From Lachnospiraceae bacterium (GTDB lineage: Bacteria; Bacillota; Clostridia; Lachnospirales; Lachnospiraceae): a stretch of DNA of 64,000 nucleotides. The notes beneath the pieces are model-generated. The model was given only the letters and a program-made list of their open reading frames with translations, was not told where the DNA came from and made no database searches. The first letter of the stretch is position 1. Each line of letters opens with the position of its first letter. The position numbers were made by a program, and so were the translations under genes. The stretch lies in contig CAJTEM010000006.1 in NCBI GenBank assembly GCA_910575255.1, positions 106,357 through 170,356 of the forward strand, in the 5' to 3' direction. Below, in pieces: positions 1-64,000 of the stretch.

Positions 1-549
1 GCAGTTGTGTATGGCATTATCGTAGGAAAATTTGTGTACAGGGAATTGAGCTTTCGTGCACTTTGGAAAATGTACAAGGATAATATCCCGATCCTGGGCG
101 GTATGATGTTTGTATTTGCTCCGGCAGCAGGTCTGGGAGCCGTATTTGCCATGATGGGAGTTACAAAAGCGATTCAGGCAGGCTTCCTGGCAGTGTCAAG
201 CAATTTCTTTGTTATTATGCTGTTGATTTTTATTTTGCTGTTTTTTGTGGGAATGTTTGTACAGACTACGCCGGCCATTGTTATTTTCAGCCCGATTTTA
301 CTTCCGATCGTGGCGGCATTTGGCATGGATCCCATTCAATTCGGTCTGGTCATGACACTTTCGCTGGCTATTGCGTTTGTGACGCCACCGGTAGCGGCAA
401 ACCTGTTTGTGGCCACTTCGATGACAGGGCTGGGAATGATTCCGATTGTAAAGCGGGCCTTGCCTTTTATTGCCACATTGTTTCTGGCAATGGTTATTGT
501 CGGATTTGTACCAGGTGTCAGTATGGGACTTTTAGATTTACTCAGATAA
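1..549 (+). CDS. dctM: TRAP transporter large permease DctM, C-terminal part (cut by window edge)
   Basis: The reading frame is open from base 1, so only the last about 182 residues of a normally about 430-residue protein are present. The fragment holds five or six hydrophobic membrane segments and the family hallmark run MDPIQFGLV followed by FVTPPVAANLF, found near the C-terminus of DctM proteins. DctM is the sodium-coupled permease that takes solute from a periplasmic-type binding protein. The stop is 21 bp ahead of the dehydratase at 571, so the substrate is probably the acid sugar that enzyme dehydrates. The P and Q subunits lie outside the window. Confidence 0.93.
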   Translation, partial: AVVYGIIVGKFVYRELSFRALWKMYKDNIPILGGMMFVFAPAAGLGAVFAMMGVTKAIQAGFLAVSSNFFVIMLLIFILLFFVGMFVQTTPAIVIFSPILLPIVAAFGMDPIQFGLVMTLSLAIAFVTPPVAANLFVATSMTGLGMIPIVKRALPFIATLFLAMVIVGFVPGVSMGLLDLLR

Positions 550-570
550 AAAGTATAGGATGGAGAATAT

Positions 571-1773
571 ATGAAGATTACCAGTGTTGATATTTTTGAA
601 TGTAATACCCCGAATCCATTGTTAGATCCCTTATTTGTCCGCGTGAATACCGATGCGGGAATCTCTGGTTTCGGAGAGATCGGGCTTGCATATGGCAAAA
701 GCAAATACGGGGGTCTGGGACAAGCCAGGGATCTGGCTCAGCTCATGATTGGGTGGGATCCCATGAACAATGAAGGAATCTGGGAGATGTTTAAGAGAAA
801 TACCTTCTGGGGACAGGGCGGACAATGTGGAGGAATCGTGTTTTCTGCAGCTGTCAGCGCATTGGATATTGCAGTATGGGATATTAAAGGGAAAGTTCTG
901 GGTGTTCCCTGCTATCAGCTGCTTGGAGGGAAAACGAATGAGAGGATCCGTGCATATGCAAGCCAGCTGCAATTTGACTGGGATGAGGTTCACAGAAACA
1001 TTTCCGACCCGAAGGATTACGCGGAAGCTGTAAAAAAAGCCATGGCTCAGGGATATACGGCGGTTAAGGTAGATCCGGTTTGTGTAAAACCGGACGGTGT
1101 GTACGCCAGAGAGCCTAAGCCGGATCCAAATTGGAGGACAAAGGGCGCTTTGTCAGGAGAAGTGATAAATCTGGCATATGAACGCGTAAAGGCTATGCGC
1201 GAGGCAGGCGGCCCCAACCTGGATATTATCCTGGAGCTTCATGCATTTACAGATACCAGTACGGCTATTCGGCTGGGCCAGAAGCTGGAAGAGCTGGATA
1301 TTTACTATATGGAAGAACCTACGGATCCTACCAATGCCGAGTGTATGCGAGAGATTCGGGAAAAGGTAAACATACCGGTTGCCTCCGGAGAACGGATTAG
1401 CAGCCGCTGGGGTTTCCGGGAATTCCTGGAAAAACGTGCGCTCCAGGTGATTCAGCCAGATCTCTGCGTGGCCGGAGGATTTACCGAGGTTAAAAAAATA
1501 TGCGACATGGCCAATGTATATGATGCAGGTGTCCAGATTCATGTGTGCGGAGGCCCGATTGCTACAGCAGCTACCCTGCAGTTGGAAGCAGCGATTCCTA
1601 ATTTCCTGATCCATGAGCTTCACGAAGGGGCATTAAAAAAAGAGATTCGTGAATTGTGCAAATATGACCATATGCCTGAGGAGGGAAGCTACATAGTGCC
1701 GGATCTGCCGGGTATCGGGAATGAGCTGACGGAAAAAGCAATGCGGGAAGCCGTGAGCATGACAATAAAATAA
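571..1773 (+). CDS. Enolase-superfamily sugar-acid dehydratase (mandelate racemase/galactonate dehydratase-like)
   Basis: A 400-residue protein of the mandelate racemase/muconate lactonising family. It has the capping domain first (about 1-125) and then the TIM barrel. Visible barrel motifs are KVDP, ELHAF (metal-ligand position, with a histidine two residues on), MEEP and SGER as the next two carboxylate ligands, and HVCGGP as the general-base histidine, the arrangement of galactonate dehydratase and relatives. The first ligand is Glu where E. coli DgoD has Asp. These enzymes dehydrate aldonic or uronic acids to 2-keto-3-deoxy acids in the cytoplasm. Co-transcription with a TRAP permease supports sugar-acid catabolism; the exact substrate cannot be read from sequence. 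Start ATG follows GGATGGAGAATAT, a modest ribosome site. Confidence 0.85.
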   Translation: MKITSVDIFECNTPNPLLDPLFVRVNTDAGISGFGEIGLAYGKSKYGGLGQARDLAQLMIGWDPMNNEGIWEMFKRNTFWGQGGQCGGIVFSAAVSALDIAVWDIKGKVLGVPCYQLLGGKTNERIRAYASQLQFDWDEVHRNISDPKDYAEAVKKAMAQGYTAVKVDPVCVKPDGVYAREPKPDPNWRTKGALSGEVINLAYERVKAMREAGGPNLDIILELHAFTDTSTAIRLGQKLEELDIYYMEEPTDPTNAECMREIREKVNIPVASGERISSRWGFREFLEKRALQVIQPDLCVAGGFTEVKKICDMANVYDAGVQIHVCGGPIATAATLQLEAAIPNFLIHELHEGALKKEIRELCKYDHMPEEGSYIVPDLPGIGNELTEKAMREAVSMTIK

Positions 1774-1807
1774 AAGAGGGGGAGCAGGCAAAATCACCTG
1801 CTCCCCT
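1766..1807 (-). terminator. Terminator of the MurNAc operon, possibly bidirectional
   Basis: A perfect 10-bp stem (GGGGAGCAGG/CCTGCTCCCC, 1779-1806, 8-nt loop) overlaps the stop codon of the amiE-like gene. On the minus strand it is followed by CTCTTTTATTTTATT, giving a rho-independent terminator for that operon. On the plus strand it lies just after the dehydratase stop but lacks a T-run, so termination in that direction would be weaker. Confidence 0.75.
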
Positions 1808-2804
1808 CCAGCCATAATTGATTGAGTTCTTTTCGTTTTTCCAGGAATACGGAATTGTCCCTGCTGGGGTGGATGCGGTTAGTCAGCAGAAGCATGGCTT
1901 CCGAGCGGTTATAGTCTAGCAGCAGGGAGGTTCCGGTAAAGCCGGTATGGTAAAGCGTTTCGCTTCCGTATTCTTTGCTCCAGCCATAGGTGCGGCCAAA
2001 CTGTTCGGTTTCCCGGATCAGCCGGAAGGTTTTTTTAGAAAACAATCGTTCGGATTCTGCCAGGTACGCCTGGGCAAAGCAGACCAGATCCTCCAGGGTG
2101 GAGAATAAGCCCGCACTGCCGCTCTGTCCCAGGAGCCAGGCTTTGGAGTCGTGGATTTCCCCGCAGATCAGTCCCCGGTTTTTAGTCAGCTCCGTCGGCA
2201 GGCAGAAGGACGCCAGCTCCGGAACCGGAAAAGAGGTGTGCGTCATATTCAGCGGAGCAAATACGTGGCGCCGGAGGCTTTCTCCCAGTTGTTCCGGTTC
2301 GTTCAGACCGGCGCCTTTCTGAAGGATCAGTCCCAGGAGAATGTAACCGACATCCGAATAGATCATTTGCTCTCCCGGCTTTGCCACGGGCGCTGTGTTA
2401 TAGAGACGATCATAAAAGTTATCTCTGGTCAGATGGTATTTGTCCGGTATCTCAGCCGGGAGCCCGCTGGTGTGAAGGAGAAGCTGGCCTATGGTGGCAG
2501 CATTCCCTGAATATCGGGGAAGCAGCCGGGATACCGGCAAGTTGAGGGACAGCTCGCCGGATTCCGCCAGCTGCAGGACGCGGCTGGCAGTGCCGACTAC
2601 TTTACTGAGAGATGCAAGATCGTAATACAGTCCGCTTTTAACAGGGCGTCTGTCATAGGGGGCAATGCTGCCCATCATGCCATGGTAGAGGAGTTCTGCT
2701 CTCTTTGGTCTGACGAATGCCAGAGAAAAACCGCAGATTACACGGTTCTGCACCATGGTTTCCAGTTCCTGTCGGATCCTGAGTTCTGTTTTGTCCCGGT
2801 TCAT
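1794..2804 (-). CDS. amiE: AmiE-like serine hydrolase (beta-lactamase fold, N-acetylmuramyl-L-alanine amidase candidate)
   Basis: A 336-residue class C beta-lactamase-fold protein. The catalytic SxxK is SLSK at residues 65-68, the Tyr motif is YSDVG, and the third motif is HTGFTG. No signal peptide is visible, so it should act in the cytoplasm. In Bacillus subtilis the homologous position beside murQ and murR is occupied by AmiE (YbbE), which removes peptides from MurNAc. That family knowledge plus the four-base ATGA overlap with murQ here supports a muropeptide amidase role rather than antibiotic resistance. It is the last gene of the operon and ends in a terminator. A generic esterase role is the main alternative. 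Confidence 0.8.
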   Translation of the reverse strand: MNRDKTELRIRQELETMVQNRVICGFSLAFVRPKRAELLYHGMMGSIAPYDRRPVKSGLYYDLASLSKVVGTASRVLQLAESGELSLNLPVSRLLPRYSGNAATIGQLLLHTSGLPAEIPDKYHLTRDNFYDRLYNTAPVAKPGEQMIYSDVGYILLGLILQKGAGLNEPEQLGESLRRHVFAPLNMTHTSFPVPELASFCLPTELTKNRGLICGEIHDSKAWLLGQSGSAGLFSTLEDLVCFAQAYLAESERLFSKKTFRLIRETEQFGRTYGWSKEYGSETLYHTGFTGTSLLLDYNRSEAMLLLTNRIHPSRDNSVFLEKRKELNQLWLEGSR

Positions 2805-3841
2805 GCGTTCCTGTCCTCTGCTGCTTCGGCCGCCTCCTGAAGGTTGCCGCTGCTCTTTTTAGGGCTTTCGACAGCCTCCCGAACGTTGTCGCTGTTCCTT
2901 TTAAGGCTTTCGACAGCCTCCCGAACGTTGCCGCTGTTTCTTTTAAGGCTTTCGACAGCCTCCCGGACTCTGCCGCTGGTTTTCTCAAGGGCATCAGCAG
3001 CCTCGGACATGCTGCATTCTGCCTGCAGCATGACAATGGCTTCCGGTACCTTCATGCCTGCTTCCCGCAGCTTTTCTCCGGCAGTGTCCATGTCGGCGCC
3101 TGTGATCTGAGAAATCATCCGGCACGCACGGACGACGAGTTTTTCGTTCGTGGGCTGTACATGGACCATATAATTCTGATATACTTTTCCCAGGCGTACC
3201 ATCACGGCGGTGGAAATCATATTGGCGATCATCTTCTGGGCGGTACCTGCCTTCATGCGGGTACTGCCGCTGATGACCTCGGGTCCTACTACGGGGGCGA
3301 TGGATATCTGTGCCACGGCAGCCATCTCGCTGTCCCGGTTGCAGGTTATGGATATGCTGAGAGCCTGGTGATCATTGGCATATTCCAGAGCGGCCAGGGT
3401 ATAGGGGGTCCTGCCGCTGGCAGCGATGCCGATGACGCAGTCCTTTTCTGTGAGATTCACCTTTGTCAGATCTTCAATGGCCAGCTCGCGGGAATCCTCA
3501 GCGCCCTCCACAGCACGGTACATGGCTTTTTCGCCTCCGGCCAGCAGACTCAGTACCCGATCCGGGGTGACACTGTATGTGGGCAGCAATTCAACGGAAT
3601 CCAGAGTTCCCATTCGTCCGGAAGTACCGGCGCCGCAGTAGATGATCCTTCCTCCGGCGCTGAATCTTTCGGCAATGGCATCTACCGCCCGGGCAATCAC
3701 GGGCAGCTCCGCCTCCACTGCAGAGGCAACCTTTTTATCTTCTTCATTGATCAATGTCACGATTCCCAGGGAATCCATCTGATCGATATGCTTGGTGGCC
3801 TCGTTCACGTTTTCCGTGGTCAGGCCGTCTATTTTTATCAT
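2801..3841 (-). CDS. murQ: N-acetylmuramic acid 6-phosphate etherase with a repeat-bearing C-terminal tail
   Basis: MurQ removes D-lactate from MurNAc-6-phosphate to give GlcNAc-6-phosphate in cell-wall recycling. The SIS domain carries GAGTSGRMGTLDSVE with Glu84 at the position of the catalytic Glu83 of E. coli MurQ, and VGPEVISGSTRMKAGTAQK further on. The family is usually about 300 residues; this one has 346. The extra about 45 residues are a 14-residue tandem repeat (REAVESLKRNSGNV-like, three copies plus degenerate ends) encoded by 42-bp DNA repeats with CTTTCGACAGCCTCCCG starting at 2865, 2907 and 2949. The stop overlaps the amiE start. The gene starts 43 bp after murR. Confidence 0.95.
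   Translation of the reverse strand: MIKIDGLTTENVNEATKHIDQMDSLGIVTLINEEDKKVASAVEAELPVIARAVDAIAERFSAGGRIIYCGAGTSGRMGTLDSVELLPTYSVTPDRVLSLLAGGEKAMYRAVEGAEDSRELAIEDLTKVNLTEKDCVIGIAASGRTPYTLAALEYANDHQALSISITCNRDSEMAAVAQISIAPVVGPEVISGSTRMKAGTAQKMIANMISTAVMVRLGKVYQNYMVHVQPTNEKLVVRACRMISQITGADMDTAGEKLREAGMKVPEAIVMLQAECSMSEAADALEKTSGRVREAVESLKRNSGNVREAVESLKRNSDNVREAVESPKKSSGNLQEAAEAAEDRNA
2840..2992. repeat. 42-bp tandem repeat inside the 3' end of murQ
   Basis: Three near-identical 42-bp units begin at about 2865, 2907 and 2949, with degenerate copies at both sides. They keep frame (14 codons each) and create a charged helical C-terminal tail on MurQ. The seed CTTTCGACAGCCTCCCG is identical in all three. 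Confidence 0.85.
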
Positions 3842-3882
3842 GTAATTTTCCTTCCTGCTGTTTTTATTTCTGCGGTCAATGG

Positions 3883-3911
3883 TTCTAAGTGTCAGTGGCG
3901 CTTGATTTGAC
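3883..3911. repeat. Degenerate copy of the 29-nt hairpin element (copy C)
   Basis: The core AGTGTC-AGT-GGCGCT (3888-3902) pairs with two G-T wobbles and matches copies at 12904-12932 and 16730-16758. It overlaps the stop codon of murR. The outer stem is not well preserved. Confidence 0.45.
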
Positions 3912-4760
3912 TTTCAGGCGCTCTACCAGCTTTCGGGTCTTTATCAGCTCGACCTCCATGGTATCTAAGCTGTCCTGGATCATTCCCAGGTATAAGAGAT
4001 CGGTCATACTCAGGGAGGTATGCCTGGAAGTAAAAGCGCCGATTCTCATGGCCCGCTCCTGATTGGGGACAAAGAGACAGATATCGGCAAGTCCGGCCAG
4101 GGGGGAAGCGCTCTTACGGGTAACCGCGATTACGACCACACCTCTTTCCCTGGCAGCTTCACAGGCATAGAGGATCTCTTTGGACTGTCCGCTGTAGGAA
4201 AATGCCACCACGGAGTCCCTCTCATCGAGGTAATTGAAAAATTCCATAACCATGTTCGTATCCTGACTGTAAAAGACGTTAAAGTCCGCCCGTTTCAACT
4301 TATGGAACAGGTCATAGGCAGGCATCATGGAAGCTCCGATTCCCAGAGTATAGATCCGGCGGCTTTTTTTCAGAACCGCGATTGCCCGGGCAAGAGACTC
4401 CCTGTCAAGCTGATAAAAAAAATCCTTCATAGCTGTGGTCTGCATCTGTCCCAGCTTCTGGCACAAATCATCGATAGAGTCTTCCGGAGAAATGATCAGA
4501 TCCATCACTCCCCAGTCATTGTCATGCTCCCTGGCTCCGGCAGATGCCAGCGCCAGCTTAAACTCTTCCAGTCCTTCAAAACCCAGTTTTTGAACGTAAC
4601 GGATAATGGAAGCAGAAGAAACCTCACTTTCCCTGGCAAGGTCTATGGTAGTCATTCTCAGACATTCTGTGCCGTGGGAGAGGATGAAATCCGAGATCTT
4701 CTTATCCCCGCGGCTCATATTTTCATATTTATCCCGGATTTTTAAAATTACTTCATTCAT
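3885..4760 (-). CDS. murR: MurR/RpiR-family transcriptional regulator
   Basis: A 291-residue regulator with an N-terminal RpiR-type helix-turn-helix (about 1-77, containing STIIRYVQKLG-like recognition helix text as SASIIRYVQKLGF) and a C-terminal SIS sugar-phosphate-binding domain (about 110-250, with TLGIGASMMPAYD and SYSGQSKEI). Start ATG at 4760 was chosen because GGAGGAGAAT lies about 9 bases upstream; an upstream in-frame ATG at 4823 lacks such a site. In E. coli and Bacillus, MurR senses MurNAc-6-phosphate and controls murQP. Its place between the PTS genes and murQ supports the same role here, with the palindrome at 7618-7629 as a candidate operator. Confidence 0.88.
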   Translation of the reverse strand: MNEVILKIRDKYENMSRGDKKISDFILSHGTECLRMTTIDLARESEVSSASIIRYVQKLGFEGLEEFKLALASAGAREHDNDWGVMDLIISPEDSIDDLCQKLGQMQTTAMKDFFYQLDRESLARAIAVLKKSRRIYTLGIGASMMPAYDLFHKLKRADFNVFYSQDTNMVMEFFNYLDERDSVVAFSYSGQSKEILYACEAARERGVVVIAVTRKSASPLAGLADICLFVPNQERAMRIGAFTSRHTSLSMTDLLYLGMIQDSLDTMEVELIKTRKLVERLKVKSSATDT

Positions 4761-4888
4761 GAGATACGATTCTCCTCCCGCCATGCCTGGTACCGCGTTG
4801 CCTGAATTCCGAAATTTAAGCAATGCTGTCCTGGTGCGCGCCCCGGAGCCCTCTTAATCAGAAGCAAGAGAACTTCCGGAATGATATT

Positions 4889-5362
4889 TCATAGGTAAGT
4901 CTCTATGGATTGCGATGATTCGTTGGGAATCATCTGAGCAGTAACCGGAATTCCTTTCGCAAGGATTTCCCGGATGCATACCTCGTCCTGCCCGGTCAGA
5001 TTCACTGATTTCTTGATCGGTCTGGAGCCTTCTCTTTTTGCCACATTGCCTACATTCACCTGGGTAACGGGAACTCCGTCCGCCACCAGACGGGCCATAT
5101 CCGGCACGGATTTGGTGATCAGAAATACCTTATCCTCCTCATAGGCGCCTTCTTTAAACTTCTCTGCTGCCCGCTTTAAAGACAGGATGGACAGCTTGAC
5201 TCCTGCCGGCTTTGCCATCTTCAGTCCTGCAATGATCAGCTCATCCTTTACCGCGGCATCGTTGACCACAACGATCCTGGTAGCGCCTACTGTATTCGTC
5301 CAGACCATGGCAACCTGGCCATGGATCAGTCTTTCATCTACTCTTGCATGTACAATCGCCAT
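4889..5362 (-). CDS. PTS mannose/fructose/sorbose-family EIIB
   Basis: A 157-residue cytoplasmic phosphocarrier. The N-terminal HARVDERLIHGQVAMVW contains the phosphorylated histidine of mannose-class EIIB proteins. It receives phosphate from the EIIA encoded next door and passes it to the incoming sugar at EIIC/EIID. It is the fourth gene of the operon, 75 bp after EIIA and 128 bp before murR. The neighbours murR and murQ suggest that the sugar is MurNAc or a muropeptide-derived sugar, which is inference. Confidence 0.93.
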   Translation of the reverse strand: MAIVHARVDERLIHGQVAMVWTNTVGATRIVVVNDAAVKDELIIAGLKMAKPAGVKLSILSLKRAAEKFKEGAYEEDKVFLITKSVPDMARLVADGVPVTQVNVGNVAKREGSRPIKKSVNLTGQDEVCIREILAKGIPVTAQMIPNESSQSIETYL

Positions 5363-5437
5363 AATTATTCCCCTTTTTCATCAAGGAAAGTGAATACCGC
5401 TGCGGGTCATTTGCTTTCCTTCTCTGTCAACAGTCAG

Positions 5438-5884
5438 TTACTCATCCAATTCGATTTCGTCGTCCACATCCTCAGACACCACATCGGAAGATGCTTCAAA
5501 GCAGATGGTCTGCGCCTTCCCGGCCTTAAGAGAGCTTCTGGCAAGAACCGCGGGATCGGAGATCATGCCGCGGCTCATATAGGCATCCAGAAGAATGGGA
5601 AGGCTGGCGCCGCCAATGACCTCCACCGGATCGGCTCCCCCCAGTTTCAGCCGGACGGATACATTATAGGGCGAACCTCCTGTGAGGTCAGCAAGAATCA
5701 GTACGCCCTCACATTCCTTTAAAGCATCAAGAGCATTCTGAAGATTCGCTGTCAGAACCTCTAAAGACTCCTCCGGGTCGAAATCTACGGGCACGTAGTC
5801 GGAGAGCTCTCCGGCCAGAAGCTTTAAGCCGCTGGTGAGTCCGGTGGCAAAGGTACCATGTCCTGTTACGATAAGTCCTATCAT
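5438..5884 (-). CDS. PTS mannose-family EIIA
   Basis: A 148-residue EIIA of the mannose class. LIVTGHGTFATGL carries the active-site histidine (TGHG), and LADLTGGSPYN is the second conserved patch. The C-terminus is strongly acidic (SEDVDDEIELDE). It accepts phosphate from HPr and donates it to the separate EIIB. EIIA and EIIB are split here, unlike the fused ManX of E. coli. It lies 15 bp after EIID. Confidence 0.93.
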   Translation of the reverse strand: MIGLIVTGHGTFATGLTSGLKLLAGELSDYVPVDFDPEESLEVLTANLQNALDALKECEGVLILADLTGGSPYNVSVRLKLGGADPVEVIGGASLPILLDAYMSRGMISDPAVLARSSLKAGKAQTICFEASSDVVSEDVDDEIELDE

Positions 5885-5899
5885 ATCACACCTCGGCTT

Positions 5900-6730
5900 T
5901 TAGAACAATCCCGCAGCTGCAGTCAGCATGGATTGCAGGTTTCCCAGAATCATACCAAGCCCCAGCAGAATGAAGATCAGCTTGGTGGAGTTGACTTTCT
6001 TTTTGCCCAGGAGCCAGTAGGAGAGCATGACGATTCCCAGAGGAAGCATCTTGGGCATGATCTTATCCAGCATATCCTGAACCGCAAAGGTTACATCCCC
6101 CATGGTAAACGCCAGGTTAGTGCTGTAATTGACCACAGAGGGAATCAATGCGCCGACCACGGTCAGTCCGAGGATACTGGCAGCCTCTGTGATCGGGGCA
6201 ATGCTGTCGGCAAATCCGGTAGCCAGCTTTCGTCCGGACTGATACCCCATCCAGGTGAACTTGTAGCGGACCCACAGGACGGCGGCACAGGCCAGGAGAG
6301 GTACGATGAGGCCTACCGGGTTGCCCTGCATGGCCACATAGGCGGCAATGGAAAAGACGATAGCGCGGTAAATCGCGACAAATAGCGTATCGCCTACGCC
6401 GGCGAGCGGTCCCATAAGGCCGGTCTTTAAGGCGCTGACTGCTTCTTCCGACTCGATGCCGATCTCTTCCTCCAGAGCCATGTCGGCGCCTACGATCAGA
6501 TGGGAGGTACCGGGAGTCGTGTTAAAATAGGAGCTTTGCATCTTCAGAGCCCGCTTCATCTTATCCGGATCGTCTCCGTAGAGGCGTTTTAAGGCAGGCA
6601 TGATCACATAAGTATATCCAAGACCCTGCATTTTTTCATAGTTCCAGCCGAATTGCAGAGCAAACAGGTTGCGGACATAAACCTTGTTGATATCCTGTTT
6701 TGTCAGTTTGGTTTCGGGATTATTAGCCAT
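5900..6730 (-). CDS. PTS mannose-family EIID membrane subunit
   Basis: A 276-residue EIID. The N-terminal LTKQDINKVYVRNLFALQ followed by FGWNYEKMQGLGY is the family signature, as is GLMGPLAGVGDTLFVA about 115-130. Hydrophobic segments lie in the C-terminal half. Together with EIIC it forms the mannose-class sugar channel. It overlaps the EIIC stop by 8 bp, indicating translational coupling. Confidence 0.93.
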   Translation of the reverse strand: MANNPETKLTKQDINKVYVRNLFALQFGWNYEKMQGLGYTYVIMPALKRLYGDDPDKMKRALKMQSSYFNTTPGTSHLIVGADMALEEEIGIESEEAVSALKTGLMGPLAGVGDTLFVAIYRAIVFSIAAYVAMQGNPVGLIVPLLACAAVLWVRYKFTWMGYQSGRKLATGFADSIAPITEAASILGLTVVGALIPSVVNYSTNLAFTMGDVTFAVQDMLDKIMPKMLPLGIVMLSYWLLGKKKVNSTKLIFILLGLGMILGNLQSMLTAAAGLF

Positions 6731-7529
6731 CGATCTCTACCTCCTCATCGTCAAACATTGCCACATCACCAGACGTTGCCGTCAAAACCTTTTCTTTTCC
6801 TCTGCTGAGATGGAGAGCAGCCAGGGCAAGTCCGAGCAGGGCTGCGGCCATAACCGTAAACAGGGAACCGCCATAAGCCAGAAGCACAAAGCCTATAATG
6901 AAGTAAGGAAAATACTTTTTCAGAGGCAGATACCGCATGAGGATAGCCATACCCATAGCCGGGAGAATTGCGCCGGCTGTCCGCAGGCCCGTCATAAACC
7001 ATGCGGGGATCAGGGCATTGATGCTGGTGACCACTGCTTCTCCAAAAAACAGACCCAGGGCAACCGGAATCAGGCGGGAGAGTTCCCAGGGAATCAGTCC
7101 CAGAAGATTTGCCTTTTCCACTCCCTTCCAATCGCCTCTCTCCGCACAGCGATCGCCGTAATGCTGGAAGAAGGAATTGCTCATCCTTCCCAGAACGTCC
7201 ATCTGTGTGAGCAGCAGTCCGATCGGGATGGCAACAGCGATTCCATACTCAGCGCCTTCTCCGGAAATGATGGCATAAGCGGTTCCCATAATGGCACCGG
7301 ACAGATAGTCAGGAACCGTGGCGCCGCCGTAGGTTGCAACACCCAGGGTCATCAGCTGCAGAGTAGCGCCGATCGTCAATCCTGTCTGCAGATCTCCTAA
7401 AATCAGCCCTGTAAATGTTGCCGCAAACAAAGGACTGTACAGTCCGCACTGAATGGAAATCTGATCTACTACTGCGATCATGGTATACAGCAGCAGAACA
7501 AAAATGATCAAAAATGAAATTTCCTGCAT
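6723..7529 (-). CDS. PTS mannose-family EIIC membrane subunit
   Basis: First gene of the minus-strand operon: a 268-residue polytopic protein with the EIIC signature GLILGDLQTGLTIGATLQLMTLG in its N-terminal third and ITSINALIPAWFMTGLRTAG later. The start at 7529 was preferred over an in-frame ATG at 7562 because AAAGGAGAAG sits 8 bases upstream of it. The promoter and palindrome at 7618-7664 lie directly upstream. The usual MurNAc PTS, MurP, is a glucose-class EIIBC, so a mannose-class system in a murQ operon is worth noting. Confidence 0.93.
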   Translation of the reverse strand: MQEISFLIIFVLLLYTMIAVVDQISIQCGLYSPLFAATFTGLILGDLQTGLTIGATLQLMTLGVATYGGATVPDYLSGAIMGTAYAIISGEGAEYGIAVAIPIGLLLTQMDVLGRMSNSFFQHYGDRCAERGDWKGVEKANLLGLIPWELSRLIPVALGLFFGEAVVTSINALIPAWFMTGLRTAGAILPAMGMAILMRYLPLKKYFPYFIIGFVLLAYGGSLFTVMAAALLGLALAALHLSRGKEKVLTATSGDVAMFDDEEVEIDG

Positions 7530-7617
7530 GATATGCTTCTCCTTTTTGTAGTTTTTGTACATAATGGGGCTGATGTTTCCCGATTCAGAACCGGCAAAAT
7601 CAATACCATTCCGTTTA

Positions 7618-7664
7618 ATAAGCGCTTATGATTGTATAATATCACATATGTAATAAAATTACAA
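7618..7664 (-). promoter_or_regulatory. Promoter and palindromic operator of the MurNAc PTS operon
   Basis: On the minus strand, a -35 TTGTAA (7659-7664), a 17-bp spacer and a -10 TATTAT (7636-7641) are followed at about +1 by the perfect 12-bp palindrome ATAAGCGCTTAT (7618-7629). The site is about 90 bp upstream of the EIIC start. Its position suits a repressor such as MurR; the AAGCGCTT centre also resembles a catabolite-repression cre box. Confidence 0.6.
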
Positions 7665-7860
7665 TATATATTTTAAAATATTTTTAAAATGTAATATTAT
7701 TTCATTGACGATTCGGACGGCAAGAAGATGCCCGTCTGAATACCGGAAGCGGATCCGGTCTTAAGAAATCGTAAATGAAAATTCACATATTTTTCAAACC
7801 ACTGCGATAAGATGTGTGGTATACTTAGAAGCATGTCAAAGACAGAATAAGGAGTTTTTT

Positions 7861-9126
7861 ATGATGAGATTCTATAGAATAAGCTCGGTATTGCTGGCAG
7901 CCGGAATTTTGGCAGCCGTGATGCCATTGACTGCTGCGGCCGGGACACCAGAGCACGGATTGTCGAAGCGGGTATATGGACCGGGAGAGGACAATCTGTC
8001 TGCCGGAGATCCCTATGCCCGGTATCAGTGGGGGTTGAGAAATGACGGTGAGCTGCAATATCTTGAGGTGGTGAACCGCTTTCGGGACAGTAATCCGCGG
8101 CTGGCCGCTACAATCGATATTGCGAATGCACTGAAGCTTCCGGCCCCGGTGGCAGGTCCAAGCGCCTATGAGATTGAAACCACAGATTCGGTAAAAGGGA
8201 TTGATATTAATATACAGCCGGCGTGGGAGCTGTACGATGCGGACAAGACGGAGCATCGGAATGTGATTGTGGCAGTCATTGATACAGGAATCGACATCAG
8301 CCATCCGGATCTGAAGGATGCAATCTGGGTCAATGAGGATGAGATACCCGGAGACGGGATTGATAATGACGGGAACGGATATGTGGATGATGTCAATGGC
8401 TGGAATTTCTTTTCCGGTAATAACCAGGTGTATGTGGGAAAGGAAGACGATCACGGCACACATGCCGCGGGGACGATTGCCGCTTCGCGGAAAGTTCATG
8501 GGATAGCCGGAATTGCAGACAACCGGTATGTGAAGATCATGGTTCTGAAAGCCCTGGGGACAGAGATGGGGATCGGTGAGGAGACGGCAGTGGTGGAAGC
8601 GATTCGGTATGCGGAGGCAAATGGGGCATCGATCTGTAATCTGAGTTTTGGAAGTGAGATTTATTATCCGCAGCTGGAGCAGACGATGCGGGAATCGAAG
8701 ATGCTGTTTATCAGCTCGGCTGGTAATGGGAGCAGCAGCGGGATTGGCCTGAATGCCGATAAGTATCCGGATTATCCGGCATCCTTTAATCTGGATAACA
8801 GTATTTCCGTGGCGAATCTGATGTTTGACGGGAATCTGGCAAAGAGCTCCAATTACAGTGCTAATCTTGTAGATATCGCAGCGCCTGGAACCTATATTGT
8901 CAGTACGATTACCGGGAATTCCTACGGATTTATGACAGGGACATCCATGGCGGCTCCCATGGTGACCGGTGTAGCGGCACTTCTGTATTCGTACCGGACA
9001 GATATCAGCCTGCAGGATGTAAAGAGGATTCTCATGAACTCGGCCAGAAGGCTGGAGGGCCTGGAGGGAAAGCTGGTATCCGGAGGCATGCTCGATGCCT
9101 ATGCAGCTTTAAATTACGGGAGATAA
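7861..9126 (+). CDS. Secreted subtilisin-like serine protease (S8 family)
   Basis: A 421-residue protease with an N-terminal signal peptide (hydrophobic run through about residue 24, AAAG-type cleavage region). The catalytic triad is visible: Asp141 in VIDTGID, His198 in DDHGTHAAG and Ser362 in GTSMAAP, with the oxyanion Asn289 in SSAGNGS. An insert rich in Asp/Asn (DGIDNDGNGYVDDVNG) after the first motif looks like a calcium site, as in many subtilases. The propeptide is about 100 residues and has no recognised partner domain. It ends soon after the protease domain and has no sortase signal. The ATG at 7861 has AAGGAG six bases upstream. A TATACT -10 lies at 7820-7825. It should act outside the cell. 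Confidence 0.92.
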   Translation: MMRFYRISSVLLAAGILAAVMPLTAAAGTPEHGLSKRVYGPGEDNLSAGDPYARYQWGLRNDGELQYLEVVNRFRDSNPRLAATIDIANALKLPAPVAGPSAYEIETTDSVKGIDINIQPAWELYDADKTEHRNVIVAVIDTGIDISHPDLKDAIWVNEDEIPGDGIDNDGNGYVDDVNGWNFFSGNNQVYVGKEDDHGTHAAGTIAASRKVHGIAGIADNRYVKIMVLKALGTEMGIGEETAVVEAIRYAEANGASICNLSFGSEIYYPQLEQTMRESKMLFISSAGNGSSSGIGLNADKYPDYPASFNLDNSISVANLMFDGNLAKSSNYSANLVDIAAPGTYIVSTITGNSYGFMTGTSMAAPMVTGVAALLYSYRTDISLQDVKRILMNSARRLEGLEGKLVSGGMLDAYAALNYGR

Positions 9127-9165
9127 CAAAAAGCCTGACTGCAGTTTTTGCAGCCAGGCTTTTTG
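9127..9165. terminator. Bidirectional rho-independent terminator
   Basis: An A-run, a 15-16 bp stem with one mismatch (CAAAAAGCCTG-CTGCA paired to TGCAG-CAGGCTTTTTG), a short loop and a T-run. Being flanked by A and T runs, it can stop transcription of both the protease gene and the convergent carboxypeptidase gene. Confidence 0.88.
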
Positions 9166-9297
9166 TTCGTTTGCGGTGGCATTCGTCAGATGCATATCGC
9201 AAGCACGCCGTCTGGTTTTTTGCTCCGTCCCGATCTGCCCTGAAATGTGTCTGGAAATTATTTTCCGCCAGATGTGCGTTACAGGCGCTTGGAATCA

Positions 9298-10833
9298 TTA
9301 CTCGCCAAAATCATCAAAGAAACCAGAGTCCGGTTTCCTGGAAGAATGAGAGCTTTTCTGTCGGGCCCGGGAGATTTCTCTTGCTTTCCGCATTTCCAGC
9401 AATCGGGCAAACTCCTCCTCGTCACCATGAGCCTGCAGACGCCGCCGTCTTGCTGCCCGGCGTGCAGCCAGCTCTCTGGCCTCCCTTCGCCGGGACCAGA
9501 AAATCCAGCTGATGGCAGCTATCATAATAACAGCGATGACAGCGGCGCAGGCAGCAGCGGCAGCCATGCCGGAGGGCAGCTTCAGATGTATCGGCCAGGA
9601 TACGCCGGACGATGGGGAATCCGTAGGATTCCCTGCATCTTCGGAATCCGGATCCTCCGGACTGGTACTGTCTTCGGAGGGAACCAGACTGACATCCGCT
9701 TCTTTTGTCAGCAGGTATGCCTTTCCGATAAAGCGGTCATTGTAGGTATACCGAAGCACGGCAACCGCATTGACCGGATGATTGCCGGAAAGCGGTTCCA
9801 ATGTCAGAGTTGCGTCCTCAAAAACAGCATTCTTAGGCAGGGTGATCACCCTGCCGGGTTCTATCATCAGATCCGAGGCCCGATAGGTGAGCCCGTTCTG
9901 CTCCACAGTCTCATCACCGGTAACATAACGGGTCTCATGTTCAGAGATGGACAGATTCTGGAAACGGTCAAAGCCGAATTCCAGCAGAGTTTTTCCGTCC
10001 AGAAAATACTGGGGGCGCGAGCCTTTCAGGATAACCGAGATCAAACGCCTGCCGTCCTGTTCGGCATAGGTGACCAGGGTGTTGCCTGCGGCTTTCAGAT
10101 AGCCTGTCTTGCCGGCAACAGCCGGAGGGTAGTAGAACTCGCTGTTGGGGTCGTCTGTATAAATCAGACGATGTTCCTGCCGGAAGGAAATGCCGTCAGG
10201 GTTATTGCTGGTGGAATTGATCTTGTAGGACAGCGCAGAGCTGATTCTTACCAGATCTTCATTGGCAAAGGCGGCCCGGGCAATCAAGGCCATGTCATAG
10301 GCAGTTACATTCTGGCTGTCCCCATTCAGGCCAGAGGGATTCTCGAAATGAGTCTTGTCGGAGCAGCCGAGTTTGGCTGCTTTGTCATTCATCATATCCA
10401 CAAAGGAAGGAATGCTTCCCGCAGTGTGTTCTGCCAATGCGTTGGCGGATTGATTGACGGAAAACAAAAGCAGGCTGTACAGGCAATCTTCCACTGTCAT
10501 CTGATCTCCGGCCGTAAGGCTCAGCTTATTGCCGCTGTCAGCCTCGACACTGTTCATGGCAGTCTCGGAGAAAGTGACGGTCTCATCCAGTTTGCAGTTT
10601 TCCAACACAATAAGAGCCGTCAGCAGCTTTGTGATGCTGGCGGGGGGATAAGCGGTGTCGATACAGTTCTGGCCGAAGAGCAGGGCTCCGGAATCTGCGT
10701 CAATGACCGCACCGGATTCTGCGAGGATTCCCGTATCAGATGGCCAGGACGGCGGTTCGGCAGAAGCGGTGACAGCGAATAAGTGGCTCGCGGCCAAAAG
10801 GCAGCAAAGCAGACGCCTTATCTTTTGCTTCAA
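9298..10833 (-). CDS. D-alanyl-D-alanine carboxypeptidase (PBP5/DacA-type, S11)
   Basis: A 511-residue low-molecular-weight penicillin-binding protein. It has a signal peptide ending near ASA-E26, the active-site SxxK as SITK (Ser66, Lys69), the second motif SVN in LLFSVNQSAN, and KTG in AGKTGYLKAAG. A C-terminal peptidase-associated beta domain follows, then a membrane helix (about 425-450) and a basic cytoplasmic tail rich in Arg. It trims the terminal D-Ala from peptidoglycan stem peptides at the outer face of the membrane. The tail of about 60 residues with RRREARELAARRAARRRR is longer and more basic than in typical DacA, which usually ends in an amphipathic anchor. Confidence 0.9.
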   Translation of the reverse strand: MKQKIRRLLCCLLAASHLFAVTASAEPPSWPSDTGILAESGAVIDADSGALLFGQNCIDTAYPPASITKLLTALIVLENCKLDETVTFSETAMNSVEADSGNKLSLTAGDQMTVEDCLYSLLLFSVNQSANALAEHTAGSIPSFVDMMNDKAAKLGCSDKTHFENPSGLNGDSQNVTAYDMALIARAAFANEDLVRISSALSYKINSTSNNPDGISFRQEHRLIYTDDPNSEFYYPPAVAGKTGYLKAAGNTLVTYAEQDGRRLISVILKGSRPQYFLDGKTLLEFGFDRFQNLSISEHETRYVTGDETVEQNGLTYRASDLMIEPGRVITLPKNAVFEDATLTLEPLSGNHPVNAVAVLRYTYNDRFIGKAYLLTKEADVSLVPSEDSTSPEDPDSEDAGNPTDSPSSGVSWPIHLKLPSGMAAAAACAAVIAVIMIAAISWIFWSRRREARELAARRAARRRRLQAHGDEEEFARLLEMRKAREISRARQKSSHSSRKPDSGFFDDFGE

Positions 10834-11032
10834 TGGTTTGTCCTCCTCATTGGATTGTTACGGTTACATTTTATCATGATATTGGAGAAAGGGGAAGAGG
10901 TTTGTAAAAATAACTTGGTTCACATGCAATAAAGCAGCATGGCAGGGTTCTATTTGATTCGTTATCGGAATATAAATCTCATAAGTGTGGGATTTTTTGA
11001 AAAAGGCAGAGGAAATTTAGTTCTGACAGGAC

Positions 11033-11060
11033 TTGAAATTTGTAAAAAATGAGGTATAAT
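11033..11060 (+). promoter_or_regulatory. Promoter of the ATPase/TOPRIM cassette
   Basis: TTGAAA (11033-11038), a 16-bp spacer and TATAAT (11055-11060). The predicted transcript has a leader of about 140 nt before the ATG at 11207. The 372-bp gap 10834-11206 holds no other recognisable feature apart from a purine-rich, repetitive GGAGAA-type leader. Confidence 0.65.
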
Positions 11061-11206
11061 TAATGGAGGGATATTATTTCGGAAAACACGAACAAATAGA
11101 CGAAGGCGGGATGGGATTAAAAGAGGAGGGGTGGGAGAAAGCAGGGAGAAGGAAAGCGGGAAGAGGAGAGGCGGAACAAGGAGAAACTCAACGAGGAGAA
11201 ACACTG

Positions 11207-12310
11207 ATGATAATTATGGATATTAAAGCGGATAATCTCTATGCTTTGAAAAAATTTCATATGAATATGTCATATCCTAAGAAAATTGTAGATTCCACAA
11301 TTCCGGGGGAGTATCTGGCAGAAAAACCGAATTTCCGGTATAAAAAAGTGAATATAATCATGGGAGGAAATGCTACGGGAAAGACCTCCCTGGGAAAGCT
11401 GCTAATGATTTTTGCTAATTATTTTAAAGACGGTAATTACAAATATTTTATCAATGTTGTGAATGATAAAACAAGGGAAGCTGTTTTAAGCATTGATTTT
11501 GTAACAAACAGAGAGTTTTTCTATCGCTTTGCTCTGTGCATTGACGCAAATAAGAATGGGGATTATCAGGAGAGCGATATCCATATTCATATTTATTATA
11601 CCAATATCGGTAAAAAGGATAATTATGAGACATGTGCGAAAAGAATCGATGGGATGAATTGTCAGGAGACAACGTATGATAAAATCAATACAAGCGGCTG
11701 GTACTTTTCTTATCCTCAGGATGCATGGAAAAATAAGACGTATTCTTCCATAGAGGATGATGATAATTATCTTTACATATTGGAACAGACATTAAAAACA
11801 TTAGATCCGTCGATAAAAGAGGTTATTAAAGTATCAGAAGTTGATAATACCTATGCTATTAAATTAAATAATCATTCTGTGATTATTCAGGATGGAAAGA
11901 TTGCCGATACTGAGATCCTTTCAAGTGGAACAAAAGCAGGGCTGGATATTTCCTATATTATAGCTTCACTGGTATGTGATAAGCATGATTTGTATTATTG
12001 TGATGAATTGTTTTCTTATGTTAACAGTGATGTCGAGAAGGCATGTCTGTCTATTATAATCGAAAAGCTTACAGAAAAAAAGCAGCTGTTTTTTACTACA
12101 CATAATGTAGATATTTTGGATATGCAGCTGCCGAAGCATTCCTTTACTTTTTTAAAAAAGGATTTGTCTGATGAGGAGCTGTGTATCAAATGCATCAATG
12201 CTGCGGAATTCTTGAAGCGTAATACGGATTCATTAAAAAATGCTGTGGAAAATGATTTGTTTTGTACAACTCCCGAACTACATAGGTTATATGATATAGC
12301 CGAACTTTAA
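11207..12310 (+). CDS. AAA15/ABC-type ATPase of a two-gene cassette
   Basis: A 367-residue SMC/ABC-like ATPase. The Walker A is GGNATGKT (residues 53-60). A signature-like SSGTKAGLDISYIIASL precedes LYYCDELFSYVNSD (Walker B-like, about 262-272) and FFTTHNVDIL (switch histidine). This is the layout of overcoming-lysogeny-defect and AAA15 ATPases. The start at 11207 follows CGAGGAG eight bases upstream; upstream in-frame codons begin inside the promoter and are excluded. The next gene begins 17 bp downstream and encodes a TOPRIM-like protein. Base composition is clearly more AT-rich than the neighbours, suggesting acquisition by transfer. A phage-defence role is inference from the pairing. Confidence 0.8.
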   Translation: MIIMDIKADNLYALKKFHMNMSYPKKIVDSTIPGEYLAEKPNFRYKKVNIIMGGNATGKTSLGKLLMIFANYFKDGNYKYFINVVNDKTREAVLSIDFVTNREFFYRFALCIDANKNGDYQESDIHIHIYYTNIGKKDNYETCAKRIDGMNCQETTYDKINTSGWYFSYPQDAWKNKTYSSIEDDDNYLYILEQTLKTLDPSIKEVIKVSEVDNTYAIKLNNHSVIIQDGKIADTEILSSGTKAGLDISYIIASLVCDKHDLYYCDELFSYVNSDVEKACLSIIIEKLTEKKQLFFTTHNVDILDMQLPKHSFTFLKKDLSDEELCIKCINAAEFLKRNTDSLKNAVENDLFCTTPELHRLYDIAEL

Positions 12311-12327
12311 ACTGGGAGGATGTGCGT

Positions 12328-12837
12328 ATGGGAAAGGCAATTCGCTATCAATATTATGTGGAAGGGGAGGATGAAAAGAAACTGCTGGAGGTGCTGAAAC
12401 AGGACTTAAGATGTATCAGAGCAGGAAAGGTAGATATATTTAATGTGATACAGAATCAATTTACCAGTATGAGGATTCGCCCGTTAAAGCCAGGGACGGT
12501 TGTAATTCTGGTTTATGATACGGATGTCGACCATGTTGATATATTGCAGAGAAACATCATTTTTCTGCAAAAGCAGAATGCAATAAAGGAAATTGTATGT
12601 ATTCCGCAGGTAAAGAATCTGGAGGAGGAACTGGTGTATGCGTGTCAGATAAAAAATGTCAGCGAACTGACCCATAGCCATACGAAAAAGGATTATAAAA
12701 GGGATTTGATTGATTGTAATAATTTGGGAATACGGTTGAGGAAGTGCGATTTTAAAATAACTAAGTTTTGGAGTCAGCTCCCGGCAAATAGGTTTGGCGT
12801 TTGGGGAAATGATGCAGGGAAAATAAAATTAGAATGA
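12328..12837 (+). CDS. Small TOPRIM-like/RloB-like protein, partner of the ATPase
   Basis: A 169-residue protein without membrane segments. The start YYVEGEDEKKLLEVL has the acidic first motif of TOPRIM domains, and VILVYDTDVDHVDI has the DxD second motif. RloB-like proteins and the TOPRIM partners of AAA15 ATPases share this layout. The ATG at 12328 is preferred over the GTG at 12322 because GGGAGGA ends seven bases before it. The gene is AT-rich like its partner. If nuclease-active it would be the effector of an ATPase-sensed defence system such as AbiL or PARIS; family assignment is by motif reading only. Confidence 0.6.
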   Translation: MGKAIRYQYYVEGEDEKKLLEVLKQDLRCIRAGKVDIFNVIQNQFTSMRIRPLKPGTVVILVYDTDVDHVDILQRNIIFLQKQNAIKEIVCIPQVKNLEEELVYACQIKNVSELTHSHTKKDYKRDLIDCNNLGIRLRKCDFKITKFWSQLPANRFGVWGNDAGKIKLE

Positions 12838-12903
12838 AACGTGTTTGGAAATACTTTCTGTCAGAAGGAATTTTCAGGCGCGTTTTCTTTTCGCGAGTAA
12901 TGT

Positions 12904-12932
12904 TCCTAAGCGCCAGTGGCGCTTGTTTAGGA
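12904..12932. repeat. 29-nt double-stem hairpin element, copy A
   Basis: Outer stem TCCTAA/TTAGGA and inner stem AGCGCC/GGCGCT around loop AGT. A second copy of the same length lies at 16730-16758, with paired base changes in both stems. The downstream text continues to match for about 40 bp with gaps (CGA..CGAA and a CGCGCAG-like patch). Confidence 0.75.
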
Positions 12933-12989
12933 CGGATCGAAACAGAGTGAAGACCCAAGTGCCGTGTTCGCGCAGGTATTTGCCGTTAC

Positions 12990-13010
12990 GTTCACAGGGT
13001 ACCTGTGAAC
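12990..13010. repeat. Perfect 9-bp inverted repeat
   Basis: GTTCACAGG and CCTGTGAAC separated by GTA, just upstream of the copper operon promoter. There is no T-run, so it is not an obvious terminator. A related string TTACTGTTCACA occurs near 35240. Confidence 0.6.
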
Positions 13011-13056
13011 AGTAATCCCGGAAGAGCTAATTGAGAAAAACAGTTGAAAAAGGGTC

Positions 13057-13085
13057 TTGCAATATACCCCATAGGGGTATATAAT
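13057..13085 (+). promoter_or_regulatory. Copper-operon promoter with CsoR operator in the spacer
   Basis: -35 TTGCAA (13057-13062) and -10 TATAAT (13080-13085) are 17 bp apart. The spacer is almost exactly filled by the inverted repeat TATACCCC-ATA-GGGGTATA (13063-13081). That is the known GC-tract operator type of CsoR repressors, so bound CsoR should block RNA polymerase until Cu(I) releases it. Confidence 0.92.
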
Positions 13086-13125
13086 AAGGAAAGGAAAACT
13101 AAGCGGCAGGGAAGGAGAACACAGG

Positions 13126-13470
13126 ATGGAGAGAGGAAGGAACTCCGGAACCGGGATAGAGGCAGAGAGTCAGGCAAAGGGAACATGCTGCCACAAGACG
13201 AAGGAGCGTTCTGATAAGGAGTACCGGGATCTGCTGAACCGGCTGAGCCGGATTGAAGGGCAGGTGCGGGGGATTAGAGGGATGGTGGAAAAGGATGCGT
13301 ATTGTCCGGATATTCTGATTCAGGTGGCGGCGGTGAATGCGGCGCTGAACAGTTTTAATAAGGTTTTACTGGCGAATCATATTCGTACCTGTGTAATGAG
13401 GGATATACAGGCAGGGAAGGAAGAGACGATCGATGAGCTGGTAATGACACTGCAGAAGCTGATGAAGTGA
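13126..13470 (+). CDS. csoR: Copper-sensing repressor CsoR
   Basis: A 114-residue DUF156-family repressor. The three Cu(I) ligands are Cys60 (AYCPDIL), His85 and Cys89 (NHIRTC); the spacings of 25 and 4 equal those of B. subtilis CsoR. The basic RIEGQVRGIRGM stretch precedes them. An N-terminal extension of about 30 residues with a CCH patch is longer than usual. It starts the csoR-HMA-copA operon behind its own operator, giving autoregulation. Confidence 0.95.
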   Translation: MERGRNSGTGIEAESQAKGTCCHKTKERSDKEYRDLLNRLSRIEGQVRGIRGMVEKDAYCPDILIQVAAVNAALNSFNKVLLANHIRTCVMRDIQAGKEETIDELVMTLQKLMK

Positions 13471-13581
13471 AGGGAAAACGGCGGAACGTCACGGAAGGCA
13501 CGCCTTGGAAAGACAAAGCCGGGGCAGAAAGCAGGGAAAGAGACAGGGCGAATAAGGAACCGGAAAAGAGGTGAGATTAAC

Positions 13582-13944
13582 ATGGGAGATTTTATGATTG
13601 TCGCGGTGGTGGCAGTGGCCTTGGTCTTTGCGGTGCGCGGGATGGTGAAGCGTGGGAAGAACGGGTGCTGCGGCGGAGGCGGCAGTGTGGCGGTCAAAAA
13701 GACGCTGGAAGGGGAAATGATTGCGCAGAAGGTTCTGACGATTGAGGGAATGCATTGTGAGAATTGTAAGAACCGTGTGGAGAGACAGATCAACAAGATT
13801 GCGGGCGCAGTGGCAAAGGTGGATTTGAAAAGGAAGATTGCCGTGGTATCCATGAGCCGGATGGTGGAGGATGAGGAGCTGAGGGAAGCTGTGGAGCGGC
13901 TGGATTTTAAGGTTTTGAAGATTGAGGAAGGGAGAGTGGCCTGA
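13582..13944 (+). CDS. Membrane-anchored HMA-domain copper-binding protein
   Basis: A 120-residue protein with an N-terminal membrane helix (about 4-20), a short CCGGGG linker and a C-terminal heavy-metal-associated domain with the Cu(I) motif GMHCENC. The position between csoR and copA is that of the chaperone CopZ, but CopZ is normally soluble, so a tethered chaperone or copper-buffering role is likely. It stops 2 bp before copA, so translation is probably coupled. GAGGTGAGATTAAC precedes the ATG. Confidence 0.85.
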
Positions 13945-13946
13945 GA

Positions 13947-16565
13947 ATGGAACAATATACAGTAACAGGAATGAGCTGTGCGGCATGCAGTGCACGGGTG
14001 GAAAAAGCGGTTTCAAAGGTGGATGGAGTTTCCTCCTGTTCGGTAAGTCTGCTGACGAATTCCATGGGAGTGGAGGGGACGGCCTCGCCGGAGGCGGTGA
14101 TTGCGGCAGTCGAGGAGGCGGGATATGGAGCGGCAAGGAGAGCACGGGGCAGCGGTCAGGGGGAGTCAGGAGCAGGCCGGGCCGGAGGCTTCCAGGGAAC
14201 CGGGGGGATGTCCGCGGCAGAGGATATGCTGAAGGATCGGGATACGCCGGTGCTGAAACAGAGGTTATACTCGTCTCTGGGATTTCTGGCGGTGCTGATG
14301 TATTTTTCCATGGGACATATGATGTGGAACTGGCCGGTTCCGGCATTTTTTGCAGAGAATCATGTGGCGATGGGGCTTTTGCAGCTGATTCTTACCGTGA
14401 TCGTGATGGTCATTAACCAGAAGTTCTTTATCAGCGGCTTTAAGAGCCTGTGGCACCGGGCGCCGAACATGGATACTCTGGTGGCGCTGGGGTCAGGGGC
14501 ATCGCTGGTTTACAGTGTTTATGCGCTGTTTGCCATGACGGATGCGCAGGTACGGGGGGACATGGCAGGAGTCATGGGATACATGCATGAGTTCTATTTT
14601 GAATCGGCAGCCATGATCCTGACCTTGATTACAGTGGGGAAAATGCTGGAAGCGCGGTCCAAGGGACGGACCACGGATGCGCTGAAGAGCCTGATGAAGC
14701 TGGCTCCGAAGACGGCGACGGTTGTGCGGGACGGTAAAGAGGAGGAGGTTTCCATTGACCAGGTGCAAAAGGATGATATTTTTGTAGTCCGGCCAGGGGA
14801 GAATATTCCGGTGGACGGCGTGGTGGTGGAGGGAAGCAGCGCAGTCAATGAGTCGGCGCTGACCGGTGAGAGTATTCCGGTGGATAAGGCAGAGGGAGAC
14901 CATGTGTCGGCGGCTACGCTGAATCAGTCAGGATTTATCCGCTGCCGGGCCACGCGGGTGGGTGAGGACACTACTTTGTCCCAGATTATACAGATGGTCA
15001 GTGATGCGGCGGCGACCAAGGCTCCTATCGCCAAGGTGGCGGATCGGGTGTCCGGGGTATTTGTTCCGGCAGTGATTGCCATTGCCGCGGTGACGATTGT
15101 GGGTTGGATCCTGGCAGGGGAGAGCGGGGGCTTTGCCCTTGCCCGGGGAATCTCCGTGCTGGTTATCAGCTGTCCCTGTGCTTTGGGGCTGGCTACGCCG
15201 GTAGCGATCATGGTGGGAAACGGCATGGGAGCGAAAAACGGCATTATGTTTAAGACAGCGGTTTCTCTGGAGGAAACGGGCAAAACGGAAGTGGTGGCTC
15301 TGGATAAGACGGGAACCATTACCAGTGGAGAGCCGAAGGTAACGGATCTGATTCCGGCAAAGAATGTGAAGGGTGCCGGGGACGAAGCGGGATGTATGGC
15401 GGAGAAAGCGGAAAGAGGTGCTGAAAGTACATCTGACGGGATGGAGCTTCTGGCTATGGCTTATGCTCTGGAGAAAAAGAGCGAACACCCGCTGGCCAGG
15501 GCGATTCTGAAGGAGGCTGAGGAGAGGGGGCTGAAAGCTGCGGAGGTGACGGAATTTAAAGCTCTGCCGGGGAACGGCCTGTCGGCTTTGCTTGACGGAG
15601 AAGCGATAAGCGGCGGCAATCTGGCATTTATCAGCAGCCAGGCAGAGGTTCCCGAAGCCATGAAAAGGAAGGCGGAGCAGCTGGCCGAGGAGGGGAAGAC
15701 CCCGCTGTTTTTCAGCCGATCCGGAGTTTTGAGCGGAATTATCGCAGTAGCGGATGTGATCAAGGAGGACAGTCCGCAGGCAGTGCGGGAATTGCAGAAT
15801 ATGGGCATCCATGTGGTGATGCTGACCGGGGACAATGAGAGGACGGCTAAGGCGATCGGTGCACAGGCCGGGGTGGATGAGGTGATTGCCGGTGTGCTGC
15901 CGGATGGAAAGGAAAGTGTAATCCGTTCCCTGAAGCGAAAGGGAAAGGTGGCCATGGTGGGCGACGGAATTAACGATGCGCCGGCGCTTACCCGGGCAGA
16001 TATCGGAATTGCCATCGGAGCCGGGACGGATATTGCCATTGATGCGGCAGATGTGGTTCTCATGAAGAGCCGCTTAAGCGATGTGCCTGCAGCAATCCGG
16101 TTAAGCCGGGCGACCCTGAGAAATATTCATGAAAATCTGTTCTGGGCATTCTTTTATAATGCGGTGGGGATTCCCTTAGCAGCAGGATTGTGGTATCCTT
16201 TATTTGGGTGGAAGCTTAACCCTATGTTTGGTGCTGCGGCTATGAGCCTGTCCAGCTTCTGCGTGGTGACCAACGCGCTGCGGCTGAACTGGTTTGATAT
16301 GCATGATACAAAAAAAGATAAAAAAATCAAAAGCAGTAAGAAGGAGGAACTGGTGATGGAAAAGACCATGAAAATCGAGGGAATGATGTGCGGGCATTGT
16401 GAGGCCCGGGTAAAGAAGTGCCTGGAAGCCCTGGCTGAGGTGACAGAAGCAGCAGTGAGCCATGAGGCCGGAACTGCTGTGGTGACTTTGAGCGCGCCGG
16501 TGGCGGATGAAGTGCTGAAAAAGACGGTGGAGGATCAGGACTATAAAGTGATTTCGATTCAGTAA
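13947..16565 (+). CDS. copA: Copper-exporting P1B ATPase CopA fused to a C-terminal CopZ-like domain
   Basis: An 872-residue P-type ATPase. It has an N-terminal HMA domain (GMSCAAC, Cys11/Cys14), eight membrane helices, the transport motif CPC (Cys409-Pro-Cys411), the phosphorylated Asp453 in DKTGT, and GDGINDAP in the hinge. After the last membrane helices and a Lys-rich linker (about 785-800) comes a second HMA domain (GMMCGHC, Cys815/Cys818). Typical CopA has HMA domains only at the N-terminus. The last 69 residues start with their own AAGGAGG and ATG at 16356 and equal a complete CopZ in length. It pumps Cu(I) out across the cell membrane. Confidence 0.95.
16341..16358 (+). promoter_or_regulatory. 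Internal ribosome site and start codon for a free CopZ-like product
   Basis: AAGGAGG followed eight bases later by an in-frame ATG (16356-16358, codon 804 of copA). Initiation here would give a 69-residue soluble HMA protein, the length of B. subtilis CopZ. A7 runs just upstream could also allow frameshifting, but no evidence favours that. Confidence 0.6.
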
Positions 16566-16636
16566 TCCTGACTTTCGGGGTTTATCTGGCAGAGGTTTGG
16601 ATGTTTGCCGGATGCTTATGCGGAGATTTGTTTAGG

Positions 16637-16682
16637 AAAGGGCCTGTCAGAAGCCGGTAGGCGGATGGACAGGTCCTTTTTT
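16637..16682 (+). terminator. Rho-independent terminator of the copper operon
   Basis: Stem AAAGGGCCTGTC/GACAGGTCCTTT (12 bp with one G-T pair, 19-nt loop) followed by T6. Confidence 0.85.
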
Positions 16683-16729
16683 ATATCATGGGAAAGTGTG
16701 TCCTATGATACGAAAACACTCTGCGAGGT

Positions 16730-16758
16730 TGCTGAGTGCCAGCGGCACTCGTTTAGCA
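16730..16758. repeat. 29-nt double-stem hairpin element, copy B
   Basis: Outer stem TGCT/AGCA and inner stem AGTGCC/GGCACT around loop AGC. Against copy A (12904-12932), the second outer pair changes C-G to G-C and the third inner pair changes C-G to T-A, both keeping pairing. It lies in the leader of the DUF1848 gene; 16566-16866 otherwise holds only the terminator. Confidence 0.75.
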
Positions 16759-16866
16759 GCGACCGAAGTGGAACGTAGATTGCACTACGCGCAGAGGAAG
16801 CGCGGTCGGGGAGACGCGGGAGAAGAGGTTGGGCCAGAGGTTTTTATTGAAAGGACGGGACAAAGC

Positions 16867-17799
16867 ATGATTTTGAGTGTCAGCAGGAGGACGGATATTC
16901 CCAATTATTATTTTGACTGGTTCTGCAACCGGATTCAGGAGGGGTTTCTTCATGTGCGTAACCCGATGAATGAGAGGCAGGTCAGTTATATTGACCTGTC
17001 GCCGGAGGTAGTGGACTGTATTGTCTTCTGGACGAAAAATCCTGCGGCGATGCTGGGACAGCTTCCGGTTTTTCGGCATTATCCCTATTATGTACAATTT
17101 ACCCTGACCGGGTATGGGAGGGATGTGGAACCGGGGCTGCCGAATAAGCCGGTTGTACTTATGGAGACATTTCGGACCCTTTCCCGGAGGATTGGGGAAT
17201 CGCGGGTGATATGGAGGTATGATCCGATCCTGTTTAATCCGGTATATACGCCTGCCTATCATCTGAAAGCATTTGCGAAGATTGCCGAAGGGCTGGAAGG
17301 CTATACAAAGCGGGTGGTGATCAGCTTTGTGGATCCGTATGCCAGGATTCAGAAGAATATGAACAGCCTGAAGGTCCGGGATCTGCCGGAAAAGGAGCTG
17401 TTGCTGTTCGCAAAGCAGTTGGCTGATCTTGCGGGGAAGCACCATATGGAGGTGGAGTCCTGCGCAGAGCTTTTTGATTTGGAGGCAGCAGGTATCCGCC
17501 GGGGGAGCTGTATTGACGCCAGGCTGATAGAGGAGATCACAGGCTGCCGGATTCTGGCCGGTAAGGATAAATACCAGCGGAAGGAATGCGGCTGTGTGGA
17601 AAGCATTGAGGTGGGGACCTATAATACCTGCAGAAGCGGCTGCCGTTACTGCTATGCCAATTACAGTGAGGCAGCGGTTCAAAATCATACGAGACTGTAT
17701 GATCCGCATGCGCCGCTTTTGTGCGGGGTGGAGGGGGAAAAAGATAAGCTGACAGTGCGGAAGATGAAGTCTCTGCTTGACAGACAGCTCTCTATATGA
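16867..17799 (+). CDS. DUF1848 family protein with a Cys cluster
   Basis: A 310-residue protein beginning MILSVSRRTDIPNYY, the DUF1848 signature. WTKNPAA and WRYDPI follow, and near the C-terminus GTYNTCRSGCRYCYANY supplies CxxxCxxC-like cysteines that could hold an iron-sulfur cluster. An upstream CGC stretch adds further cysteines (ECGCVESI). The fold resembles radical-SAM or DNA-photoproduct lyase-like proteins, but no function is established for the family. The start at 16867 is where family similarity begins; upstream in-frame text passes through the hairpin repeat and looks non-coding. It appears monocistronic. Confidence 0.85.
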   Translation: MILSVSRRTDIPNYYFDWFCNRIQEGFLHVRNPMNERQVSYIDLSPEVVDCIVFWTKNPAAMLGQLPVFRHYPYYVQFTLTGYGRDVEPGLPNKPVVLMETFRTLSRRIGESRVIWRYDPILFNPVYTPAYHLKAFAKIAEGLEGYTKRVVISFVDPYARIQKNMNSLKVRDLPEKELLLFAKQLADLAGKHHMEVESCAELFDLEAAGIRRGSCIDARLIEEITGCRILAGKDKYQRKECGCVESIEVGTYNTCRSGCRYCYANYSEAAVQNHTRLYDPHAPLLCGVEGEKDKLTVRKMKSLLDRQLSI

Positions 17800-17802
17800 C
17801 TT

Positions 17803-17867
17803 TTTGAATGATTTGCAAAAAAATCCACAAGTTCGGCAAAAAACATACCAGGAGTTTCCTTTATAAT
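17803..17867 (+). promoter_or_regulatory. Promoter of the TRAP operon with 21-bp direct repeat (AraC-type site 1)
   Basis: The 20-mer TTTGAATGATTTGCAAAAAA (17803-17822) is identical to the one at 22022-22041. A second GCAAAAAA starts 21 bp after the first (17815 and 17836), two helical turns. The -10 TATAAT is at 17862-17867, 26 bp past the second half-site, and there is no good -35. This is the layout of an activator-dependent promoter. Confidence 0.75.
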
Positions 17868-17918
17868 ACGGGTATAAAAAATGCGGGTAAAACCATGCAG
17901 AAGAAGGAGGAGACAGGT

Positions 17919-19007
17919 ATGAATTTCAGACGGTTTGCGGGGCTGGCTCTGGCAGTGCTGGCGGCGGGAAGTATGACGGCGTGCGGAGGCGGATCTCAGG
18001 CGCAGAAGGCGGAGGCACCTGCCGGACAGGCTTCGGAGGACAGTGGCAAAGGCGGCAGTGAGGGCAAAGGCGGGGCAGCAGCCGGGGAGGCGCAGGTGAT
18101 TCTTACTCTGGCAGAGGTGAATCCGGCGGATTCTCTGGACGGTCAGGTGGAGAGCTATTTTAAAGAACAGGTAGAGTCCTTAAGCGGAGGAACGGTGCTG
18201 ATTGACATTCAGGCAAGCGGGGTGATGGGGGCGGAAAATGATGTCCTGGATGGGATGACGACCAACGGTGGAACGGTTGATATGGCGCGTATTTCCAGCT
18301 TTGCCCTTACCAATTATGGAGCAAAGCTTTCGGCGCTTCCCAGCATTCCTTATACCTTCAATGATCGGGAGCATTACTGGAAATATGCGGACAGTGAGAT
18401 CGGACAGAGAATCCTGGATGAGCCTTCTGAGATGGGGCTGGGAATCAAGGGTTTGTTTTTTGTGGAGGAAGGTTTCCGCAATTTCTTTGTGAAGGATGAG
18501 ATCGACGGGATAGAAGGAATGAAAAATAAGAAAATCCGTGTATCTTCGGATCCGATTCTGACGGCAGTGGTGGAGCAGGTGGGAGCGAACCCGACCGTGG
18601 TGTCTTTCAGCGAATTGTATTCCAGCCTGCAGTCCGGAGTGGTGGACGGTGCAGACCAGCCAATCGTGACCTATGAGTCGAATGCTTTTAATGAAGTGGC
18701 ACCTTATATGCTGGAGGACGGACACACGATGAGCGCCTCGGAAGTGATTATTACGGAAGCGGCATGGGAAAAGCTTTCGGAGGAGCAGAAGGCGGCTATC
18801 GAGGAAGCCGGCAAGGCGACCAGCGCTTACTGTAAGGAGTTGTCTGCCAGGACAGAGGAGGAGTGTAAGGCTCGTCTCGAGGAGAAGGGTGTTATCTTTG
18901 TGGCGGTTCCGGACAAGACGCCGTGGCAGGAGGCATGCAGTGGGGTGATTGCCCAGTATACGCAAGGGCTTGAGGAGGAGTATCAGCAGATACTGGATCT
19001 GAAGTAG
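17919..19007 (+). CDS. dctP: TRAP transporter solute-binding lipoprotein DctP
   Basis: A 362-residue extracytoplasmic binding protein. It has a lipoprotein signal peptide with lipobox MTAC (Cys at about residue 25), a Gly/Ala/Lys-rich linker, then the DctP fold. IRVSSDPILTAVVEQVGANPTVV followed by SELYSSLQSGVVDGADQP is the conserved ligand-binding region. The Arg of IRV usually binds a substrate carboxylate, so an organic acid or sulfonate is expected. The start at 17919 was chosen for AAGGAGG eleven bases upstream. It leads a P-Q-M operon controlled by the promoter at 17803-17867. Confidence 0.93.
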   Translation: MNFRRFAGLALAVLAAGSMTACGGGSQAQKAEAPAGQASEDSGKGGSEGKGGAAAGEAQVILTLAEVNPADSLDGQVESYFKEQVESLSGGTVLIDIQASGVMGAENDVLDGMTTNGGTVDMARISSFALTNYGAKLSALPSIPYTFNDREHYWKYADSEIGQRILDEPSEMGLGIKGLFFVEEGFRNFFVKDEIDGIEGMKNKKIRVSSDPILTAVVEQVGANPTVVSFSELYSSLQSGVVDGADQPIVTYESNAFNEVAPYMLEDGHTMSASEVIITEAAWEKLSEEQKAAIEEAGKATSAYCKELSARTEEECKARLEEKGVIFVAVPDKTPWQEACSGVIAQYTQGLEEEYQQILDLK

Positions 19008-19091
19008 GAAGAGGTTAGGGACAGCAAAAAGTCTGAGAAAGAAAAAGAACCTGGATGGCAGAAAGCCAGGGACAGGGAAGAGGAGAACTCG

Positions 19092-19112
19092 GGCGCCGGC
19101 GGTGCCGGCGCC
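19092..19112 (+). promoter_or_regulatory. Intercistronic GC-rich hairpin between dctP and dctQ
   Basis: A perfect inverted repeat, GGCGCCGGC-GGT-GCCGGCGCC, in the 127-bp gap after dctP with no T-run after it. Such hairpins protect upstream mRNA from 3' exonucleases, which would fit the need for more binding protein than permease. Attenuation is the alternative. Confidence 0.7.
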
Positions 19113-19134
19113 GGGGGGATTTTACAGAAAGTGA

Positions 19135-19674
19135 GTGAAGAGCGTGAAGAGATTTTATGATATTCTTTATCAGATTATCATGGTGGTGTGTAAGCTGCTG
19201 CTGATTGCGGATATTGCCATCACCTCCATGGCGGTTGCGGGTCGTTATATTTCTTTTATACCGGATCCGGTCTGGAGTGAGGAGATTGTGCTGACCTGCA
19301 TGATCTATATGGCTCTGATCAGTGCGGCGCTGGCGGTTCACAGAGGCTGCCATATCCGGATGACGGCGCTGGATGCTTACCTGCCAAAGGCTGTGGTGAG
19401 GCTTCTGGATGTTTTCGGGGACGTGATTGTGCTGATATTTGCCATGATTATGGCAGTGGTGGGGATGCAGTATGCTTTGAATGTGGGAAAGAACAGTATG
19501 TACACCAGCCTGTCCTGGCTGTCCAAGTTCTGGCTGTATGTGCCGGTTCCCATTGCCGGAGCAGCGATTGTGCTGTTTCAGGCAGGGGCGTTGTATCGTC
19601 ATGTGAGGATCTTGCTGGGGAAGGAAGAGGTCTCTTCGGAGATTTCAGGATGCCCGGAAAACGTGGATGATTAA
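19135..19674 (+). CDS. dctQ: TRAP transporter small permease DctQ
   Basis: A 179-residue protein with four membrane helices and the family sequence VWSEEIVLTCMIYMALISAA, typical of DctQ. It forms the membrane complex with DctM. The GTG at 19135 is the most plausible start but its ribosome site is weak (GAAAGTGA); a nearby in-frame GTG at 19144 is possible. It is 14 bp upstream of dctM. Confidence 0.9.
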   Translation: MKSVKRFYDILYQIIMVVCKLLLIADIAITSMAVAGRYISFIPDPVWSEEIVLTCMIYMALISAALAVHRGCHIRMTALDAYLPKAVVRLLDVFGDVIVLIFAMIMAVVGMQYALNVGKNSMYTSLSWLSKFWLYVPVPIAGAAIVLFQAGALYRHVRILLGKEEVSSEISGCPENVDD

Positions 19675-19688
19675 GGAGGAGACAACGG

Positions 19689-20984
19689 ATGATTATTAAC
19701 AATACGGCGGTGCTGATTTTGCTGGTTTCCTTTTTTGCCATGATTCTTTTGCGGGTAAATATTGCGTTTGCTGTGGGGATGGCATCCGTGCTGTGCCTGT
19801 GGTATATGGGGATTCCGCTCAGCAATGTTTGCCAGCAGATGGTGAAGGGGCTGAATTCCTTTTCTCTGATGGCGGTGCCTTTCTTTATTACCATGGGCTG
19901 CCTGATGGGAAGCGGGGGGATCTCAGAAAAGCTGATTAATCTGGCGAATGCATGTGTGGGATGGATGCGCGGCGGAATGGCGATGGTGAACATCGTGGCG
20001 TCATATTTTTTTGGCGGAATTTCCGGTTCAGCCACAGCGGATACGGCTTCCCTGGGTAAGATCCTGATTCCCATGATGGTAGAACAGGGGTATGACGCGG
20101 ACTTTTCCACCGCGGTTACGATTACCTCATCGGTGGAGGGGCTTCTGGTTCCGCCCAGCCATAACATGGTAATCTATGCCATGACTGCAGGGGGAATCTC
20201 GGTGGGTTCGCTGTTTATGGCGGGATATGTGCCGGGAGCGCTGCTTGCGGTTTCTCTGATGATTGGCTCTTATGTGATCTCTCTGAAGCGGAATTATCCG
20301 AAGGGGGAGCCTTTTAACCTGAAGTATTTTCTGGAGGAGTTGGGAAAATCCTTCTGGGCGCTGGCAGCAGTCCTGATTGTGGTGGTTGGCGTGGTCGGGG
20401 GTGTGTTTACGGCTACGGAATCGGCGGCGATTGCCGTTATTTACAGTCTGATCGTCAGTGTGTTTATCTACAGGGGCCTGGACTGGAAGGGAGTATGGAA
20501 GGTTCTGGGCGAGTGTGTGGACACGCTTTCGATTGTGCTGATTCTCTGCGGCACATCCAGCATTTTCGGGTATTGCCTGACCTACCTGCATGTGCCGGAT
20601 CTGGCGTCCATGGCGATCACCAGCATTTCCAGCAACCGGATTGTGCTGATTTTGCTGATCAACCTGATTCTTCTGGGGCTTGGGTGCATCATGGATATGG
20701 CGCCGATTATCCTGATCGCCACTCCGATTCTGCTTCCGCTGGCGAAAAGCATCGGTATGGATCCGGTCCAGTTCGGAGTGATTATGATCCTGAATTGCGG
20801 AATCGGCTTGCTGACGCCGCCGGTAGGGACATGCCTGTTTATCGGCTCTGCGGTGTCAGGAGTGCGGATTGAGAAGATTGTCAAGGCCACGCTGCCCTTT
20901 TATCTGTGCATGCTGGCAGCGCTGCTGCTGATTACATTTGTTCCGCAGATCAGTCTGTTCCTGCCGAGTCTGTTTATTCATTGA
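19689..20984 (+). CDS. dctM: TRAP transporter large permease DctM
   Basis: A 431-residue, about 12-helix permease. FFGGISGSATADTASLGKILIP, PPSHNMVIYAM and MDPVQFGVIMILNCGIGLLTPPVG are DctM hallmarks. AAGGAGG lies nine bases before the ATG. It ends the P-Q-M operon and is followed directly by a long palindromic element that probably terminates transcription. The substrate is unknown; the shared regulatory site with the SufS/SufE/isomerase operon suggests they handle the same compound. Confidence 0.94.
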   Translation: MIINNTAVLILLVSFFAMILLRVNIAFAVGMASVLCLWYMGIPLSNVCQQMVKGLNSFSLMAVPFFITMGCLMGSGGISEKLINLANACVGWMRGGMAMVNIVASYFFGGISGSATADTASLGKILIPMMVEQGYDADFSTAVTITSSVEGLLVPPSHNMVIYAMTAGGISVGSLFMAGYVPGALLAVSLMIGSYVISLKRNYPKGEPFNLKYFLEELGKSFWALAAVLIVVVGVVGGVFTATESAAIAVIYSLIVSVFIYRGLDWKGVWKVLGECVDTLSIVLILCGTSSIFGYCLTYLHVPDLASMAITSISSNRIVLILLINLILLGLGCIMDMAPIILIATPILLPLAKSIGMDPVQFGVIMILNCGIGLLTPPVGTCLFIGSAVSGVRIEKIVKATLPFYLCMLAALLLITFVPQISLFLPSLFIH

Positions 20985-21014
20985 AGCTAAGAAAAGAGAG
21001 AAAAAGATATTCAG

Positions 21015-21059
21015 CCTTGGAAAAAGGGGGGAACCGTCGGTTCCCCCCTTTTTCCAAGG
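21015..21059. repeat. Perfect 21-bp-arm palindrome of the CCTTGGAA family, probable terminator
   Basis: Two perfect 21-bp arms (21015-21035 and 21039-21059) with a GTC loop, starting CCTTGGAAAAA and ending TTTTTCCAAGG, followed by CGTACCTTTTT. The same end sequences bound the 242-bp element at 33659-33900. Lying between convergent dctM and araC genes, it can fold from either strand and likely terminates both. Confidence 0.85.
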
Positions 21060-21100
21060 CGTACCTTTTTGTGATACCTAAAGTTAATAGCATTACGGTT

Positions 21101-21979
21101 TCAAGACATTTTCTTCCGGTATTGCAGAGGGCTGCAGCCGGTTCTGGCTTTAAAGACCCGGGAGAAGGAGCTGAGGCTGCCGTAGCCGGTCTCCTGGCTG
21201 ATGAGTTCTATGGAGTGGGTGCTGTTGATCAGGAGGTTCTTGGCCCGGGTGATGCGGTATTCCGTGATGTATTCGCTGACAGTCATGCCGGACACTTCTT
21301 TGAAGATGTAATAAAGCTGGGTCTTGCTGAGACCGAAATGTCTGGCGATGTCCTCGGTATTCAGTTCTTCGTGGTAATATTTTTCCACAAAGTCGTATAT
21401 CTGGTAGACTAAGTCGGAATGGAGACTGCGGATGGCAGTGGGAGCAGCTCCGTATTGGCCGCAGTAGCACTGGTTTGTCAGAAGAAGAAATTGTCCCAGC
21501 AGAAATTTGGTGTGAAGATTGCCAAAGGCTGCGGGGATGGCGGGATCCGGGCTGTTCTGGAATTCGTTCATCTGTTCCAGCAGGGAGAGAAAAGCAGCGT
21601 GGTATCCGTCCGGAATGGGGAGGATGTATTTTTTGCGTTTCTGGCTGAGCAGAAAGCACTCGAGCAGATTGACCTCCGGGGTGGACAGACGGGAGATGTA
21701 ATTGGAGGAAAAATACAGCACATACCGGTCGCAAGGAGAGGAGGGATCGCTGTTGAACATGTAGTGCAGGTTCATCTGATCCAGCAGAATAATGCCGTAT
21801 CGGGGGATGTGTGCGAGGTGATCTTCGAACCGACATTTCAGATTGTCAGAAAGGGCAATGACGATTTCCAGCTGACGGTGGCAGTGAAAGGTTCTTTTTT
21901 CGGTCATATTGGAGATCTTGTGCCGGATGGAAAATTCTTCCGGAAATATCTCGTTGTAGCGGAGTCGATTGACGGACAT
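21101..21979 (-). CDS. AraC-family transcriptional regulator
   Basis: A 292-residue regulator. It has an N-terminal cupin-like sensing domain (about 20-170) and the C-terminal double helix-turn-helix (about 190-290), with EDIARHFGLSKTQLYYIFKE and SYGSLSSFSRVFKARTGCSP-like text (the second as GYGSLSSFSRVFKARTG) ending PLQYRKK. AAAGGAGG precedes the ATG at 21979. It lies divergent from the SufS operon and convergent with dctM. The two 21-bp-spaced direct repeats upstream of both operons are the natural candidates for its binding sites, so it is probably the activator of both. Confidence 0.9.
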   Translation of the reverse strand: MSVNRLRYNEIFPEEFSIRHKISNMTEKRTFHCHRQLEIVIALSDNLKCRFEDHLAHIPRYGIILLDQMNLHYMFNSDPSSPCDRYVLYFSSNYISRLSTPEVNLLECFLLSQKRKKYILPIPDGYHAAFLSLLEQMNEFQNSPDPAIPAAFGNLHTKFLLGQFLLLTNQCYCGQYGAAPTAIRSLHSDLVYQIYDFVEKYYHEELNTEDIARHFGLSKTQLYYIFKEVSGMTVSEYITEYRITRAKNLLINSTHSIELISQETGYGSLSSFSRVFKARTGCSPLQYRKKMS

Positions 21980-22021
21980 GGGCGGCCTCCTTTCTTTGGC
22001 TGATAAAGATTATACCATATC

Positions 22022-22086
22022 TTTGAATGATTTGCAAAAAATTCAATGCTATCAGCAAAAAAAGCCGGAGGGATTTTTTGTATACT
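22022..22086 (+). promoter_or_regulatory. Promoter of the SufS/SufE/isomerase operon with AraC-type site 2
   Basis: TTTGAATGATTTGCAAAAAA at 22022-22041 is identical to site 1. The two GCAAAAAA half-sites start at 22034 and 22055, again 21 bp apart. The -10 TATACT (22081-22086) is again exactly 26 bp past the second half-site and lacks a -35. The site lies in the divergent gap with araC. Confidence 0.75.
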
Positions 22087-22122
22087 GGGTATATCAGAAA
22101 ACAGGGAGGAGGAAGGTGAGGG

Positions 22123-22557
22123 GTGCATATGGTGGGTGAGATTGCGGAGGCTTCAAGAAAGGCGGGGGAGATTCTTAAGGGAATCCGGGAACTGTCCGGG
22201 GAACGGGTAAGCGCAGCTGTGCTGCTTCCTTTATTACAAAAGGCAGTGTGCTGTAAACTGATGGTCGGGGAGCAGCAGGAGGGTAATATCCGCAATCTGG
22301 TGATCCTCAGCATTAAGCTTCAGGACCAAAGGGCAGGGAATCTGTCGGATGAAACGATCGGGCGTCAGATTAAGAAATATGACTGCCACCAGACCAGCCT
22401 GGCGGCGCAGAAGAAGGTGCTGCTTCTGATGTATCTGGAGCGGGAACTGGGATTCCATATGAATGATGACGAGGCTACTTCGATTGAGACACTGGAGGAT
22501 TTGTCAAATTTGGCGGCGGCTTATCTGGCTAAGGAAAGGTGCTTCCAATCATCTTAG
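22123..22557 (+). CDS. Small unknown protein, possibly carrier-protein-like
   Basis: A 144-residue soluble helical protein, first gene of the operon. I do not recognise a named family. The C-terminal part (HQTSLAAQKKVLLLM then ELGFHMNDDEATSIETLEDL) resembles helices II-IV of acyl carrier proteins, including a TSL at the place of the phosphopantetheine DSL, but spacing is three residues longer and the match is by eye. Cysteines occur as AVCCKLM and KYDCHQT. The GTG at 22123 sits ten bases after AGGAGG; the ATG at 22129 is an alternative. It ends 16 bp before sufS. Confidence 0.6.
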   Translation: MHMVGEIAEASRKAGEILKGIRELSGERVSAAVLLPLLQKAVCCKLMVGEQQEGNIRNLVILSIKLQDQRAGNLSDETIGRQIKKYDCHQTSLAAQKKVLLLMYLERELGFHMNDDEATSIETLEDLSNLAAAYLAKERCFQSS

Positions 22558-22573
22558 ATCAGGAGGTAGGGGA

Positions 22574-23800
22574 GTGAGGGTTCATGAGATTCGGGAGGAG
22601 TTTCCGTTTTTTGGCAAAAGGGGAGGGGAAGAGGAGCCTCTCATCTATTTTGACAACGGGGCGACGACCCAGAAGCCCCAGGCGGTGATTGACCGGCTGG
22701 TGGAGTATTACAGCCGGGAGAATTCGAATATTCACCGGGGGGATTATCCCTTAAGCAGCCGGGCGGAGAGAATGTATGAGCATGCCCGGGAGACGGTGGC
22801 AGAATGGCTGGGGGCAAAGACGCCGGAGGAGATTGTGTTTACGAAAGGCAGCACGGAGGCGGTTAACCTGGCGGCGGCCTGTGTGGGGGAGACCTGGCTG
22901 AAGCCGGGGGATAATCTGGTGGTCACGGAACTGGAGCATTCTTCGAATTATTTTCCCTGGAAGCGTCAGTGCGAGAAACGTGGCGCGCAGCTTCGGGTTG
23001 CAGAGGCAGAAACAGACGGAACGCTGAAGACGGAAGCAGTGATCTCCCGGATGGATGAGAGGACGAGGCTGGTGGCGGTTACGGCCATGTCCAATGTCAC
23101 GGGATTCCGTCCGGATGTGGGGCGGATTGTAAAAAAGGCCCATGAACTGGGAATTCCTGTGCTGGTGGATGCTTCTCAGGAGATTGCCCACCACAGGGTA
23201 TCGGTCCGGGAAACGGATTGCGATTTTCTGGTTTTTTCCGGCCATAAGGTGTATGGTCCCATGGGAGTGGGGGCGCTGTATGGCAAGCGGAAATGGCTGG
23301 AGGAACTGCAGCCGTATCTTTATGGCGGAGGGATGGTGCAGCGGGGGGACTGCGGCTGTATCAGATATCGGAGAGACCCGGGAAAGTATGAGGCGGGGAC
23401 GCAGAACATTGCCGGGGCGCTGGGGCTGGAGGCGGCGCTTGGGTTTTTGAAGCGGTGGGATTTTTCCGGGATTGAGGAATATGAGCGGCAGCTGGGGCAG
23501 TGCCTGAGAGAGAAACTTGAGAAGATTCCGGGAGTCCGTCTTTTGGGGACTGAGAGGGATTCTCCGGTGCAGGTGTTTGAATCGGAATGGATGGGCGCCT
23601 ATGATATGGGGGTGCTGTTGGGAAACCGGGGAATTGCGGTGCGCTCCGGCGCCCATTGTGCTTATCCTCTGATGGAGCGGATGGAAAAGGAGAGCATTTG
23701 CCGGGTGTCGCTGGCCTTTTATAATACGGCCGGGGAGATCGAAAGCTTTGCCGGGACGATGAGGGATCTGCAAAAAAAGTTTGGAAGAAAAGGAAACTGA
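22574..23800 (+). CDS. sufS: SufS-type cysteine desulfurase
   Basis: A 408-residue PLP enzyme that takes sulfur from cysteine. The PLP lysine is Lys225 (FSGHKVYGP) and the persulfide cysteine is Cys362 (RSGAHCAYP), matching Lys226 and Cys364 of E. coli SufS. FDNGATTQKP and NIHRGDYPLSSRA are class II signatures. The GTG start at 22574 is set by AGGAGG seven bases upstream; longer readings lack a site. No sufBCD genes lie near. With SufE, a FucI-like enzyme and a shared regulator with a TRAP transporter, it more likely serves a specialised sulfur-transfer pathway than general Fe-S assembly. Confidence 0.93.
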   Translation: MRVHEIREEFPFFGKRGGEEEPLIYFDNGATTQKPQAVIDRLVEYYSRENSNIHRGDYPLSSRAERMYEHARETVAEWLGAKTPEEIVFTKGSTEAVNLAAACVGETWLKPGDNLVVTELEHSSNYFPWKRQCEKRGAQLRVAEAETDGTLKTEAVISRMDERTRLVAVTAMSNVTGFRPDVGRIVKKAHELGIPVLVDASQEIAHHRVSVRETDCDFLVFSGHKVYGPMGVGALYGKRKWLEELQPYLYGGGMVQRGDCGCIRYRRDPGKYEAGTQNIAGALGLEAALGFLKRWDFSGIEEYERQLGQCLREKLEKIPGVRLLGTERDSPVQVFESEWMGAYDMGVLLGNRGIAVRSGAHCAYPLMERMEKESICRVSLAFYNTAGEIESFAGTMRDLQKKFGRKGN

Positions 23801-23873
23801 GGCAGGGAACAGAGGGAGCTTTGAGAAAGGAAAAAGAATTTCGTTAATATCTGGGAAAGAAAGGAGGGCAAAG

Positions 23874-24269
23874 ATGGGAGTGGCAGAACGGGAGAAAAAG
23901 TACAGGGAAGAGCTGGCGGTTCTTGAGGATCCGGCTTCGCAGTGTGAATATCTGATGTTTCTGGGAATGCAGGGGCAGGAAAAGGAAACCTTGCGAAAGG
24001 ATATTCACCGGATTGAGGGCTGTAAGACGGCAATCTGGATGAGAGTCTGGCGTGATCTGCACGGGGTGCATTTCCAAGGGGACAGTGATTCTCTTCTGGT
24101 GAGGGGAGTGCTGGCGATTCTTGAGGATTTGTATGAGGGGGAGAGCCCGGAGGCTGTGCGGGCACATCCGCCAAAATTCCCGGGGGATATCTCGGATGAG
24201 GTGATCTATCCGGAGATCAAGAAAAACGGCATTTTAAAATGTTATCAAAGGCTGGCTGCCTTAGAATAA
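23874..24269 (+). CDS. sufE: SufE-family sulfur acceptor
   Basis: A 131-residue SufE protein. The acceptor cysteine is Cys50 in RIEGCKTAIWMRV, equal to Cys51 of E. coli SufE, and the second signature GDSDSLLVRGVLAILEDLYEG is intact. It stimulates SufS by taking its persulfide. Start ATG at 23874 follows AAGGAGG by six bases. Firmicutes normally use SufU rather than SufE, so its presence outside a suf operon is unusual. It lies 73 bp after sufS and 33 bp before the isomerase-like gene. Confidence 0.88.
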   Translation: MGVAEREKKYREELAVLEDPASQCEYLMFLGMQGQEKETLRKDIHRIEGCKTAIWMRVWRDLHGVHFQGDSDSLLVRGVLAILEDLYEGESPEAVRAHPPKFPGDISDEVIYPEIKKNGILKCYQRLAALE

Positions 24270-24302
24270 ATCAATTATCTTAAAAGGAAAAGGAGAATTG
24301 TT

Positions 24303-25754
24303 ATGAAGTATGCAATGGATGTAAAGGTAAATCTGAGACCGGTATTCAGTAATCTGGTACATACGGACTGGTGGGAGGGTCCCTGCCGGGTGGGCGTGGA
24401 AGAGGAGGGGACTCCGGAGTATGAGCGTCGGGTGGGAAAGGAGCAGTTTAAGATCTGGTATGAGGAACTGAAGGAGAACCTTGACCTTACCCGCTGTAAT
24501 CTGATGGAGCCGGTGTATATGGAGTTTGATGAAAGTTTTGTGATGCGGGATTCGGAGTTTGAGAAGCTGATTCCCACCAACCACGAAGTGGACCTGTATC
24601 TGATTACCTACCGCGTGCCGGGGATTGAGCGCCTGAACAAGCCGATTTCCATGATTAACCTGGGGCCGACTCCCATTGACCTGATTGGGTACTACCGGGA
24701 TCTGGGGCTGGAAGCGTACATGGCGCATGATTATGAGGAGTACAATAAGGTTCTGAAAAATATGCAGGTGCGCAAGGCGATTCAGAACACCAAGATCCTG
24801 ATTTTGTCGAATTCGGAGCAGACGCCTGCTTCTGTCAATACCAGCTGCTGCGATCTGGTGGGGCTGTTTACCCGTTATGGAATCCGCAATAACCGGATTG
24901 ACTTCCGGCAGGTGTTCCGGTACATGGATGAGATCCCGGCGGATGACAAAATTAAGGCTGAGGCAAAGGCGCTTATGGAGGGTGCCGGGAAAAACGATAT
25001 CACGGAGGAATATCTGTGCAATGACCTGAGATATTTCCATGCGGTACGTACCATGATGGAAAAGTATGACTGCAATGCTTTTACCACTCCCTGCAAGGAA
25101 CTGTGTGCCAGCCGTCTGCCGCAGAAGTATAAATTTGTTCCCTGTATGGCGCATTCCCTGAATAAGGATGACCGGATTCCGTCGGCCTGCGAAGAGGATC
25201 TGGCAGTGTGGATGGCCATGATGGTAATGATGTACCTGACACGGCAGAGTGTATTTATGGGGAATCCGGTTTTGGTGCTGGCCGGAAGCAAGACCCTGGA
25301 GCAGCTGGGTATGCCGAAGCTTTTGACTCAGCCCGGACAGACCTTTGACCATGATGTGCTGGAAATCCATCATGCGGTGCCGGCCACGAAGATGCGTGGT
25401 TTTGACCAGCCGGCCCAGAATTATGAACTGGGGCATTTTACGACTCAGGGCTGGGGCGCTCACTATCACGTCAATATGGCGGAGGAAGACGGCCAGGTGG
25501 TGACTTTCGGGCGCTTTAACCGTCAGGGAACCAAGATGATGGTGGCGGTAGGCCATACCTTGGGCTGTGAGTTCCGGCCGGTATATTGCAGTCCGGCAGT
25601 TTATTATGAGGTAGAGGGCGGAGCAAGGGAATTCCGCCAGGCTCTGGCCAACGGCGGCTACGGGCACCATCAGGCGGTGATTTATGGAAATCATGTGAAG
25701 GAGTTGCAGGAACTGGGGAAGGTCGTTGGATTTGAGGTGGAGTATTTTCACTAA
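24303..25754 (+). CDS. L-fucose isomerase-like (FucI/AraA fold) protein
   Basis: A 483-residue cytoplasmic protein that appears to belong to the fucose/arabinose isomerase superfamily. The stretch SACEEDLAV with Glu297 resembles the CESD metal-ligand motif of FucI (Glu337). Twenty-four residues later FMGNPV has Asn321 where FucI has the ligand Asp361, the same spacing. LEIHHAVPATKM and a terminal HHQAVIYGNH add histidines. The N-terminal half is poorly conserved. If real, the Asp-to-Asn change implies altered metal binding or chemistry. AAAAGGAG lies seven bases before the ATG. It ends the sulfur-linked operon; the substrate is unknown. Confidence 0.6.
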   Translation: MKYAMDVKVNLRPVFSNLVHTDWWEGPCRVGVEEEGTPEYERRVGKEQFKIWYEELKENLDLTRCNLMEPVYMEFDESFVMRDSEFEKLIPTNHEVDLYLITYRVPGIERLNKPISMINLGPTPIDLIGYYRDLGLEAYMAHDYEEYNKVLKNMQVRKAIQNTKILILSNSEQTPASVNTSCCDLVGLFTRYGIRNNRIDFRQVFRYMDEIPADDKIKAEAKALMEGAGKNDITEEYLCNDLRYFHAVRTMMEKYDCNAFTTPCKELCASRLPQKYKFVPCMAHSLNKDDRIPSACEEDLAVWMAMMVMMYLTRQSVFMGNPVLVLAGSKTLEQLGMPKLLTQPGQTFDHDVLEIHHAVPATKMRGFDQPAQNYELGHFTTQGWGAHYHVNMAEEDGQVVTFGRFNRQGTKMMVAVGHTLGCEFRPVYCSPAVYYEVEGGAREFRQALANGGYGHHQAVIYGNHVKELQELGKVVGFEVEYFH

Positions 25755-25814
25755 AGAAACGAGAAACGCTTAATTAACGGACATTGCCCGTGAAAAGCAG
25801 CTGATGTCCGGAAT

Positions 25815-25859
25815 GGCCGAGCAGACTTGCTTCGTAAGAGGAAGTCTGCCCGGCCTTTT
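25815..25859 (+). terminator. Rho-independent terminator of the SufS operon
   Basis: GGCCG-GCAGACTT / AAGTCTGC-CGGCC stem with one internal bulge and a 10-nt loop, followed by TTTT. Confidence 0.8.
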
Positions 25860-26150
25860 GAATTACTGCGAATGAACCGCATTGCCACGGTAAACGCAAG
25901 CTTTTGACTGTCGTCCTTTGGCACAGTCCTGGAAATAAGAATAGGATACTTCCCCATTTTCCCAGGGGTGTTTTTGATGCAAGGTGTACAGGGGAATCAG
26001 TTCATGGCCTTCTATCTCTCCGTTTTTCGGAGGAATAAAACTCTCATTGTTTTTCATATTTGTAATTGTCAATGATCGTAAATTCTTTTCCTGTATGTAC
26101 AGAGAGATGCTTATTCGTATGGATCTGCGGTTTCTCAGGAATTCGTCCCC
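25860..26150. other. Stretch without a supported gene
   Basis: A minus-strand reading frame of about 65 codons (26057 to 25863) is open but has no ribosome site and no recognised similarity. It may be the remnant of a gene downstream of the lipoprotein. Nothing else is visible. Confidence 0.3.
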
Positions 26151-26711
26151 TTATCTGATAACCAGTTCCCAATCGGTTCCGTCATCAATACTGATGCTGC
26201 TTACGGTCTCGGAATCGTCGTCAAACTGAAACGTGTACTCGAATTTACCGTCTTCAAAGTTCAGATAAGTTTCGTGATCTAAGGTCATCTTTGCCCCGCT
26301 CATAGCTTCCTTAATCTGGTCTCTCGTATATCCGTTATAATTCACGCCATTGACCAGGATCTCTCCGGTATCATAGTCCGGATCCCGATAATCAATCACG
26401 ACCCGAAATACCTCGCCCTCTTCGAAATCCACTTTTTTTGAACTCCGGTTGGCAGCATACATGGTTCCGTAAGTCATATCATCCTTCATGGCATAGAAAT
26501 TCTCCCATGAACTGCTGTCAATCTGGGCTTTTCCGCTGTAAGAATGCTGATCGGTAAAGCCTGATGCTGTAATGTCTGCTATCCGGGTTTTTCCCAATTC
26601 CAGTTCACAGGTTTTGTCATAAGTCAGAACAACCTTTTTCCCGCCGGAACAACCGGTAAAAAGAATTCCTGTCAGTAAGAATCCCAAACATAATTTTGAT
26701 CTGAAACGCAA
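26151..26711 (-). CDS. Hypothetical lipoprotein
   Basis: A 186-residue protein with a lipoprotein signal peptide and lipobox LFTGCSGG (Cys at about 21). The rest is beta-rich and charged, with two tandem-looking halves and aromatic positions typical of small surface lipoproteins. No enzyme motif is visible and no family is recognised. It is apparently alone, with no close neighbour on the same strand. A TTCTTCCTCCTG segment just upstream on the plus strand reads as AGGAGGAAGAA before its ATG. Confidence 0.75.
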   Translation of the reverse strand: MRFRSKLCLGFLLTGILFTGCSGGKKVVLTYDKTCELELGKTRIADITASGFTDQHSYSGKAQIDSSSWENFYAMKDDMTYGTMYAANRSSKKVDFEEGEVFRVVIDYRDPDYDTGEILVNGVNYNGYTRDQIKEAMSGAKMTLDHETYLNFEDGKFEYTFQFDDDSETVSSISIDDGTDWELVIR

Positions 26712-26990
26712 TTTCTTCTTCCTCCTGTTTTTCTCTTGTTTTATGGTCAGAGTATTTTTGGTAACTTACGAGCTTCCGTCCTCATTATAGCAATCTTTTT
26801 CTGACGAGTAAAGTCTTTATTCTTTCTCTGTGTGCTGAGGCAAAGGCAGGTTACTTTTCATGGGGATGTTCAGCCCTGCTTCAAGGCGTACTTTCTGGAA
26901 TCTCACCCCATCCCGTGAACGGTAAGGAACTTATTTTACGACAGTTCCTAAGCAACAGGATGAGAAATTCAGAAAAAACCGATTAACGGC

Positions 26991-27019
26991 TGTCAATCAG
27001 TTATTGTTTATGGTATACT
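26991..27019 (+). promoter_or_regulatory. Putative promoter of the Wzt-type ATPase gene
   Basis: TGTCAA (26991-26996), a 17-bp spacer and TATACT (27014-27019); an alternative -10, TATAAT, lies at 27022-27027. The 397-bp gap 26712-27108 shows nothing else except an imperfect inverted repeat around AAGGAACT/AGTTCCTA (about 26927-26950). Confidence 0.45.
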
Positions 27020-27108
27020 GGTATAATCTGCGGGAAATTCTTTATAAATTTGCAGAAGCTGATTTTGGCAGGGCGCAGGGGAAAATGAAAAATGACGAGA
27101 GGAAAACC

Positions 27109-28581
27109 ATGCCGTTAGAGGAGAATGCGAAATATGCCATCCAGGTACAGGATGTAAGCAAGGTGTACCGATTGTATGACAAGCCCATTGACCGGCTCAA
27201 GGAGTCACTGAGCCTGTCCCATAAGAATTACCACAAGGATTTTTTTGCGCTGAACGGGATTTCTTTTCAGGTGGAAAAGGGAGAGACTGTGGGGATTATC
27301 GGGACCAACGGTTCCGGGAAATCGACGATTTTAAAGATCATTACCGGTGTGCTGACTCCTACCGCCGGAGAGGTGAAGGTGGAGGGCGTGATTTCGGCCC
27401 TGCTGGAGCTGGGCGCGGGTTTTAATATGGATTATACCGGGATCGAGAATATTTATATGAACGGGACCATGATGGGCTTTTCCCGGAAGGAGATGGAAGC
27501 GAAGCTTCAGGATATCCTGGATTTTGCGGATATCGGGGATTTTGTGTATCAGCCGGTCAAGACTTATTCCAGCGGCATGTTTGTGCGGCTGGCGTTTGCG
27601 CTGGCCATCAATGTGGAGCCGGAGATTCTGATTGTGGATGAGGCGCTCTCGGTGGGAGATGTGTTTTTCCAGTCCAAGTGCTATCGGAGGATGGAGGAAA
27701 TCCGGCAGAACGGCACCACGATTCTCATGGTGACCCATGATATGGGCAGTGTGATCAAATATTGCGACCGGGTGGTGCTTTTAAATAAGGGCAGCTTTAT
27801 TGCCGAAGGCGCTCCGGGGAAAATGGTGGATCTGTATAAGAAGATTCTGGCCAATCAGATGGAGGATCTGGAAGAGGAATTGCAGGAGATGAACGATTTT
27901 TCTGGCGGAATCGGGGATTCGGCCGGGGCTTTGGGCAGGAACGGTAAGAATCGGACGTCTGGACAGGCGGCTTTTGGGGCTGCGGATAATAATGAGGAGC
28001 AGGCTTCAGAGGCTGGATATGGCAATAAAAGGCGGGCGGACAGGCGGCACAAAGGTCTGATGAAAGAGCACATCACCATCAATCCCAACCGTACGGAATA
28101 TGGAGACGGAAGGGCGGAGATTTATGATCTGGGAATGTTTGACGAGCGGGGGAATCTGACGAATCTGCTGCTGAAGGGCGAGTACTTTACGATTCGGGAA
28201 AAGATCTGTTTCCGGGCGGATATCCAGGCGCCGATTTTTACTTATACGATTAAGGACAAGAAGGGCGCGGAGCTGTCGGGCACGAATACGATGTTTGAGG
28301 GAGCGGATATCCGTCCCGTGAAGGCGGGGGATGAATATGAGGTGAATTTCCGGCAGAAAATGACCTTACAGGGAGGAGAGTATCTCCTTTCCATGAGCTG
28401 CACCGGGTTCGAGCAGGGGGAGCACACGGTCTATCACCGGCTTTATGATGTGGCGAATATTACTGTGATCTCCAATAAGAATACGGTGGGAGTCTATGAT
28501 ATGGAGTCTGAGGTGGAGACAACCTATCGCCCATTGGGAGACGGGGGAGCGGACACCTCGCAGCAGGGAGGCGGGAGATAG
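27109..28581 (+). CDS. wzt: Wzt/TagH-type polysaccharide ABC exporter ATPase with carbohydrate-binding tail
   Basis: A 490-residue ATPase. The nucleotide-binding domain (about 1-250) has Walker A GTNGSGKS (from residue 65), signature SSGMFVRLAFALA and Walker B ILIVDEALSVGD (about 173-184). A low-complexity linker (about 265-320) precedes a C-terminal beta domain (about 330-470) of the Wzt type, which in Gram-negative O-antigen exporters recognises the finished glycan end. The partner permease (Wzm/TagG) is not next to it or anywhere in the window. The start at 27109 follows GAGAGGAAAACC; ATG 27085 is possible. The promoter lies about 90 bp upstream. Confidence 0.88.
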   Translation: MPLEENAKYAIQVQDVSKVYRLYDKPIDRLKESLSLSHKNYHKDFFALNGISFQVEKGETVGIIGTNGSGKSTILKIITGVLTPTAGEVKVEGVISALLELGAGFNMDYTGIENIYMNGTMMGFSRKEMEAKLQDILDFADIGDFVYQPVKTYSSGMFVRLAFALAINVEPEILIVDEALSVGDVFFQSKCYRRMEEIRQNGTTILMVTHDMGSVIKYCDRVVLLNKGSFIAEGAPGKMVDLYKKILANQMEDLEEELQEMNDFSGGIGDSAGALGRNGKNRTSGQAAFGAADNNEEQASEAGYGNKRRADRRHKGLMKEHITINPNRTEYGDGRAEIYDLGMFDERGNLTNLLLKGEYFTIREKICFRADIQAPIFTYTIKDKKGAELSGTNTMFEGADIRPVKAGDEYEVNFRQKMTLQGGEYLLSMSCTGFEQGEHTVYHRLYDVANITVISNKNTVGVYDMESEVETTYRPLGDGGADTSQQGGGR

Positions 28582-28798
28582 GGAAGTGCTGACTAAAGCG
28601 TTTTCCGCGCCGGATTTGTGCCGCGAATCGGCAAATTTCTTTGCAAATCCGTGTGCATCTGCCAGAGGTGCATGCCCCAAAAGGACTGGCCTCGTACGGC
28701 AAGCCTGCCTGTCTTGCAGCTTGTGGAAATAAAAGGTAACAGCTCAAACGGTTACAATAAGAGACTCTTGAAAACAGCCTGTGAGATGAGGAACCAAT

Positions 28799-31700
28799 AT
28801 GACAAGAATAGATAATGAAATTCAGATGGCGCTGAAAGCATACGGCGGGGATATCCAAAAGGCACTAAAGGATAACCACCGGCTGGATTATTTTTATGCT
28901 CTTTCCGATCAGAGAGAGCTTTTGCTGGAATGGTATGATTTTGAGCCGGAGGCCAGGCTTTTGCAGGTAGGGGCGGATTATGGGGCCATGACCGGGCTGT
29001 ACCGGTCAGAGGCGGGGCAGGTGACGGTGCTGGATGGCCGGCAGGAAGCTTTGGAGACCGTGCGTCTGCGTTATCCGTCAGCGGAAAATATCCATTATGT
29101 GCAGAAGAGCCTGGAAGAATATGCCGCAGAGGCGGCGGCCATGTATGATTATGTGGTGATGATTGGCATGGAGAATGCGCCGTGTCAGGAGGAGATCGAC
29201 GCGGCGGAAAGGCTTTTAAAACCGGATGGAGTGCTGATCCTGGCAGCGTCTAATGCCCTGGGAATGAAATACCACGCGGGGACGGCCCGGGAAGAGAATG
29301 CGCTGACCAAGAGACAGATTCAGAGGATGCTGCAGGGAAAGGGACGGGAAGGGGCAGGGCAGGAGTGTGATGGAAACCGGCAGGAGTGTGGTGAGAGCCG
29401 GCAGGAGGCATTGGAACAGACAGAGAGAGCAGAATCAGGCTTTGTCCGGTTTTATTATCCCATGCCGGACTACCGGACGCCTGTCAGCATTTATTCGGAT
29501 GAGTACCTGCCCAAGAAGGGAGACCTGACCCGGGTGATTCCGGCCTATGATTATCCGCGCTATCATGTGACAGACATGGGGGAAGGTTTTGATGTGGCCT
29601 GTGAGGACGGGCTGTTTGATTTGTATGCCAATTCTTATCTGGTACTTTGGAGCAGGGATGAGGGGCGTCTGAAGCAGAAAAGCGAACGAATTTTTATCAA
29701 ATATAATAAGACACGCAAGGACGAGTTCCAGATTAAGACCTGTATCTGCCGGAGAGATGGGGCTGAGGCAGCAGAGAAGAAAGTCTGGTATGTGGAAAAG
29801 GCAGCGCTCAGCCTGGAGGGTATGGGACATATCTGGTCCTTTGAGGAGAAATACCGCAGGCTTTCGAAGCAGCATCGCTCGCTCAAAATGGCGGAGCCGA
29901 CATATTGTAAGGAAAAAAATGCGGTATATTTTCCTTATCTTACAGGGAGAACCTGGGCAGAGCGGCTGGGGGAGGATTTGTCTGGAGGAAAGCTTCTTTT
30001 TGAGACCCTTCACGGCGCCATGGAGCAGATTTATGATATCACGCCGGAGAGCAGGAAGAAATTCCTGCAGACTGAGGAATTCCTAGAGGTGTTCGGGGAG
30101 AATCTGACAGCAGAGGAGTTGGCTCTTCTTGCCGGGGATACGGCCTGTGAGGTGTCGAATATTGACGCGCTTTTTGAGAATATCCTGCTCACGGAGGAGG
30201 GGAATTACTGCCTGGATTATGAGTGGGTATTCACTTTCCCGGTGCCGGAGCATTTTGTGAAATACCGGATTCTCTATTACTTCTGTGAGCAGTATAAGAG
30301 CCTGATGGGCAGGGTGAGCCGTGAAGAATTGCTGGCGGGTTTTTCCGTTACCCCGGAACTGGCTCAGGTGTATGAGAAGATGGAGGTAAGTTTCCAGAAT
30401 TATGTCCATGGAGAGAACCAGAAGCAGTATCTGGGCAACTATATGGTCAGCTCTCTGGGGATTGAGGAGATCCGCCGGGCGGAGAGTGACCTGGCCCGCG
30501 CCAGAGAGCGGATTGAGCAGATGAAAATCCATGCCAGGGAAAAAGATGTGACCATCCGTAAGATGACAGAGGTGCAGCGTCTGACCAACAATCATGTAAC
30601 GAATCTGGAGATCATCATCAAGGATCTGCGTCATGAGATCGGGGAGATGGGGAAGACCCTTTCTTATCTGAATCGTCATGAGGCGCTGATTTTTAAGGCG
30701 AAGAGGAAGTTGGGGGAGCAGGTGAACCGGAAGTATCCGCCTGGATCCTTAGAAAGAAAACGTCTGAAATACAAAAAGGAATATCTGATGCACCCGGTTC
30801 GCTCTGCGAAGTTGTATTCGACAGAGAAGGGCAGGAACCTGCGGGACGGGGATTTTGCGATCGGGGACATTTACCGGCAGCATGGGAAGCTTCGGTTTGA
30901 AAAGCAGGAACATCCCAAAGTATCCATTGTCATTCCGGTGTATAACCAGATTCACTATACCTATGCCTGCCTGCTGTCCATCTTAGAACATACCAGAGAT
31001 GTGTCTTATGAGATACTGATTGCGGACGATGTGTCCACGGACGCTACGGCGCGTCTGGGGGATTTCGCGGAGGGGCTGGCGATCTGCCGCAACAGGGAGA
31101 ACCAGGGCTTTCTGCGCAACTGCAATCAGGCGGCCGAAAAGGCGCGGGGGGAATATGTCATGTTCCTCAACAATGACACTCAGGTGACGGACGGGTGGCT
31201 CAGCTCCCTGGTTGGCCTGATAGAATCGGATGATTCGATCGGTATGGTGGGTTCCAAGCTGGTATATCCGGACGGGCGGCTGCAGGAGGCCGGAGGCATT
31301 ATCTGGAGCGACGGGTCCGGCTGGAACTACGGGCGGCTGGACGATCCGGACAAGCCGGAATATAACTATGTCAAGGATGTGGATTATATCTCCGGGGCAG
31401 CGATTCTTCTGCCTGTCTGGCTGTGGAAGCAGATCGGCGGCTTTGACACCCGTTTTGCCCCGGCCTACTGTGAGGATTCGGATCTGGCCTTTGAGGTGAG
31501 AAGGGCAGGCTACCGGGTGGTGTACCAGCCCCTTTCGAAGGTGATTCATTTTGAGGGCATTTCCAACGGGACGGATGTGCAGGGAACCGGACTCAAACGC
31601 TATCAGGTGGAGAACAGCAAAAAGCTTAAAGAAAAATGGGCGGCAGAGTTTGCGCTGCAGTGTGAAAATGACGGGAATCCGGATCCGTTCCGTGCCAGAG

Positions 31701-32839
31701 AGCGGAGCATGGGCAAAAAGATCATCCTGGTGGTGGATCATTATGTGCCCACCTATGACCGGGACGCGGGTTCCAAGACCACCTTCCAATATCTGAAAAT
31801 GTTTTTGAAGAAGGGTTATGTGGTAAAGTTTCTGGGGGATAATTTCCTTCATGAGGAGCCTTATTCCACGGTTTTGCAGCAGATGGGAATTGAGATTCTG
31901 TACGGCGCGGAGTATCAGGTGAAGATCTGGGACTGGCTGCGGGACCATGGAGATGACATCGCGGTGGCGTATCTGAACCGGCCTCATATCGCTTCCAAAT
32001 ATATTGATTATATTCTGGACAACACGGATATGAAGGTCATCTACTATGGGCATGACCTGCATTTTTTGCGGGAGGGCAGAGAGTATGAGCTGACCGGGGA
32101 TCTGAAGAAACGGGAGGAAGCTGAGTACTGGAAGTCCATTGAGCTTTCGCTGATGAGCAAGGCGGCGATATCGTACTATCCGTCCTATGTGGAGCGGGAT
32201 GCGATCCGGGCTATGGACCCGACCATTGCGGTAAAGGATATTACCGCGTATGTGTTTGAGGAGTTCAGGGAAGGGCTGCAGGAGGATTTTGCACAAAGGG
32301 AAGGACTTCTCTTTGTGGGGGGCTTTGCCCATCCGCCGAATGCCGACGCGGTGCTGTGGTTTGCCCGGGAGATCTATCCGCGGATTCGGGAGAAGACAGA
32401 AGCGGCAGGACAAAGAGCGCCGGAATTTATCGTGGTGGGTTCCAAGGTGACAGAGGAGATCCAGGCTTTGGAGCAGCCGGGAAATGGAATCATTATCCGG
32501 GGTTTTGTGTCAGAGGAGGAGCTGAGCCGTCTGTATGGGGAATGCCGGATCGTGGTGGTGCCCCTTCGCTATGGGGCCGGCGTAAAGGGAAAGGTGGTGG
32601 AAGCCATCTATAACGGGGCGCCGATTGTGACCACTGCCATCGGGGCAGAAGGGATTCCTCAGGTAGAAGATGTTCTGCTGGTGGAGGATGAACCGGAGCG
32701 CTTCGCAGATGCCGTGGCAGAGCTTTATCAGGACCCGGAGGCCTGCCGGAGTCTGTGCCGGAAGACTCAGGAGTATATCCGGAAGTATTTCAGTGTGGAT
32801 GCAGCCTGGGCGGGGATTGAGGCAGATTTTGAAAGATAG
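28799..32839 (+). CDS. 1346-residue fusion: methyltransferase, coiled coil, GT2 and GT4 glycosyltransferases
   Basis: Domains in order: a SAM methyltransferase-like domain (about 40-180, LLQVGADYGAMTGLY then YDYVVMIGMENAP); a middle domain (about 200-540) with LDYEWVF resembling kinase-like domains found in surface-glycan fusion proteins; a coiled coil (about 560-640); a GT2 A-fold transferase (about 705-945: VSIVIPVYNQ, NNDTQVTDGW, CEDSDLAFEVRRAGY); and a GT4 B-fold transferase (about 970-1346: VPTYDRDAGSKTTFQYL, GGFAHPPNADAV, VPLRYGAGVKGKVVEA). It probably extends and caps a surface polysaccharide at the inner membrane face, and the ABC ATPase upstream would export it. It is soluble by sequence. 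The methyltransferase could be the chain terminator read by the Wzt-like tail. Confidence 0.85.
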   Translation: MTRIDNEIQMALKAYGGDIQKALKDNHRLDYFYALSDQRELLLEWYDFEPEARLLQVGADYGAMTGLYRSEAGQVTVLDGRQEALETVRLRYPSAENIHYVQKSLEEYAAEAAAMYDYVVMIGMENAPCQEEIDAAERLLKPDGVLILAASNALGMKYHAGTAREENALTKRQIQRMLQGKGREGAGQECDGNRQECGESRQEALEQTERAESGFVRFYYPMPDYRTPVSIYSDEYLPKKGDLTRVIPAYDYPRYHVTDMGEGFDVACEDGLFDLYANSYLVLWSRDEGRLKQKSERIFIKYNKTRKDEFQIKTCICRRDGAEAAEKKVWYVEKAALSLEGMGHIWSFEEKYRRLSKQHRSLKMAEPTYCKEKNAVYFPYLTGRTWAERLGEDLSGGKLLFETLHGAMEQIYDITPESRKKFLQTEEFLEVFGENLTAEELALLAGDTACEVSNIDALFENILLTEEGNYCLDYEWVFTFPVPEHFVKYRILYYFCEQYKSLMGRVSREELLAGFSVTPELAQVYEKMEVSFQNYVHGENQKQYLGNYMVSSLGIEEIRRAESDLARARERIEQMKIHAREKDVTIRKMTEVQRLTNNHVTNLEIIIKDLRHEIGEMGKTLSYLNRHEALIFKAKRKLGEQVNRKYPPGSLERKRLKYKKEYLMHPVRSAKLYSTEKGRNLRDGDFAIGDIYRQHGKLRFEKQEHPKVSIVIPVYNQIHYTYACLLSILEHTRDVSYEILIADDVSTDATARLGDFAEGLAICRNRENQGFLRNCNQAAEKARGEYVMFLNNDTQVTDGWLSSLVGLIESDDSIGMVGSKLVYPDGRLQEAGGIIWSDGSGWNYGRLDDPDKPEYNYVKDVDYISGAAILLPVWLWKQIGGFDTRFAPAYCEDSDLAFEVRRAGYRVVYQPLSKVIHFEGISNGTDVQGTGLKRYQVENSKKLKEKWAAEFALQCENDGNPDPFRARERSMGKKIILVVDHYVPTYDRDAGSKTTFQYLKMFLKKGYVVKFLGDNFLHEEPYSTVLQQMGIEILYGAEYQVKIWDWLRDHGDDIAVAYLNRPHIASKYIDYILDNTDMKVIYYGHDLHFLREGREYELTGDLKKREEAEYWKSIELSLMSKAAISYYPSYVERDAIRAMDPTIAVKDITAYVFEEFREGLQEDFAQREGLLFVGGFAHPPNADAVLWFAREIYPRIREKTEAAGQRAPEFIVVGSKVTEEIQALEQPGNGIIIRGFVSEEELSRLYGECRIVVVPLRYGAGVKGKVVEAIYNGAPIVTTAIGAEGIPQVEDVLLVEDEPERFADAVAELYQDPEACRSLCRKTQEYIRKYFSVDAAWAGIEADFER

Positions 32840-32920
32840 GCAGGAGGAAAAAGAAGGAAAAGAAGAATCTGGCAGGTATGAGAAAAGGTCTGTCCCAACA
32901 ACAAACAAAAAGACAGGGGG

Positions 32921-33178
32921 GTGTCCTATTCTACGGATATTCCGCATTACAATGATCCGTATGGTTACTTTGTGCTGGGAGTGGCATCCTGTGCCGGATA
33001 TACCCGGGCAACCGGTCTGTGCCTGAACATTCTCGGGATTCCCTATGAGCATGTCAATGAAAACCAGTGGGGACATCAATGGTGCCGGGTCAATATTAAC
33101 GGAACCTATTGGATCTGCGATGCCTTTGGGCTGTATTGTGGCCCGGAGCCGGCGCCTTATCAGCATCCCTATCTGCAA
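32921..33178 (+). pseudogene. Remnant of a transglutaminase-like protein
   Basis: About 85 codons preserve a transglutaminase core: the Cys in GVASCAGYTRATGL, the His in WGHQWCRV and the Asp in YWICDAFGL. The usual N-terminal signal peptide and about 150 leading residues are missing, and similarity stops at about 33178, where repeat-like non-coding DNA begins. There is no ribosome site. It is best read as a decayed gene fragment. Confidence 0.65.
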
Positions 33179-33658
33179 GTCGGGAGGTTGAGCGATTCCT
33201 TGGCAGCGTTTTTCGTTTTCTTATCTTACCGACACTGTTTTACGGGGGATGGATTACGAGGAAGACGCTCCGGAAAAGAGATTCTCCAAATTGCGGATTT
33301 TCGATATGCCGGGCAAGAACTCACTACGCTCAGATAGCTATATTTTTGCTCCTAGTACAACGAATATTAAGTAATTGGCAGTTTGACTTGTTTATTTCCC
33401 TGATAGCACTACTCCCCAAGCCTCGACGTAGCCACCGCTACGCCTGCGTTTGTGAAGCAGCACTCTCAGGAAAATATTCTGCGTCAAACTATCCAAAACT
33501 TAATTTTCGTTGTACTAGCGCAGACTCCTGCGGGTTACAAGTTTCTTATGCATTCTGCAAACAAAATCAGGAAAACTTTTTTTCTAAGCCAGTATCTGTC
33601 TGTCTCGGAGTCTTCTGCAAAACAAAGCCAGCTAAATTTAGAAAAAGGGAATATCCAG
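33179..33658. other. Non-coding, repeat-like stretch
   Basis: No credible gene is seen on either strand. A small hairpin CGTAGC-CACC-GCTACG lies near 33427-33442. The text looks like decayed intergenic or mobile-element sequence between the transglutaminase remnant and the giant palindrome. Confidence 0.4.
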
Positions 33659-33900
33659 CCTTGGAACAGAGGGAGCGCCGCAGCCGGAAAGGGTCTGCGG
33701 ATTTTGACTTTGCAGAGATTTAGAAGTCCTTAAATTTCTGAATTTTGCGTTGAAACGAAAATCTACACTGTTTGAGCGCAGCGAGTTTGTAGATTTCCGT
33801 TTCGATTTTAGCAAAAATCAGAGATTTTAGGAATTCTTAATCTCGAAACCGGAAAAATCCGCAGACCCTTTCCGGCTGCGGCGCTCCCTCTGTTCCAAGG
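33659..33900. repeat. 242-bp giant palindromic element
   Basis: Perfect 47-bp terminal arms (33659-33705 and 33854-33900) begin CCTTGGAACAGAGGG and end with its complement. The interior is also largely self-complementary: GAAACG-AAATCTACA pairs with TGTAGATTTCCGTTTC around a GAGCGCAGCGAG loop. No protein is encoded. It looks like a MITE- or REP-type element that extrudes as one long hairpin. Related copies: 21015-21059 and 35287-35382. Confidence 0.85.
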
Positions 33901-34004
33901 CGTACCCTCTGTTCCAAGGCGTACCCTCTGTTCCAAGGCGTACCCTCTGTTCCAAGGCGTACCCTCTGTTCCAAGGCGTACCCTCTGTTCCAAGGCGTAC
34001 CCTT
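33891..34004. repeat. Six tandem 19-bp units
   Basis: Six exact copies of TGTTCCAAGGCGTACCCTC start every 19 bp at 33891, 33910, 33929, 33948, 33967 and 33986 (the last diverges after GTACCC). The unit is the right end of the giant palindrome, so the array appears to be end-sequence amplification. There are no spacers, so this is not a CRISPR array. Confidence 0.92.
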
Positions 34005-34063
34005 CAGAAATGCTCATGCCGGATTTTCAGACAAAGCAGCGTCCGCCTGGCAGGGTCTCACTT

Positions 34064-34390
34064 TCAAAACACCAGCTGCACCAGCAGCATATAGCAGATC
34101 GTGCCGCCGGCGATTGAGATCAGCATCTGCCGCTTCCACAGATGGAGGGCAATGACCAGAAGGATGGAGGCCGCCTCGGGAATCCCATGGGTCCCTTCAA
34201 GGAGGCTGACATTTTTCAGGCAGTAGATAATCAGCAGTCCGAAGACCGCGGACGGCAGGAATTTCCCCAGATACCGGACATACTGAGGAGTCGGTTTTTC
34301 CGGAGAAAAGAGGAAAAAGGGCAGGAACCGGGTAAGCATGGTTCCCAGAACAATCATCAGAATCGTGATAATCTGCTGAATCAGAGTCAC
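34064..34390 (-). CDS. azlD: Branched-chain amino acid exporter subunit AzlD
   Basis: A 108-residue protein with four membrane helices and the AzlD sequence TRFLPFFLF. It begins with GTG whose first bases overlap the azlC stop (GTGA overlap). AzlC and AzlD together export branched-chain amino acids or analogues. It is the distal gene of the pair. Confidence 0.88.
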
Positions 34391-35097
34391 AGGGTTTCGC
34401 CTCCTTTTTCAATAGGATTACGCAGCAGGGTTAATGTGCCAAGGATTGCCAGCATGGAAGGAATGATAAACCGGTCCGTGCCAAACACGAGCAGGCAGAG
34501 CAGAGAGAGTCCCAGCCCCAGATAAGCGCTGATATGAGATTTCTCCTTCAGCCACTGCTCCAGGAAGATCACCACAAACATGGCAGTCATAACAAAATCC
34601 AGTCCCTTGGTATTGATTGTCAGCAGGGAGCCGAATATGCCTCCCAGGGTAGCGCCGAATACCCAGTAGCAATGGTTCAGAAAGGTTACAAAAAACATGA
34701 ACCATCCTTTATCCACATTATCCGGAATATTGGCAGTATAATTGATCGAAAAACTCTCGTCGCACATACCGAAAATCAGATAAAATTTCTTCCAGCCGGT
34801 ATTTTTATACCGATCCAGCATCGAAATCCCGTAAAATAAATGGCGGGCATTAATCATCAGGGTCATGGTCAGGGCCTGAAGTGGGTTGAATGCACCGAGC
34901 AGCAGGTTTACTGCCACAAATTCCATGGAACCGGCAAAAATCGTCAGGCCCATCAGCATGGGATACCAAAAGCAAAAGCCGGAGGCATTCATATAAATTC
35001 CGTAGGTCAGCCCCAGAAACCAGAAGCCGGCAAAAATCGGGATCGTATGGGGAAAAGCGGCGAGAAAGGCCTGGCGGATAACAGAGGGTTCTTTCAT
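34387..35097 (-). CDS. azlC: Branched-chain amino acid exporter subunit AzlC
   Basis: A 236-residue polytopic protein. [19 protein letters not shown] near the N-terminus and [11 protein letters not shown] plus [12 protein letters not shown] are AzlC hallmarks. It forms the exporter with the small AzlD encoded by the overlapping downstream gene. No regulator gene is adjacent. About 380 bp upstream (35098-35478) hold only repeats. Confidence 0.9.
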
Positions 35098-35286
35098 GGC
35101 AGATTATGGCTCCTTTGTATAGGTTTATGCTCCGGCAGCCAGAAAACAGCAAGGGAGGCAGCAATAGGTATGAGTATATCGTTTTTGAGGAATTTTGTAA
35201 ATAGAGGGTGTGGAAATTCTATGACGAATTGTAACAGTTGTTACTGTTCACATACCAATGTCAGTAAGTTGAGTTTTACCAGAAAA

Positions 35287-35382
35287 GGTACGCCTTGGAA
35301 AAAAGGTGGGAGGCGATCAGAAATGGTCTGCTGCTTTTTCCGGTTTCGAGATTAAAAATTCCTAAAATTTCTGAATTTCGCT
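35287..35382. repeat. Half copy of the giant palindromic element
   Basis: It starts GGTACGCCTTGGAA and later reads TTTTCCGGTTTCGAGATTAA then AATTCCTAAAAT, matching the complement of the right half of 33659-33900 with scattered changes. The other half is absent, so it cannot fold as a whole. Confidence 0.75.
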
Positions 35383-35406
35383 TTATGGGCTTTAGCCAGA
35401 CAGAAG

Positions 35407-35480
35407 TTATACAAAAATCACCTTTCCGTGTATCATAGAGGCGTCCAAGCCACTATAAAAGAAAGGAAGGGTGATTTCAT
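35407..35480 (+). repeat. Dispersed inverted-repeat leader, copy 1 (upstream of a 37-residue ORF)
   Basis: TTATACAAAAATCACCTTTC begins a block that matches 43131-43200 for about 45 bp with few changes. Its ends are inverted (AAATCACCTTTCC against GAAGGGTGATTT). The interior GTGTATCATAGAGG resembles a -10 region (TATAAT in the other copy). Confidence 0.75.
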
Positions 35481-35592
35481 GGCGCAGAAAGCCAATGGCT
35501 TTTACCGCAGATTTGGCCGGGAGGTTTATAGAGTAAACAAAAAAGCAAAGCGATTAGTAAAACAAAAGGGATATTTGGAAATAGATTGGTAA
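35479..35592 (+). CDS. Possible 37-residue basic small protein
   Basis: ATG to TAA encodes MAQKANGFYRRFGREVYRV and continues to a KGYLEIDW end; nearly a third of residues are Lys or Arg. GAAAGGAAGGG is the ribosome site, part of the inverted repeat. A sister copy of the leader at 43131 has no such ORF, so the protein may belong to one version of a small mobile or regulatory unit. No family is recognised. Confidence 0.4.
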   Translation: MAQKANGFYRRFGREVYRVNKKAKRLVKQKGYLEIDW

Positions 35593-35749
35593 ACCATAAA
35601 AATTTTGCAAAAAGTAACAAATCCAAATAAAAGGAAAAATATAGGGTGTATAATAGGGGGTGTCGTTGACTTTAATAGTAATAATGCACAATTTAAATAC
35701 AAATTATTTGTAGATATATAATAAAAAATGAATTTTTTGCAAAAATCGG

Positions 35750-35802
35750 TTGACTTTTTTTGTTAGATTAGTTATATTCTGTTTAGTAGTAAAACAGTTT
35801 AC
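35750..35802 (+). promoter_or_regulatory. Promoter and candidate LacI-type operator of the glycosaminoglycan operon
   Basis: TTGACT (35750-35755), a 17-bp spacer and TATATT (35773-35778), then the imperfect palindrome GTAAAACAGTTTAC (35789-35802) just past +1. Its place suits repression by the LacI-family regulator at 42080. The AT-rich gap 35593-35749 shows another TTGACT near 35664. Confidence 0.65.
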
Positions 35803-35825
35803 CAAACAAGCAAAGGAGAACGCGT

Positions 35826-36260
35826 ATGGTTGGGATTGTGATTACAGGCCATGGCCATTTCCCCGGGGGGATATTGAGTGCAGTGGAGTTAGTGGCCGGG
35901 AAACAGGATCGGGTAATCGGTGTGGATTTTGAGGCCGGGCAGAGTTCAGGTACATTGAAGGAGGCATTGACAGCCGCTGTAGGAGGGATGGAAGGAGAAG
36001 AGGTGCTGATTTTATCGGATCTGGCAGGAGGGACGCCTTTTAATATGGCGGCGGAAGTGAAGCAGGAACTGAAAGGAAAGCATATCCGCCTCCTGGCAGG
36101 AACAAATATGGCGATGGTGGTAGAAGCCGTATTTTCCCGGATGGGCGTCGGGCTGGATACATTGGCTGAGATGGCAGCAGAGGCAGGGGCCAAAGGCGTT
36201 GTGGATTTTGACCGGCTGGGGGATGATGAGGAGAAGCCTCAGTTTGAGGACGGTATATAA
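35826..36260 (+). CDS. PTS mannose-family EIIA of the glycosaminoglycan locus
   Basis: A 144-residue EIIA. VITGHGHFPGG carries the phospho-accepting histidine, and LSDLAGGTPFNMA is the second conserved motif. CAAAGGAG lies eight bases before the ATG. It is the first gene of an operon whose order (IIA, ugl, IIB, IIC, IID, heparinase, LacI) equals the streptococcal hyaluronan/chondroitin disaccharide locus, so it should help phosphorylate unsaturated GAG disaccharides during uptake. Confidence 0.92.
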   Translation: MVGIVITGHGHFPGGILSAVELVAGKQDRVIGVDFEAGQSSGTLKEALTAAVGGMEGEEVLILSDLAGGTPFNMAAEVKQELKGKHIRLLAGTNMAMVVEAVFSRMGVGLDTLAEMAAEAGAKGVVDFDRLGDDEEKPQFEDGI

Positions 36261-36314
36261 CCAGGAGAAAAAGACAGGAAACCAGGTGTTGAAGGTGCGG
36301 GACAGGAGATTAAG

Positions 36315-37505
36315 ATGATAAAAAGAATTGAGAAGGAACCAATCCGATACAGTGAAAGGTATAGAGAGACAGCCCTCCTTACCAGGGAAGAGGTGGAGGA
36401 GGCAATGGAGAGGGCAGTGGAGCAGACCAGGGAAAACCTGAAATATTTTGGGAACCAGTTTCCGGCTCCCGCGACAAAAGGGCAGGTTTATGAGCCCATG
36501 GACAATACGGAGTGGACGAATGGATTTTGGACCGGGATGCTCTGGCTCTGCTATGAGTATACCGGGGATGGGATTTTCAGGGAGAAAGCGGAGGAACATG
36601 TGGAATCTTTTCTGCACCGGGTGGAGAGGAGGATTGAACTGGATCACCATGATCTGGGCTTTCTGTACTCCCCTTCCTGTGTGGCAGCCTATAAACTGAC
36701 CGGTTCGGAAAGAGGGAAGCGGGCAGGGATTCTGGCGGCAGATAAGCTGATGGAACGGTTTCAGGAGAGGGATGGTTTTATCCAGGCCTGGGGAGAACTT
36801 GGGGCCAGGGAACATTACCGTCTGATTATTGACTGCCTGATGAATATCCCTCTCCTTTACTGGGCGGCTTCCGTTACGGGGGAGGAGAAATACCGGACAG
36901 CCGCGGGGCGCCATTTCGAAAAATCCTGCAATTATGTCATAAGGGAGGATGCATCTGCTTTTCACACCTTTTACTTTAACCCGGAGACAGGGGAGCCGGT
37001 AAAAGGCGTGACACGCCAGGGTTACAGCGATAGTTCCGCCTGGGCCAGGGGGCAGGCCTGGGGCATATACGGGATTCCTCTGAATTACCGGGAGAACCGC
37101 AGCGCTGCTTCCCTGGAGACATATAAGGCAATGACCAACTATTTTCTGAACCGCCTTCCCAAGGATGATGTATGTTGCTGGGATCTGATATTTGGTGACG
37201 GATCCGGCCAGCCCCGGGATTCTTCCGCAGCGGCGATTGCGGTTTGCGGCATGTGCGAGATGGAGAAGTACCTGCCGGAAACGGATCCGGAAAAAGAAGT
37301 TTACCGCCACGGGATGCACAGGATTCTCCGCTCCCTTATGGAAAACTATGCGGGCGGTAAGCCAGAACCCGGCAGCCCGGTTCTCAGCCATGGCGTATAT
37401 TCCTGGCATTCCGGGAAAGGGGTGGACGAGGGTAATATCTGGGGGGATTACTATTATATGGAAGGGCTGATGCGCTTCTGGAAGGACTGGAACCCATATT
37501 GGTAA
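36315..37505 (+). CDS. ugl: Unsaturated glucuronyl hydrolase (GH88)
   Basis: A 396-residue GH88 enzyme of the alpha6/alpha6-barrel fold, without signal peptide. It hydrolyses the 4,5-unsaturated uronate from lyase-generated GAG disaccharides in the cytoplasm. Conserved text includes NTEWTNGFWTGML (first catalytic region), LDHHDLGFLYSPS, YSDSSAWARGQAWGIYG and GDGSGQPRDSSAAAIA. It lies in a PTS operon directly after EIIA, as in streptococci. Product sugars would be a 5-keto uronate and an amino sugar phosphate; genes for their later metabolism are not in the window. Confidence 0.93.
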   Translation: MIKRIEKEPIRYSERYRETALLTREEVEEAMERAVEQTRENLKYFGNQFPAPATKGQVYEPMDNTEWTNGFWTGMLWLCYEYTGDGIFREKAEEHVESFLHRVERRIELDHHDLGFLYSPSCVAAYKLTGSERGKRAGILAADKLMERFQERDGFIQAWGELGAREHYRLIIDCLMNIPLLYWAASVTGEEKYRTAAGRHFEKSCNYVIREDASAFHTFYFNPETGEPVKGVTRQGYSDSSAWARGQAWGIYGIPLNYRENRSAASLETYKAMTNYFLNRLPKDDVCCWDLIFGDGSGQPRDSSAAAIAVCGMCEMEKYLPETDPEKEVYRHGMHRILRSLMENYAGGKPEPGSPVLSHGVYSWHSGKGVDEGNIWGDYYYMEGLMRFWKDWNPYW

Positions 37506-37632
37506 GGAAAGAAGGGGAAGGGAAAAGGATTGTCTGTTAAGGAAACCTGATACCCTGGGTGCGGTATGCAGGGATGCCGGATGTGCCTGCCGGGCGCAAG
37601 AAGGCCGAAAGCTTCAAAAGGCGCAAGAAGGC

Positions 37633-37734
37633 CCCAAAAGCGCGAAGGCCCCAAAAGCGCGAAGGTCCCAAAAGCGCGAAGGTCCCAAAAGCGCGAAGTT
37701 CCCAAAGGCGCGAAGGTCCCAAAGGCGCAAGAAG
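37633..37734. repeat. Six tandem 17-bp units upstream of PTS EIIB
   Basis: Units of the type CCCAAAAGCGCGAAGGT start at 37633, 37650, 37667, 37684, 37701 and 37718, with slight variation and degenerate flanks (GGCGCAAGAAGG). They sit between ugl and the EIIB ribosome site inside the operon transcript. A 17-bp period does not keep a reading frame, so coding use is unlikely. Confidence 0.9.
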
Positions 37735-37768
37735 GCCGAGAAAAACAAGAAGAAGAGGAGGATACAGG

Positions 37769-38260
37769 ATGGTACCCAATATTGTAGCTTTTCGCATTGA
37801 TGAACGCCTTATTCACGGGCAGGGACAGCTGTGGATTAAGGCGCTGGGGGTGAACACGGTGATTGTGGCCAATGATTTTGCCAGTGAGGACTCTATGCAG
37901 CAGACGCTGATGAAAGCGGTGGTGCCAAAGTCTGTTGCCATGCGGTTCTTTTCCGTGGAGCACACCTGTGAGGTGATTATGAAGGCATCACCAAAGCAAT
38001 CCATTTTCATAGTATGCAAGTCGGCGGAGGATGCCCTCAGGCTGGTGGCGGGGGGAGTCCCTGTAAAGGAGATTAACGTGGGGAATATCCACAGGGGGCC
38101 CGGCAAGGAAGAGATCAGCAGGTATATTGCCCTGGGGCCGGAGGATAAGGCGGCTTTAAAAGAACTTCGTGACAAATACGGCATTGTGTTCAACACCAGA
38201 ACCACGGCCTCCGGTGACGACGGGGCGGCAAAAGTGGATTTGAACCGGTATCTGGATTAA
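37769..38260 (+). CDS. PTS mannose-family EIIB of the glycosaminoglycan locus
   Basis: A 163-residue EIIB beginning MVPNIVAFRIDERLIHG, with the phosphorylated histidine in LIHGQ. The start at 37769 is fixed by AGAGGAGGA about six bases upstream; longer in-frame readings run through the tandem repeat. It matches AgaV-type EIIB of streptococcal GAG loci. It is followed 21 bp later by EIIC. Confidence 0.93.
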   Translation: MVPNIVAFRIDERLIHGQGQLWIKALGVNTVIVANDFASEDSMQQTLMKAVVPKSVAMRFFSVEHTCEVIMKASPKQSIFIVCKSAEDALRLVAGGVPVKEINVGNIHRGPGKEEISRYIALGPEDKAALKELRDKYGIVFNTRTTASGDDGAAKVDLNRYLD

Positions 38261-38281
38261 TTTTACAAGGAGGGAACAGTT

Positions 38282-39070
38282 GTGGAAATCAGTATATTTC
38301 AATGTGTTTTAATCGGCCTTTGGAGCGGCTTCTGCCTGGCCGGGATGTTGTTTGGCATTTACACTAACCGGTGCCTGGTTATGGCAACGGGAGTGGGGCT
38401 TATTCTTGGGGATCTTCCCACAGGCCTGGCCATGGGAGCAGTGGGAGAACTCGCTTTTATGGGATTTGGCGTATCCCAGGGGGGTTCGGTGCCGCCAAAC
38501 CCTATGGGGCCCGGGATTGTGGGCACGATCATTGCCATTACCATGAAGGGATCCGGGATTGACGTGGGGTCGGCCCTGGCTTTGTCTTTCCCCTTTGCCG
38601 TGGCCTTCCAGTTTGTGATTACGGCCACCTATACCTTTGCGACTACCCTCACAGAGACAGCTTATAAGGCCCTGGACCGGAAGGATTTCAGAGGTTTCCG
38701 CATTGCGGCCAATGCCACGATCTGGGTGTTTGCGGGAGTGGGATTCCTCATCGGATTTGGGGGAGCATTCAGTTCGGAGGGACTGCAGAAGCTGATTTCC
38801 TTTATTCCTGCATGGCTCAGCACAGGGCTTGGGGTGGCAGGGAAGATGCTGCCGGCTATCGGTTTTGCCATGATCTTAAATGTAATGGCAAAAAGGGAAC
38901 TGATACCCTTTGTGCTTCTTGGGTACATTGCCATTGCCTACCTGAACCTGCCGGTTATGGGGGTTGCGGTACTGGGAACAGCCGCTGCGTTGATGGTGTT
39001 TTTCCATGCAGGCAGGGGCGGAAACAATACAGTTGAAGAAGTGGAGGTTGAATTCGAAGATGGCATCTAA
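38282..39070 (+). CDS. PTS mannose-family EIIC of the glycosaminoglycan locus
   Basis: A 262-residue polytopic protein with GLILGDLPTGLAMGAVGELAF and FIPAWLSTGLGVAGKMLPAIG as EIIC signatures. It starts with GTG, preceded by AAGGAGGG. Its last 11 bases overlap EIID, so the two channel subunits are translationally coupled. Confidence 0.93.
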   Translation: MEISIFQCVLIGLWSGFCLAGMLFGIYTNRCLVMATGVGLILGDLPTGLAMGAVGELAFMGFGVSQGGSVPPNPMGPGIVGTIIAITMKGSGIDVGSALALSFPFAVAFQFVITATYTFATTLTETAYKALDRKDFRGFRIAANATIWVFAGVGFLIGFGGAFSSEGLQKLISFIPAWLSTGLGVAGKMLPAIGFAMILNVMAKRELIPFVLLGYIAIAYLNLPVMGVAVLGTAAALMVFFHAGRGGNNTVEEVEVEFEDGI

Positions 39071-39869
39071 CATACTGCAAAAAAGTGATTATATCAAGAC
39101 AAGCCTCAGGGCATATTTCCTGCAGAACGGCTTTAATTATGGAAATTATCAGGGCCTTGGATATGCCAATATGCTTTTCCCGGCTCTGCGCAAGATGTAC
39201 AAGGAGGATGATGACAGGCTCCAGGCGGCTTTGAAAGAGAATATTGAGTTTTTTAACACAAACCTTCATTTCGTTCCTTTTATTACCAGCCTTCATCTGG
39301 TTATGCTGGAAAACAATACTCCGGCAAAGGAGATCCGCAGCATCAAGATGGCGTTAATGGGGCCTCTGGCCGGGATTGGTGATTCATTGGCACAGTTCTG
39401 TCTGGCTCCCCTTTTTGCCACCATCGGTGCATCCCTGGCCCAGGATGGCATGATTATGGGTCCGATTCTGTTTTTTGTGGCCATGAATGCCATTCTGCTG
39501 GCAGTGAAAGTGCTGACCGGGCTTTGGGGCTACAAACTGGGAACCAATATTATTGCCAGCTTAAGCGAAAAGATGGAAGTGATTTCCAATATTGCCAGTA
39601 TGATTGGAGTGACGGTGATTTCCGGACTGGCAGTGAACTTTGTTAAGATTACCACGCCTGTCCAGTATGTGGCCAATATGCCGGATGACCAGCAGAAGAT
39701 TGTGGCCATTCAGGATATGGTGGACGCCATTGCCCCCAGGCTTCTTCCCGTTTTGTTTACCGGGCTGATTTTCTATCTGATTAAGGTGAAGAAATGGACC
39801 ACATACAAGCTGGTGATCCTGACAATCCTTCTAGGCATTGTGCTGTCGGTCCTGCATTTGATTGCGTGA
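39060..39869 (+). CDS. PTS mannose-family EIID of the glycosaminoglycan locus
   Basis: A 269-residue EIID with NYGNYQGLGYANMLFPALRK near the N-terminus and ALMGPLAGIGDSLAQF, both family marks, and membrane segments toward the C-terminus. Start ATG at 39060 lies inside the end of EIIC, with GGAGGTT about 12 bases upstream. It pairs with EIIC as the membrane channel for the disaccharide. Confidence 0.93.
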   Translation: MASNILQKSDYIKTSLRAYFLQNGFNYGNYQGLGYANMLFPALRKMYKEDDDRLQAALKENIEFFNTNLHFVPFITSLHLVMLENNTPAKEIRSIKMALMGPLAGIGDSLAQFCLAPLFATIGASLAQDGMIMGPILFFVAMNAILLAVKVLTGLWGYKLGTNIIASLSEKMEVISNIASMIGVTVISGLAVNFVKITTPVQYVANMPDDQQKIVAIQDMVDAIAPRLLPVLFTGLIFYLIKVKKWTTYKLVILTILLGIVLSVLHLIA

Positions 39870-39879
39870 CGGCGGCGGG

Positions 39880-42009
39880 ATGACAGGGAAGCGGGACGGC
39901 GGTGAAATGAAAACAGGAGATTTTGAAGGGCTAAGGGAAGTATTAAAACGCCGGTATGAGGCTTTCGGTTATGGGGAAACCCTGGACTATATAAGGGAAT
40001 TTTGTCAGGAGGAAAGGAAGGGGCTTCTTAGCCGGGCAGAACTTTTGCAAAAACAGGTTTTTTCCTTCCGGGACAGGTGGGACATGGAGCCGTGTCCCAC
40101 CCCTTTCCCTCTGACCCTCAGGGACTGGGTTACAAGCCCCAACGGGGATCCGGAGTGGGTATACATGCTGAACCGCCAGGATTTTCTGCCGCGGCTGTGG
40201 CAGGCCTATCTGGTAACAGGAAAGAAGGATTATGTGGACAAACTGTTCTGGTATCTCTGGGACTGGATGGAGAAGAATCCGGTTTCGGACCAGGCCACAG
40301 AGGCCTTCAGAACCATTGATACAGGTATCCGCTGCATGAACTGGTGTGCTTTGGCTGTGGATTTGGCGGGGGCAGGGCTTATGGAGGCATCCCAGGCGGA
40401 GTGCCTTCTGGGGAACATGGGGCAGCAGTTAAAAACTCTGCGGGAGCGGTATATCGGAAAGTATACGCTAAGCAACTGGGGGGTATTGCAGACAACGGCA
40501 GTCTGTGCAGGTTATCTCTGGTTTCGGGACTTTCTTCCCGGAGATGGGCTGGAGGAGTGGGCCTGGGAAGAACTGAGGGAGCAGCTGGAACTTCAGGTTT
40601 TGGAGGATGGCTCCCACTGGGAGCAGTCTGCCCTGTACCACGTGGAAGTGTTGAACGCCTGCACCAGGCTGCTGGTTTATGCATGGCAGGCAAAAAAGGC
40701 GGGGGTATGCCTGGGAAAAATCCAAAGGCGCGCCCTGGGAGAAACAGGAGCCGGAGAGCCAAGGGCAGCTTTGGAGGGATGGCTTGTGAGGGCAGTTCTG
40801 AGGATGAGCCGCCATGTGCTTTACAGTTCGGATCCTAACCGGATGCAGCTGCCTCAGGGTGACAGCGATGTGACGGATGTAAGGGATGTGATGGTGCGGG
40901 CAGCGGTGATTTCCTGCCTGTTTCCGGCTTTTGGGCAGGAGGAAACGGGTTCGGGCGGCATTTACCGTTTCGCCGGTGGAAGGCATATGGACATGGACAG
41001 TGCATGGCTTTTGGGAATTTCGGGGATACGAAGCTACGAGTCCCTGAGGCCAAAGGAACCCCAAAGCCTCAGCTGGTTTTGTGAGGACAGCGGGAATCTG
41101 TATCTGAGAAACAGCTGGGGAAAACAGGCAGACTTTACCTGGATGGCCAACGGATGTCTGGGAAGCAGCCATGGCCATGCAAACCAGGCCCAACTCTGCT
41201 TCCATCACAAGGGGCGCCCTTTTCTCACAGACAGCGGCCGATATTCCTACCGGGAGGATGAGCCTCTGCGGTGCAGGCTGAAAAGTCCCCAGGCCCACAA
41301 TGTGTGCGTGATAGACGGACAGTCCGGAGGGGAGCCGGATGGCTCCTGGTCTTATGCCAGCTTCGGGGAGAACCTGAAGAATTATTTCCGGGAGCAGGGG
41401 GACGTCCACTATATGGAGATGCCTGTCCGGGGGACATTGAGGGACAAAACACCCTATTTGATTGTGCGCCGGGTAATGGTGGCGGATGCCGGGATCTGGC
41501 TTTCGGTGCAGGATGTCATGTGCAGGGGAAAACACCGGCTCCGGGAATATTTTCATCTGGACAGCCGGGTCCGGGCAGAGAAGACAGGGGAGGGGATGAG
41601 GTTAACAAGCGGGGAGGTTTGCCTGAACGCAGTTTCGCCGGAACCTTTTAAGACGGAGGAATGCCTGATATCGCGGCGGTACAATGAGAAATCGGAGACG
41701 CTTGTCCTGGTGAAGGAGTGTGAGATGGAGGACAGGCTGACCTTTTCTGCCCTTTTTCTGGCAGAGGGGATGAGGGCAGAACCGGCACAGGTGTTTGTAT
41801 CCGGCTGTGGGGAACCGGTATCCGGCCAAAGGGTGACAGGCTGGGACATCTGCACGGAAAAGGGAGAGAGATGGACACTGCTTGTATGGAACAGGGAGAC
41901 CTGCCGGGGAGGGAAAATGTACCTCTGCCATGGGGTTCCTGTCTATGGAAAGGCGGTAGTGCTTAAGGAGGCGGAAGGTAAATACACCAGAATCCGGCTG
42001 AAAAGTTAA
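39880..42009 (+). CDS. Heparinase II/III-family protein (oligouronide lyase candidate)
   Basis: A 709-residue protein (from ATG 39880; ATG 39907 is also possible, and neither has a strong ribosome site). It has an N-terminal alpha toroid (about 1-350, with FLPRLWQAYLVTGK and SNWGVLQTTAVC) and a C-terminal beta-sandwich with SSHGHANQAQLCFHHKGRPF then LTDSGRYSYRE, the heparinase II/III signature. No signal peptide is seen, so it acts inside the cell on imported oligosaccharides, like the streptococcal HepC-type genes at the same position. It begins 10 bp after EIID stops. Confidence 0.88.
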   Translation: MTGKRDGGEMKTGDFEGLREVLKRRYEAFGYGETLDYIREFCQEERKGLLSRAELLQKQVFSFRDRWDMEPCPTPFPLTLRDWVTSPNGDPEWVYMLNRQDFLPRLWQAYLVTGKKDYVDKLFWYLWDWMEKNPVSDQATEAFRTIDTGIRCMNWCALAVDLAGAGLMEASQAECLLGNMGQQLKTLRERYIGKYTLSNWGVLQTTAVCAGYLWFRDFLPGDGLEEWAWEELREQLELQVLEDGSHWEQSALYHVEVLNACTRLLVYAWQAKKAGVCLGKIQRRALGETGAGEPRAALEGWLVRAVLRMSRHVLYSSDPNRMQLPQGDSDVTDVRDVMVRAAVISCLFPAFGQEETGSGGIYRFAGGRHMDMDSAWLLGISGIRSYESLRPKEPQSLSWFCEDSGNLYLRNSWGKQADFTWMANGCLGSSHGHANQAQLCFHHKGRPFLTDSGRYSYREDEPLRCRLKSPQAHNVCVIDGQSGGEPDGSWSYASFGENLKNYFREQGDVHYMEMPVRGTLRDKTPYLIVRRVMVADAGIWLSVQDVMCRGKHRLREYFHLDSRVRAEKTGEGMRLTSGEVCLNAVSPEPFKTEECLISRRYNEKSETLVLVKECEMEDRLTFSALFLAEGMRAEPAQVFVSGCGEPVSGQRVTGWDICTEKGERWTLLVWNRETCRGGKMYLCHGVPVYGKAVVLKEAEGKYTRIRLKS

Positions 42010-42079
42010 GAAACGGGTTCCTTGGCCGGGAAAACTATGTTATACTAGAGAAACTACAGAATGTGACGTGGAGGTTGCG

Positions 42080-43084
42080 ATGAAGAAGCTGACAATTAAT
42101 GAGGTTGCCGAGAAGGCGGGCGTGTCAAAGACCACGGTTTCCTTCTACCTGAATGGAAAGACCAATAAGATGTCAGAAGAAACAAAGCAGCGGATACAGC
42201 AGATTATCGATGAAACGGGATATGAACCCAGCGCTGCGGCCCGGGCGATGAAAGCCAAAAGCAGCGGGGTTTTGGGGGTAATCCTGGATGATGTGTCAAA
42301 GCCCTATGAGGCCCAGGCCCTGAAAGGGATCGAGGAGACAGCCAGGGCTTCCGGCTACCAGATTCTCATCGGCAACAGTGAACTGAATTTTAATAATGAA
42401 AAGGAATATGTAGAACAAATGGTGAGATGCGGGGCGGAGGGGTTTATTATCCAGTCCACTTATCGGTTTGGCATGTTAGCGGCTTCTCTGGAGAAAAGGA
42501 GGAAGCCGTTAGTCTATCTGGGAACCCGGCCCTATGATGTCAAGGGACGCTATGTAAAGAGCAACCACTATGAATGTGTGTACCAGATGGTGACGGGATG
42601 CATCGGCAAAGGGTATGACGCTTTTGTGATGGTGGCCGGCGATGCATCGGACGTCAGCGGGGGGTTTGAGAAGACCCGGGGATACAAGGACGCCCTTCAG
42701 GACGCAGGGCTTGAGGGCAGCAGCTGTTATTTTACGGAACAGGTGCGGTCCGGGGATGTATTTGAGCAGCTGAAATTATTGGTTGATTTGAATAAGCGGA
42801 CGCTGATCTATGTGGCGGAGCCGGAACTTCTGCCTGTGGTGTATCAGGCCATCCGCAACTACCCGGATTATCAGAGGCTGTTTCCGGATACTCTTGGCCT
42901 CATTGGTTTTGACATGACCGGATGGACAAGACTGACCACCCCGGCGATATCCGCGATTCTGGAGCCTGCCTGCCAGGAGGGTGTCCGGGCAGCCAGGGAA
43001 CTTTTAGAACTTCTGGAGGGCAAACGCAAGGAGGGGGAGGTTGTGTTCAAAAATGTGGTAAAGTGGCGGGAGACTACACTTTGA
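42080..43084 (+). CDS. regR: LacI-family regulator (RegR-like)
   Basis: A 334-residue repressor. The N-terminal helix-turn-helix reads TINEVAEKAGVSKTTVSFYL and is followed by a hinge and a periplasmic-binding-protein-like sensor domain (about 60-330). Start ATG at 42080 has GGAGGTTGCG upstream. A TATACT at 42041-42046 suggests its own promoter. Its place at the end of the GAG operon equals that of streptococcal RegR, a repressor of hyaluronan utilisation. The palindrome at 35789-35802 is a candidate operator. Confidence 0.88.
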   Translation: MKKLTINEVAEKAGVSKTTVSFYLNGKTNKMSEETKQRIQQIIDETGYEPSAAARAMKAKSSGVLGVILDDVSKPYEAQALKGIEETARASGYQILIGNSELNFNNEKEYVEQMVRCGAEGFIIQSTYRFGMLAASLEKRRKPLVYLGTRPYDVKGRYVKSNHYECVYQMVTGCIGKGYDAFVMVAGDASDVSGGFEKTRGYKDALQDAGLEGSSCYFTEQVRSGDVFEQLKLLVDLNKRTLIYVAEPELLPVVYQAIRNYPDYQRLFPDTLGLIGFDMTGWTRLTTPAISAILEPACQEGVRAARELLELLEGKRKEGEVVFKNVVKWRETTL

Positions 43085-43130
43085 ACAGGCTGAATAACAG
43101 TAAATAAAATCAGAAAAAATTTTCCGGGAT

Positions 43131-43200
43131 TTATACAAAAATCACCTTTCCGTGTATAATAGAGGTGTCTGAGCCACTGTTATACGCGGAAAGGTGATTT
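43131..43200 (+). repeat. Dispersed inverted-repeat leader, copy 2
   Basis: TTATACAAAAATCACCTTTC begins a near copy of 35407-35480. Its ends form a strong inverted repeat, AAATCACCTTTCCGTGTAT against ATACGCGGAAAGGTGATTT, enclosing GAGGTGTCTGAGCCACTGTT. TATAAT occurs inside. No ORF follows. Confidence 0.8.
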
Positions 43201-43361
43201 GCTTTATTCTCTACGTCCTGAGAAAGAAAATGACCATGGAAGATTACAGTGAAAGGCAGGTATTTGGCGGTTGAAACATACCAGAGAGGACTTAAAGGCC
43301 ATGCAGGTCTGGATCTGTGCTATACTTAAGGGCAGATAACCAGAAACCGGAGGAAATGCGG

Positions 43362-43780
43362 ATGAAGAAGATACTTGTGATACAGGGCGGCGGCAGGGCG
43401 AAGGGAAACACTGCCTGGGTTGCAATGCCTGCCGTTACGGGAAGCCCTGTATCCAGAAGGACGCTTTTAATGACCTTGTGCCGAAGATGAAGGATACAGA
43501 CTGTATTGCAGAGGAAGATCCTAACCCGCCGCTTGGCAGGTATGAGAAGTACCCCATAAAGGACTGCGCCTTGCTGATGACATCAGCGGATGACTTTTTT
43601 TGGACGTTTGAGCAGGCGGTATCCTACTATCGGTTTGGGCTGGTCAATTATATCGGCTTTCATGACAAGGGCATGGTGCTTGCCGGTGGATGCGGGGATA
43701 CCAATGGCAGGCCGCAGATTGACAAGACGGCACATTTGCAGGAAGCATATGAATTTGGCAGAAATATCTACCCAAGATAA
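43362..43780 (+). pseudogene. Broken NADPH-dependent FMN reductase/flavodoxin-like gene
   Basis: The start MKKILVIQGGGRAKGNT is typical of the family and has GGAGGAAATGCG upstream. It then shifts frame: GCNACRYGKPCIQKDAF and DFFWTFEQAVSYYRFGL lie in another frame (the last part readable from 43478). The segment between the two conserved parts is too short, so an internal deletion with frameshift has occurred. Confidence 0.75.
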
Positions 43781-43783
43781 GAG

Positions 43784-44019
43784 GTGTTTCTGAATATCAA
43801 ATTTAAGGAATGGTTCCAGATGCCGTTTAAGTTCGGCAATCTCCAGGGATGCAGGCCAAGGCGAGGCTGGCGGAGCTGTACACGCTGTTCAAGGACACGA
43901 TCCTGCCCACCCTGATCCAGAAGATCACCAGCCTGTTTAATTGTTTTTTTGGTGGACGGGTAATCCGGCCGCCCCTTTTTTTGGCCAACTATGTTCTTTG
44001 GGGGAAGGATTTTTTATAA
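43784..44019 (+). other. GC-rich gene fragment, frameshifted, unknown
   Basis: From GTG 43784 about 22 codons (FKEWFQMPFKFGNLQG) read into a second frame beginning MQAKARLAELYTLFKDTIL (43849-44019, 56 codons). Composition is unlike the AT-rich DNA that follows. It could be the end of a mobile-element protein; no family is assigned. Confidence 0.3.
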
Positions 44020-44033
44020 GTGTTTTTGCGCTG

Positions 44034-44071
44034 TGTCAATATTGACAGTGCTTGTTTTTAATATTTATAAT
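44034..44071 (+). promoter_or_regulatory. Strong promoter with palindromic operator at the DUF4143 gene
   Basis: Consensus -35 TTGACA (44042-44047) and consensus -10 TATAAT (44066-44071) with an 18-bp spacer. The perfect palindrome TGTCAATATTGACA (44034-44047) covers the -35, so a repressor site is likely. The predicted leader before the ATG at 44165 is about 85 nt. Confidence 0.65.
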
Positions 44072-44164
44072 ATAAAATAAAGAAAAAACAAAGTTTGTGT
44101 CATGGATATTTAAAAACTTGCAAAAAAGTAGAATTTGTGCTACGATGAATCCGGAGGTGGCAGA

Positions 44165-45484
44165 ATGCTTAAACAGGAGGCACGGCTGAAAAAACGTGAT
44201 TTTTATCTGGAAAGATTGATTGCTTTTAAGGATACGGAGCTGATCAAAGTGGTTACCGGGATTCGCCGCTGCGGGAAATCCAGTCTGATGAAGCTGATGG
44301 TCCGGCATTTGGAGGAAAACGGGGTAGGGCAGGAGCAGGTGATTCAGATGAATTTTGAATCCATGCAGTTTCAGAGAATGAATGCAGAGGATATTTACCG
44401 ATATGTGCAGGAACGGCTGCCGGATGATAAAAGAGCCTATCTGTTTTTTGATGAGATTCAGAGGATTCCGGACTGGCAGGATGCGGTCAATTCGTTTCGC
44501 GTGGATTTTGATTGTGATATCTATGTGACGGGATCCAATGCTTACTTGCTTTCTTCGGAATATGCCACTTATCTGGCAGGACGCTGTGTAGAGATCCGGA
44601 TGCTGCCCTTGTCTTTTCGGGAATTTCTTGATTTTCACGGCTATGAGGTGAGGGAGAAGCAGGGGCCTGGCGGAGAGCTTCGTAAACGGATATATGATGC
44701 GGAGGGGGAGAGCTATGCTCCGAAGGAGCTTTTGGAAGCCTATATGAAGTTTGGAGGCATGCCTGGTATTGCAGATGTTGGCCTGGATACGGACAAAGTC
44801 CTTGCGCTTTTAGACGGGATCTATTCCACGGTAGTGGTACGGGATATTTTGGAGAGGGAGCGAAGGCGCGGCCAGAGACAGATAACAGATCCGGAATTGC
44901 TGCGGAAAATTATTATGTTTCTGGCAGACAATATCGGCAATAACACCTCGGTCACCTCGATTGGGAACATTTTGGTAAATGAAAGGTTGATTGATACGGA
45001 TAAGAGAAACGGCAGGCCGGCGGTGCAGACCATACAGGCCTACGTGGGGGCGTTGCTGGAATCCTATGTTTTTTATGAAATCAAGCGGTTTGATATCAAA
45101 GGTAAGGGATATTTGCGGACACTGGGGAAGTATTATATAGTAGATATGGGTTTGCGAAATTATCTTCTGGGCTTTCGGGATGTGGATATCGGACATGGTA
45201 TTGAGAATATAGTATATCTGGAATTGCTCAGGAGGGGCTATGATGTGGCAATCGGCAAGATTGGAGAAAGAGAGGTGGACTTCATAGCGACAAATGCCAG
45301 GGAAAAGATCTATTTCCAGGTGACAGAATCCATGAATGAGCCATCCACAAGGGAGCGGGAGCTGACTCCCCTTCGGAAAATCAGGGATAATTATGAGAAG
45401 GTGATCCTGACAGGGGAATGTGACAATCCTGTTACACAGGATGGGATTAAAATAGTAAGGCTGACGGATTTTTTGCTGACATGA
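44165..45484 (+). CDS. AAA ATPase with DUF4143 domain
   Basis: A 439-residue protein. The AAA_14 N-terminal part has Walker A TGIRRCGKSS (near residue 30) and Walker B YLFFDEIQRI. YVTGSNAYLLSS and GRCVEIRMLPLSFREFL are signatures of the family. The C-terminal DUF4143 domain (about 200-370) ends with a nuclease-like GEREVDFIA. Such proteins are common in gut anaerobes and archaea and have no settled function. GGAGGTGG lies five bases before the ATG. It appears monocistronic. Adjacent degraded genes and repeats suggest a plastic region. Confidence 0.88.
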   Translation: MLKQEARLKKRDFYLERLIAFKDTELIKVVTGIRRCGKSSLMKLMVRHLEENGVGQEQVIQMNFESMQFQRMNAEDIYRYVQERLPDDKRAYLFFDEIQRIPDWQDAVNSFRVDFDCDIYVTGSNAYLLSSEYATYLAGRCVEIRMLPLSFREFLDFHGYEVREKQGPGGELRKRIYDAEGESYAPKELLEAYMKFGGMPGIADVGLDTDKVLALLDGIYSTVVVRDILERERRRGQRQITDPELLRKIIMFLADNIGNNTSVTSIGNILVNERLIDTDKRNGRPAVQTIQAYVGALLESYVFYEIKRFDIKGKGYLRTLGKYYIVDMGLRNYLLGFRDVDIGHGIENIVYLELLRRGYDVAIGKIGEREVDFIATNAREKIYFQVTESMNEPSTRERELTPLRKIRDNYEKVILTGECDNPVTQDGIKIVRLTDFLLT

Positions 45485-45543
45485 TAAGGACGTGATAAGG
45501 ACAGAAAATATTGGACAGATCAAATAGAATACGCTATACTTAA

Positions 45544-45586
45544 GAATACTTGTAACAGTGGGGATAAGCGAAGCTGCTACAAGTAT
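45544..45586. other. Hairpin upstream of the glycan operon
   Basis: Arms AATACTTGTA and TACAAGTATT enclose about 23 nt. It lies between the DUF4143 gene and a TATAAT at 45630-45635 that may start the glycan operon. It might terminate or attenuate transcription, though the T-run is short (TTTACTATTTT). Confidence 0.5.
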
Positions 45587-45715
45587 TTACTATTTTATGA
45601 AGATTGTGGAATCTTTGGAAAGAAAATGCTATAATTCCCACAGGAACCGATAAGAGAAGCGCAGCAGGCGCCATCCAGGGATAGCCGGGATGGCTGTGGG
45701 ATATCAGGAGGACTT

Positions 45716-46441
45716 ATGCAGGCAATATTACTGGCAGGCGGGCTGGGAACGCGGCTTCGGAGTGTCGTGAGCGACCGCCCCAAGCCGATGGCACTGATTG
45801 AAGACAGGCCCTTTATGGAATATGTGGTACATGAATTGTCCCGCCATGGGATTACCGATATTATTTTTGCGGTGGGCTATAAAGGCTCCATGGTGGAGGA
45901 TTATTTTGGAGACGGCAGCCGTTTTTTGGCGCCGGACGGGAAGAGGCTGACGATTCGCTATGCCTATGAAAAAGAGCTTTTGGGTACGGCAGGAGCGATC
46001 AAAAATGCCGGGAGGCTGGTGAGTGAGGAGTCGTTTTTCGTGCTGAATGCAGACACCTTTTATCAGATCGACTACAGCCGCCTGGTGCATATGCAAGAGG
46101 AGAAGAATCTGGATCTGGCGCTGGTGCTGCGGGAGGTGCCGGATGTGTCGCGGTACGGACAGGCCATACTGAAAGATGGGATTCTGGAAGGATTTAATGA
46201 GAAGACAACAGAGGCCAGGCCAGGTACCATCAATGGCGGGGTTTACCGGATGCGCAGGGAACTGCTGGAGGAGATTCCGGAAGGAAAGGTCTCTCTGGAG
46301 AATGATATGATCCCGAAGTGGCTGTCCGGGGGCAGACATCTGGGCGGGTTTGTCAATGACGGGTATTTTATTGATATCGGGGTGCCGGAGGATTACTTCC
46401 GGTTCATGGAAGACGTGAAGCGGGGGATAGTGATATGGTGA
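45716..46441 (+). CDS. hddC: D-glycero-alpha-D-manno-heptose 1-phosphate guanylyltransferase
   Basis: A 241-residue sugar nucleotidyltransferase. The N-terminal LAGGLGTRLRSVVSDRPKPM is the nucleotide-binding signature, and GGVYRMRRELLEEIP lies in the sugar-binding half. By itself it could be any NTP transferase, but hddA, gmhB and gmhA follow directly, which supports GTP-dependent formation of GDP-heptose. CAGGAGG lies seven bases before the ATG. It overlaps hddA by 7 bp. Confidence 0.85.
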   Translation: MQAILLAGGLGTRLRSVVSDRPKPMALIEDRPFMEYVVHELSRHGITDIIFAVGYKGSMVEDYFGDGSRFLAPDGKRLTIRYAYEKELLGTAGAIKNAGRLVSEESFFVLNADTFYQIDYSRLVHMQEEKNLDLALVLREVPDVSRYGQAILKDGILEGFNEKTTEARPGTINGGVYRMRRELLEEIPEGKVSLENDMIPKWLSGGRHLGGFVNDGYFIDIGVPEDYFRFMEDVKRGIVIW

Positions 46442-47505
46442 TCAGAGGAAGAGCGCCGCTGCGGATCAGCTTTGGCGGCGGAGGTACGGATGTGGAGCCG
46501 TTCTGCGTGGAACAGGGCGGGGCGATCATCGGGAGCACGATCAATAAATATGCCTATTGTTCGATCGTGCCCAGGGAGGATGACCAGATCATCGTTCATT
46601 CCCTGGATTTTGACATGACTGTAAAATACAATACCAAAGAGAATTATGTGTATGACGGCAGGCTGGATCTGGTGACAGCAGCCTTAAAGGCCATGGAGAT
46701 CGACCAGGGCTGCGAGGTCTATCTTCAGTGTGACGCGCCTCCGGGGTCCGGGCTGGGGACATCCTCTACGGTAATGGTGGCCTTGCTGATTGCAATGGCA
46801 CGCTGGCGGGGTATTGAGCTGGATGGTTATGGACTGGCAGATCTTGCCTATGGGGTGGAGAGAACGGATCTGAAGATTGACGGGGGCTATCAGGATCAGT
46901 ATGCTTCCACCTTTGGCGGGTTCAATTTTATTGAGTTCCATGGGCGCAATGACGTGGTGGTGAATCCGCTTCGCATTAAGAAGGACATTATCCATGAGCT
47001 GCAGTACAACCTGCTTCTGTGTTATACCGGGAATATTCATGTATCAGCGAATATTATTAAAGATCAGGTAAAGAATTATGAAAAAAAGGATGCCTTTGAT
47101 GCTATGTGTGAGGTCAAGGCTCTGGCTTATGCCATGAAGGATGAACTGCTTAAGGGGAACCTTCACAGCTTTGGAAGACTTTTGGATTACGGCTGGAAGA
47201 GCAAGAAAAGGATGAGCAGCAAGATCACCACCCCGCAGATCGACGAGCTGTATGAAGAGGCAATCAAGGCCGGGGCGCTGGGAGGAAAGCTTCTGGGAGC
47301 CGGCGGGGGAGGTTATCTCCTTATGTATTGCCCTTATAATGTCAAACATAAGGTGGCGCAACGGATGGAGCAGGTGGGGGGACAGCTGGCGGACTGGAAT
47401 TTTGAGCTTCGGGGCGCCCAGGCCTGGATAGCAGATGAAAACCGCTGGGACTATGCCGCGGTAAAAGTAAAGATGGCCAACGGGGAGTATCAGTTTCCCA
47501 TATAG
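46435..47505 (+). CDS. hddA: D-glycero-alpha-D-manno-heptose 7-phosphate kinase
   Basis: A 356-residue GHMP kinase. It has RAPLRISFGGGGTDVEPF at the N-terminus, the ATP loop PPGSGLGTSSTVMVAL and the C-terminal KLLGAGGGGYLLMY. It phosphorylates C1 of heptose 7-phosphate to the alpha-1,7-bisphosphate. FGGGGTDVE distinguishes the HddA/FucK-like group from galactokinases. It is coupled to hddC by overlap and lies 12 bp before gmhB. Confidence 0.9.
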   Translation: MVIRGRAPLRISFGGGGTDVEPFCVEQGGAIIGSTINKYAYCSIVPREDDQIIVHSLDFDMTVKYNTKENYVYDGRLDLVTAALKAMEIDQGCEVYLQCDAPPGSGLGTSSTVMVALLIAMARWRGIELDGYGLADLAYGVERTDLKIDGGYQDQYASTFGGFNFIEFHGRNDVVVNPLRIKKDIIHELQYNLLLCYTGNIHVSANIIKDQVKNYEKKDAFDAMCEVKALAYAMKDELLKGNLHSFGRLLDYGWKSKKRMSSKITTPQIDELYEEAIKAGALGGKLLGAGGGGYLLMYCPYNVKHKVAQRMEQVGGQLADWNFELRGAQAWIADENRWDYAAVKVKMANGEYQFPI

Positions 47506-47517
47506 AACGGAGCGAAG

Positions 47518-48243
47518 ATGGAACGAATTATCTTTTTAGACCGGGACGGCACCCTGAATGAAGAAGTGCATTATCTGCACAGAAAGGAAGATTTAAAGCT
47601 TCTTCCCGGGGTGCCCCAGGCAATCCGCATGCTGCGGGAAAAGGGCTACAAAATCGTAGTAGTCACCAATCAGGCGGGCATTGCCCGGGGATACTATCAG
47701 GAATCGGACGTGGAGGAGCTTCATGCTTTTATGAATGAAATGCTGCGGCAGCAGGGCGCCTGGATCGATGCTTTCTTTTATTGTCCCCACCATCCGGAGC
47801 ACGGAATCGGCAAGTATAAAAAGCTTTGCCATTGCCGGAAGCCGGATATCGGCATGTTTGAGATGGCAGAGCAATATTTTCCTGTGGATAAAGCGCATTC
47901 CTGGATGATCGGGGACAAACGGATCGATGTGGAGGCAGGCCGGAATTTCGGCCTGAAAACCGTGCTTGTGGGAACGGGTTACGGAAGAGAGGTCCATCAG
48001 GAGCTGACAGGATCCGATGGCCATGCGGCAAACTGGCAGTGGATGGACAGGCCGCCGGAGGGGATATCAGAGCTGACCGGAGGGCCGAAAGGGGTATGCC
48101 GGGAGGGGACATATCAGGAAGGGGGGCGGTTTCCCTATGATGTTTACGCCGAATCACTTATTGACGCCGCCGGTGCAATACTTGAAAGTGAAGATGGGAG
48201 CAGACAGATATCAGGAGGACAAAGAGCAGATGGTGAGTTTTAA
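47518..48243 (+). CDS. gmhB: D-glycero-D-manno-heptose 1,7-bisphosphate 7-phosphatase
   Basis: A 241-residue HAD phosphatase. The catalytic motif is FLDRDGTLNEE and the zinc loop is CPHHPEHGIGKYKKLCHCRKP, an extended form of the GmhB CxHxxxxCxC site. It removes the C7 phosphate. About 50 residues beyond the usual about 185 form an unexplained C-terminal tail with YDVYAESLIDAAGAILE. The end overlaps the chosen gmhA start by 14 bp. Confidence 0.92.
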   Translation: MERIIFLDRDGTLNEEVHYLHRKEDLKLLPGVPQAIRMLREKGYKIVVVTNQAGIARGYYQESDVEELHAFMNEMLRQQGAWIDAFFYCPHHPEHGIGKYKKLCHCRKPDIGMFEMAEQYFPVDKAHSWMIGDKRIDVEAGRNFGLKTVLVGTGYGREVHQELTGSDGHAANWQWMDRPPEGISELTGGPKGVCREGTYQEGGRFPYDVYAESLIDAAGAILESEDGSRQISGGQRADGEF

Positions 48244-48895
48244 TGAGCAGCAGAAAAAACTTTTAGAGGAGCTTGCAGCGCGATACCCGGTTCTTAGGCC
48301 GGTTCAGAAGTCGGTTCTTGCGGCTTACGAGGTTCTGGAAGCATGCTATGCGAGGGGCGGCAAGCTTCTGATTGCCGGAAACGGCGGGAGCTGCGCAGAT
48401 GCAGAGCATATTGTCGGAGAGCTTATGAAAGGGTTTTTAAAGCCGCGGAGACTGAGAGAAGAGCTTCAGGAAAGGCTGTGTGCCGAGGATGAAGAGAACG
48501 GGGCAAGGCTGGCTGCGGCTCTTCAGGGAGGGCTGCCTGCCCTGGCGCTGAACGGCCATCCGGGTCTTTCCACAGCATTTGCCAATGACGTGGACGCGGA
48601 TATGGTTTATGCCCAGCAGGTCTGCGGCTACGGAGAGGAGGGGGATGTGTTTCTGGGGATATCCACCTCCGGCAATGCCAAAAATGTAGATTATGCCGTC
48701 ACAGTGGCAAAGGCCAAGGGGATGCAGGTGGTCGGCCTGACCGGCAAAGACGGCGGACGTCTGGGGAGACGTGCCGATGTGGCAGTCATTGTGCCGGAAC
48801 AGGAGACCTTCAAGATTCAGGAATTGCATCTGCCGGTTTATCATACGCTGTGTCTGCTGCTGGAGGAGAGATTTTTCGGAGACGGACAGCCGTAA
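48230..48895 (+). CDS. gmhA: Sedoheptulose 7-phosphate isomerase
   Basis: A 221-residue SIS-domain isomerase. IAGNGGSCADAEHIVGELMK and LGISTSGNAKNVDYA are GmhA signatures. It converts sedoheptulose 7-phosphate to D-glycero-D-manno-heptose 7-phosphate, the first step of the pathway. The start at 48230 has CAGGAGG about 12 bases upstream; a reading from 48194 is possible. With hddA, gmhB and hddC it completes the route to GDP-D-glycero-alpha-D-manno-heptose. Confidence 0.92.
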   Translation: MVSFNEQQKKLLEELAARYPVLRPVQKSVLAAYEVLEACYARGGKLLIAGNGGSCADAEHIVGELMKGFLKPRRLREELQERLCAEDEENGARLAAALQGGLPALALNGHPGLSTAFANDVDADMVYAQQVCGYGEEGDVFLGISTSGNAKNVDYAVTVAKAKGMQVVGLTGKDGGRLGRRADVAVIVPEQETFKIQELHLPVYHTLCLLLEERFFGDGQP

Positions 48896-48907
48896 AAGGA
48901 GCAGGAT

Positions 48908-49690
48908 ATGAATACTCATACGTTTGCAGTCTGCGCTTACAGAGATTCCCCTTATCTGGAAACCTGCATCCGATCTTTAAAGAGACAGACGGTTCCCACA
49001 GATATTATTGTGTGCACCTCTACCCCCAGTCCGTATGTCGAGGAAATGGCGGGAAAATATGGCCTGCCGTATTTTGTGCGCGAGGGGGAAAGCGACATTC
49101 AGGCAGACTGGAATTTTGCCTGTGAGATGGCCGCCTCCCGGCTGGTTACCATTGCCCATCAGGATGATTATTATCACAGAGATTATGCAAAGCATGTACA
49201 GGAATGCTGGGAAAAATATGCGGATGCCACGGTTTTTTGCACAGACTGTGCGATTATAAAAAACGGACGGGCTCAGAAACCGGGGATGTTTTTGCTGATC
49301 AAAAAGCTCTTGCGGGCGCCGCTGCGCCTGCATAAGCTTGCACATTGGAGGGTGGTGAAAAGGGCGGCGCTTATGTGCGGGAATCCGGTTATCTGTCCTT
49401 CCTGTACTTACGACAAGAAGGCTTTGGGAGTTCCGATTTTTGATTCTCCCTGCAAATTTGCATTGGACTGGGATACGCTGTGGCGGCTGGCGGGACTGCC
49501 GGGGAGGTTTGTCTGTGTGGAGAAGCCGCTGATCGGGTATCGGATCCATGAGGGTGCCACCACGAAGGCATTTATTCAGAATCATCACCGGTCCGAGGAG
49601 GAGTATTCCATGTACCGGAAGATCTGGCCGGAACCGATAGCAAGATTATGGATGTTTTTTTACCAAAAGGCGTACGCTTCCTATGACTGA
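48908..49690 (+). CDS. Family 2 glycosyltransferase
   Basis: A 260-residue GT-A fold transferase. It has FAVCAYRDSPYLETCIRSL at the N-terminus, IVCTSTPSPY, and the acidic metal-binding HQDDYYH (a DxD-like HQDD). LDWDTLWRLAGLPGRFVCVE lies in the acceptor half. No membrane helices are seen. AAAAGGAG lies seven bases before the ATG. It lies just after the heptose genes, so it may transfer heptose; that is inference from position only. Confidence 0.85.
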   Translation: MNTHTFAVCAYRDSPYLETCIRSLKRQTVPTDIIVCTSTPSPYVEEMAGKYGLPYFVREGESDIQADWNFACEMAASRLVTIAHQDDYYHRDYAKHVQECWEKYADATVFCTDCAIIKNGRAQKPGMFLLIKKLLRAPLRLHKLAHWRVVKRAALMCGNPVICPSCTYDKKALGVPIFDSPCKFALDWDTLWRLAGLPGRFVCVEKPLIGYRIHEGATTKAFIQNHHRSEEEYSMYRKIWPEPIARLWMFFYQKAYASYD

Positions 49691-49722
49691 TAAAATGCTT
49701 TCACAGGGGAAAGGGGTAATGC

Positions 49723-52071
49723 ATGGGAAGACATAGCAGGGCAGGAAGGTGGGCGGCAGGGATTCTTATCCTGGGGATAACGGCATATTCGGCAGGGAAG
49801 CTGATCGGAACCGGGGTGCTGTCCTGGCATATCACCCAGAGAGAATTTCATGTGATGATGGCAGAGCTTCTGTTTCTGTGGCTGCTGTTATTTGGCCTGC
49901 TCCGGTTTGGCAGGAATGCGGTATCAGCCTGGGCCGGGATGACTGCTCTGATGGCAGTCACTGCCTGGTGTCATGAGATCTTTTTGCCGGTGGTGTTTAG
50001 CGGGTGCTATGTGGCCTATCTGATTCTCGTGGGAAGATGGCTGACAGGAAAGCTGCCCCGGAGGCCCAGCGTGTGTCAGGAGTTCCTGCTTGGTTCTGCC
50101 ATGACCATATTCGTGTTTTGCCTGCTTTCCCTGATAAAAGCCGGCAGTATCCGGAATCTGCGGCTCTGGGTATTGGCCAGCCTGGTTTTGCTTTTGTTTC
50201 GTGAGTGGCGTCAGTGGAGGCAGAAGATAACCGTTCAAAGGGGAGCTGAGCGGTTACGACAGAAGGGATTTCCGCTGAAAAGAGGCGGGTCTTATGGCAG
50301 TCAGGCAGCCGCCATGCTGGCCTCTGTACTGGTTTTGCTGCTTCTGCAGGCATGCAGGCTGAATTTGGCAGTGGATTTTGACAGCCTCTGGTATGGAGTT
50401 CGGTCCCATGTGATGCTGGACAGCGGCAGCGGAATCTACGAGAATCTGGGAACTCTGGGGGTGGTCTATACCTACTCGAAGGGGTGGGAGGTATTGACGC
50501 TTCCTCTGGCAGGGCTGCCCTCGTATAGCTTTTCCACTGCGATGAATCTGTGGGTGGCCGGATTGACGCTGCTGGCGCTTTATGAGACAGCGGCTCTCTG
50601 CCTGGATCGGGAAAAGGCATTATGGGCGCCGTTTCTGGCGGCCTCTGTGCCGGGAATCATGAATATGTCGGGAACGGCAAAGGCGGATATGATGACTTTG
50701 TTCTGCCAGATCCTGACGGTGCAGGCTCTTCTGCGCTATGGAAGAGAAGAAAAGGCCGGTACGACAGAGTGTTTGCTTCCGGGAGTGGCGGCGGGCATGG
50801 TAAGCCTTGCCATGAAGCCGACGGCAGTGGTATTTACCACGGCACTGGCGGGGGTGGGAGTATTATGGCTTTTTCTGAGGCGATTCGGATCCGATCCGCA
50901 AAGAGCAGCCCGCAGCGCCGTGTTCCATGGAGAGGATACTCTTGCCGGCAATGATGCACACCTGCCCGAGAATGGTATTCGGGCGTACTGGCTTTTTCCT
51001 GTCATTGCATTCGGTTCACTGGCAGGAATATGGGGAAGGACATGGTATCTGGTAGGAGTGCCGGTAACCTCGGTATTCTATCAGATGTTTCAGAAGCTGG
51101 GATTTGAGGTGAAGTATCCGTTTTATGCGTCCGGATTCCCTTCAGCAGGGGGAAGTATGGCGTTTGGAGAAAAGCTCTGGTTTCTGCTGCGCCGTCTGTA
51201 TGGAGTCCTCTTGAATCCTCAGGGGGAGGATATGGCTCATGTCATCATTGCATGGGGGGGAGTTTTGCCGCTGGTGTTTTTCCTGCTTTTTCTGTGCCGC
51301 CGGCTTACGGCAGGAAAGGAAGAAAGGAAGCAAAAGAGCGGGGGGGAGCTTACATTTTTGGCACTGCTGCTGGCGGTTTTTCTGTTTATTGACCTGGTAA
51401 GCCTGTATTCTCTGTCTCAGATTGACGGCAATTATTATATGCTCACCTATGCCATCGTCATATTGGCAGGATGTATCTGGCTGGATCAAAGCGGGAGCCA
51501 ATGGCAAAGGACGGGAAAGAGGATCCTGATACCTGTGTGGTGTTATGGGATACTTTTGTGCGGGCTGACCAACTGGGCCTGGGTTCTGGGAAACGGAGGG
51601 ATCCGGCTGGTTAACAAGGGGTATTATCCTCACATCCAGGCGGAGAGGGAGAAACGGGCAATGCAGGGAAGCGCTGCTATATGGGATATTCTGGCGCAGG
51701 ATCCGAAGACAAGGGTGATTGCTTTGGGAGAGCATCCGGGAGTGCTCGCTTTTCCCTGCTGGGTTCAGTCCTATGTGGATGTGTCCGGATATTGGGGGAA
51801 CCCTGAGGTGGTGGCGAATGCCCCGAATTTTCTGGAGTATCTGCGGTATGCGGATGTGGATTATCTCTATATGGAAAAGGAATATGTGGACAGCAGTGTG
51901 AGGATTTATCAGATTGTGCGGACCCTGATTCAGGAGGGAACCCTGTGTGATGTGCGGGATGAGAACGGGAATCTTATCATCAGCGTATGCAGGGAGGGAG
52001 AAGACTGCTCCCGGGAGGAAGCGGAGAAAAACTTACAGGTGTTTGACACAAGGTATGTTCAGCATCCGTAG
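49723..52071 (+). CDS. Large polytopic membrane protein, GT-C-like
   Basis: A 782-residue protein with about 12-14 membrane helices and a soluble C-terminal domain of about 160 residues (from RAMQGSAAIWDIL to the end). The LAVDFDSLWYGVRSHVML segment after the first helices has the Asp-containing extracytoplasmic loop typical of GT-C glycosyltransferases that use lipid-phosphate sugars. I do not assign a named family. It is in the glycan operon, 32 bp after the GT2 gene. Confidence 0.75.
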   Translation: MGRHSRAGRWAAGILILGITAYSAGKLIGTGVLSWHITQREFHVMMAELLFLWLLLFGLLRFGRNAVSAWAGMTALMAVTAWCHEIFLPVVFSGCYVAYLILVGRWLTGKLPRRPSVCQEFLLGSAMTIFVFCLLSLIKAGSIRNLRLWVLASLVLLLFREWRQWRQKITVQRGAERLRQKGFPLKRGGSYGSQAAAMLASVLVLLLLQACRLNLAVDFDSLWYGVRSHVMLDSGSGIYENLGTLGVVYTYSKGWEVLTLPLAGLPSYSFSTAMNLWVAGLTLLALYETAALCLDREKALWAPFLAASVPGIMNMSGTAKADMMTLFCQILTVQALLRYGREEKAGTTECLLPGVAAGMVSLAMKPTAVVFTTALAGVGVLWLFLRRFGSDPQRAARSAVFHGEDTLAGNDAHLPENGIRAYWLFPVIAFGSLAGIWGRTWYLVGVPVTSVFYQMFQKLGFEVKYPFYASGFPSAGGSMAFGEKLWFLLRRLYGVLLNPQGEDMAHVIIAWGGVLPLVFFLLFLCRRLTAGKEERKQKSGGELTFLALLLAVFLFIDLVSLYSLSQIDGNYYMLTYAIVILAGCIWLDQSGSQWQRTGKRILIPVWCYGILLCGLTNWAWVLGNGGIRLVNKGYYPHIQAEREKRAMQGSAAIWDILAQDPKTRVIALGEHPGVLAFPCWVQSYVDVSGYWGNPEVVANAPNFLEYLRYADVDYLYMEKEYVDSSVRIYQIVRTLIQEGTLCDVRDENGNLIISVCREGEDCSREEAEKNLQVFDTRYVQHP

Positions 52072-52090
52072 ATTCTCCGGCAAAGGTACA

Positions 52091-52106
52091 CGGATTTGCA
52101 AATCCG
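52091..52106. other. Perfect 16-bp palindrome between two membrane-protein genes
   Basis: CGGATTTGCAAATCCG lies 20 bp after the stop at 52071. It has no T-run. It could be an operator or RNA-processing hairpin. A degenerate relative (TTTGCAAATCCG) occurs near 28640. Confidence 0.5.
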
Positions 52107-52183
52107 GCGCAGGAAACATTTCAGACGGGCGGAAGAAGGGACAGGAAGAGGATAAAGGAGCAAGGAAAGGGATACAGGGAAAG

Positions 52184-54064
52184 ATGGAAAGATGGATCGA
52201 TCAGATGGATACAGAGACAGAGGATTTTATGCCAAAGGCCCGTTGGACAAGGCTCATGTCCAGATGGAAAACGGATGTCACGGTGTTCGTTTTGCTGGCA
52301 GGCCTTGCTTTCTGGATCAACCAGGGTATGGAGATTAAGGGGCTTTATATGGATGATCTGTATCTGTGGTCCTGCTATGCAGATCAGTCGTTTTTTGAGT
52401 TTGTCTTTCCTGCAGGCAGCACCCGCTTCCGGTTTTTGTATTACCTGGCGGCCTGGCTGGAGCTGGCGCTGATGAAAAATCACGTCGGGCTGATTGTTCC
52501 GTTCAATATTTGGCTCAATGTGGGAATCGCGTTTACCTTGTTTCTCATGGCACGCCGCTTCAGCCATTCCAGCTGTATCGGGACCCTGGCAGGAGCAGCA
52601 TTTCTGCTTTCAAGAATGGCGTATTACCAGATCGGTCAGCTTTACGGTCTGATGGAAACCATGGCTCTGTGGATGGCGCTGGGGATTCTGTATCAGCTTT
52701 GTGAATATCTCAATCAGGAGGGAAAGCCCCGGATCCGGCGTTTCGTGACCGCATGCTTTTTGTATGTGGGAATCTGTTTTGTCCATGAGCGCTATATGGT
52801 TTTGCTTCCGCTTTTTCTTCTGGTACTGATGTTCCGGCGGGTGAGGGACTGGCGGGTGTGGATGTGTCCGCTTGCCGGTTTTGGTGTAGTTCAGGTTATC
52901 CGCTATCTCACGATCGGAGGGCTGCTGCCGGCAGGAACCGGCGGAACCAATGTAAAGGATACGATATCCCTGCAGTCAACCATTCACTATGCTCTCAGCC
53001 AGGTTGCTTATCTTTTGGGAATCAATGCCGGTCCGGAACATTTAAACGGACAGAATTTCCGGCAGTCGCCGGCCTTTATCCTTTTGCTGGTGGCAATTGC
53101 AGATCTGATTCTGCTTGCCATGGTCCTGATCTTTGTCATAAATTTGGTGCGGCAGAAAGCGAAAAGAATACGGATGTCAGAGACCTGTGTGCTGTTTATC
53201 GGATTTATCGGAGGCTGTATTGCCTGCTCCAGCGTGACAATCCGGGTGGAGATGCGCTGGGTATATGTATCCTATGCGGCGGCGCTGCTTTTCTTATCCT
53301 GGATGTACGGGGGAATGACGGAGCTGCTGATCAAAAAGGGGATGGTTCTTCACGCGATTCCCTACCTTTTGATGATGGCAGCTTATGTGGCAGTTATGGC
53401 ACCGGTCGAGCTGTACTACCGGCAGCTGTATCCGAATCTCTATTATTGGCCGAATCAACAGCGGTATAATTCTCTGGCAGAGCAGACCTACGGGGCGTAT
53501 GGCGAGGAGATCTTCGGGAAAACGATCTATGTGATAGGCAATGAATATGAAATGAGTGAATTTACGGCGGATACGTTTTTCCGGGTATTGGACCCGCAGC
53601 AGGAGGCAGAGAATACGCAGATCGTCCATATCGAGGATATCTGGGATGTGGGACTGGTGACAGAGGATATGCGGATCCTTCAGGAGGAGCCGGAGCTTAA
53701 CCGGTTCCAGGATATCACGGAGGCAGTGAGGAATTTTCGCTGCAAAAGCATTTACGGATATTATCGGGATGGGTGGATGGATGAGCAGGCAGAGATCTGG
53801 CTGATGGCCGGAAAAACCGGTGAGATTGAGATGAGTTTTTTCTTCCCCGGAGAATTGCTTCCGGATCAGTGGCTGACAATCTATGTGAACGGAGAACCCA
53901 GGCATTATCTGGAGTTTGACGAAAATGAGAAAAGGATTGTCCTGCAGACCGCCCCCTATGAGAGGGTGGAGCTGAAGTTGGAAACGAATTTCTATGTTCC
54001 GGATGCCCAGGAGCAGAGGGGAGAGCAAAGGCTTGCGGCAATAATGCATTTGAAGGCGGATTAA
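52184..54064 (+). CDS. Polytopic membrane protein with C-terminal beta domain, GT-C-like
   Basis: A 626-residue protein with about 10-12 membrane helices. GLYMDDLYLWSCYADQSFFEF soon after the first helix places Asp residues in an extracytoplasmic loop, as in GT-C transferases. After the helices (about 460) comes a soluble region ending in a predicted beta-sandwich (about 540-626, EMSFFFPGELLPDQWLTIYV). The start at 52184 follows a weak CAGGGAAAG; an overlapping longer reading into the previous gene is less likely. Probably adds a branch sugar at the outer face. Confidence 0.72.
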   Translation: MERWIDQMDTETEDFMPKARWTRLMSRWKTDVTVFVLLAGLAFWINQGMEIKGLYMDDLYLWSCYADQSFFEFVFPAGSTRFRFLYYLAAWLELALMKNHVGLIVPFNIWLNVGIAFTLFLMARRFSHSSCIGTLAGAAFLLSRMAYYQIGQLYGLMETMALWMALGILYQLCEYLNQEGKPRIRRFVTACFLYVGICFVHERYMVLLPLFLLVLMFRRVRDWRVWMCPLAGFGVVQVIRYLTIGGLLPAGTGGTNVKDTISLQSTIHYALSQVAYLLGINAGPEHLNGQNFRQSPAFILLLVAIADLILLAMVLIFVINLVRQKAKRIRMSETCVLFIGFIGGCIACSSVTIRVEMRWVYVSYAAALLFLSWMYGGMTELLIKKGMVLHAIPYLLMMAAYVAVMAPVELYYRQLYPNLYYWPNQQRYNSLAEQTYGAYGEEIFGKTIYVIGNEYEMSEFTADTFFRVLDPQQEAENTQIVHIEDIWDVGLVTEDMRILQEEPELNRFQDITEAVRNFRCKSIYGYYRDGWMDEQAEIWLMAGKTGEIEMSFFFPGELLPDQWLTIYVNGEPRHYLEFDENEKRIVLQTAPYERVELKLETNFYVPDAQEQRGEQRLAAIMHLKAD

Positions 54065-54076
54065 GGAGGAAGGCAA

Positions 54077-54148
54077 ATGCGAAGCATTTTCAGGATACCT
54101 TCCGACGGCATGTTGCCGAATGAACGTGAGGGGGATGCTGCATTATGA
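54077..54148 (+). CDS. Possible 23-residue coupling ORF
   Basis: AAGGAGGAAGGCAA precedes an ATG whose frame runs 23 codons (MRSIFRIPSDGM and on) and stops in an ATGA overlap with the next gene at 54145. The excellent ribosome site here, compared with the plain AGGGGGAT at the next start, suggests a leader peptide that couples translation. It may also be a remnant. Confidence 0.4.
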   Translation: MRSIFRIPSDGMLPNEREGDAAL

Positions 54149-55611
54149 TACCAGGAGGAAAATCTGTGCTGTCGTCACGGAAGAGAAAAAGTGCTGAAAA
54201 AGCGGAAAATCAGGTCAGGCAGAGAATGGTTTATTACGGAATGCCGCTTTTGGGAGTGCTTCTGTGCCTTTGGTATGTGAAGGAAGCCACCTGTGATATC
54301 GTATATACGGATTATATCCGCCTGGTGAACACGTATCTGCCGGATGTATGGAATCCGGAGAAATTCTTTGTGCCGGATGTGTTGACCAGGATCCCGGTCT
54401 CTTATGTGGGCCGGATCCTGAATGTGACGTTTTTTGGTTACAGTACCATGTTTGACATGGGATTAGGAGTCCTGGGGCTGGGGATATCCGGATTGGTTCT
54501 GGGGATTTTCTGTAACAGACAGAGGATTGGCAGGGGATGGTTTTTACTTCTGATGTTCCTTCTTTTCGGATTGAACAAATGGGAGATGATGACCAACGGC
54601 ACAGGCTGGCCGCATTTTCTGGCCTTTGCCGGGTTCTATTATCATTATGAGGTGTTTGACCGGGTGCTTTACGGGCGGGAGAAGCTGCATGATCGGATCA
54701 GGCTGGTGGTTCTGCCGGCAGTGTTGATCTTAGGAGTCGCAGGGCAGTATTGCGCAGTCTATTCTGTGGTGGTATTCTTGTCCTGTGGTGCGGCATGGCT
54801 GCTGAGCAGACATCAGGAAAGAGCGGATAAGCGGCTGTGGATTGCTGTATTTGCCGCAACGATGCTTTCGCTTCTTCTCTATCTTTGGAGCAATTCCTAT
54901 GGCGTTGAGGACCATGCGGGGGCAGTGGATATCGGATTGCTCGAGCTTTTGGTGACGGCGCCCGGATTTTTCTTGCGGTTCCTTCTGAAATCACTGGCTT
55001 CCATGCTGGTGGGAGGGGAGACGATTGACGGATGGCTGGAGCAGGGAGTTATCACGGACAGCGTGGCATACGGGATGGGGATTTTGGTGGCTGCAGCCTA
55101 TCTTCTGGCGCTTTGGATGAATATACGGTTCCGGCTGTACCAGAAAACGCTTCTGCCCCTGATGCTGATATTTTCCGGTATGGGGAATCACGCCATTGTG
55201 CTGATCTCGCGGTTTATTTTTCTCAATGAGAATTATGGCATGAGTTCCCGCTATGTCCTTCAGTATCAGGCAGGAATCCTGGGATTCTTTCTGACAGTGG
55301 CGCTGGTCTGGGGACTGTGGGAGGATCGGGGGATAAAAAGGCTTTGGTACTGTTGGGTGTCGATCCTTTTTAGTCTGGTATTTCTGGCGGGACATGGCTA
55401 TACGGATTATGTAGAGATAAAAAAGGCGCCGGACCGTGAGGCATACGGAAGAAGGATCGAGGCGCTGGCAGTGCAGTTCGAGAGCCTGGATGATGAGGTT
55501 TTGAGGGAGAATTTTGATTACCGGAAAAGCAGGGCGGACAGCGGGGCCAAGGTGCGGAATGCACTGACCATCTTAAAGGAGAACGGCTGGAATGTGTTTG
55601 GCAGGCAGTAA
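54145..55611 (+). CDS. Polytopic membrane protein of the glycan operon
   Basis: A 488-residue protein with a basic N-terminus and about 11-12 membrane helices. IVYTDYIRLVNTYLPDVWNP after the first helix lies in a large outer loop with acidic residues, resembling the neighbouring GT-C-like proteins. There is no recognised catalytic motif. Alternatives are a polymerase-like or flippase-like protein. It lies 115 bp before rfbF. Confidence 0.7.
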   Translation: MIPGGKSVLSSRKRKSAEKAENQVRQRMVYYGMPLLGVLLCLWYVKEATCDIVYTDYIRLVNTYLPDVWNPEKFFVPDVLTRIPVSYVGRILNVTFFGYSTMFDMGLGVLGLGISGLVLGIFCNRQRIGRGWFLLLMFLLFGLNKWEMMTNGTGWPHFLAFAGFYYHYEVFDRVLYGREKLHDRIRLVVLPAVLILGVAGQYCAVYSVVVFLSCGAAWLLSRHQERADKRLWIAVFAATMLSLLLYLWSNSYGVEDHAGAVDIGLLELLVTAPGFFLRFLLKSLASMLVGGETIDGWLEQGVITDSVAYGMGILVAAAYLLALWMNIRFRLYQKTLLPLMLIFSGMGNHAIVLISRFIFLNENYGMSSRYVLQYQAGILGFFLTVALVWGLWEDRGIKRLWYCWVSILFSLVFLAGHGYTDYVEIKKAPDREAYGRRIEALAVQFESLDDEVLRENFDYRKSRADSGAKVRNALTILKENGWNVFGRQ

Positions 55612-55726
55612 AAGCCCGTTATCTGAGGGAAATACCTGCGGAATCTGCCAGGTGAAAGCAGCACAGAAGAAAGAGGAGCAACGGCATTTGGCCTATTGCT
55701 TGCGGGTGAATAAAGGAGAGTATGCG

Positions 55727-56500
55727 ATGAAAGTGGTGATTTTGGCAGGCGGCCTGGGGACAAGGATCAGTGAGGAGAGCCATCTGAAGCCCAAGCCTAT
55801 GATTGAGATCGGCGGCAGGCCTATCTTATGGCATATTATGAAGTATTATTCGGAATTCGGCTTCCATGATTTTATTATCTGTCTGGGATATAAGCAGTAT
55901 GTGGTAAAGGAGTTTTTTGCGGATTATTTTCTTCACATGTCGGATGTGACCTTTGACCTGGCAAATAATAAGATGGAGGTTCATAATAATTATTCGGAGC
56001 CCTGGCGGGTGACCCTGGTAGATACCGGGCTTCACACGATGACCGGCGGCCGTGTGAAGCGGATCCAATCCTATATCGGGGACGAGCCTTTTATGCTCAC
56101 CTATGGAGATGCCGTCTGCACTGTGGATCTGAAGGGGCTGGTAAGCTTTCATCAGAGGCACGGCAGGATTGCCACCCTGACTACCGTAAATATCGGACAG
56201 CAGAAAGGGATTCTGGATATCGGAGAGGATCATGTGATCCGGTCCTTCCGGGAGAAATCCTCCACAGACGGGGCTGTGATCAACGGCGGATTCATGATGA
56301 TGAATCCGGATATCTTTGATTACTTGGAGGATGATACTACGGTGTTTGAGAAGGAGCCGATGACACGCCTGGTTGCCGAGGGACAGCTGATGTCATTTTT
56401 CCATGACGGATTCTGGCAGTGTATGGATACCCAGCGGGAGATGCAGCTTCTGGAGAAAATGTGGCAGTCGGGGAAAGCTCCTTGGAAGATATGGGAATAA
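55727..56500 (+). CDS. rfbF: Glucose-1-phosphate cytidylyltransferase
   Basis: A 257-residue nucleotidyltransferase making CDP-glucose. LAGGLGTRISEESHLKPKPM and GGRPILWHIMKYYS are RfbF-specific, as is LANNKMEVHNNYSEPW. The start at 55727 has AAAGGAG nine bases upstream. It begins the rfbF-G-H set for CDP-3,6-dideoxyhexoses. Confidence 0.95.
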   Translation: MKVVILAGGLGTRISEESHLKPKPMIEIGGRPILWHIMKYYSEFGFHDFIICLGYKQYVVKEFFADYFLHMSDVTFDLANNKMEVHNNYSEPWRVTLVDTGLHTMTGGRVKRIQSYIGDEPFMLTYGDAVCTVDLKGLVSFHQRHGRIATLTTVNIGQQKGILDIGEDHVIRSFREKSSTDGAVINGGFMMMNPDIFDYLEDDTTVFEKEPMTRLVAEGQLMSFFHDGFWQCMDTQREMQLLEKMWQSGKAPWKIWE

Positions 56501-56590
56501 TATTTGAACCATTACAGTCCGGGGACATGTACGGGTAAGAGAGGCCCGTTTCCGTAGACATGACAGTGAAGAAATGACAGGAGATGGAAT

Positions 56591-57646
56591 ATGTATAATT
56601 TAGAAACATGCAGACATTTTTATCGGGGGAAACGGGTGCTGGTGACCGGGCATACCGGTTTTAAGGGGAGCTGGCTGTGCCGCATCCTGACACTGGCAGG
56701 CGCGCAGGTGACAGGATATTCGCTGGAGCCCCCGACAGATCCGGCGCTGTATCGGATGCTGGATCCGGATCTGGCGGCAGATTCTGTGATCGGGGACATC
56801 CGTGACCGGAAGCATCTTTGGGAGACCTTCGAGAGGGTACAGCCGGAGCTGGTGATTCATCTGGCCGCCCAGCCGCTGGTGCGGGATTCTTATCAGGAGC
56901 CGGCATATACCTATGAGACGAATGTGATGGGAACGGTGAATCTGCTGGAGTGTGTACGCTTATCCTCTTGTGCGAGATCCGTGCTGAATGTCACGACAGA
57001 CAAGGTATATGAGAATCGGGAATGGGAGTATGGCTACCGGGAGACCGATCCCTTAGACGGCTATGACCCATATTCCAACAGCAAGTCCTGTTCGGAGCTG
57101 GTGACACACAGCTATCAAAAGGCATTTTTCGGAGAGGGGACATGCGCCATATCCACGGCCCGTGCCGGAAATGTTATCGGCGGCGGGGATTTTGCCAAAG
57201 ATCGCATTGTTCCGGACTGTGTGCGGGCACAGACGGCAAAGGAAGAGATCGTGGTACGCAATCCTTATTCCATCCGTCCGTTTCAGCATGTACTGGAGCC
57301 GCTCTTTGTCTATCTGGAGATTGTACAGAGGCAGTATGAGGATCCGGCTTTTCAGGGATACTACAATGTGGGGCCGGATGACGTGGATTGCGTGACGACC
57401 GGCCAGCTGGTGACGATGTTCTGTGAGCTGTGGGGAGAGGATGCACATTGGGTCAGCCGCCATGACGGGGGTCCTCATGAGGCTCATTTTCTCAAGCTTG
57501 ACTGTTCGAGGCTGAAGAAGACCTTCGGCTGGCAGCCCCGGTGGCATATCCGCGAAGCCCTGAAGCTGACCGTGGACTGGTCGCGGGCATATCTGGAGGG
57601 GGAGAATATGCTGGAGGTGACAGACCGGCAGATTCGGGAGTATTAG
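56591..57646 (+). CDS. rfbG: CDP-glucose 4,6-dehydratase
   Basis: A 351-residue short-chain dehydrogenase-like enzyme. It has the NAD-binding LVTGHTGFKGSWL, the catalytic YDPYSNSK (Tyr and Lys) and TTDKVYENREWEYGY. It converts CDP-glucose to CDP-4-keto-6-deoxyglucose. It follows rfbF after 90 bp and uses ACAGGAGATGG as ribosome site. Confidence 0.95.
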   Translation: MYNLETCRHFYRGKRVLVTGHTGFKGSWLCRILTLAGAQVTGYSLEPPTDPALYRMLDPDLAADSVIGDIRDRKHLWETFERVQPELVIHLAAQPLVRDSYQEPAYTYETNVMGTVNLLECVRLSSCARSVLNVTTDKVYENREWEYGYRETDPLDGYDPYSNSKSCSELVTHSYQKAFFGEGTCAISTARAGNVIGGGDFAKDRIVPDCVRAQTAKEEIVVRNPYSIRPFQHVLEPLFVYLEIVQRQYEDPAFQGYYNVGPDDVDCVTTGQLVTMFCELWGEDAHWVSRHDGGPHEAHFLKLDCSRLKKTFGWQPRWHIREALKLTVDWSRAYLEGENMLEVTDRQIREY

Positions 57647-57760
57647 AGCGTCTCTCCCCTATTCTCTGGCTGAATTTCCCGTTTTCTTAGGAAGAGGCGT
57701 ACCTTTTGGAATAGCTTATCGAGCTGACATTGAGCATGGACAATAAAGGAGAAACAGGAT

Positions 57761-59104
57761 ATGGATAAGACGATGGATCAGGCAAGGCGGGAGATCCTGG
57801 ACCTTGTGGCGGATTATTGTGAGAAATATCATCTGCAAAAGAAAAAGCCTTATGAGCCGGGGGATCGGATCCCTTATGCTTCCCGGGTGTACGATTCTCA
57901 CGAGATGGTCAATCTGGTGGACAGTGCCCTGGAATTCTGGCTGACCTCCGGGCGCTATACGGAGGAATTTGAAAGGAAGCTTTCCGAATACCTGGGAGTG
58001 CGTTACTGTTCTCTGGTCAATTCCGGATCTTCTGCCAACCTGAATGCATTTATGGCTCTGACTTCGCCGCTTCTGGGAGAGCGGCAGGTGCGGCGGGGAG
58101 ATGAGGTGATTACAGTGGCGGCGGGTTTTCCGACCACAGTGGCTCCGGTGATTCAGTACGGGGCAGTGCCGGTATTTGCGGATGTGACGATTCCCCAGTA
58201 CAACATCGATGTGACGCAGTTGGAGGAGGCATACTCGGAAAGAACGAAAGCCGTAATGATTGCCCATACTCTGGGGAACCCCTTTGACCTAAAGTCAGTG
58301 AAGGCGTTTTGCGACCGCCATAAGCTCTGGCTGATTGAGGATAACTGCGATGCGCTGGGCAGCCGCTATACGATCGGCGGGCAGGAGCATTTTACCGGGA
58401 CCATAGGCGATATCGGAACCTCCAGTTTTTATCCGCCCCATCACATGACAATGGGGGAAGGCGGGGCTGTGTATACGGACAACCCGCTGCTGCACAAGAT
58501 TATCCGCTCTTTCCGGGACTGGGGACGGGACTGCTCTTGTCCATCCGGCAAGGACGATACCTGTCATCATCGGTTTGACCGCCAATATGGGGAGCTGCCT
58601 CTGGGGTATGATCACAAATATGTCTACTCTCACTTTGGCTACAATCTGAAGGCAACGGATCTGCAGGCAGCCATCGGCTGCGCGCAGCTGGAGAAGTTCC
58701 CGGGCTTTGTGGAACGTCGCCGTCATAATTTTGACCGTCTGCTGGCGGCCTTGCGTGATCTTTCTGATCAGCTGATCCTTCCGGAGCCATGCCCGGATTC
58801 GCGTCCGAGCTGGTTCGGCTTCCTCATTACCTGCCGGGAGGGTGTGGACCGCAATCGCATGGTACAGGAGATTGAGAAACAGGGGGTACAGACCAGGATG
58901 CTGTTTGCCGGCAATCTGACCCGCCATCCCTGCTTTGACCAGCTCAGAGAACAGGGAAGCGGTTACCGGGTGGTGGGAGATCTGAAGACAGCAGATCGGA
59001 TTATGCGGGATACCTTCTGGGTGGGAGTTTATCCGGGTATGACGGATGTTATGATTGACCGGATGGCCCAGGTGATTCATGATTCTTTGGCTTCACAGAA
59101 ATGA
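57761..59104 (+). CDS. rfbH: CDP-4-keto-6-deoxyglucose 3-dehydrase (E1)
   Basis: A 447-residue PMP-dependent iron-sulfur enzyme. The usual PLP lysine is replaced by histidine in SFYPPHHMTMGEGG, the hallmark of E1. The [2Fe-2S] cysteines are in DNCDALGS and DCSCPSGKDDTC. It performs C3 deoxygenation together with a reductase (E3), for which no gene is visible here. The product feeds abequose, paratose, tyvelose or ascarylose synthesis; the final enzymes are also not in the window. AAAGGAGAAACAGG lies before the ATG. Confidence 0.95.
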   Translation: MDKTMDQARREILDLVADYCEKYHLQKKKPYEPGDRIPYASRVYDSHEMVNLVDSALEFWLTSGRYTEEFERKLSEYLGVRYCSLVNSGSSANLNAFMALTSPLLGERQVRRGDEVITVAAGFPTTVAPVIQYGAVPVFADVTIPQYNIDVTQLEEAYSERTKAVMIAHTLGNPFDLKSVKAFCDRHKLWLIEDNCDALGSRYTIGGQEHFTGTIGDIGTSSFYPPHHMTMGEGGAVYTDNPLLHKIIRSFRDWGRDCSCPSGKDDTCHHRFDRQYGELPLGYDHKYVYSHFGYNLKATDLQAAIGCAQLEKFPGFVERRRHNFDRLLAALRDLSDQLILPEPCPDSRPSWFGFLITCREGVDRNRMVQEIEKQGVQTRMLFAGNLTRHPCFDQLREQGSGYRVVGDLKTADRIMRDTFWVGVYPGMTDVMIDRMAQVIHDSLASQK

Positions 59105-59168
59105 GATACCGGGCAGAAAGCTTTATGCCAACCTGGCTCGTTGCTTCGCACAAAAAGGAATGGAAAAC

Positions 59169-60029
59169 ATGACAAAGAACAGGAATGAATACGACCTTAC
59201 CAAGGCACATGAGGTCAATCTGAAGATTTTAAAGGAGATTGACCGGATTTGCAGAAAATATAAGCTTCAATATATGCTGGATGCAGGCACCCTGCTGGGG
59301 GCTGTCCGCCATCAGGGCTTTATTCCCTGGGACGATGACGCGGATGTGGCATTTACCAGAAACAATTACGAGGCATTTATGAAGGTGGTGCGGCGGGAGC
59401 TTCCGGACACCATGGAGCTTCTGATGCCCTGTGATTTTCAGAAAGGGAAGGCATTCTTTGATTTTACTGCCCGGATTTATTATAAAAACAGCCGGATTCA
59501 CGAGGATTCTCTGGAGATGCAATACTATGAAGGGAAGATGAACCATCTGTGGGTGGATCTGTTTACAATTGATGTGCTGCCGCAGGGAAAGGCCGGCGCG
59601 GCCCTGACACTGCTGCTGCATAAAATTGTATACGGCATGGCGATGGCACATCGCTATCAGCTGGATTTTAAGAAATACAGTGTGTTCCACAAGCTGGCGG
59701 TCGGCAGCCTGTCTCTGGCCGGGCGTCTGATTCCCATGAGGCTGTTATTCCGGCTCCAGCGTCTGGTGGCGCTGAAGGACAGAAAATGCCGCAGCAATCT
59801 GCGCTATTACAGTAATTATCAGCCGGATTATCTGTATGTGACACTGCAGAAGGAGTGGTGTGAACAGATTGAGGACATGGTTTTTTGCGACACAAAGCTG
59901 ATGGTGCCCAGACACTGGCATGAGGTGCTGACCTGGATTTACGGAGATTACAGGAAGCTTCCGCCCAAGGAGCAGCAGGTGCCGGGGCATTCCACGGCAC
60001 AGATCCAGGTGTATGATGAGGAACTGTGA
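59169..60029 (+). CDS. licD: LicD-family phosphotransferase
   Basis: A 286-residue LicD protein. The signature LDAGTLLGAVRHQGFIPWDD then DADVAF is complete. LicD proteins transfer phosphocholine or other phospho-groups from a CDP-donor to glycans or teichoic acids in the cytoplasm. No licABC choline genes lie nearby, so the transferred group is uncertain. The start at 59169 follows AAAGGAATGGAAAAC; an ATG at 59160 is too close to the ribosome site. Confidence 0.9.
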   Translation: MTKNRNEYDLTKAHEVNLKILKEIDRICRKYKLQYMLDAGTLLGAVRHQGFIPWDDDADVAFTRNNYEAFMKVVRRELPDTMELLMPCDFQKGKAFFDFTARIYYKNSRIHEDSLEMQYYEGKMNHLWVDLFTIDVLPQGKAGAALTLLLHKIVYGMAMAHRYQLDFKKYSVFHKLAVGSLSLAGRLIPMRLLFRLQRLVALKDRKCRSNLRYYSNYQPDYLYVTLQKEWCEQIEDMVFCDTKLMVPRHWHEVLTWIYGDYRKLPPKEQQVPGHSTAQIQVYDEEL

Positions 60030-60145
60030 TGTCCGGTGAATCTGTCAGATGGCTATCGCTGTAATGCAGTACACGGTCTGCGGCTAAAGGATACAGGTAT
60101 ATCCGGTTGATGGAAAGACTGATTTTTGGGCGGGGAGAAGAAATT

Positions 60146-61099
60146 ATGGAAAAGAAGTTGTCGGTAGTGGTATCGGTATACAATGAGGAGGAAGCTCTGC
60201 CCTTATTCTATGAGACAGCAAAGCCGGTTCTTCAAGGGCTTCCCTGGGACTATGAGCTTTTGTTTGTCAATGATGGAAGTGAGGACAGAAGTTCGGAGAT
60301 TCTTGACCGGCTGGCGGCTGAGGATGATCGGATAAAAGTGGTGAGCTTTTCCCGGAATTTTGGCCATGAAGCCGCGATGATCGCGGGGATTGACTATGCC
60401 GGCGGGGACGGGATCGTATGTATGGATGCGGATCTGCAGCACCCGCCCGCCTGCCTGCCGGAGATTGTGAAAAAGCTGGAGGAGGGCTGCGGGGTGATCA
60501 CCATGGTGCGTACCCGCAACGAATCAGCCGGGGTGATCAAGAACATTACCTCAGCCGGATTTTACTGGCTGATCAATTCCCTGTCGGATGTGAAATTCGA
60601 GGCAAATGCCTCAGACTTCTTTGCCGTGTCCGCTCAGGCGGCAGACGTACTGCGGGGAAGCTACCGGGAAAAGGTCCGTTTCCTGCGGGGATATGTGCAG
60701 AATATCGGATTTAAGCGGGCGGCTATCGAGTACGAGGCGGCAGAAAGAGCCGCCGGAGAAAGCAAATACAGTATCCGGAAGCTGCTGGCATTTTCCGTGA
60801 ATACTATCCTCTGCTTTTCCAATTTGCCGCTGAAACTGGGGATCTATGCCGGGGGCCTGGCGGCACTGCTGGGCCTGGCAGTGATGGTCTATACCCTGTG
60901 CACCCGCCAGGGAGCGCCCAGCGGGTATACGACGATTGTGATTCTCAACTGCTTTATGTTCGCTGTGCTTTTTCTGATTGTGGGAATTATGGGAGAGTAT
61001 ATCGCGATCCTTTTTCATGAGCTGAAGGACAGGCCGGTCTATATTGTGGGGGAGACGAAGAATATCAGGAGGCGTCCTGACGGTGAAAGCGGAGGATGA
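60146..61099 (+). CDS. GtrB/DPM1-like undecaprenyl-phosphate glycosyltransferase
   Basis: A 317-residue GT2 with a cytoplasmic transferase domain (VVVSVYNEEEALP, FVNDGSEDRS, MDADLQHPP with the DxD-like motif) and two C-terminal membrane helices (about 235-260 and 268-292). It loads a sugar on undecaprenyl phosphate. The GT-C-like membrane proteins in this operon are the expected users of that lipid-linked sugar. The start at 60146 has GGGGAGAAG upstream. It is the last gene of the operon. Confidence 0.92.
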   Translation: MEKKLSVVVSVYNEEEALPLFYETAKPVLQGLPWDYELLFVNDGSEDRSSEILDRLAAEDDRIKVVSFSRNFGHEAAMIAGIDYAGGDGIVCMDADLQHPPACLPEIVKKLEEGCGVITMVRTRNESAGVIKNITSAGFYWLINSLSDVKFEANASDFFAVSAQAADVLRGSYREKVRFLRGYVQNIGFKRAAIEYEAAERAAGESKYSIRKLLAFSVNTILCFSNLPLKLGIYAGGLAALLGLAVMVYTLCTRQGAPSGYTTIVILNCFMFAVLFLIVGIMGEYIAILFHELKDRPVYIVGETKNIRRRPDGESGG

Positions 61100-61120
61100 C
61101 GTCTGGGAGAATTGTTTGCG

Positions 61121-61151
61121 GAAATAAAAATACCCGGAGAAAACTCCGGAT
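61121..61151 (-). terminator. Terminator on the minus strand after the toxin remnant
   Basis: Read on the minus strand: CCGGAG-TTTT-CTCCGG followed by GTATTTTTATTTCC. It would end transcription from the remnants at 61187-61880 and lies just after the glycan operon. Confidence 0.65.
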
Positions 61152-61186
61152 GTTCATGAGGTCATGAAACACTAAATTTATAAAAG

Positions 61187-61440
61187 CTATTTTTTGAAAA
61201 GCTCTGAGTGTGATCCAAGCCGGTAAAGCATTAGGACAAGTACATTCTCAAAAATTTCATAAATCAAGCACCAATCCGGTTCAACTGGACACTCACGGGT
61301 ACCTTTATATTTGCCGATTAGGTCATGGTCTCTGTATTTGGCATCTGATCACCGCCATTTGCCAGAATATTAATGATTTCAAATAACCTATCAGGAGTTT
61401 TGTTCTGCTTTTTAGCAAGTTTTAGACCTCTTTTAAAGAT
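61187..61440 (-). pseudogene. Remnant of a YafQ/RelE-type mRNA interferase toxin
   Basis: The C-terminal part reads KYRDHDLIGKYKGTRECPVE and DWCLIYEIFENVLVLMLYR, ending RLGSHSELFKK, the YafQ consensus with its catalytic-region histidines. The preceding FKRGLKLAKKQNKTPDRLFE is in a different frame, so a frameshift lies near 61340. The N-terminus is cut at about 61440, where Rpn-like sequence begins. No antitoxin gene is seen. Confidence 0.8.
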
Positions 61441-61880
61441 TCAATTCTCATATCTTCCATAATTTTACACATCTCGCTCACTCCTTTCGGGTTCTCTTTC
61501 AGATACCGGGTTCGGTTTGCCATCAATTCAAAATTCATATCATCTGCCTTGGTGCAATTAATATCGTGCATGAGTTTTCCTATAGCGGAATCATCACGAT
61601 ATTCACCATTCACATAAAGAATATGCTCCCCATCTTCAAAAGATTTACCCGTTGCAAGGTTGATTCTCTCAATCGGATAAACAGCTTAGCCCTGACCATA
61701 AAAATCTTTTTCAAGGATAAAGATTGTATATGTGTCTGGCAATTCTTAAATTCCTGACCAGAATGGAGATTCTCTATATCCATTACGCTTGAATGATACC
61801 TTGCCCTATGTGGGTCTGCTCCTTTGTCTTGCCTCTGGATTTCCAGATAATTCCGATATCGGAATAATCAACATCATAGC
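61422..61880 (-). pseudogene. Remnant of an Rpn-family (PD-(D/E)XK transposase-like) nuclease
   Basis: Pieces in order: EIQRQDKGADPHRARYHSSV, MDIENLHSGQEF, then after a frameshift LPDTYTIFILEKDFYGQG, an in-frame stop, VYPIERINLATGKSFEDGEH, and DDSAIGKLMHDINCTKADDM to the end at the toxin junction. These match the Rpn family over its C-terminal two thirds. The N-terminal catalytic part is missing. Confidence 0.8.
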
Positions 61881-61881
61881 A

Positions 61882-62817
61882 TTAGGGTTGCTGACAGACC
61901 TGATATCCGCCGGCCCCGAAGAAACCACCCTCGTGTACCAATATCTCACAAAACGCCTTTTCCAGTGAGGAGAGTTCGGCATTCCTGCGGCGGATCAGAT
62001 GAATCTTGTGAATCAGCGGGATGTCTGAGGCAATCGCTAACTGGGTAAAGCCCAGGCTTTGAAACTGCCGGAAGAAAAAGCCGGAGACAATGGCAAGGCA
62101 TTGATTGGAGATTACCTCATGGATCAGGCCGTAATCGTTGTAGGATTCGATCAGGTTCCGGGGGCGGAAGCCGGCATGATCACATATCTGAAAGAGCAAT
62201 TGATTCGTGCCTTTGTTGCTTCTGTTGTAAATGGCAAAGCTTTCCTCCTTGAGCAGGCTGACATCGACGGGCATTTTTTGGGTAAGAGGGTGGTTTTGGC
62301 TGGCGACAAATACGACAGGTTCCGTGTAGAGAAGTGTTTTTTCCAGATCGGAATATGCAGGTTCGTCGAGGAAATCTCCACAGATGCCAAGCGGGCAGGA
62401 GCGGTTGAGTACATCATTGATAATAGCTGAGGTATATTTGAAGGTAATATTCAGGGTGCAATTCGGATGAGCAATATGGAATTGTGCCCTTTTCTTTTGC
62501 AAAAAAGAGGTATTAATGGAGCAAAGCGCAGCGATCTCCACCGTGTTGAGATCTATGGAGGCCTGTTTTTTGACAGCGGAGATTCCCTGACTGATCCCAT
62601 CCAGGGAAACTTTTACGTAATCATAAAAGATATTGCCATATCTGGTCAGTTCGATATTTCGTCCCTGCTTCTGGAACAGAGGGACGCCGAGTTCCTCTTC
62701 CATGCCGAGGATTGCTTTTGTGAGAGCCGGCTGTGTGATGTGAAGAGCTTCGGCGGCCCGCGTAAAATGCTGATATTCTGCAGCCTTTAAAAAGTATTCC
62801 AGATGTTGATAATTCAT
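61882..62817 (-). CDS. LysR-family transcriptional regulator
   Basis: A 311-residue LysR protein. The helix-turn-helix HFTRAAEALHITQPALTKAI occupies about residues 18-37, followed by a two-lobed effector domain (about 90-295). It is divergent from the TRAP solute-binding gene at 63026, so it probably controls that transporter in response to its substrate. The near-perfect palindrome at 62888-62905 in the shared gap is a candidate site. Its stop abuts the Rpn remnant. Confidence 0.92.
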   Translation of the reverse strand: MNYQHLEYFLKAAEYQHFTRAAEALHITQPALTKAILGMEEELGVPLFQKQGRNIELTRYGNIFYDYVKVSLDGISQGISAVKKQASIDLNTVEIAALCSINTSFLQKKRAQFHIAHPNCTLNITFKYTSAIINDVLNRSCPLGICGDFLDEPAYSDLEKTLLYTEPVVFVASQNHPLTQKMPVDVSLLKEESFAIYNRSNKGTNQLLFQICDHAGFRPRNLIESYNDYGLIHEVISNQCLAIVSGFFFRQFQSLGFTQLAIASDIPLIHKIHLIRRRNAELSSLEKAFCEILVHEGGFFGAGGYQVCQQP

Positions 62818-62887
62818 AGTCTGTCACTCCGATTCCCAAAAGTTATGAATTCAGATAAAAAAAGTAATTGGTAAATATGCCTTAAAT

Positions 62888-62905
62888 ATGGTTAAATTTA
62901 ATCAT
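62888..62905. promoter_or_regulatory. Candidate LysR operator
   Basis: ATGGTTAAATTTAATCAT, an 18-bp palindrome with one mismatched pair, fits the T-N11-A style of LysR boxes. It lies in the 208-bp divergent gap, 71 bp from the regulator start and about 120 bp from the dctP start. Confidence 0.55.
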
Positions 62906-63025
62906 AAAAATTAGATAAAACAGTCAAATGTTTTTGCGATGTAAAACTATTATAGGACGATATTTTAACTTTTTCAAGTGAAAGAAGTGTAAAGCTGTTT
63001 TAATTTCATAAAAGGAGGAATTGAG

Positions 63026-64000
63026 ATGAAAAAAACAGGAAAAAGAGCAATGGCCATGGTAATTGCGGTTTCCATGATACTGCCGCTGGCAGCATGCGGC
63101 AGTGGAGGCGGCGCAGGAGGCGGCGGGGGAGCCGGCAATCCGGGTACATCGGCGGAAGCTGGTGGAGCAGATGCATCGAAGGAGGCTTCGGCTGCTTCCG
63201 GCGGAGGGACGGGCACGGACAGTGTGGATCATACGCAGGGGGAATCCTTTAAAATCCGTTTTGCGACGAACTCATCCGCCGGAGATGTGGCGGGTGAGGG
63301 AATCAGCCAGACCGGGAAGGGGATGATCTTTTTCTGCAGGGAGATTGAAGAGCGCAGCGGCGGGAGAATTACCACCCAGATCTTTACCGACGGGCAGCTG
63401 GCATCCTCCACACAGGAATATATCGGAGGGGCGCAGAACGGAGCTTATGAAATGTTCATGCTGAATTGTGGCTCGTGGGCGGATTATACATCGGCTTATG
63501 CAGGGTTGAATATTCCTTATCTCTACATGGATTATGAGGATGCCTATGCGGTCCTGGATTCCGGACTGCGGCAGGAATGGGATGCGAGGGCACAGGCGGA
63601 TACCCAGTGTGTTCCGCTGGCACATTTAGATATCGGCTTCCGTCAGCTGACAGCCAATAAGGAGGTGCATTCCCCGGATGACTTAAAGGGAATCAAGATT
63701 CGGACCATGGTGGATCCGATTCAGATGGCATGCTGGGAGACTTTTGGGGCGAGTGTAACACCGGTTCCTTATGCGGAATTGTATACGGCCCTGCAGCAGA
63801 AGCTGGTGGATGCTCAGGAGAATCCTCCTTCCAATATCGTGTCCTCCAAGATTTATGAGATGCAGAGCTACTGCATGAAGACCAATCACAATTTTACTAC
63901 GACGATTATGGCAGCCAGTCCGGTATTCTGGAATACCCTGTCGGCAGAGGATCAGGAATTCATCCGGGAGCTCTGGAAGGAAACAGAGCTTTATGTCCGC
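63026..64000 (+). CDS. dctP: TRAP transporter solute-binding lipoprotein DctP (cut by window end)
   Basis: The first 325 codons of a DctP protein, still open at the window end. AAAGGAGGAATTGAG precedes the ATG. The signal peptide ends at lipobox LAAC (Cys at about 24), followed by a Gly/Ala/Ser-rich linker. The family region reads IKIRTMVDPIQMACWETFGA then VPYAELYTALQQKLVDAQEN, with the substrate-carboxylate arginine in KIRTM. Its substrate is unknown. It is only distantly similar to the DctP at 17919, so it is not a recent duplicate. Confidence 0.93.
   Translation, partial: MKKTGKRAMAMVIAVSMILPLAACGSGGGAGGGGGAGNPGTSAEAGGADASKEASAASGGGTGTDSVDHTQGESFKIRFATNSSAGDVAGEGISQTGKGMIFFCREIEERSGGRITTQIFTDGQLASSTQEYIGGAQNGAYEMFMLNCGSWADYTSAYAGLNIPYLYMDYEDAYAVLDSGLRQEWDARAQADTQCVPLAHLDIGFRQLTANKEVHSPDDLKGIKIRTMVDPIQMACWETFGASVTPVPYAELYTALQQKLVDAQENPPSNIVSSKIYEMQSYCMKTNHNFTTTIMAASPVFWNTLSAEDQEFIRELWKETELYVR

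Follow-up and report, generated by a model that had tools for sequence, protein, structure and literature searches.

Organization of the locus

We analyzed a 64 kb stretch of Lachnospiraceae DNA (hereafter, the window), in which four consecutive plus-strand genes encode a small protein with a predicted acyl carrier protein (ACP) fold, U144 (22129..22557), a SufS-type cysteine desulfurase (22574..23800), a SufE-type sulfur acceptor (23874..24269) and an L-fucose isomerase (FucI)-like protein (24303..25754). All four genes listed in the initial annotation are thus present. Upstream on the same strand lie the genes of a TRAP transporter, comprising the solute-binding lipoprotein dctP (17919..19007; PF03480, 199.1 bits), whose open reading frame opens at 17808 with the lipoprotein start probably at 17919, the small permease dctQ (19135..19674; PF04290, 90.4 bits) and the large permease dctM (19689..20984; PF06808, 384.4 bits). 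Between the transporter genes and the operon, an AraC-type regulator is encoded on the minus strand (21101..21979; PF12833, 89.7 bits), divergently from the operon.

The 20-mer TTTGAATGATTTGCAAAAAA occurs exactly twice in the window, both times on the plus strand, at 17803..17822 upstream of the TRAP genes and at 22022..22041 between araC and U144, against 0.01 copies expected in 64 kb; no third site was found in the window with up to three mismatches allowed. The TRAP transporter is linked to the operon by this common operator-like site. The earlier proposal that the two share one control site therefore stood in that a copy precedes each of them, but the TRAP genes constitute a unit distinct from the operon and have a site to themselves, and the minus-strand araC gene separates the two. 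In several relatives, TGCAAAAAA-like half-sites were read by eye in the intergenic regions, and an AraC match adjoins the gene set in L033, L051, L053, L054, L056, L057 and L059.

The desulfurase, its acceptor and the ACP-fold partner

The 408-residue SufS starts with GTG at 22574 and scores 458.5 bits against TIGR01979, just below the cut-off of 475.1, and SufE matches PF02657 with 66.2 bits (cut-off 27). The alignment confirmed the catalytic residues for which the pair had been called complete: of 38 desulfurase rows, 37 retain SufS Lys225 and Cys362, and the remaining row is one piece of a split gene in L044; Cys50 of SufE is present in 20 of 22 rows, the exceptions being a partial sequence (L052) and a Tyr (L044). 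The pair thus resembles the SUF system in joining a desulfurase and an acceptor, both with catalytic cysteines. It differs, however, in its apparent target, a single FucI-like protein, in the additional ACP-fold partner, and in the absence of adjacent SufBCD; indeed, no scaffold gene was found in the operon among the open reading frames of the window, and the gene calls around the operon bear out the earlier statement on this point. Elsewhere in the genome, the sole SufB/D-type match lies on another contig (C19), and an IscU-like gene adjoins another desulfurase on contig C7. The SufE of the window is the only SufE match of the genome.

The U144 open reading frame spans 22123-22557, with a probable start at ATG 22129. 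A Pfam search at E 0.1 returned nothing for it; ACP models give weak hits over residues 99-128, and the predicted structure (AlphaFold, pLDDT 82.8) matches the ACP fold. These two lines of evidence agree with the ACP-like C-terminal half recognized in the initial annotation, and U144 is accordingly predicted to adopt an ACP-like fold. We rejected U144 as an ordinary ACP since the phosphopantetheine serine is not conserved: the place of this serine (DSL motif) falls on column 94 or 95, depending on the register, and Ser occupies column 94 in 1, column 95 in 4 and column 93 in 13 of the 24 rows, but never all of them. U144 further differs from ACP in a single invariant cysteine, six or seven residues upstream of that place, which is kept in 24/24 rows (codon 22384-22386; C88 counted from 22123). 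ACP itself also associates with cysteine desulfurases: PDB titles describe its complexes with NFS1-ISD11, and E. coli ACP likewise complexes with IscS (PMC13343975). In the two-hybrid test of the same study, no binding of E. coli ACP to SufS was seen (PMC13343975), whereas U144 adjoins SufS or is fused to it, as in the three relatives L048, L049 and L058. In genome G229, three FucI-like copies (L128-L130) adjoin U144 with neither a desulfurase nor SufE within 5 kb, and since U144 stays with these copies, it looks like a FucI-specific partner. The distances of U144 and the FucI-like protein are correlated (Spearman 0.77, 24 pairs), but we gave this no weight because shared descent alone would yield such a correlation.

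The cysteine-rich FucI-like protein

The FucI-like protein scores below threshold against PF02952 (Fucose_iso_C; 22.2 versus 29.3 bits), yet a profile-profile comparison (hhalign) with eight FucI-like proteins of related genomes gave a probability of 99.7% (E 3.1e-26, 387 columns), which upholds the earlier identification. Judged from these profiles, the protein thus probably belongs to the L-fucose isomerase fold family. Its match to the model of the sulfoquinovose isomerase SftI (NF048012) is weak, 31.9 bits against a cut-off of 700, and the L093 protein reaches 53.7 bits. PDB sequence searches returned one match at E 0.3 for the window protein and, for the family profile, nothing better than E 0.67, and a scan of viral contigs found no relative.

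Seven cysteines, at positions 28, 257, 264, 268, 281, 296 and 429, are invariant in 44/44 rows, as are H20, N321, H357 and H456. None of the 21 relatives examined outside the family has C28 or C268, and only one has C257; relatives L115-L126 were used for this cysteine comparison only. C264, C281 and C296 are also found in 20/21 of the outside relatives, so that these three need no dedicated relay. The metal ligands of FucI are presumably E337, D361 and H528. Two of these are kept in the FucI-like protein, as E297 (41/44 rows) and H456, which suggests that the site retains a metal, and the column of the Asp is occupied by Asn in 44/44 rows. The protein therefore shares its fold family and two ligands with L-fucose isomerase and SftI, but differs from both in scoring below the cut-offs, in the Asp-to-Asn change, in the extra cysteines and in its link to a desulfurase. 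An AlphaFold model from ten close sequences (pLDDT 34) was too poor to place the cysteines together.

Conservation of the gene set

The gene set stays together far beyond the window, as the initial annotation had asked to be checked: a cysteine desulfurase lies within 5 kb of 36 of 44 FucI-like copies. Seven of the other eight copies occur in genomes with another desulfurase-linked copy, and one lies at a contig edge. The records L031 and L032, which are the same as L054 and L057, were left out of the linkage and alignment counts, as were L135 (292 bits) from the linkage count and L087, a short extraction, from the alignment counts and the desulfurase tree. The nearest desulfurase model varies (SufS, TIGR01977-like, NifS-like) while the linkage to the FucI-like gene persists. 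U144 or an unrelated protein of approximately 97 residues adjoins 38/44 copies; the six with neither are L090, L093, both copies in L041, L044 and L052. SufE is absent at 21/44, namely the 13 copies with a TIGR01977-like desulfurase, L090, L093, L049, L058, L046 and L128-L130. Of 15 weak hits, the loci of eight were fetched, and no desulfurase was found in the fetched stretch of any of these weaker relatives. Two weaker relatives lie in desulfurase loci (L037, at 2.5 kb; L089, at 7.7 kb), both of which contain a cysteine-rich copy as well. A literature search, judged from its search results, found no paper that pairs a desulfurase with a FucI-like protein or fucose isomerase.

Sugar or organic-acid type transporters flank the gene set in several relatives. 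Since their type differs among genomes (TRAP, PTS, TctCA, ABC), the imported compound may differ as well. In L051, the neighbors are a fructose-type PTS and a class II aldolase, and in L093, a TRAP transporter with Ldh_2 and an HpcH/HpaI aldolase.

Proposed function and alternative explanations

The initial annotation had read the operon as a pathway that moves sulfur into or out of an imported compound. The joint occurrence of the genes, the ACP-like fold, the transport link through the operator-like site and the transporters beside the set in relatives agree with this reading, but its sulfur-to-substrate part seems less probable: with seven invariant cysteines, of which three scarcely occur outside the desulfurase-linked family, the FucI-like protein itself is the likelier sulfur target. 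We thus propose, at about even chances, that a dedicated relay from SufS through SufE and U144 to the FucI-like protein builds a sulfur cofactor in a sugar- or acid-converting enzyme. SufS, which has the active-site residues, would draw sulfur from L-cysteine as a persulfide, SufE would receive it, and U144 would hand it onward via its one invariant cysteine to the FucI-like protein, whose cysteines may bind this sulfur cofactor. An Fe-S cluster next to the changed metal site in the sugar-isomerase fold is its most likely form. Once complete, the enzyme would isomerize, dehydrate or otherwise convert a sugar or sugar acid imported by the co-regulated TRAP transporter. The operon thus suggests that some gut Clostridia possess an uncharacterized sulfur-dependent enzyme for imported sugars or sugar acids. 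Against the relay stand the copies without a desulfurase within 5 kb, without SufE, or with neither U144 nor the 97-residue protein, the three cysteines shared with outside relatives, and the L037 and L089 loci; furthermore, Fe-S enzymes of the ordinary kind seldom require a private desulfurase.

Sulfur consumed at every turnover would suit a private desulfurase with its carriers, as expected if the FucI-like protein were a thiolating enzyme, to which the relay delivers sulfur for transfer onto a sugar or organic acid to give a sulfur-containing product. The transporters, resembling those for sugars or acids, and the persistent pairing of carrier and target fit this explanation. However, no common tailoring, activation or export genes were recognized in an unsystematic look at the loci, and the catabolic-type neighbors in L051 and L093 point to breakdown, so that we regard thiolation as unlikely. 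A persulfide on the FucI-like cysteines could also be the catalytic group itself, with no metal cluster; this would fit the company of a cysteine-rich protein with single-invariant-cysteine proteins from two unrelated families (U144 and the 97-residue protein) and the loss of the metal-site Asp, but the retained E297 and H456 speak against it and make it distinctly improbable. We give little credence to a pathway that strips sulfur from an imported compound, be it a sulfur-containing sugar, a sulfonate or a thio-acid: the weak sulfoquinovose isomerase matches hint at it, but lie far under the cut-off, desulfurases with the usual catalytic residues would mobilize cysteine sulfur rather than accept sulfur, and no sulfonate-cleaving enzyme was recognized in the scanned selection of neighbors. 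Finally, a spare SufS-SufE set for Fe-S assembly in the whole cell, with the FucI-like gene as a passenger, is hardly credible and was set aside, although both proteins appear bona fide by residues and domains, because there is no scaffold beside the operon and because it is the FucI-like gene that stays constant as the desulfurase type changes; the genome, moreover, has an IscU-like gene elsewhere that comes with another desulfurase, and the transporter carries the same operator-like site.

Returning to the relay, we consider it possible, if rather doubtful, that these proteins form a new class of sulfur-dependent FucI-fold enzymes for sugars or sugar acids, on which a dedicated relay assembles a metal-sulfur or persulfide cofactor. 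The sulfur carrier of this relay would be an ACP-fold protein that now works through a cysteine, with the unrelated 97-residue protein substituting for it in a sister lineage. If this is true, the aldose-ketose isomerase fold gains a sulfur-dependent member, the ACP fold gains a second job as a sulfur carrier that uses a cysteine of its own, and a protein that present annotation would call an isomerase-family protein carries out a catabolic step in gut Clostridia; the seven-cysteine pattern adjoining a desulfurase would then serve as a genomic marker for finding more. The nearest model of the L091 desulfurase is TIGR01977 (321.7 bits, cut-off 377), similar desulfurases adjoin 13 FucI-like genes, and, in distinction from TIGR01977 desulfurases generally, they are partnered here by the unnamed 97-residue protein, which has one invariant cysteine.

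Linkage of the FucI-like gene to a desulfurase

From left to right, the window carries dctPQM (TRAP transporter), an AraC-type gene in divergent orientation, and, on the plus strand, a set of four genes encoding the ACP-fold small protein U144 (144 residues; 22129-22557), a SufS-type desulfurase (22574-23800; GTG start at 22574, with Lys225 and Cys362), SufE (23874-24269; with Cys50), and a FucI-like protein (24303-25754). The host genome (5.14 Mb, 106 contigs, with the window on contig C6) yielded one SufE match, the window copy, and one SufB/D-type match, on a different contig from the set, and on contig C7 an IscU-like gene adjoins a different desulfurase. The set is therefore not the obvious housekeeping system. 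A terminator-like inverted repeat with a 20-pair stem lies between dctM and araC (21014-21060).

Counting its own genome, the FucI-like protein was found in 19 of 299 genomes in the family survey, 10 of 295 in the order survey (nine strong), and 3 of 391 in the class survey; the phylum survey gave 15 of 398, with the window's own genome as the only strong hit. A contig scan gave nine loci with best-segment identities of 78-88%, two of which were records already found. The initial annotation had proposed a possible sulfur-transfer pathway for the genes, and their staying together in relatives supports this in part. Among the 44 FucI-like copies scoring over 300 bits, a desulfurase lies within 5 kb of 36, as compared with about 1% expected by chance for a random gene (a rough hand calculation, given that the 5.14-Mb genome has five desulfurase-like genes scoring above 168 bits). 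Within the same distance, SufE occurs at 23 of the 44, U144 at 25, the unrelated ~97-residue protein S97 at 13, and either small protein at 38, and a desulfurase together with U144 or S97 at 31. Seven of the eight desulfurase-less copies (L128, L129, L130, both copies of L042, L046, and L050) belong to genomes that hold another, desulfurase-linked copy (L045, L127, L041, L047), and the eighth, L052, is located 285 bases from a contig edge. One of these genomes, G229 (2.2 Mb), holds five FucI-like copies (L045, L128, L129, L130), and those in L128, L129, and L130 adjoin U144 but have neither a desulfurase nor SufE out to 5 kb.

Eight control loci, each with a weaker FucI-like relative (L094-L101; seven of the 14 weak phylum-survey hits and one order-survey hit) had no desulfurase in the fetched stretch. 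Two further weak relatives, which lack C28, C257, and C268, have a desulfurase 2.5 kb (L037:6950-8290) and 7.7 kb (L089:4062-5378) away, and both loci also hold a Cys-rich copy.

Conserved residues of the FucI-like protein

In the 44-row alignment (L087 left out, L135 included), C28, C257, C264, C268, C281, C296, and C429 are invariant, as are H20, N321, H357, and H456. Outside the family, 20 of 21 relatives keep C264, C281, and C296, the exception being a classical FucI (L115), and of the 21 none has C28 or C268 and one (L126) has C257. The FucI metal ligands correspond to E297 (41/44), H456 (44/44), and one Asn-for-Asp position of uncertain register, as one alignment places the Asp against G320. 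Pfam and NCBIfam matches were below cut-off; profile comparison strongly supports placement in the same fold family.

Exchange of parts across clades

In a tree of 50 rows built by a quick method, the window clade (12 rows; SufS, SufE, and U144) adjoins a clade whose desulfurases are TIGR01977-like (12 rows, 13 loci; S97 in 13/13), and this sister relation is unstarred, with a support of 94. In the other main clade SufS usually accompanies SufE and U144, as in the window clade, but L093 has a NifS-like desulfurase and L090 one resembling SufS, together with PTS genes whose nearest models are those for ascorbate; the desulfurase class names denote the nearest models, with scores below cut-offs (window SufS, L090, L091, L093), or similarity for the rest. 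The FucI-like protein is the constant part while the other parts change. Fusions of U144 to SufS occur in L048, L049, and L058, and since L058 belongs to a different clade from the other two, the simplest account is more than one origin of the fusion.

The S97 loci (L034-L040, L086-L088, L091, L092, L134) carry the protein near a TIGR01977-like desulfurase and FucI-like gene, with one Cys invariant in 13/13; members scanned in Pfam (two) and NCBIfam (one) gave no match. In L044:1-1522, at the end of a short contig, SufE has Tyr in place of the acceptor Cys and the desulfurase gene is divided between two frames, reflecting error or decay.

Neighbouring transporters and a possible cofactor

TRAP genes adjoin the set in 5 of the 12 window-clade loci (the window, and L053, L054, L056, and L059, where they are directly beside the set). 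Elsewhere we found fructose-type PTS genes, with a class II aldolase-type gene in L051 and with a IIA gene overlapping the fused U144-SufS gene by 4 bases in L058. L055 has a TctC/TctA-type transporter, L057 (one permease scanned, score below cut-off) and L089 (judged from ORFs only) have ABC genes, and no transporter was recognised beside the set in L033. TRAP, Ldh_2, HpcH/HpaI aldolase, and SMP-30 genes neighbour the set in L093, and a citrate/sulfate-type symporter gene sits between U144 and SufS in L127. These neighbours point to sugars and organic acids rather than one compound. The L055 contig is binned as Spirochaetaceae, with a FucI-like gene 81% identical, by transfer or misbinning. 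L127 also has CoA-transferase III and MFS genes nearby, and LysR-like regulators, going by the starts of their ORFs alone, are often near the FucI-like copies of the other main clade (L127:2364-4952, L041-L050).

Alongside the observed linkage, motifs, fusions, and predicted fold, a private sulfur relay would serve a fixed Cys-rich target, the FucI-like protein. With such a relay and target and a changing transporter, the best explanation is that the FucI-like enzyme would carry a sulfur-containing cofactor, ahead of the main rival, in which it would be a thiolating enzyme. The cofactor would probably be of the Fe-S type, the sulfur would presumably flow to it from the desulfurase, and the putative substrate would be a sugar or organic acid.

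A shared operator-like site

The 20-mer TTTGAATGATTTGCAAAAAA occurs in two exact copies, at 17803 upstream of dctP and at 22022 between araC and U144, and no third copy was found in the 64-kb window with up to three mismatches allowed (0.01 matches expected). In relatives, the best matches to the full 20-mer were 11 to 18 of 20 (twelve stretches tried), and short stretches before their TRAP genes gave none above 12. Half-sites resembling TGCAAAAAA, spaced by about 21 bp and read by eye, occur in intergenic regions of several relatives, an arrangement typical of AraC-family direct repeats. A DUF1848 protein gene (16696-17799) lies upstream of the TRAP genes, with 3 bases between the end of its stop codon and the operator-like site there.
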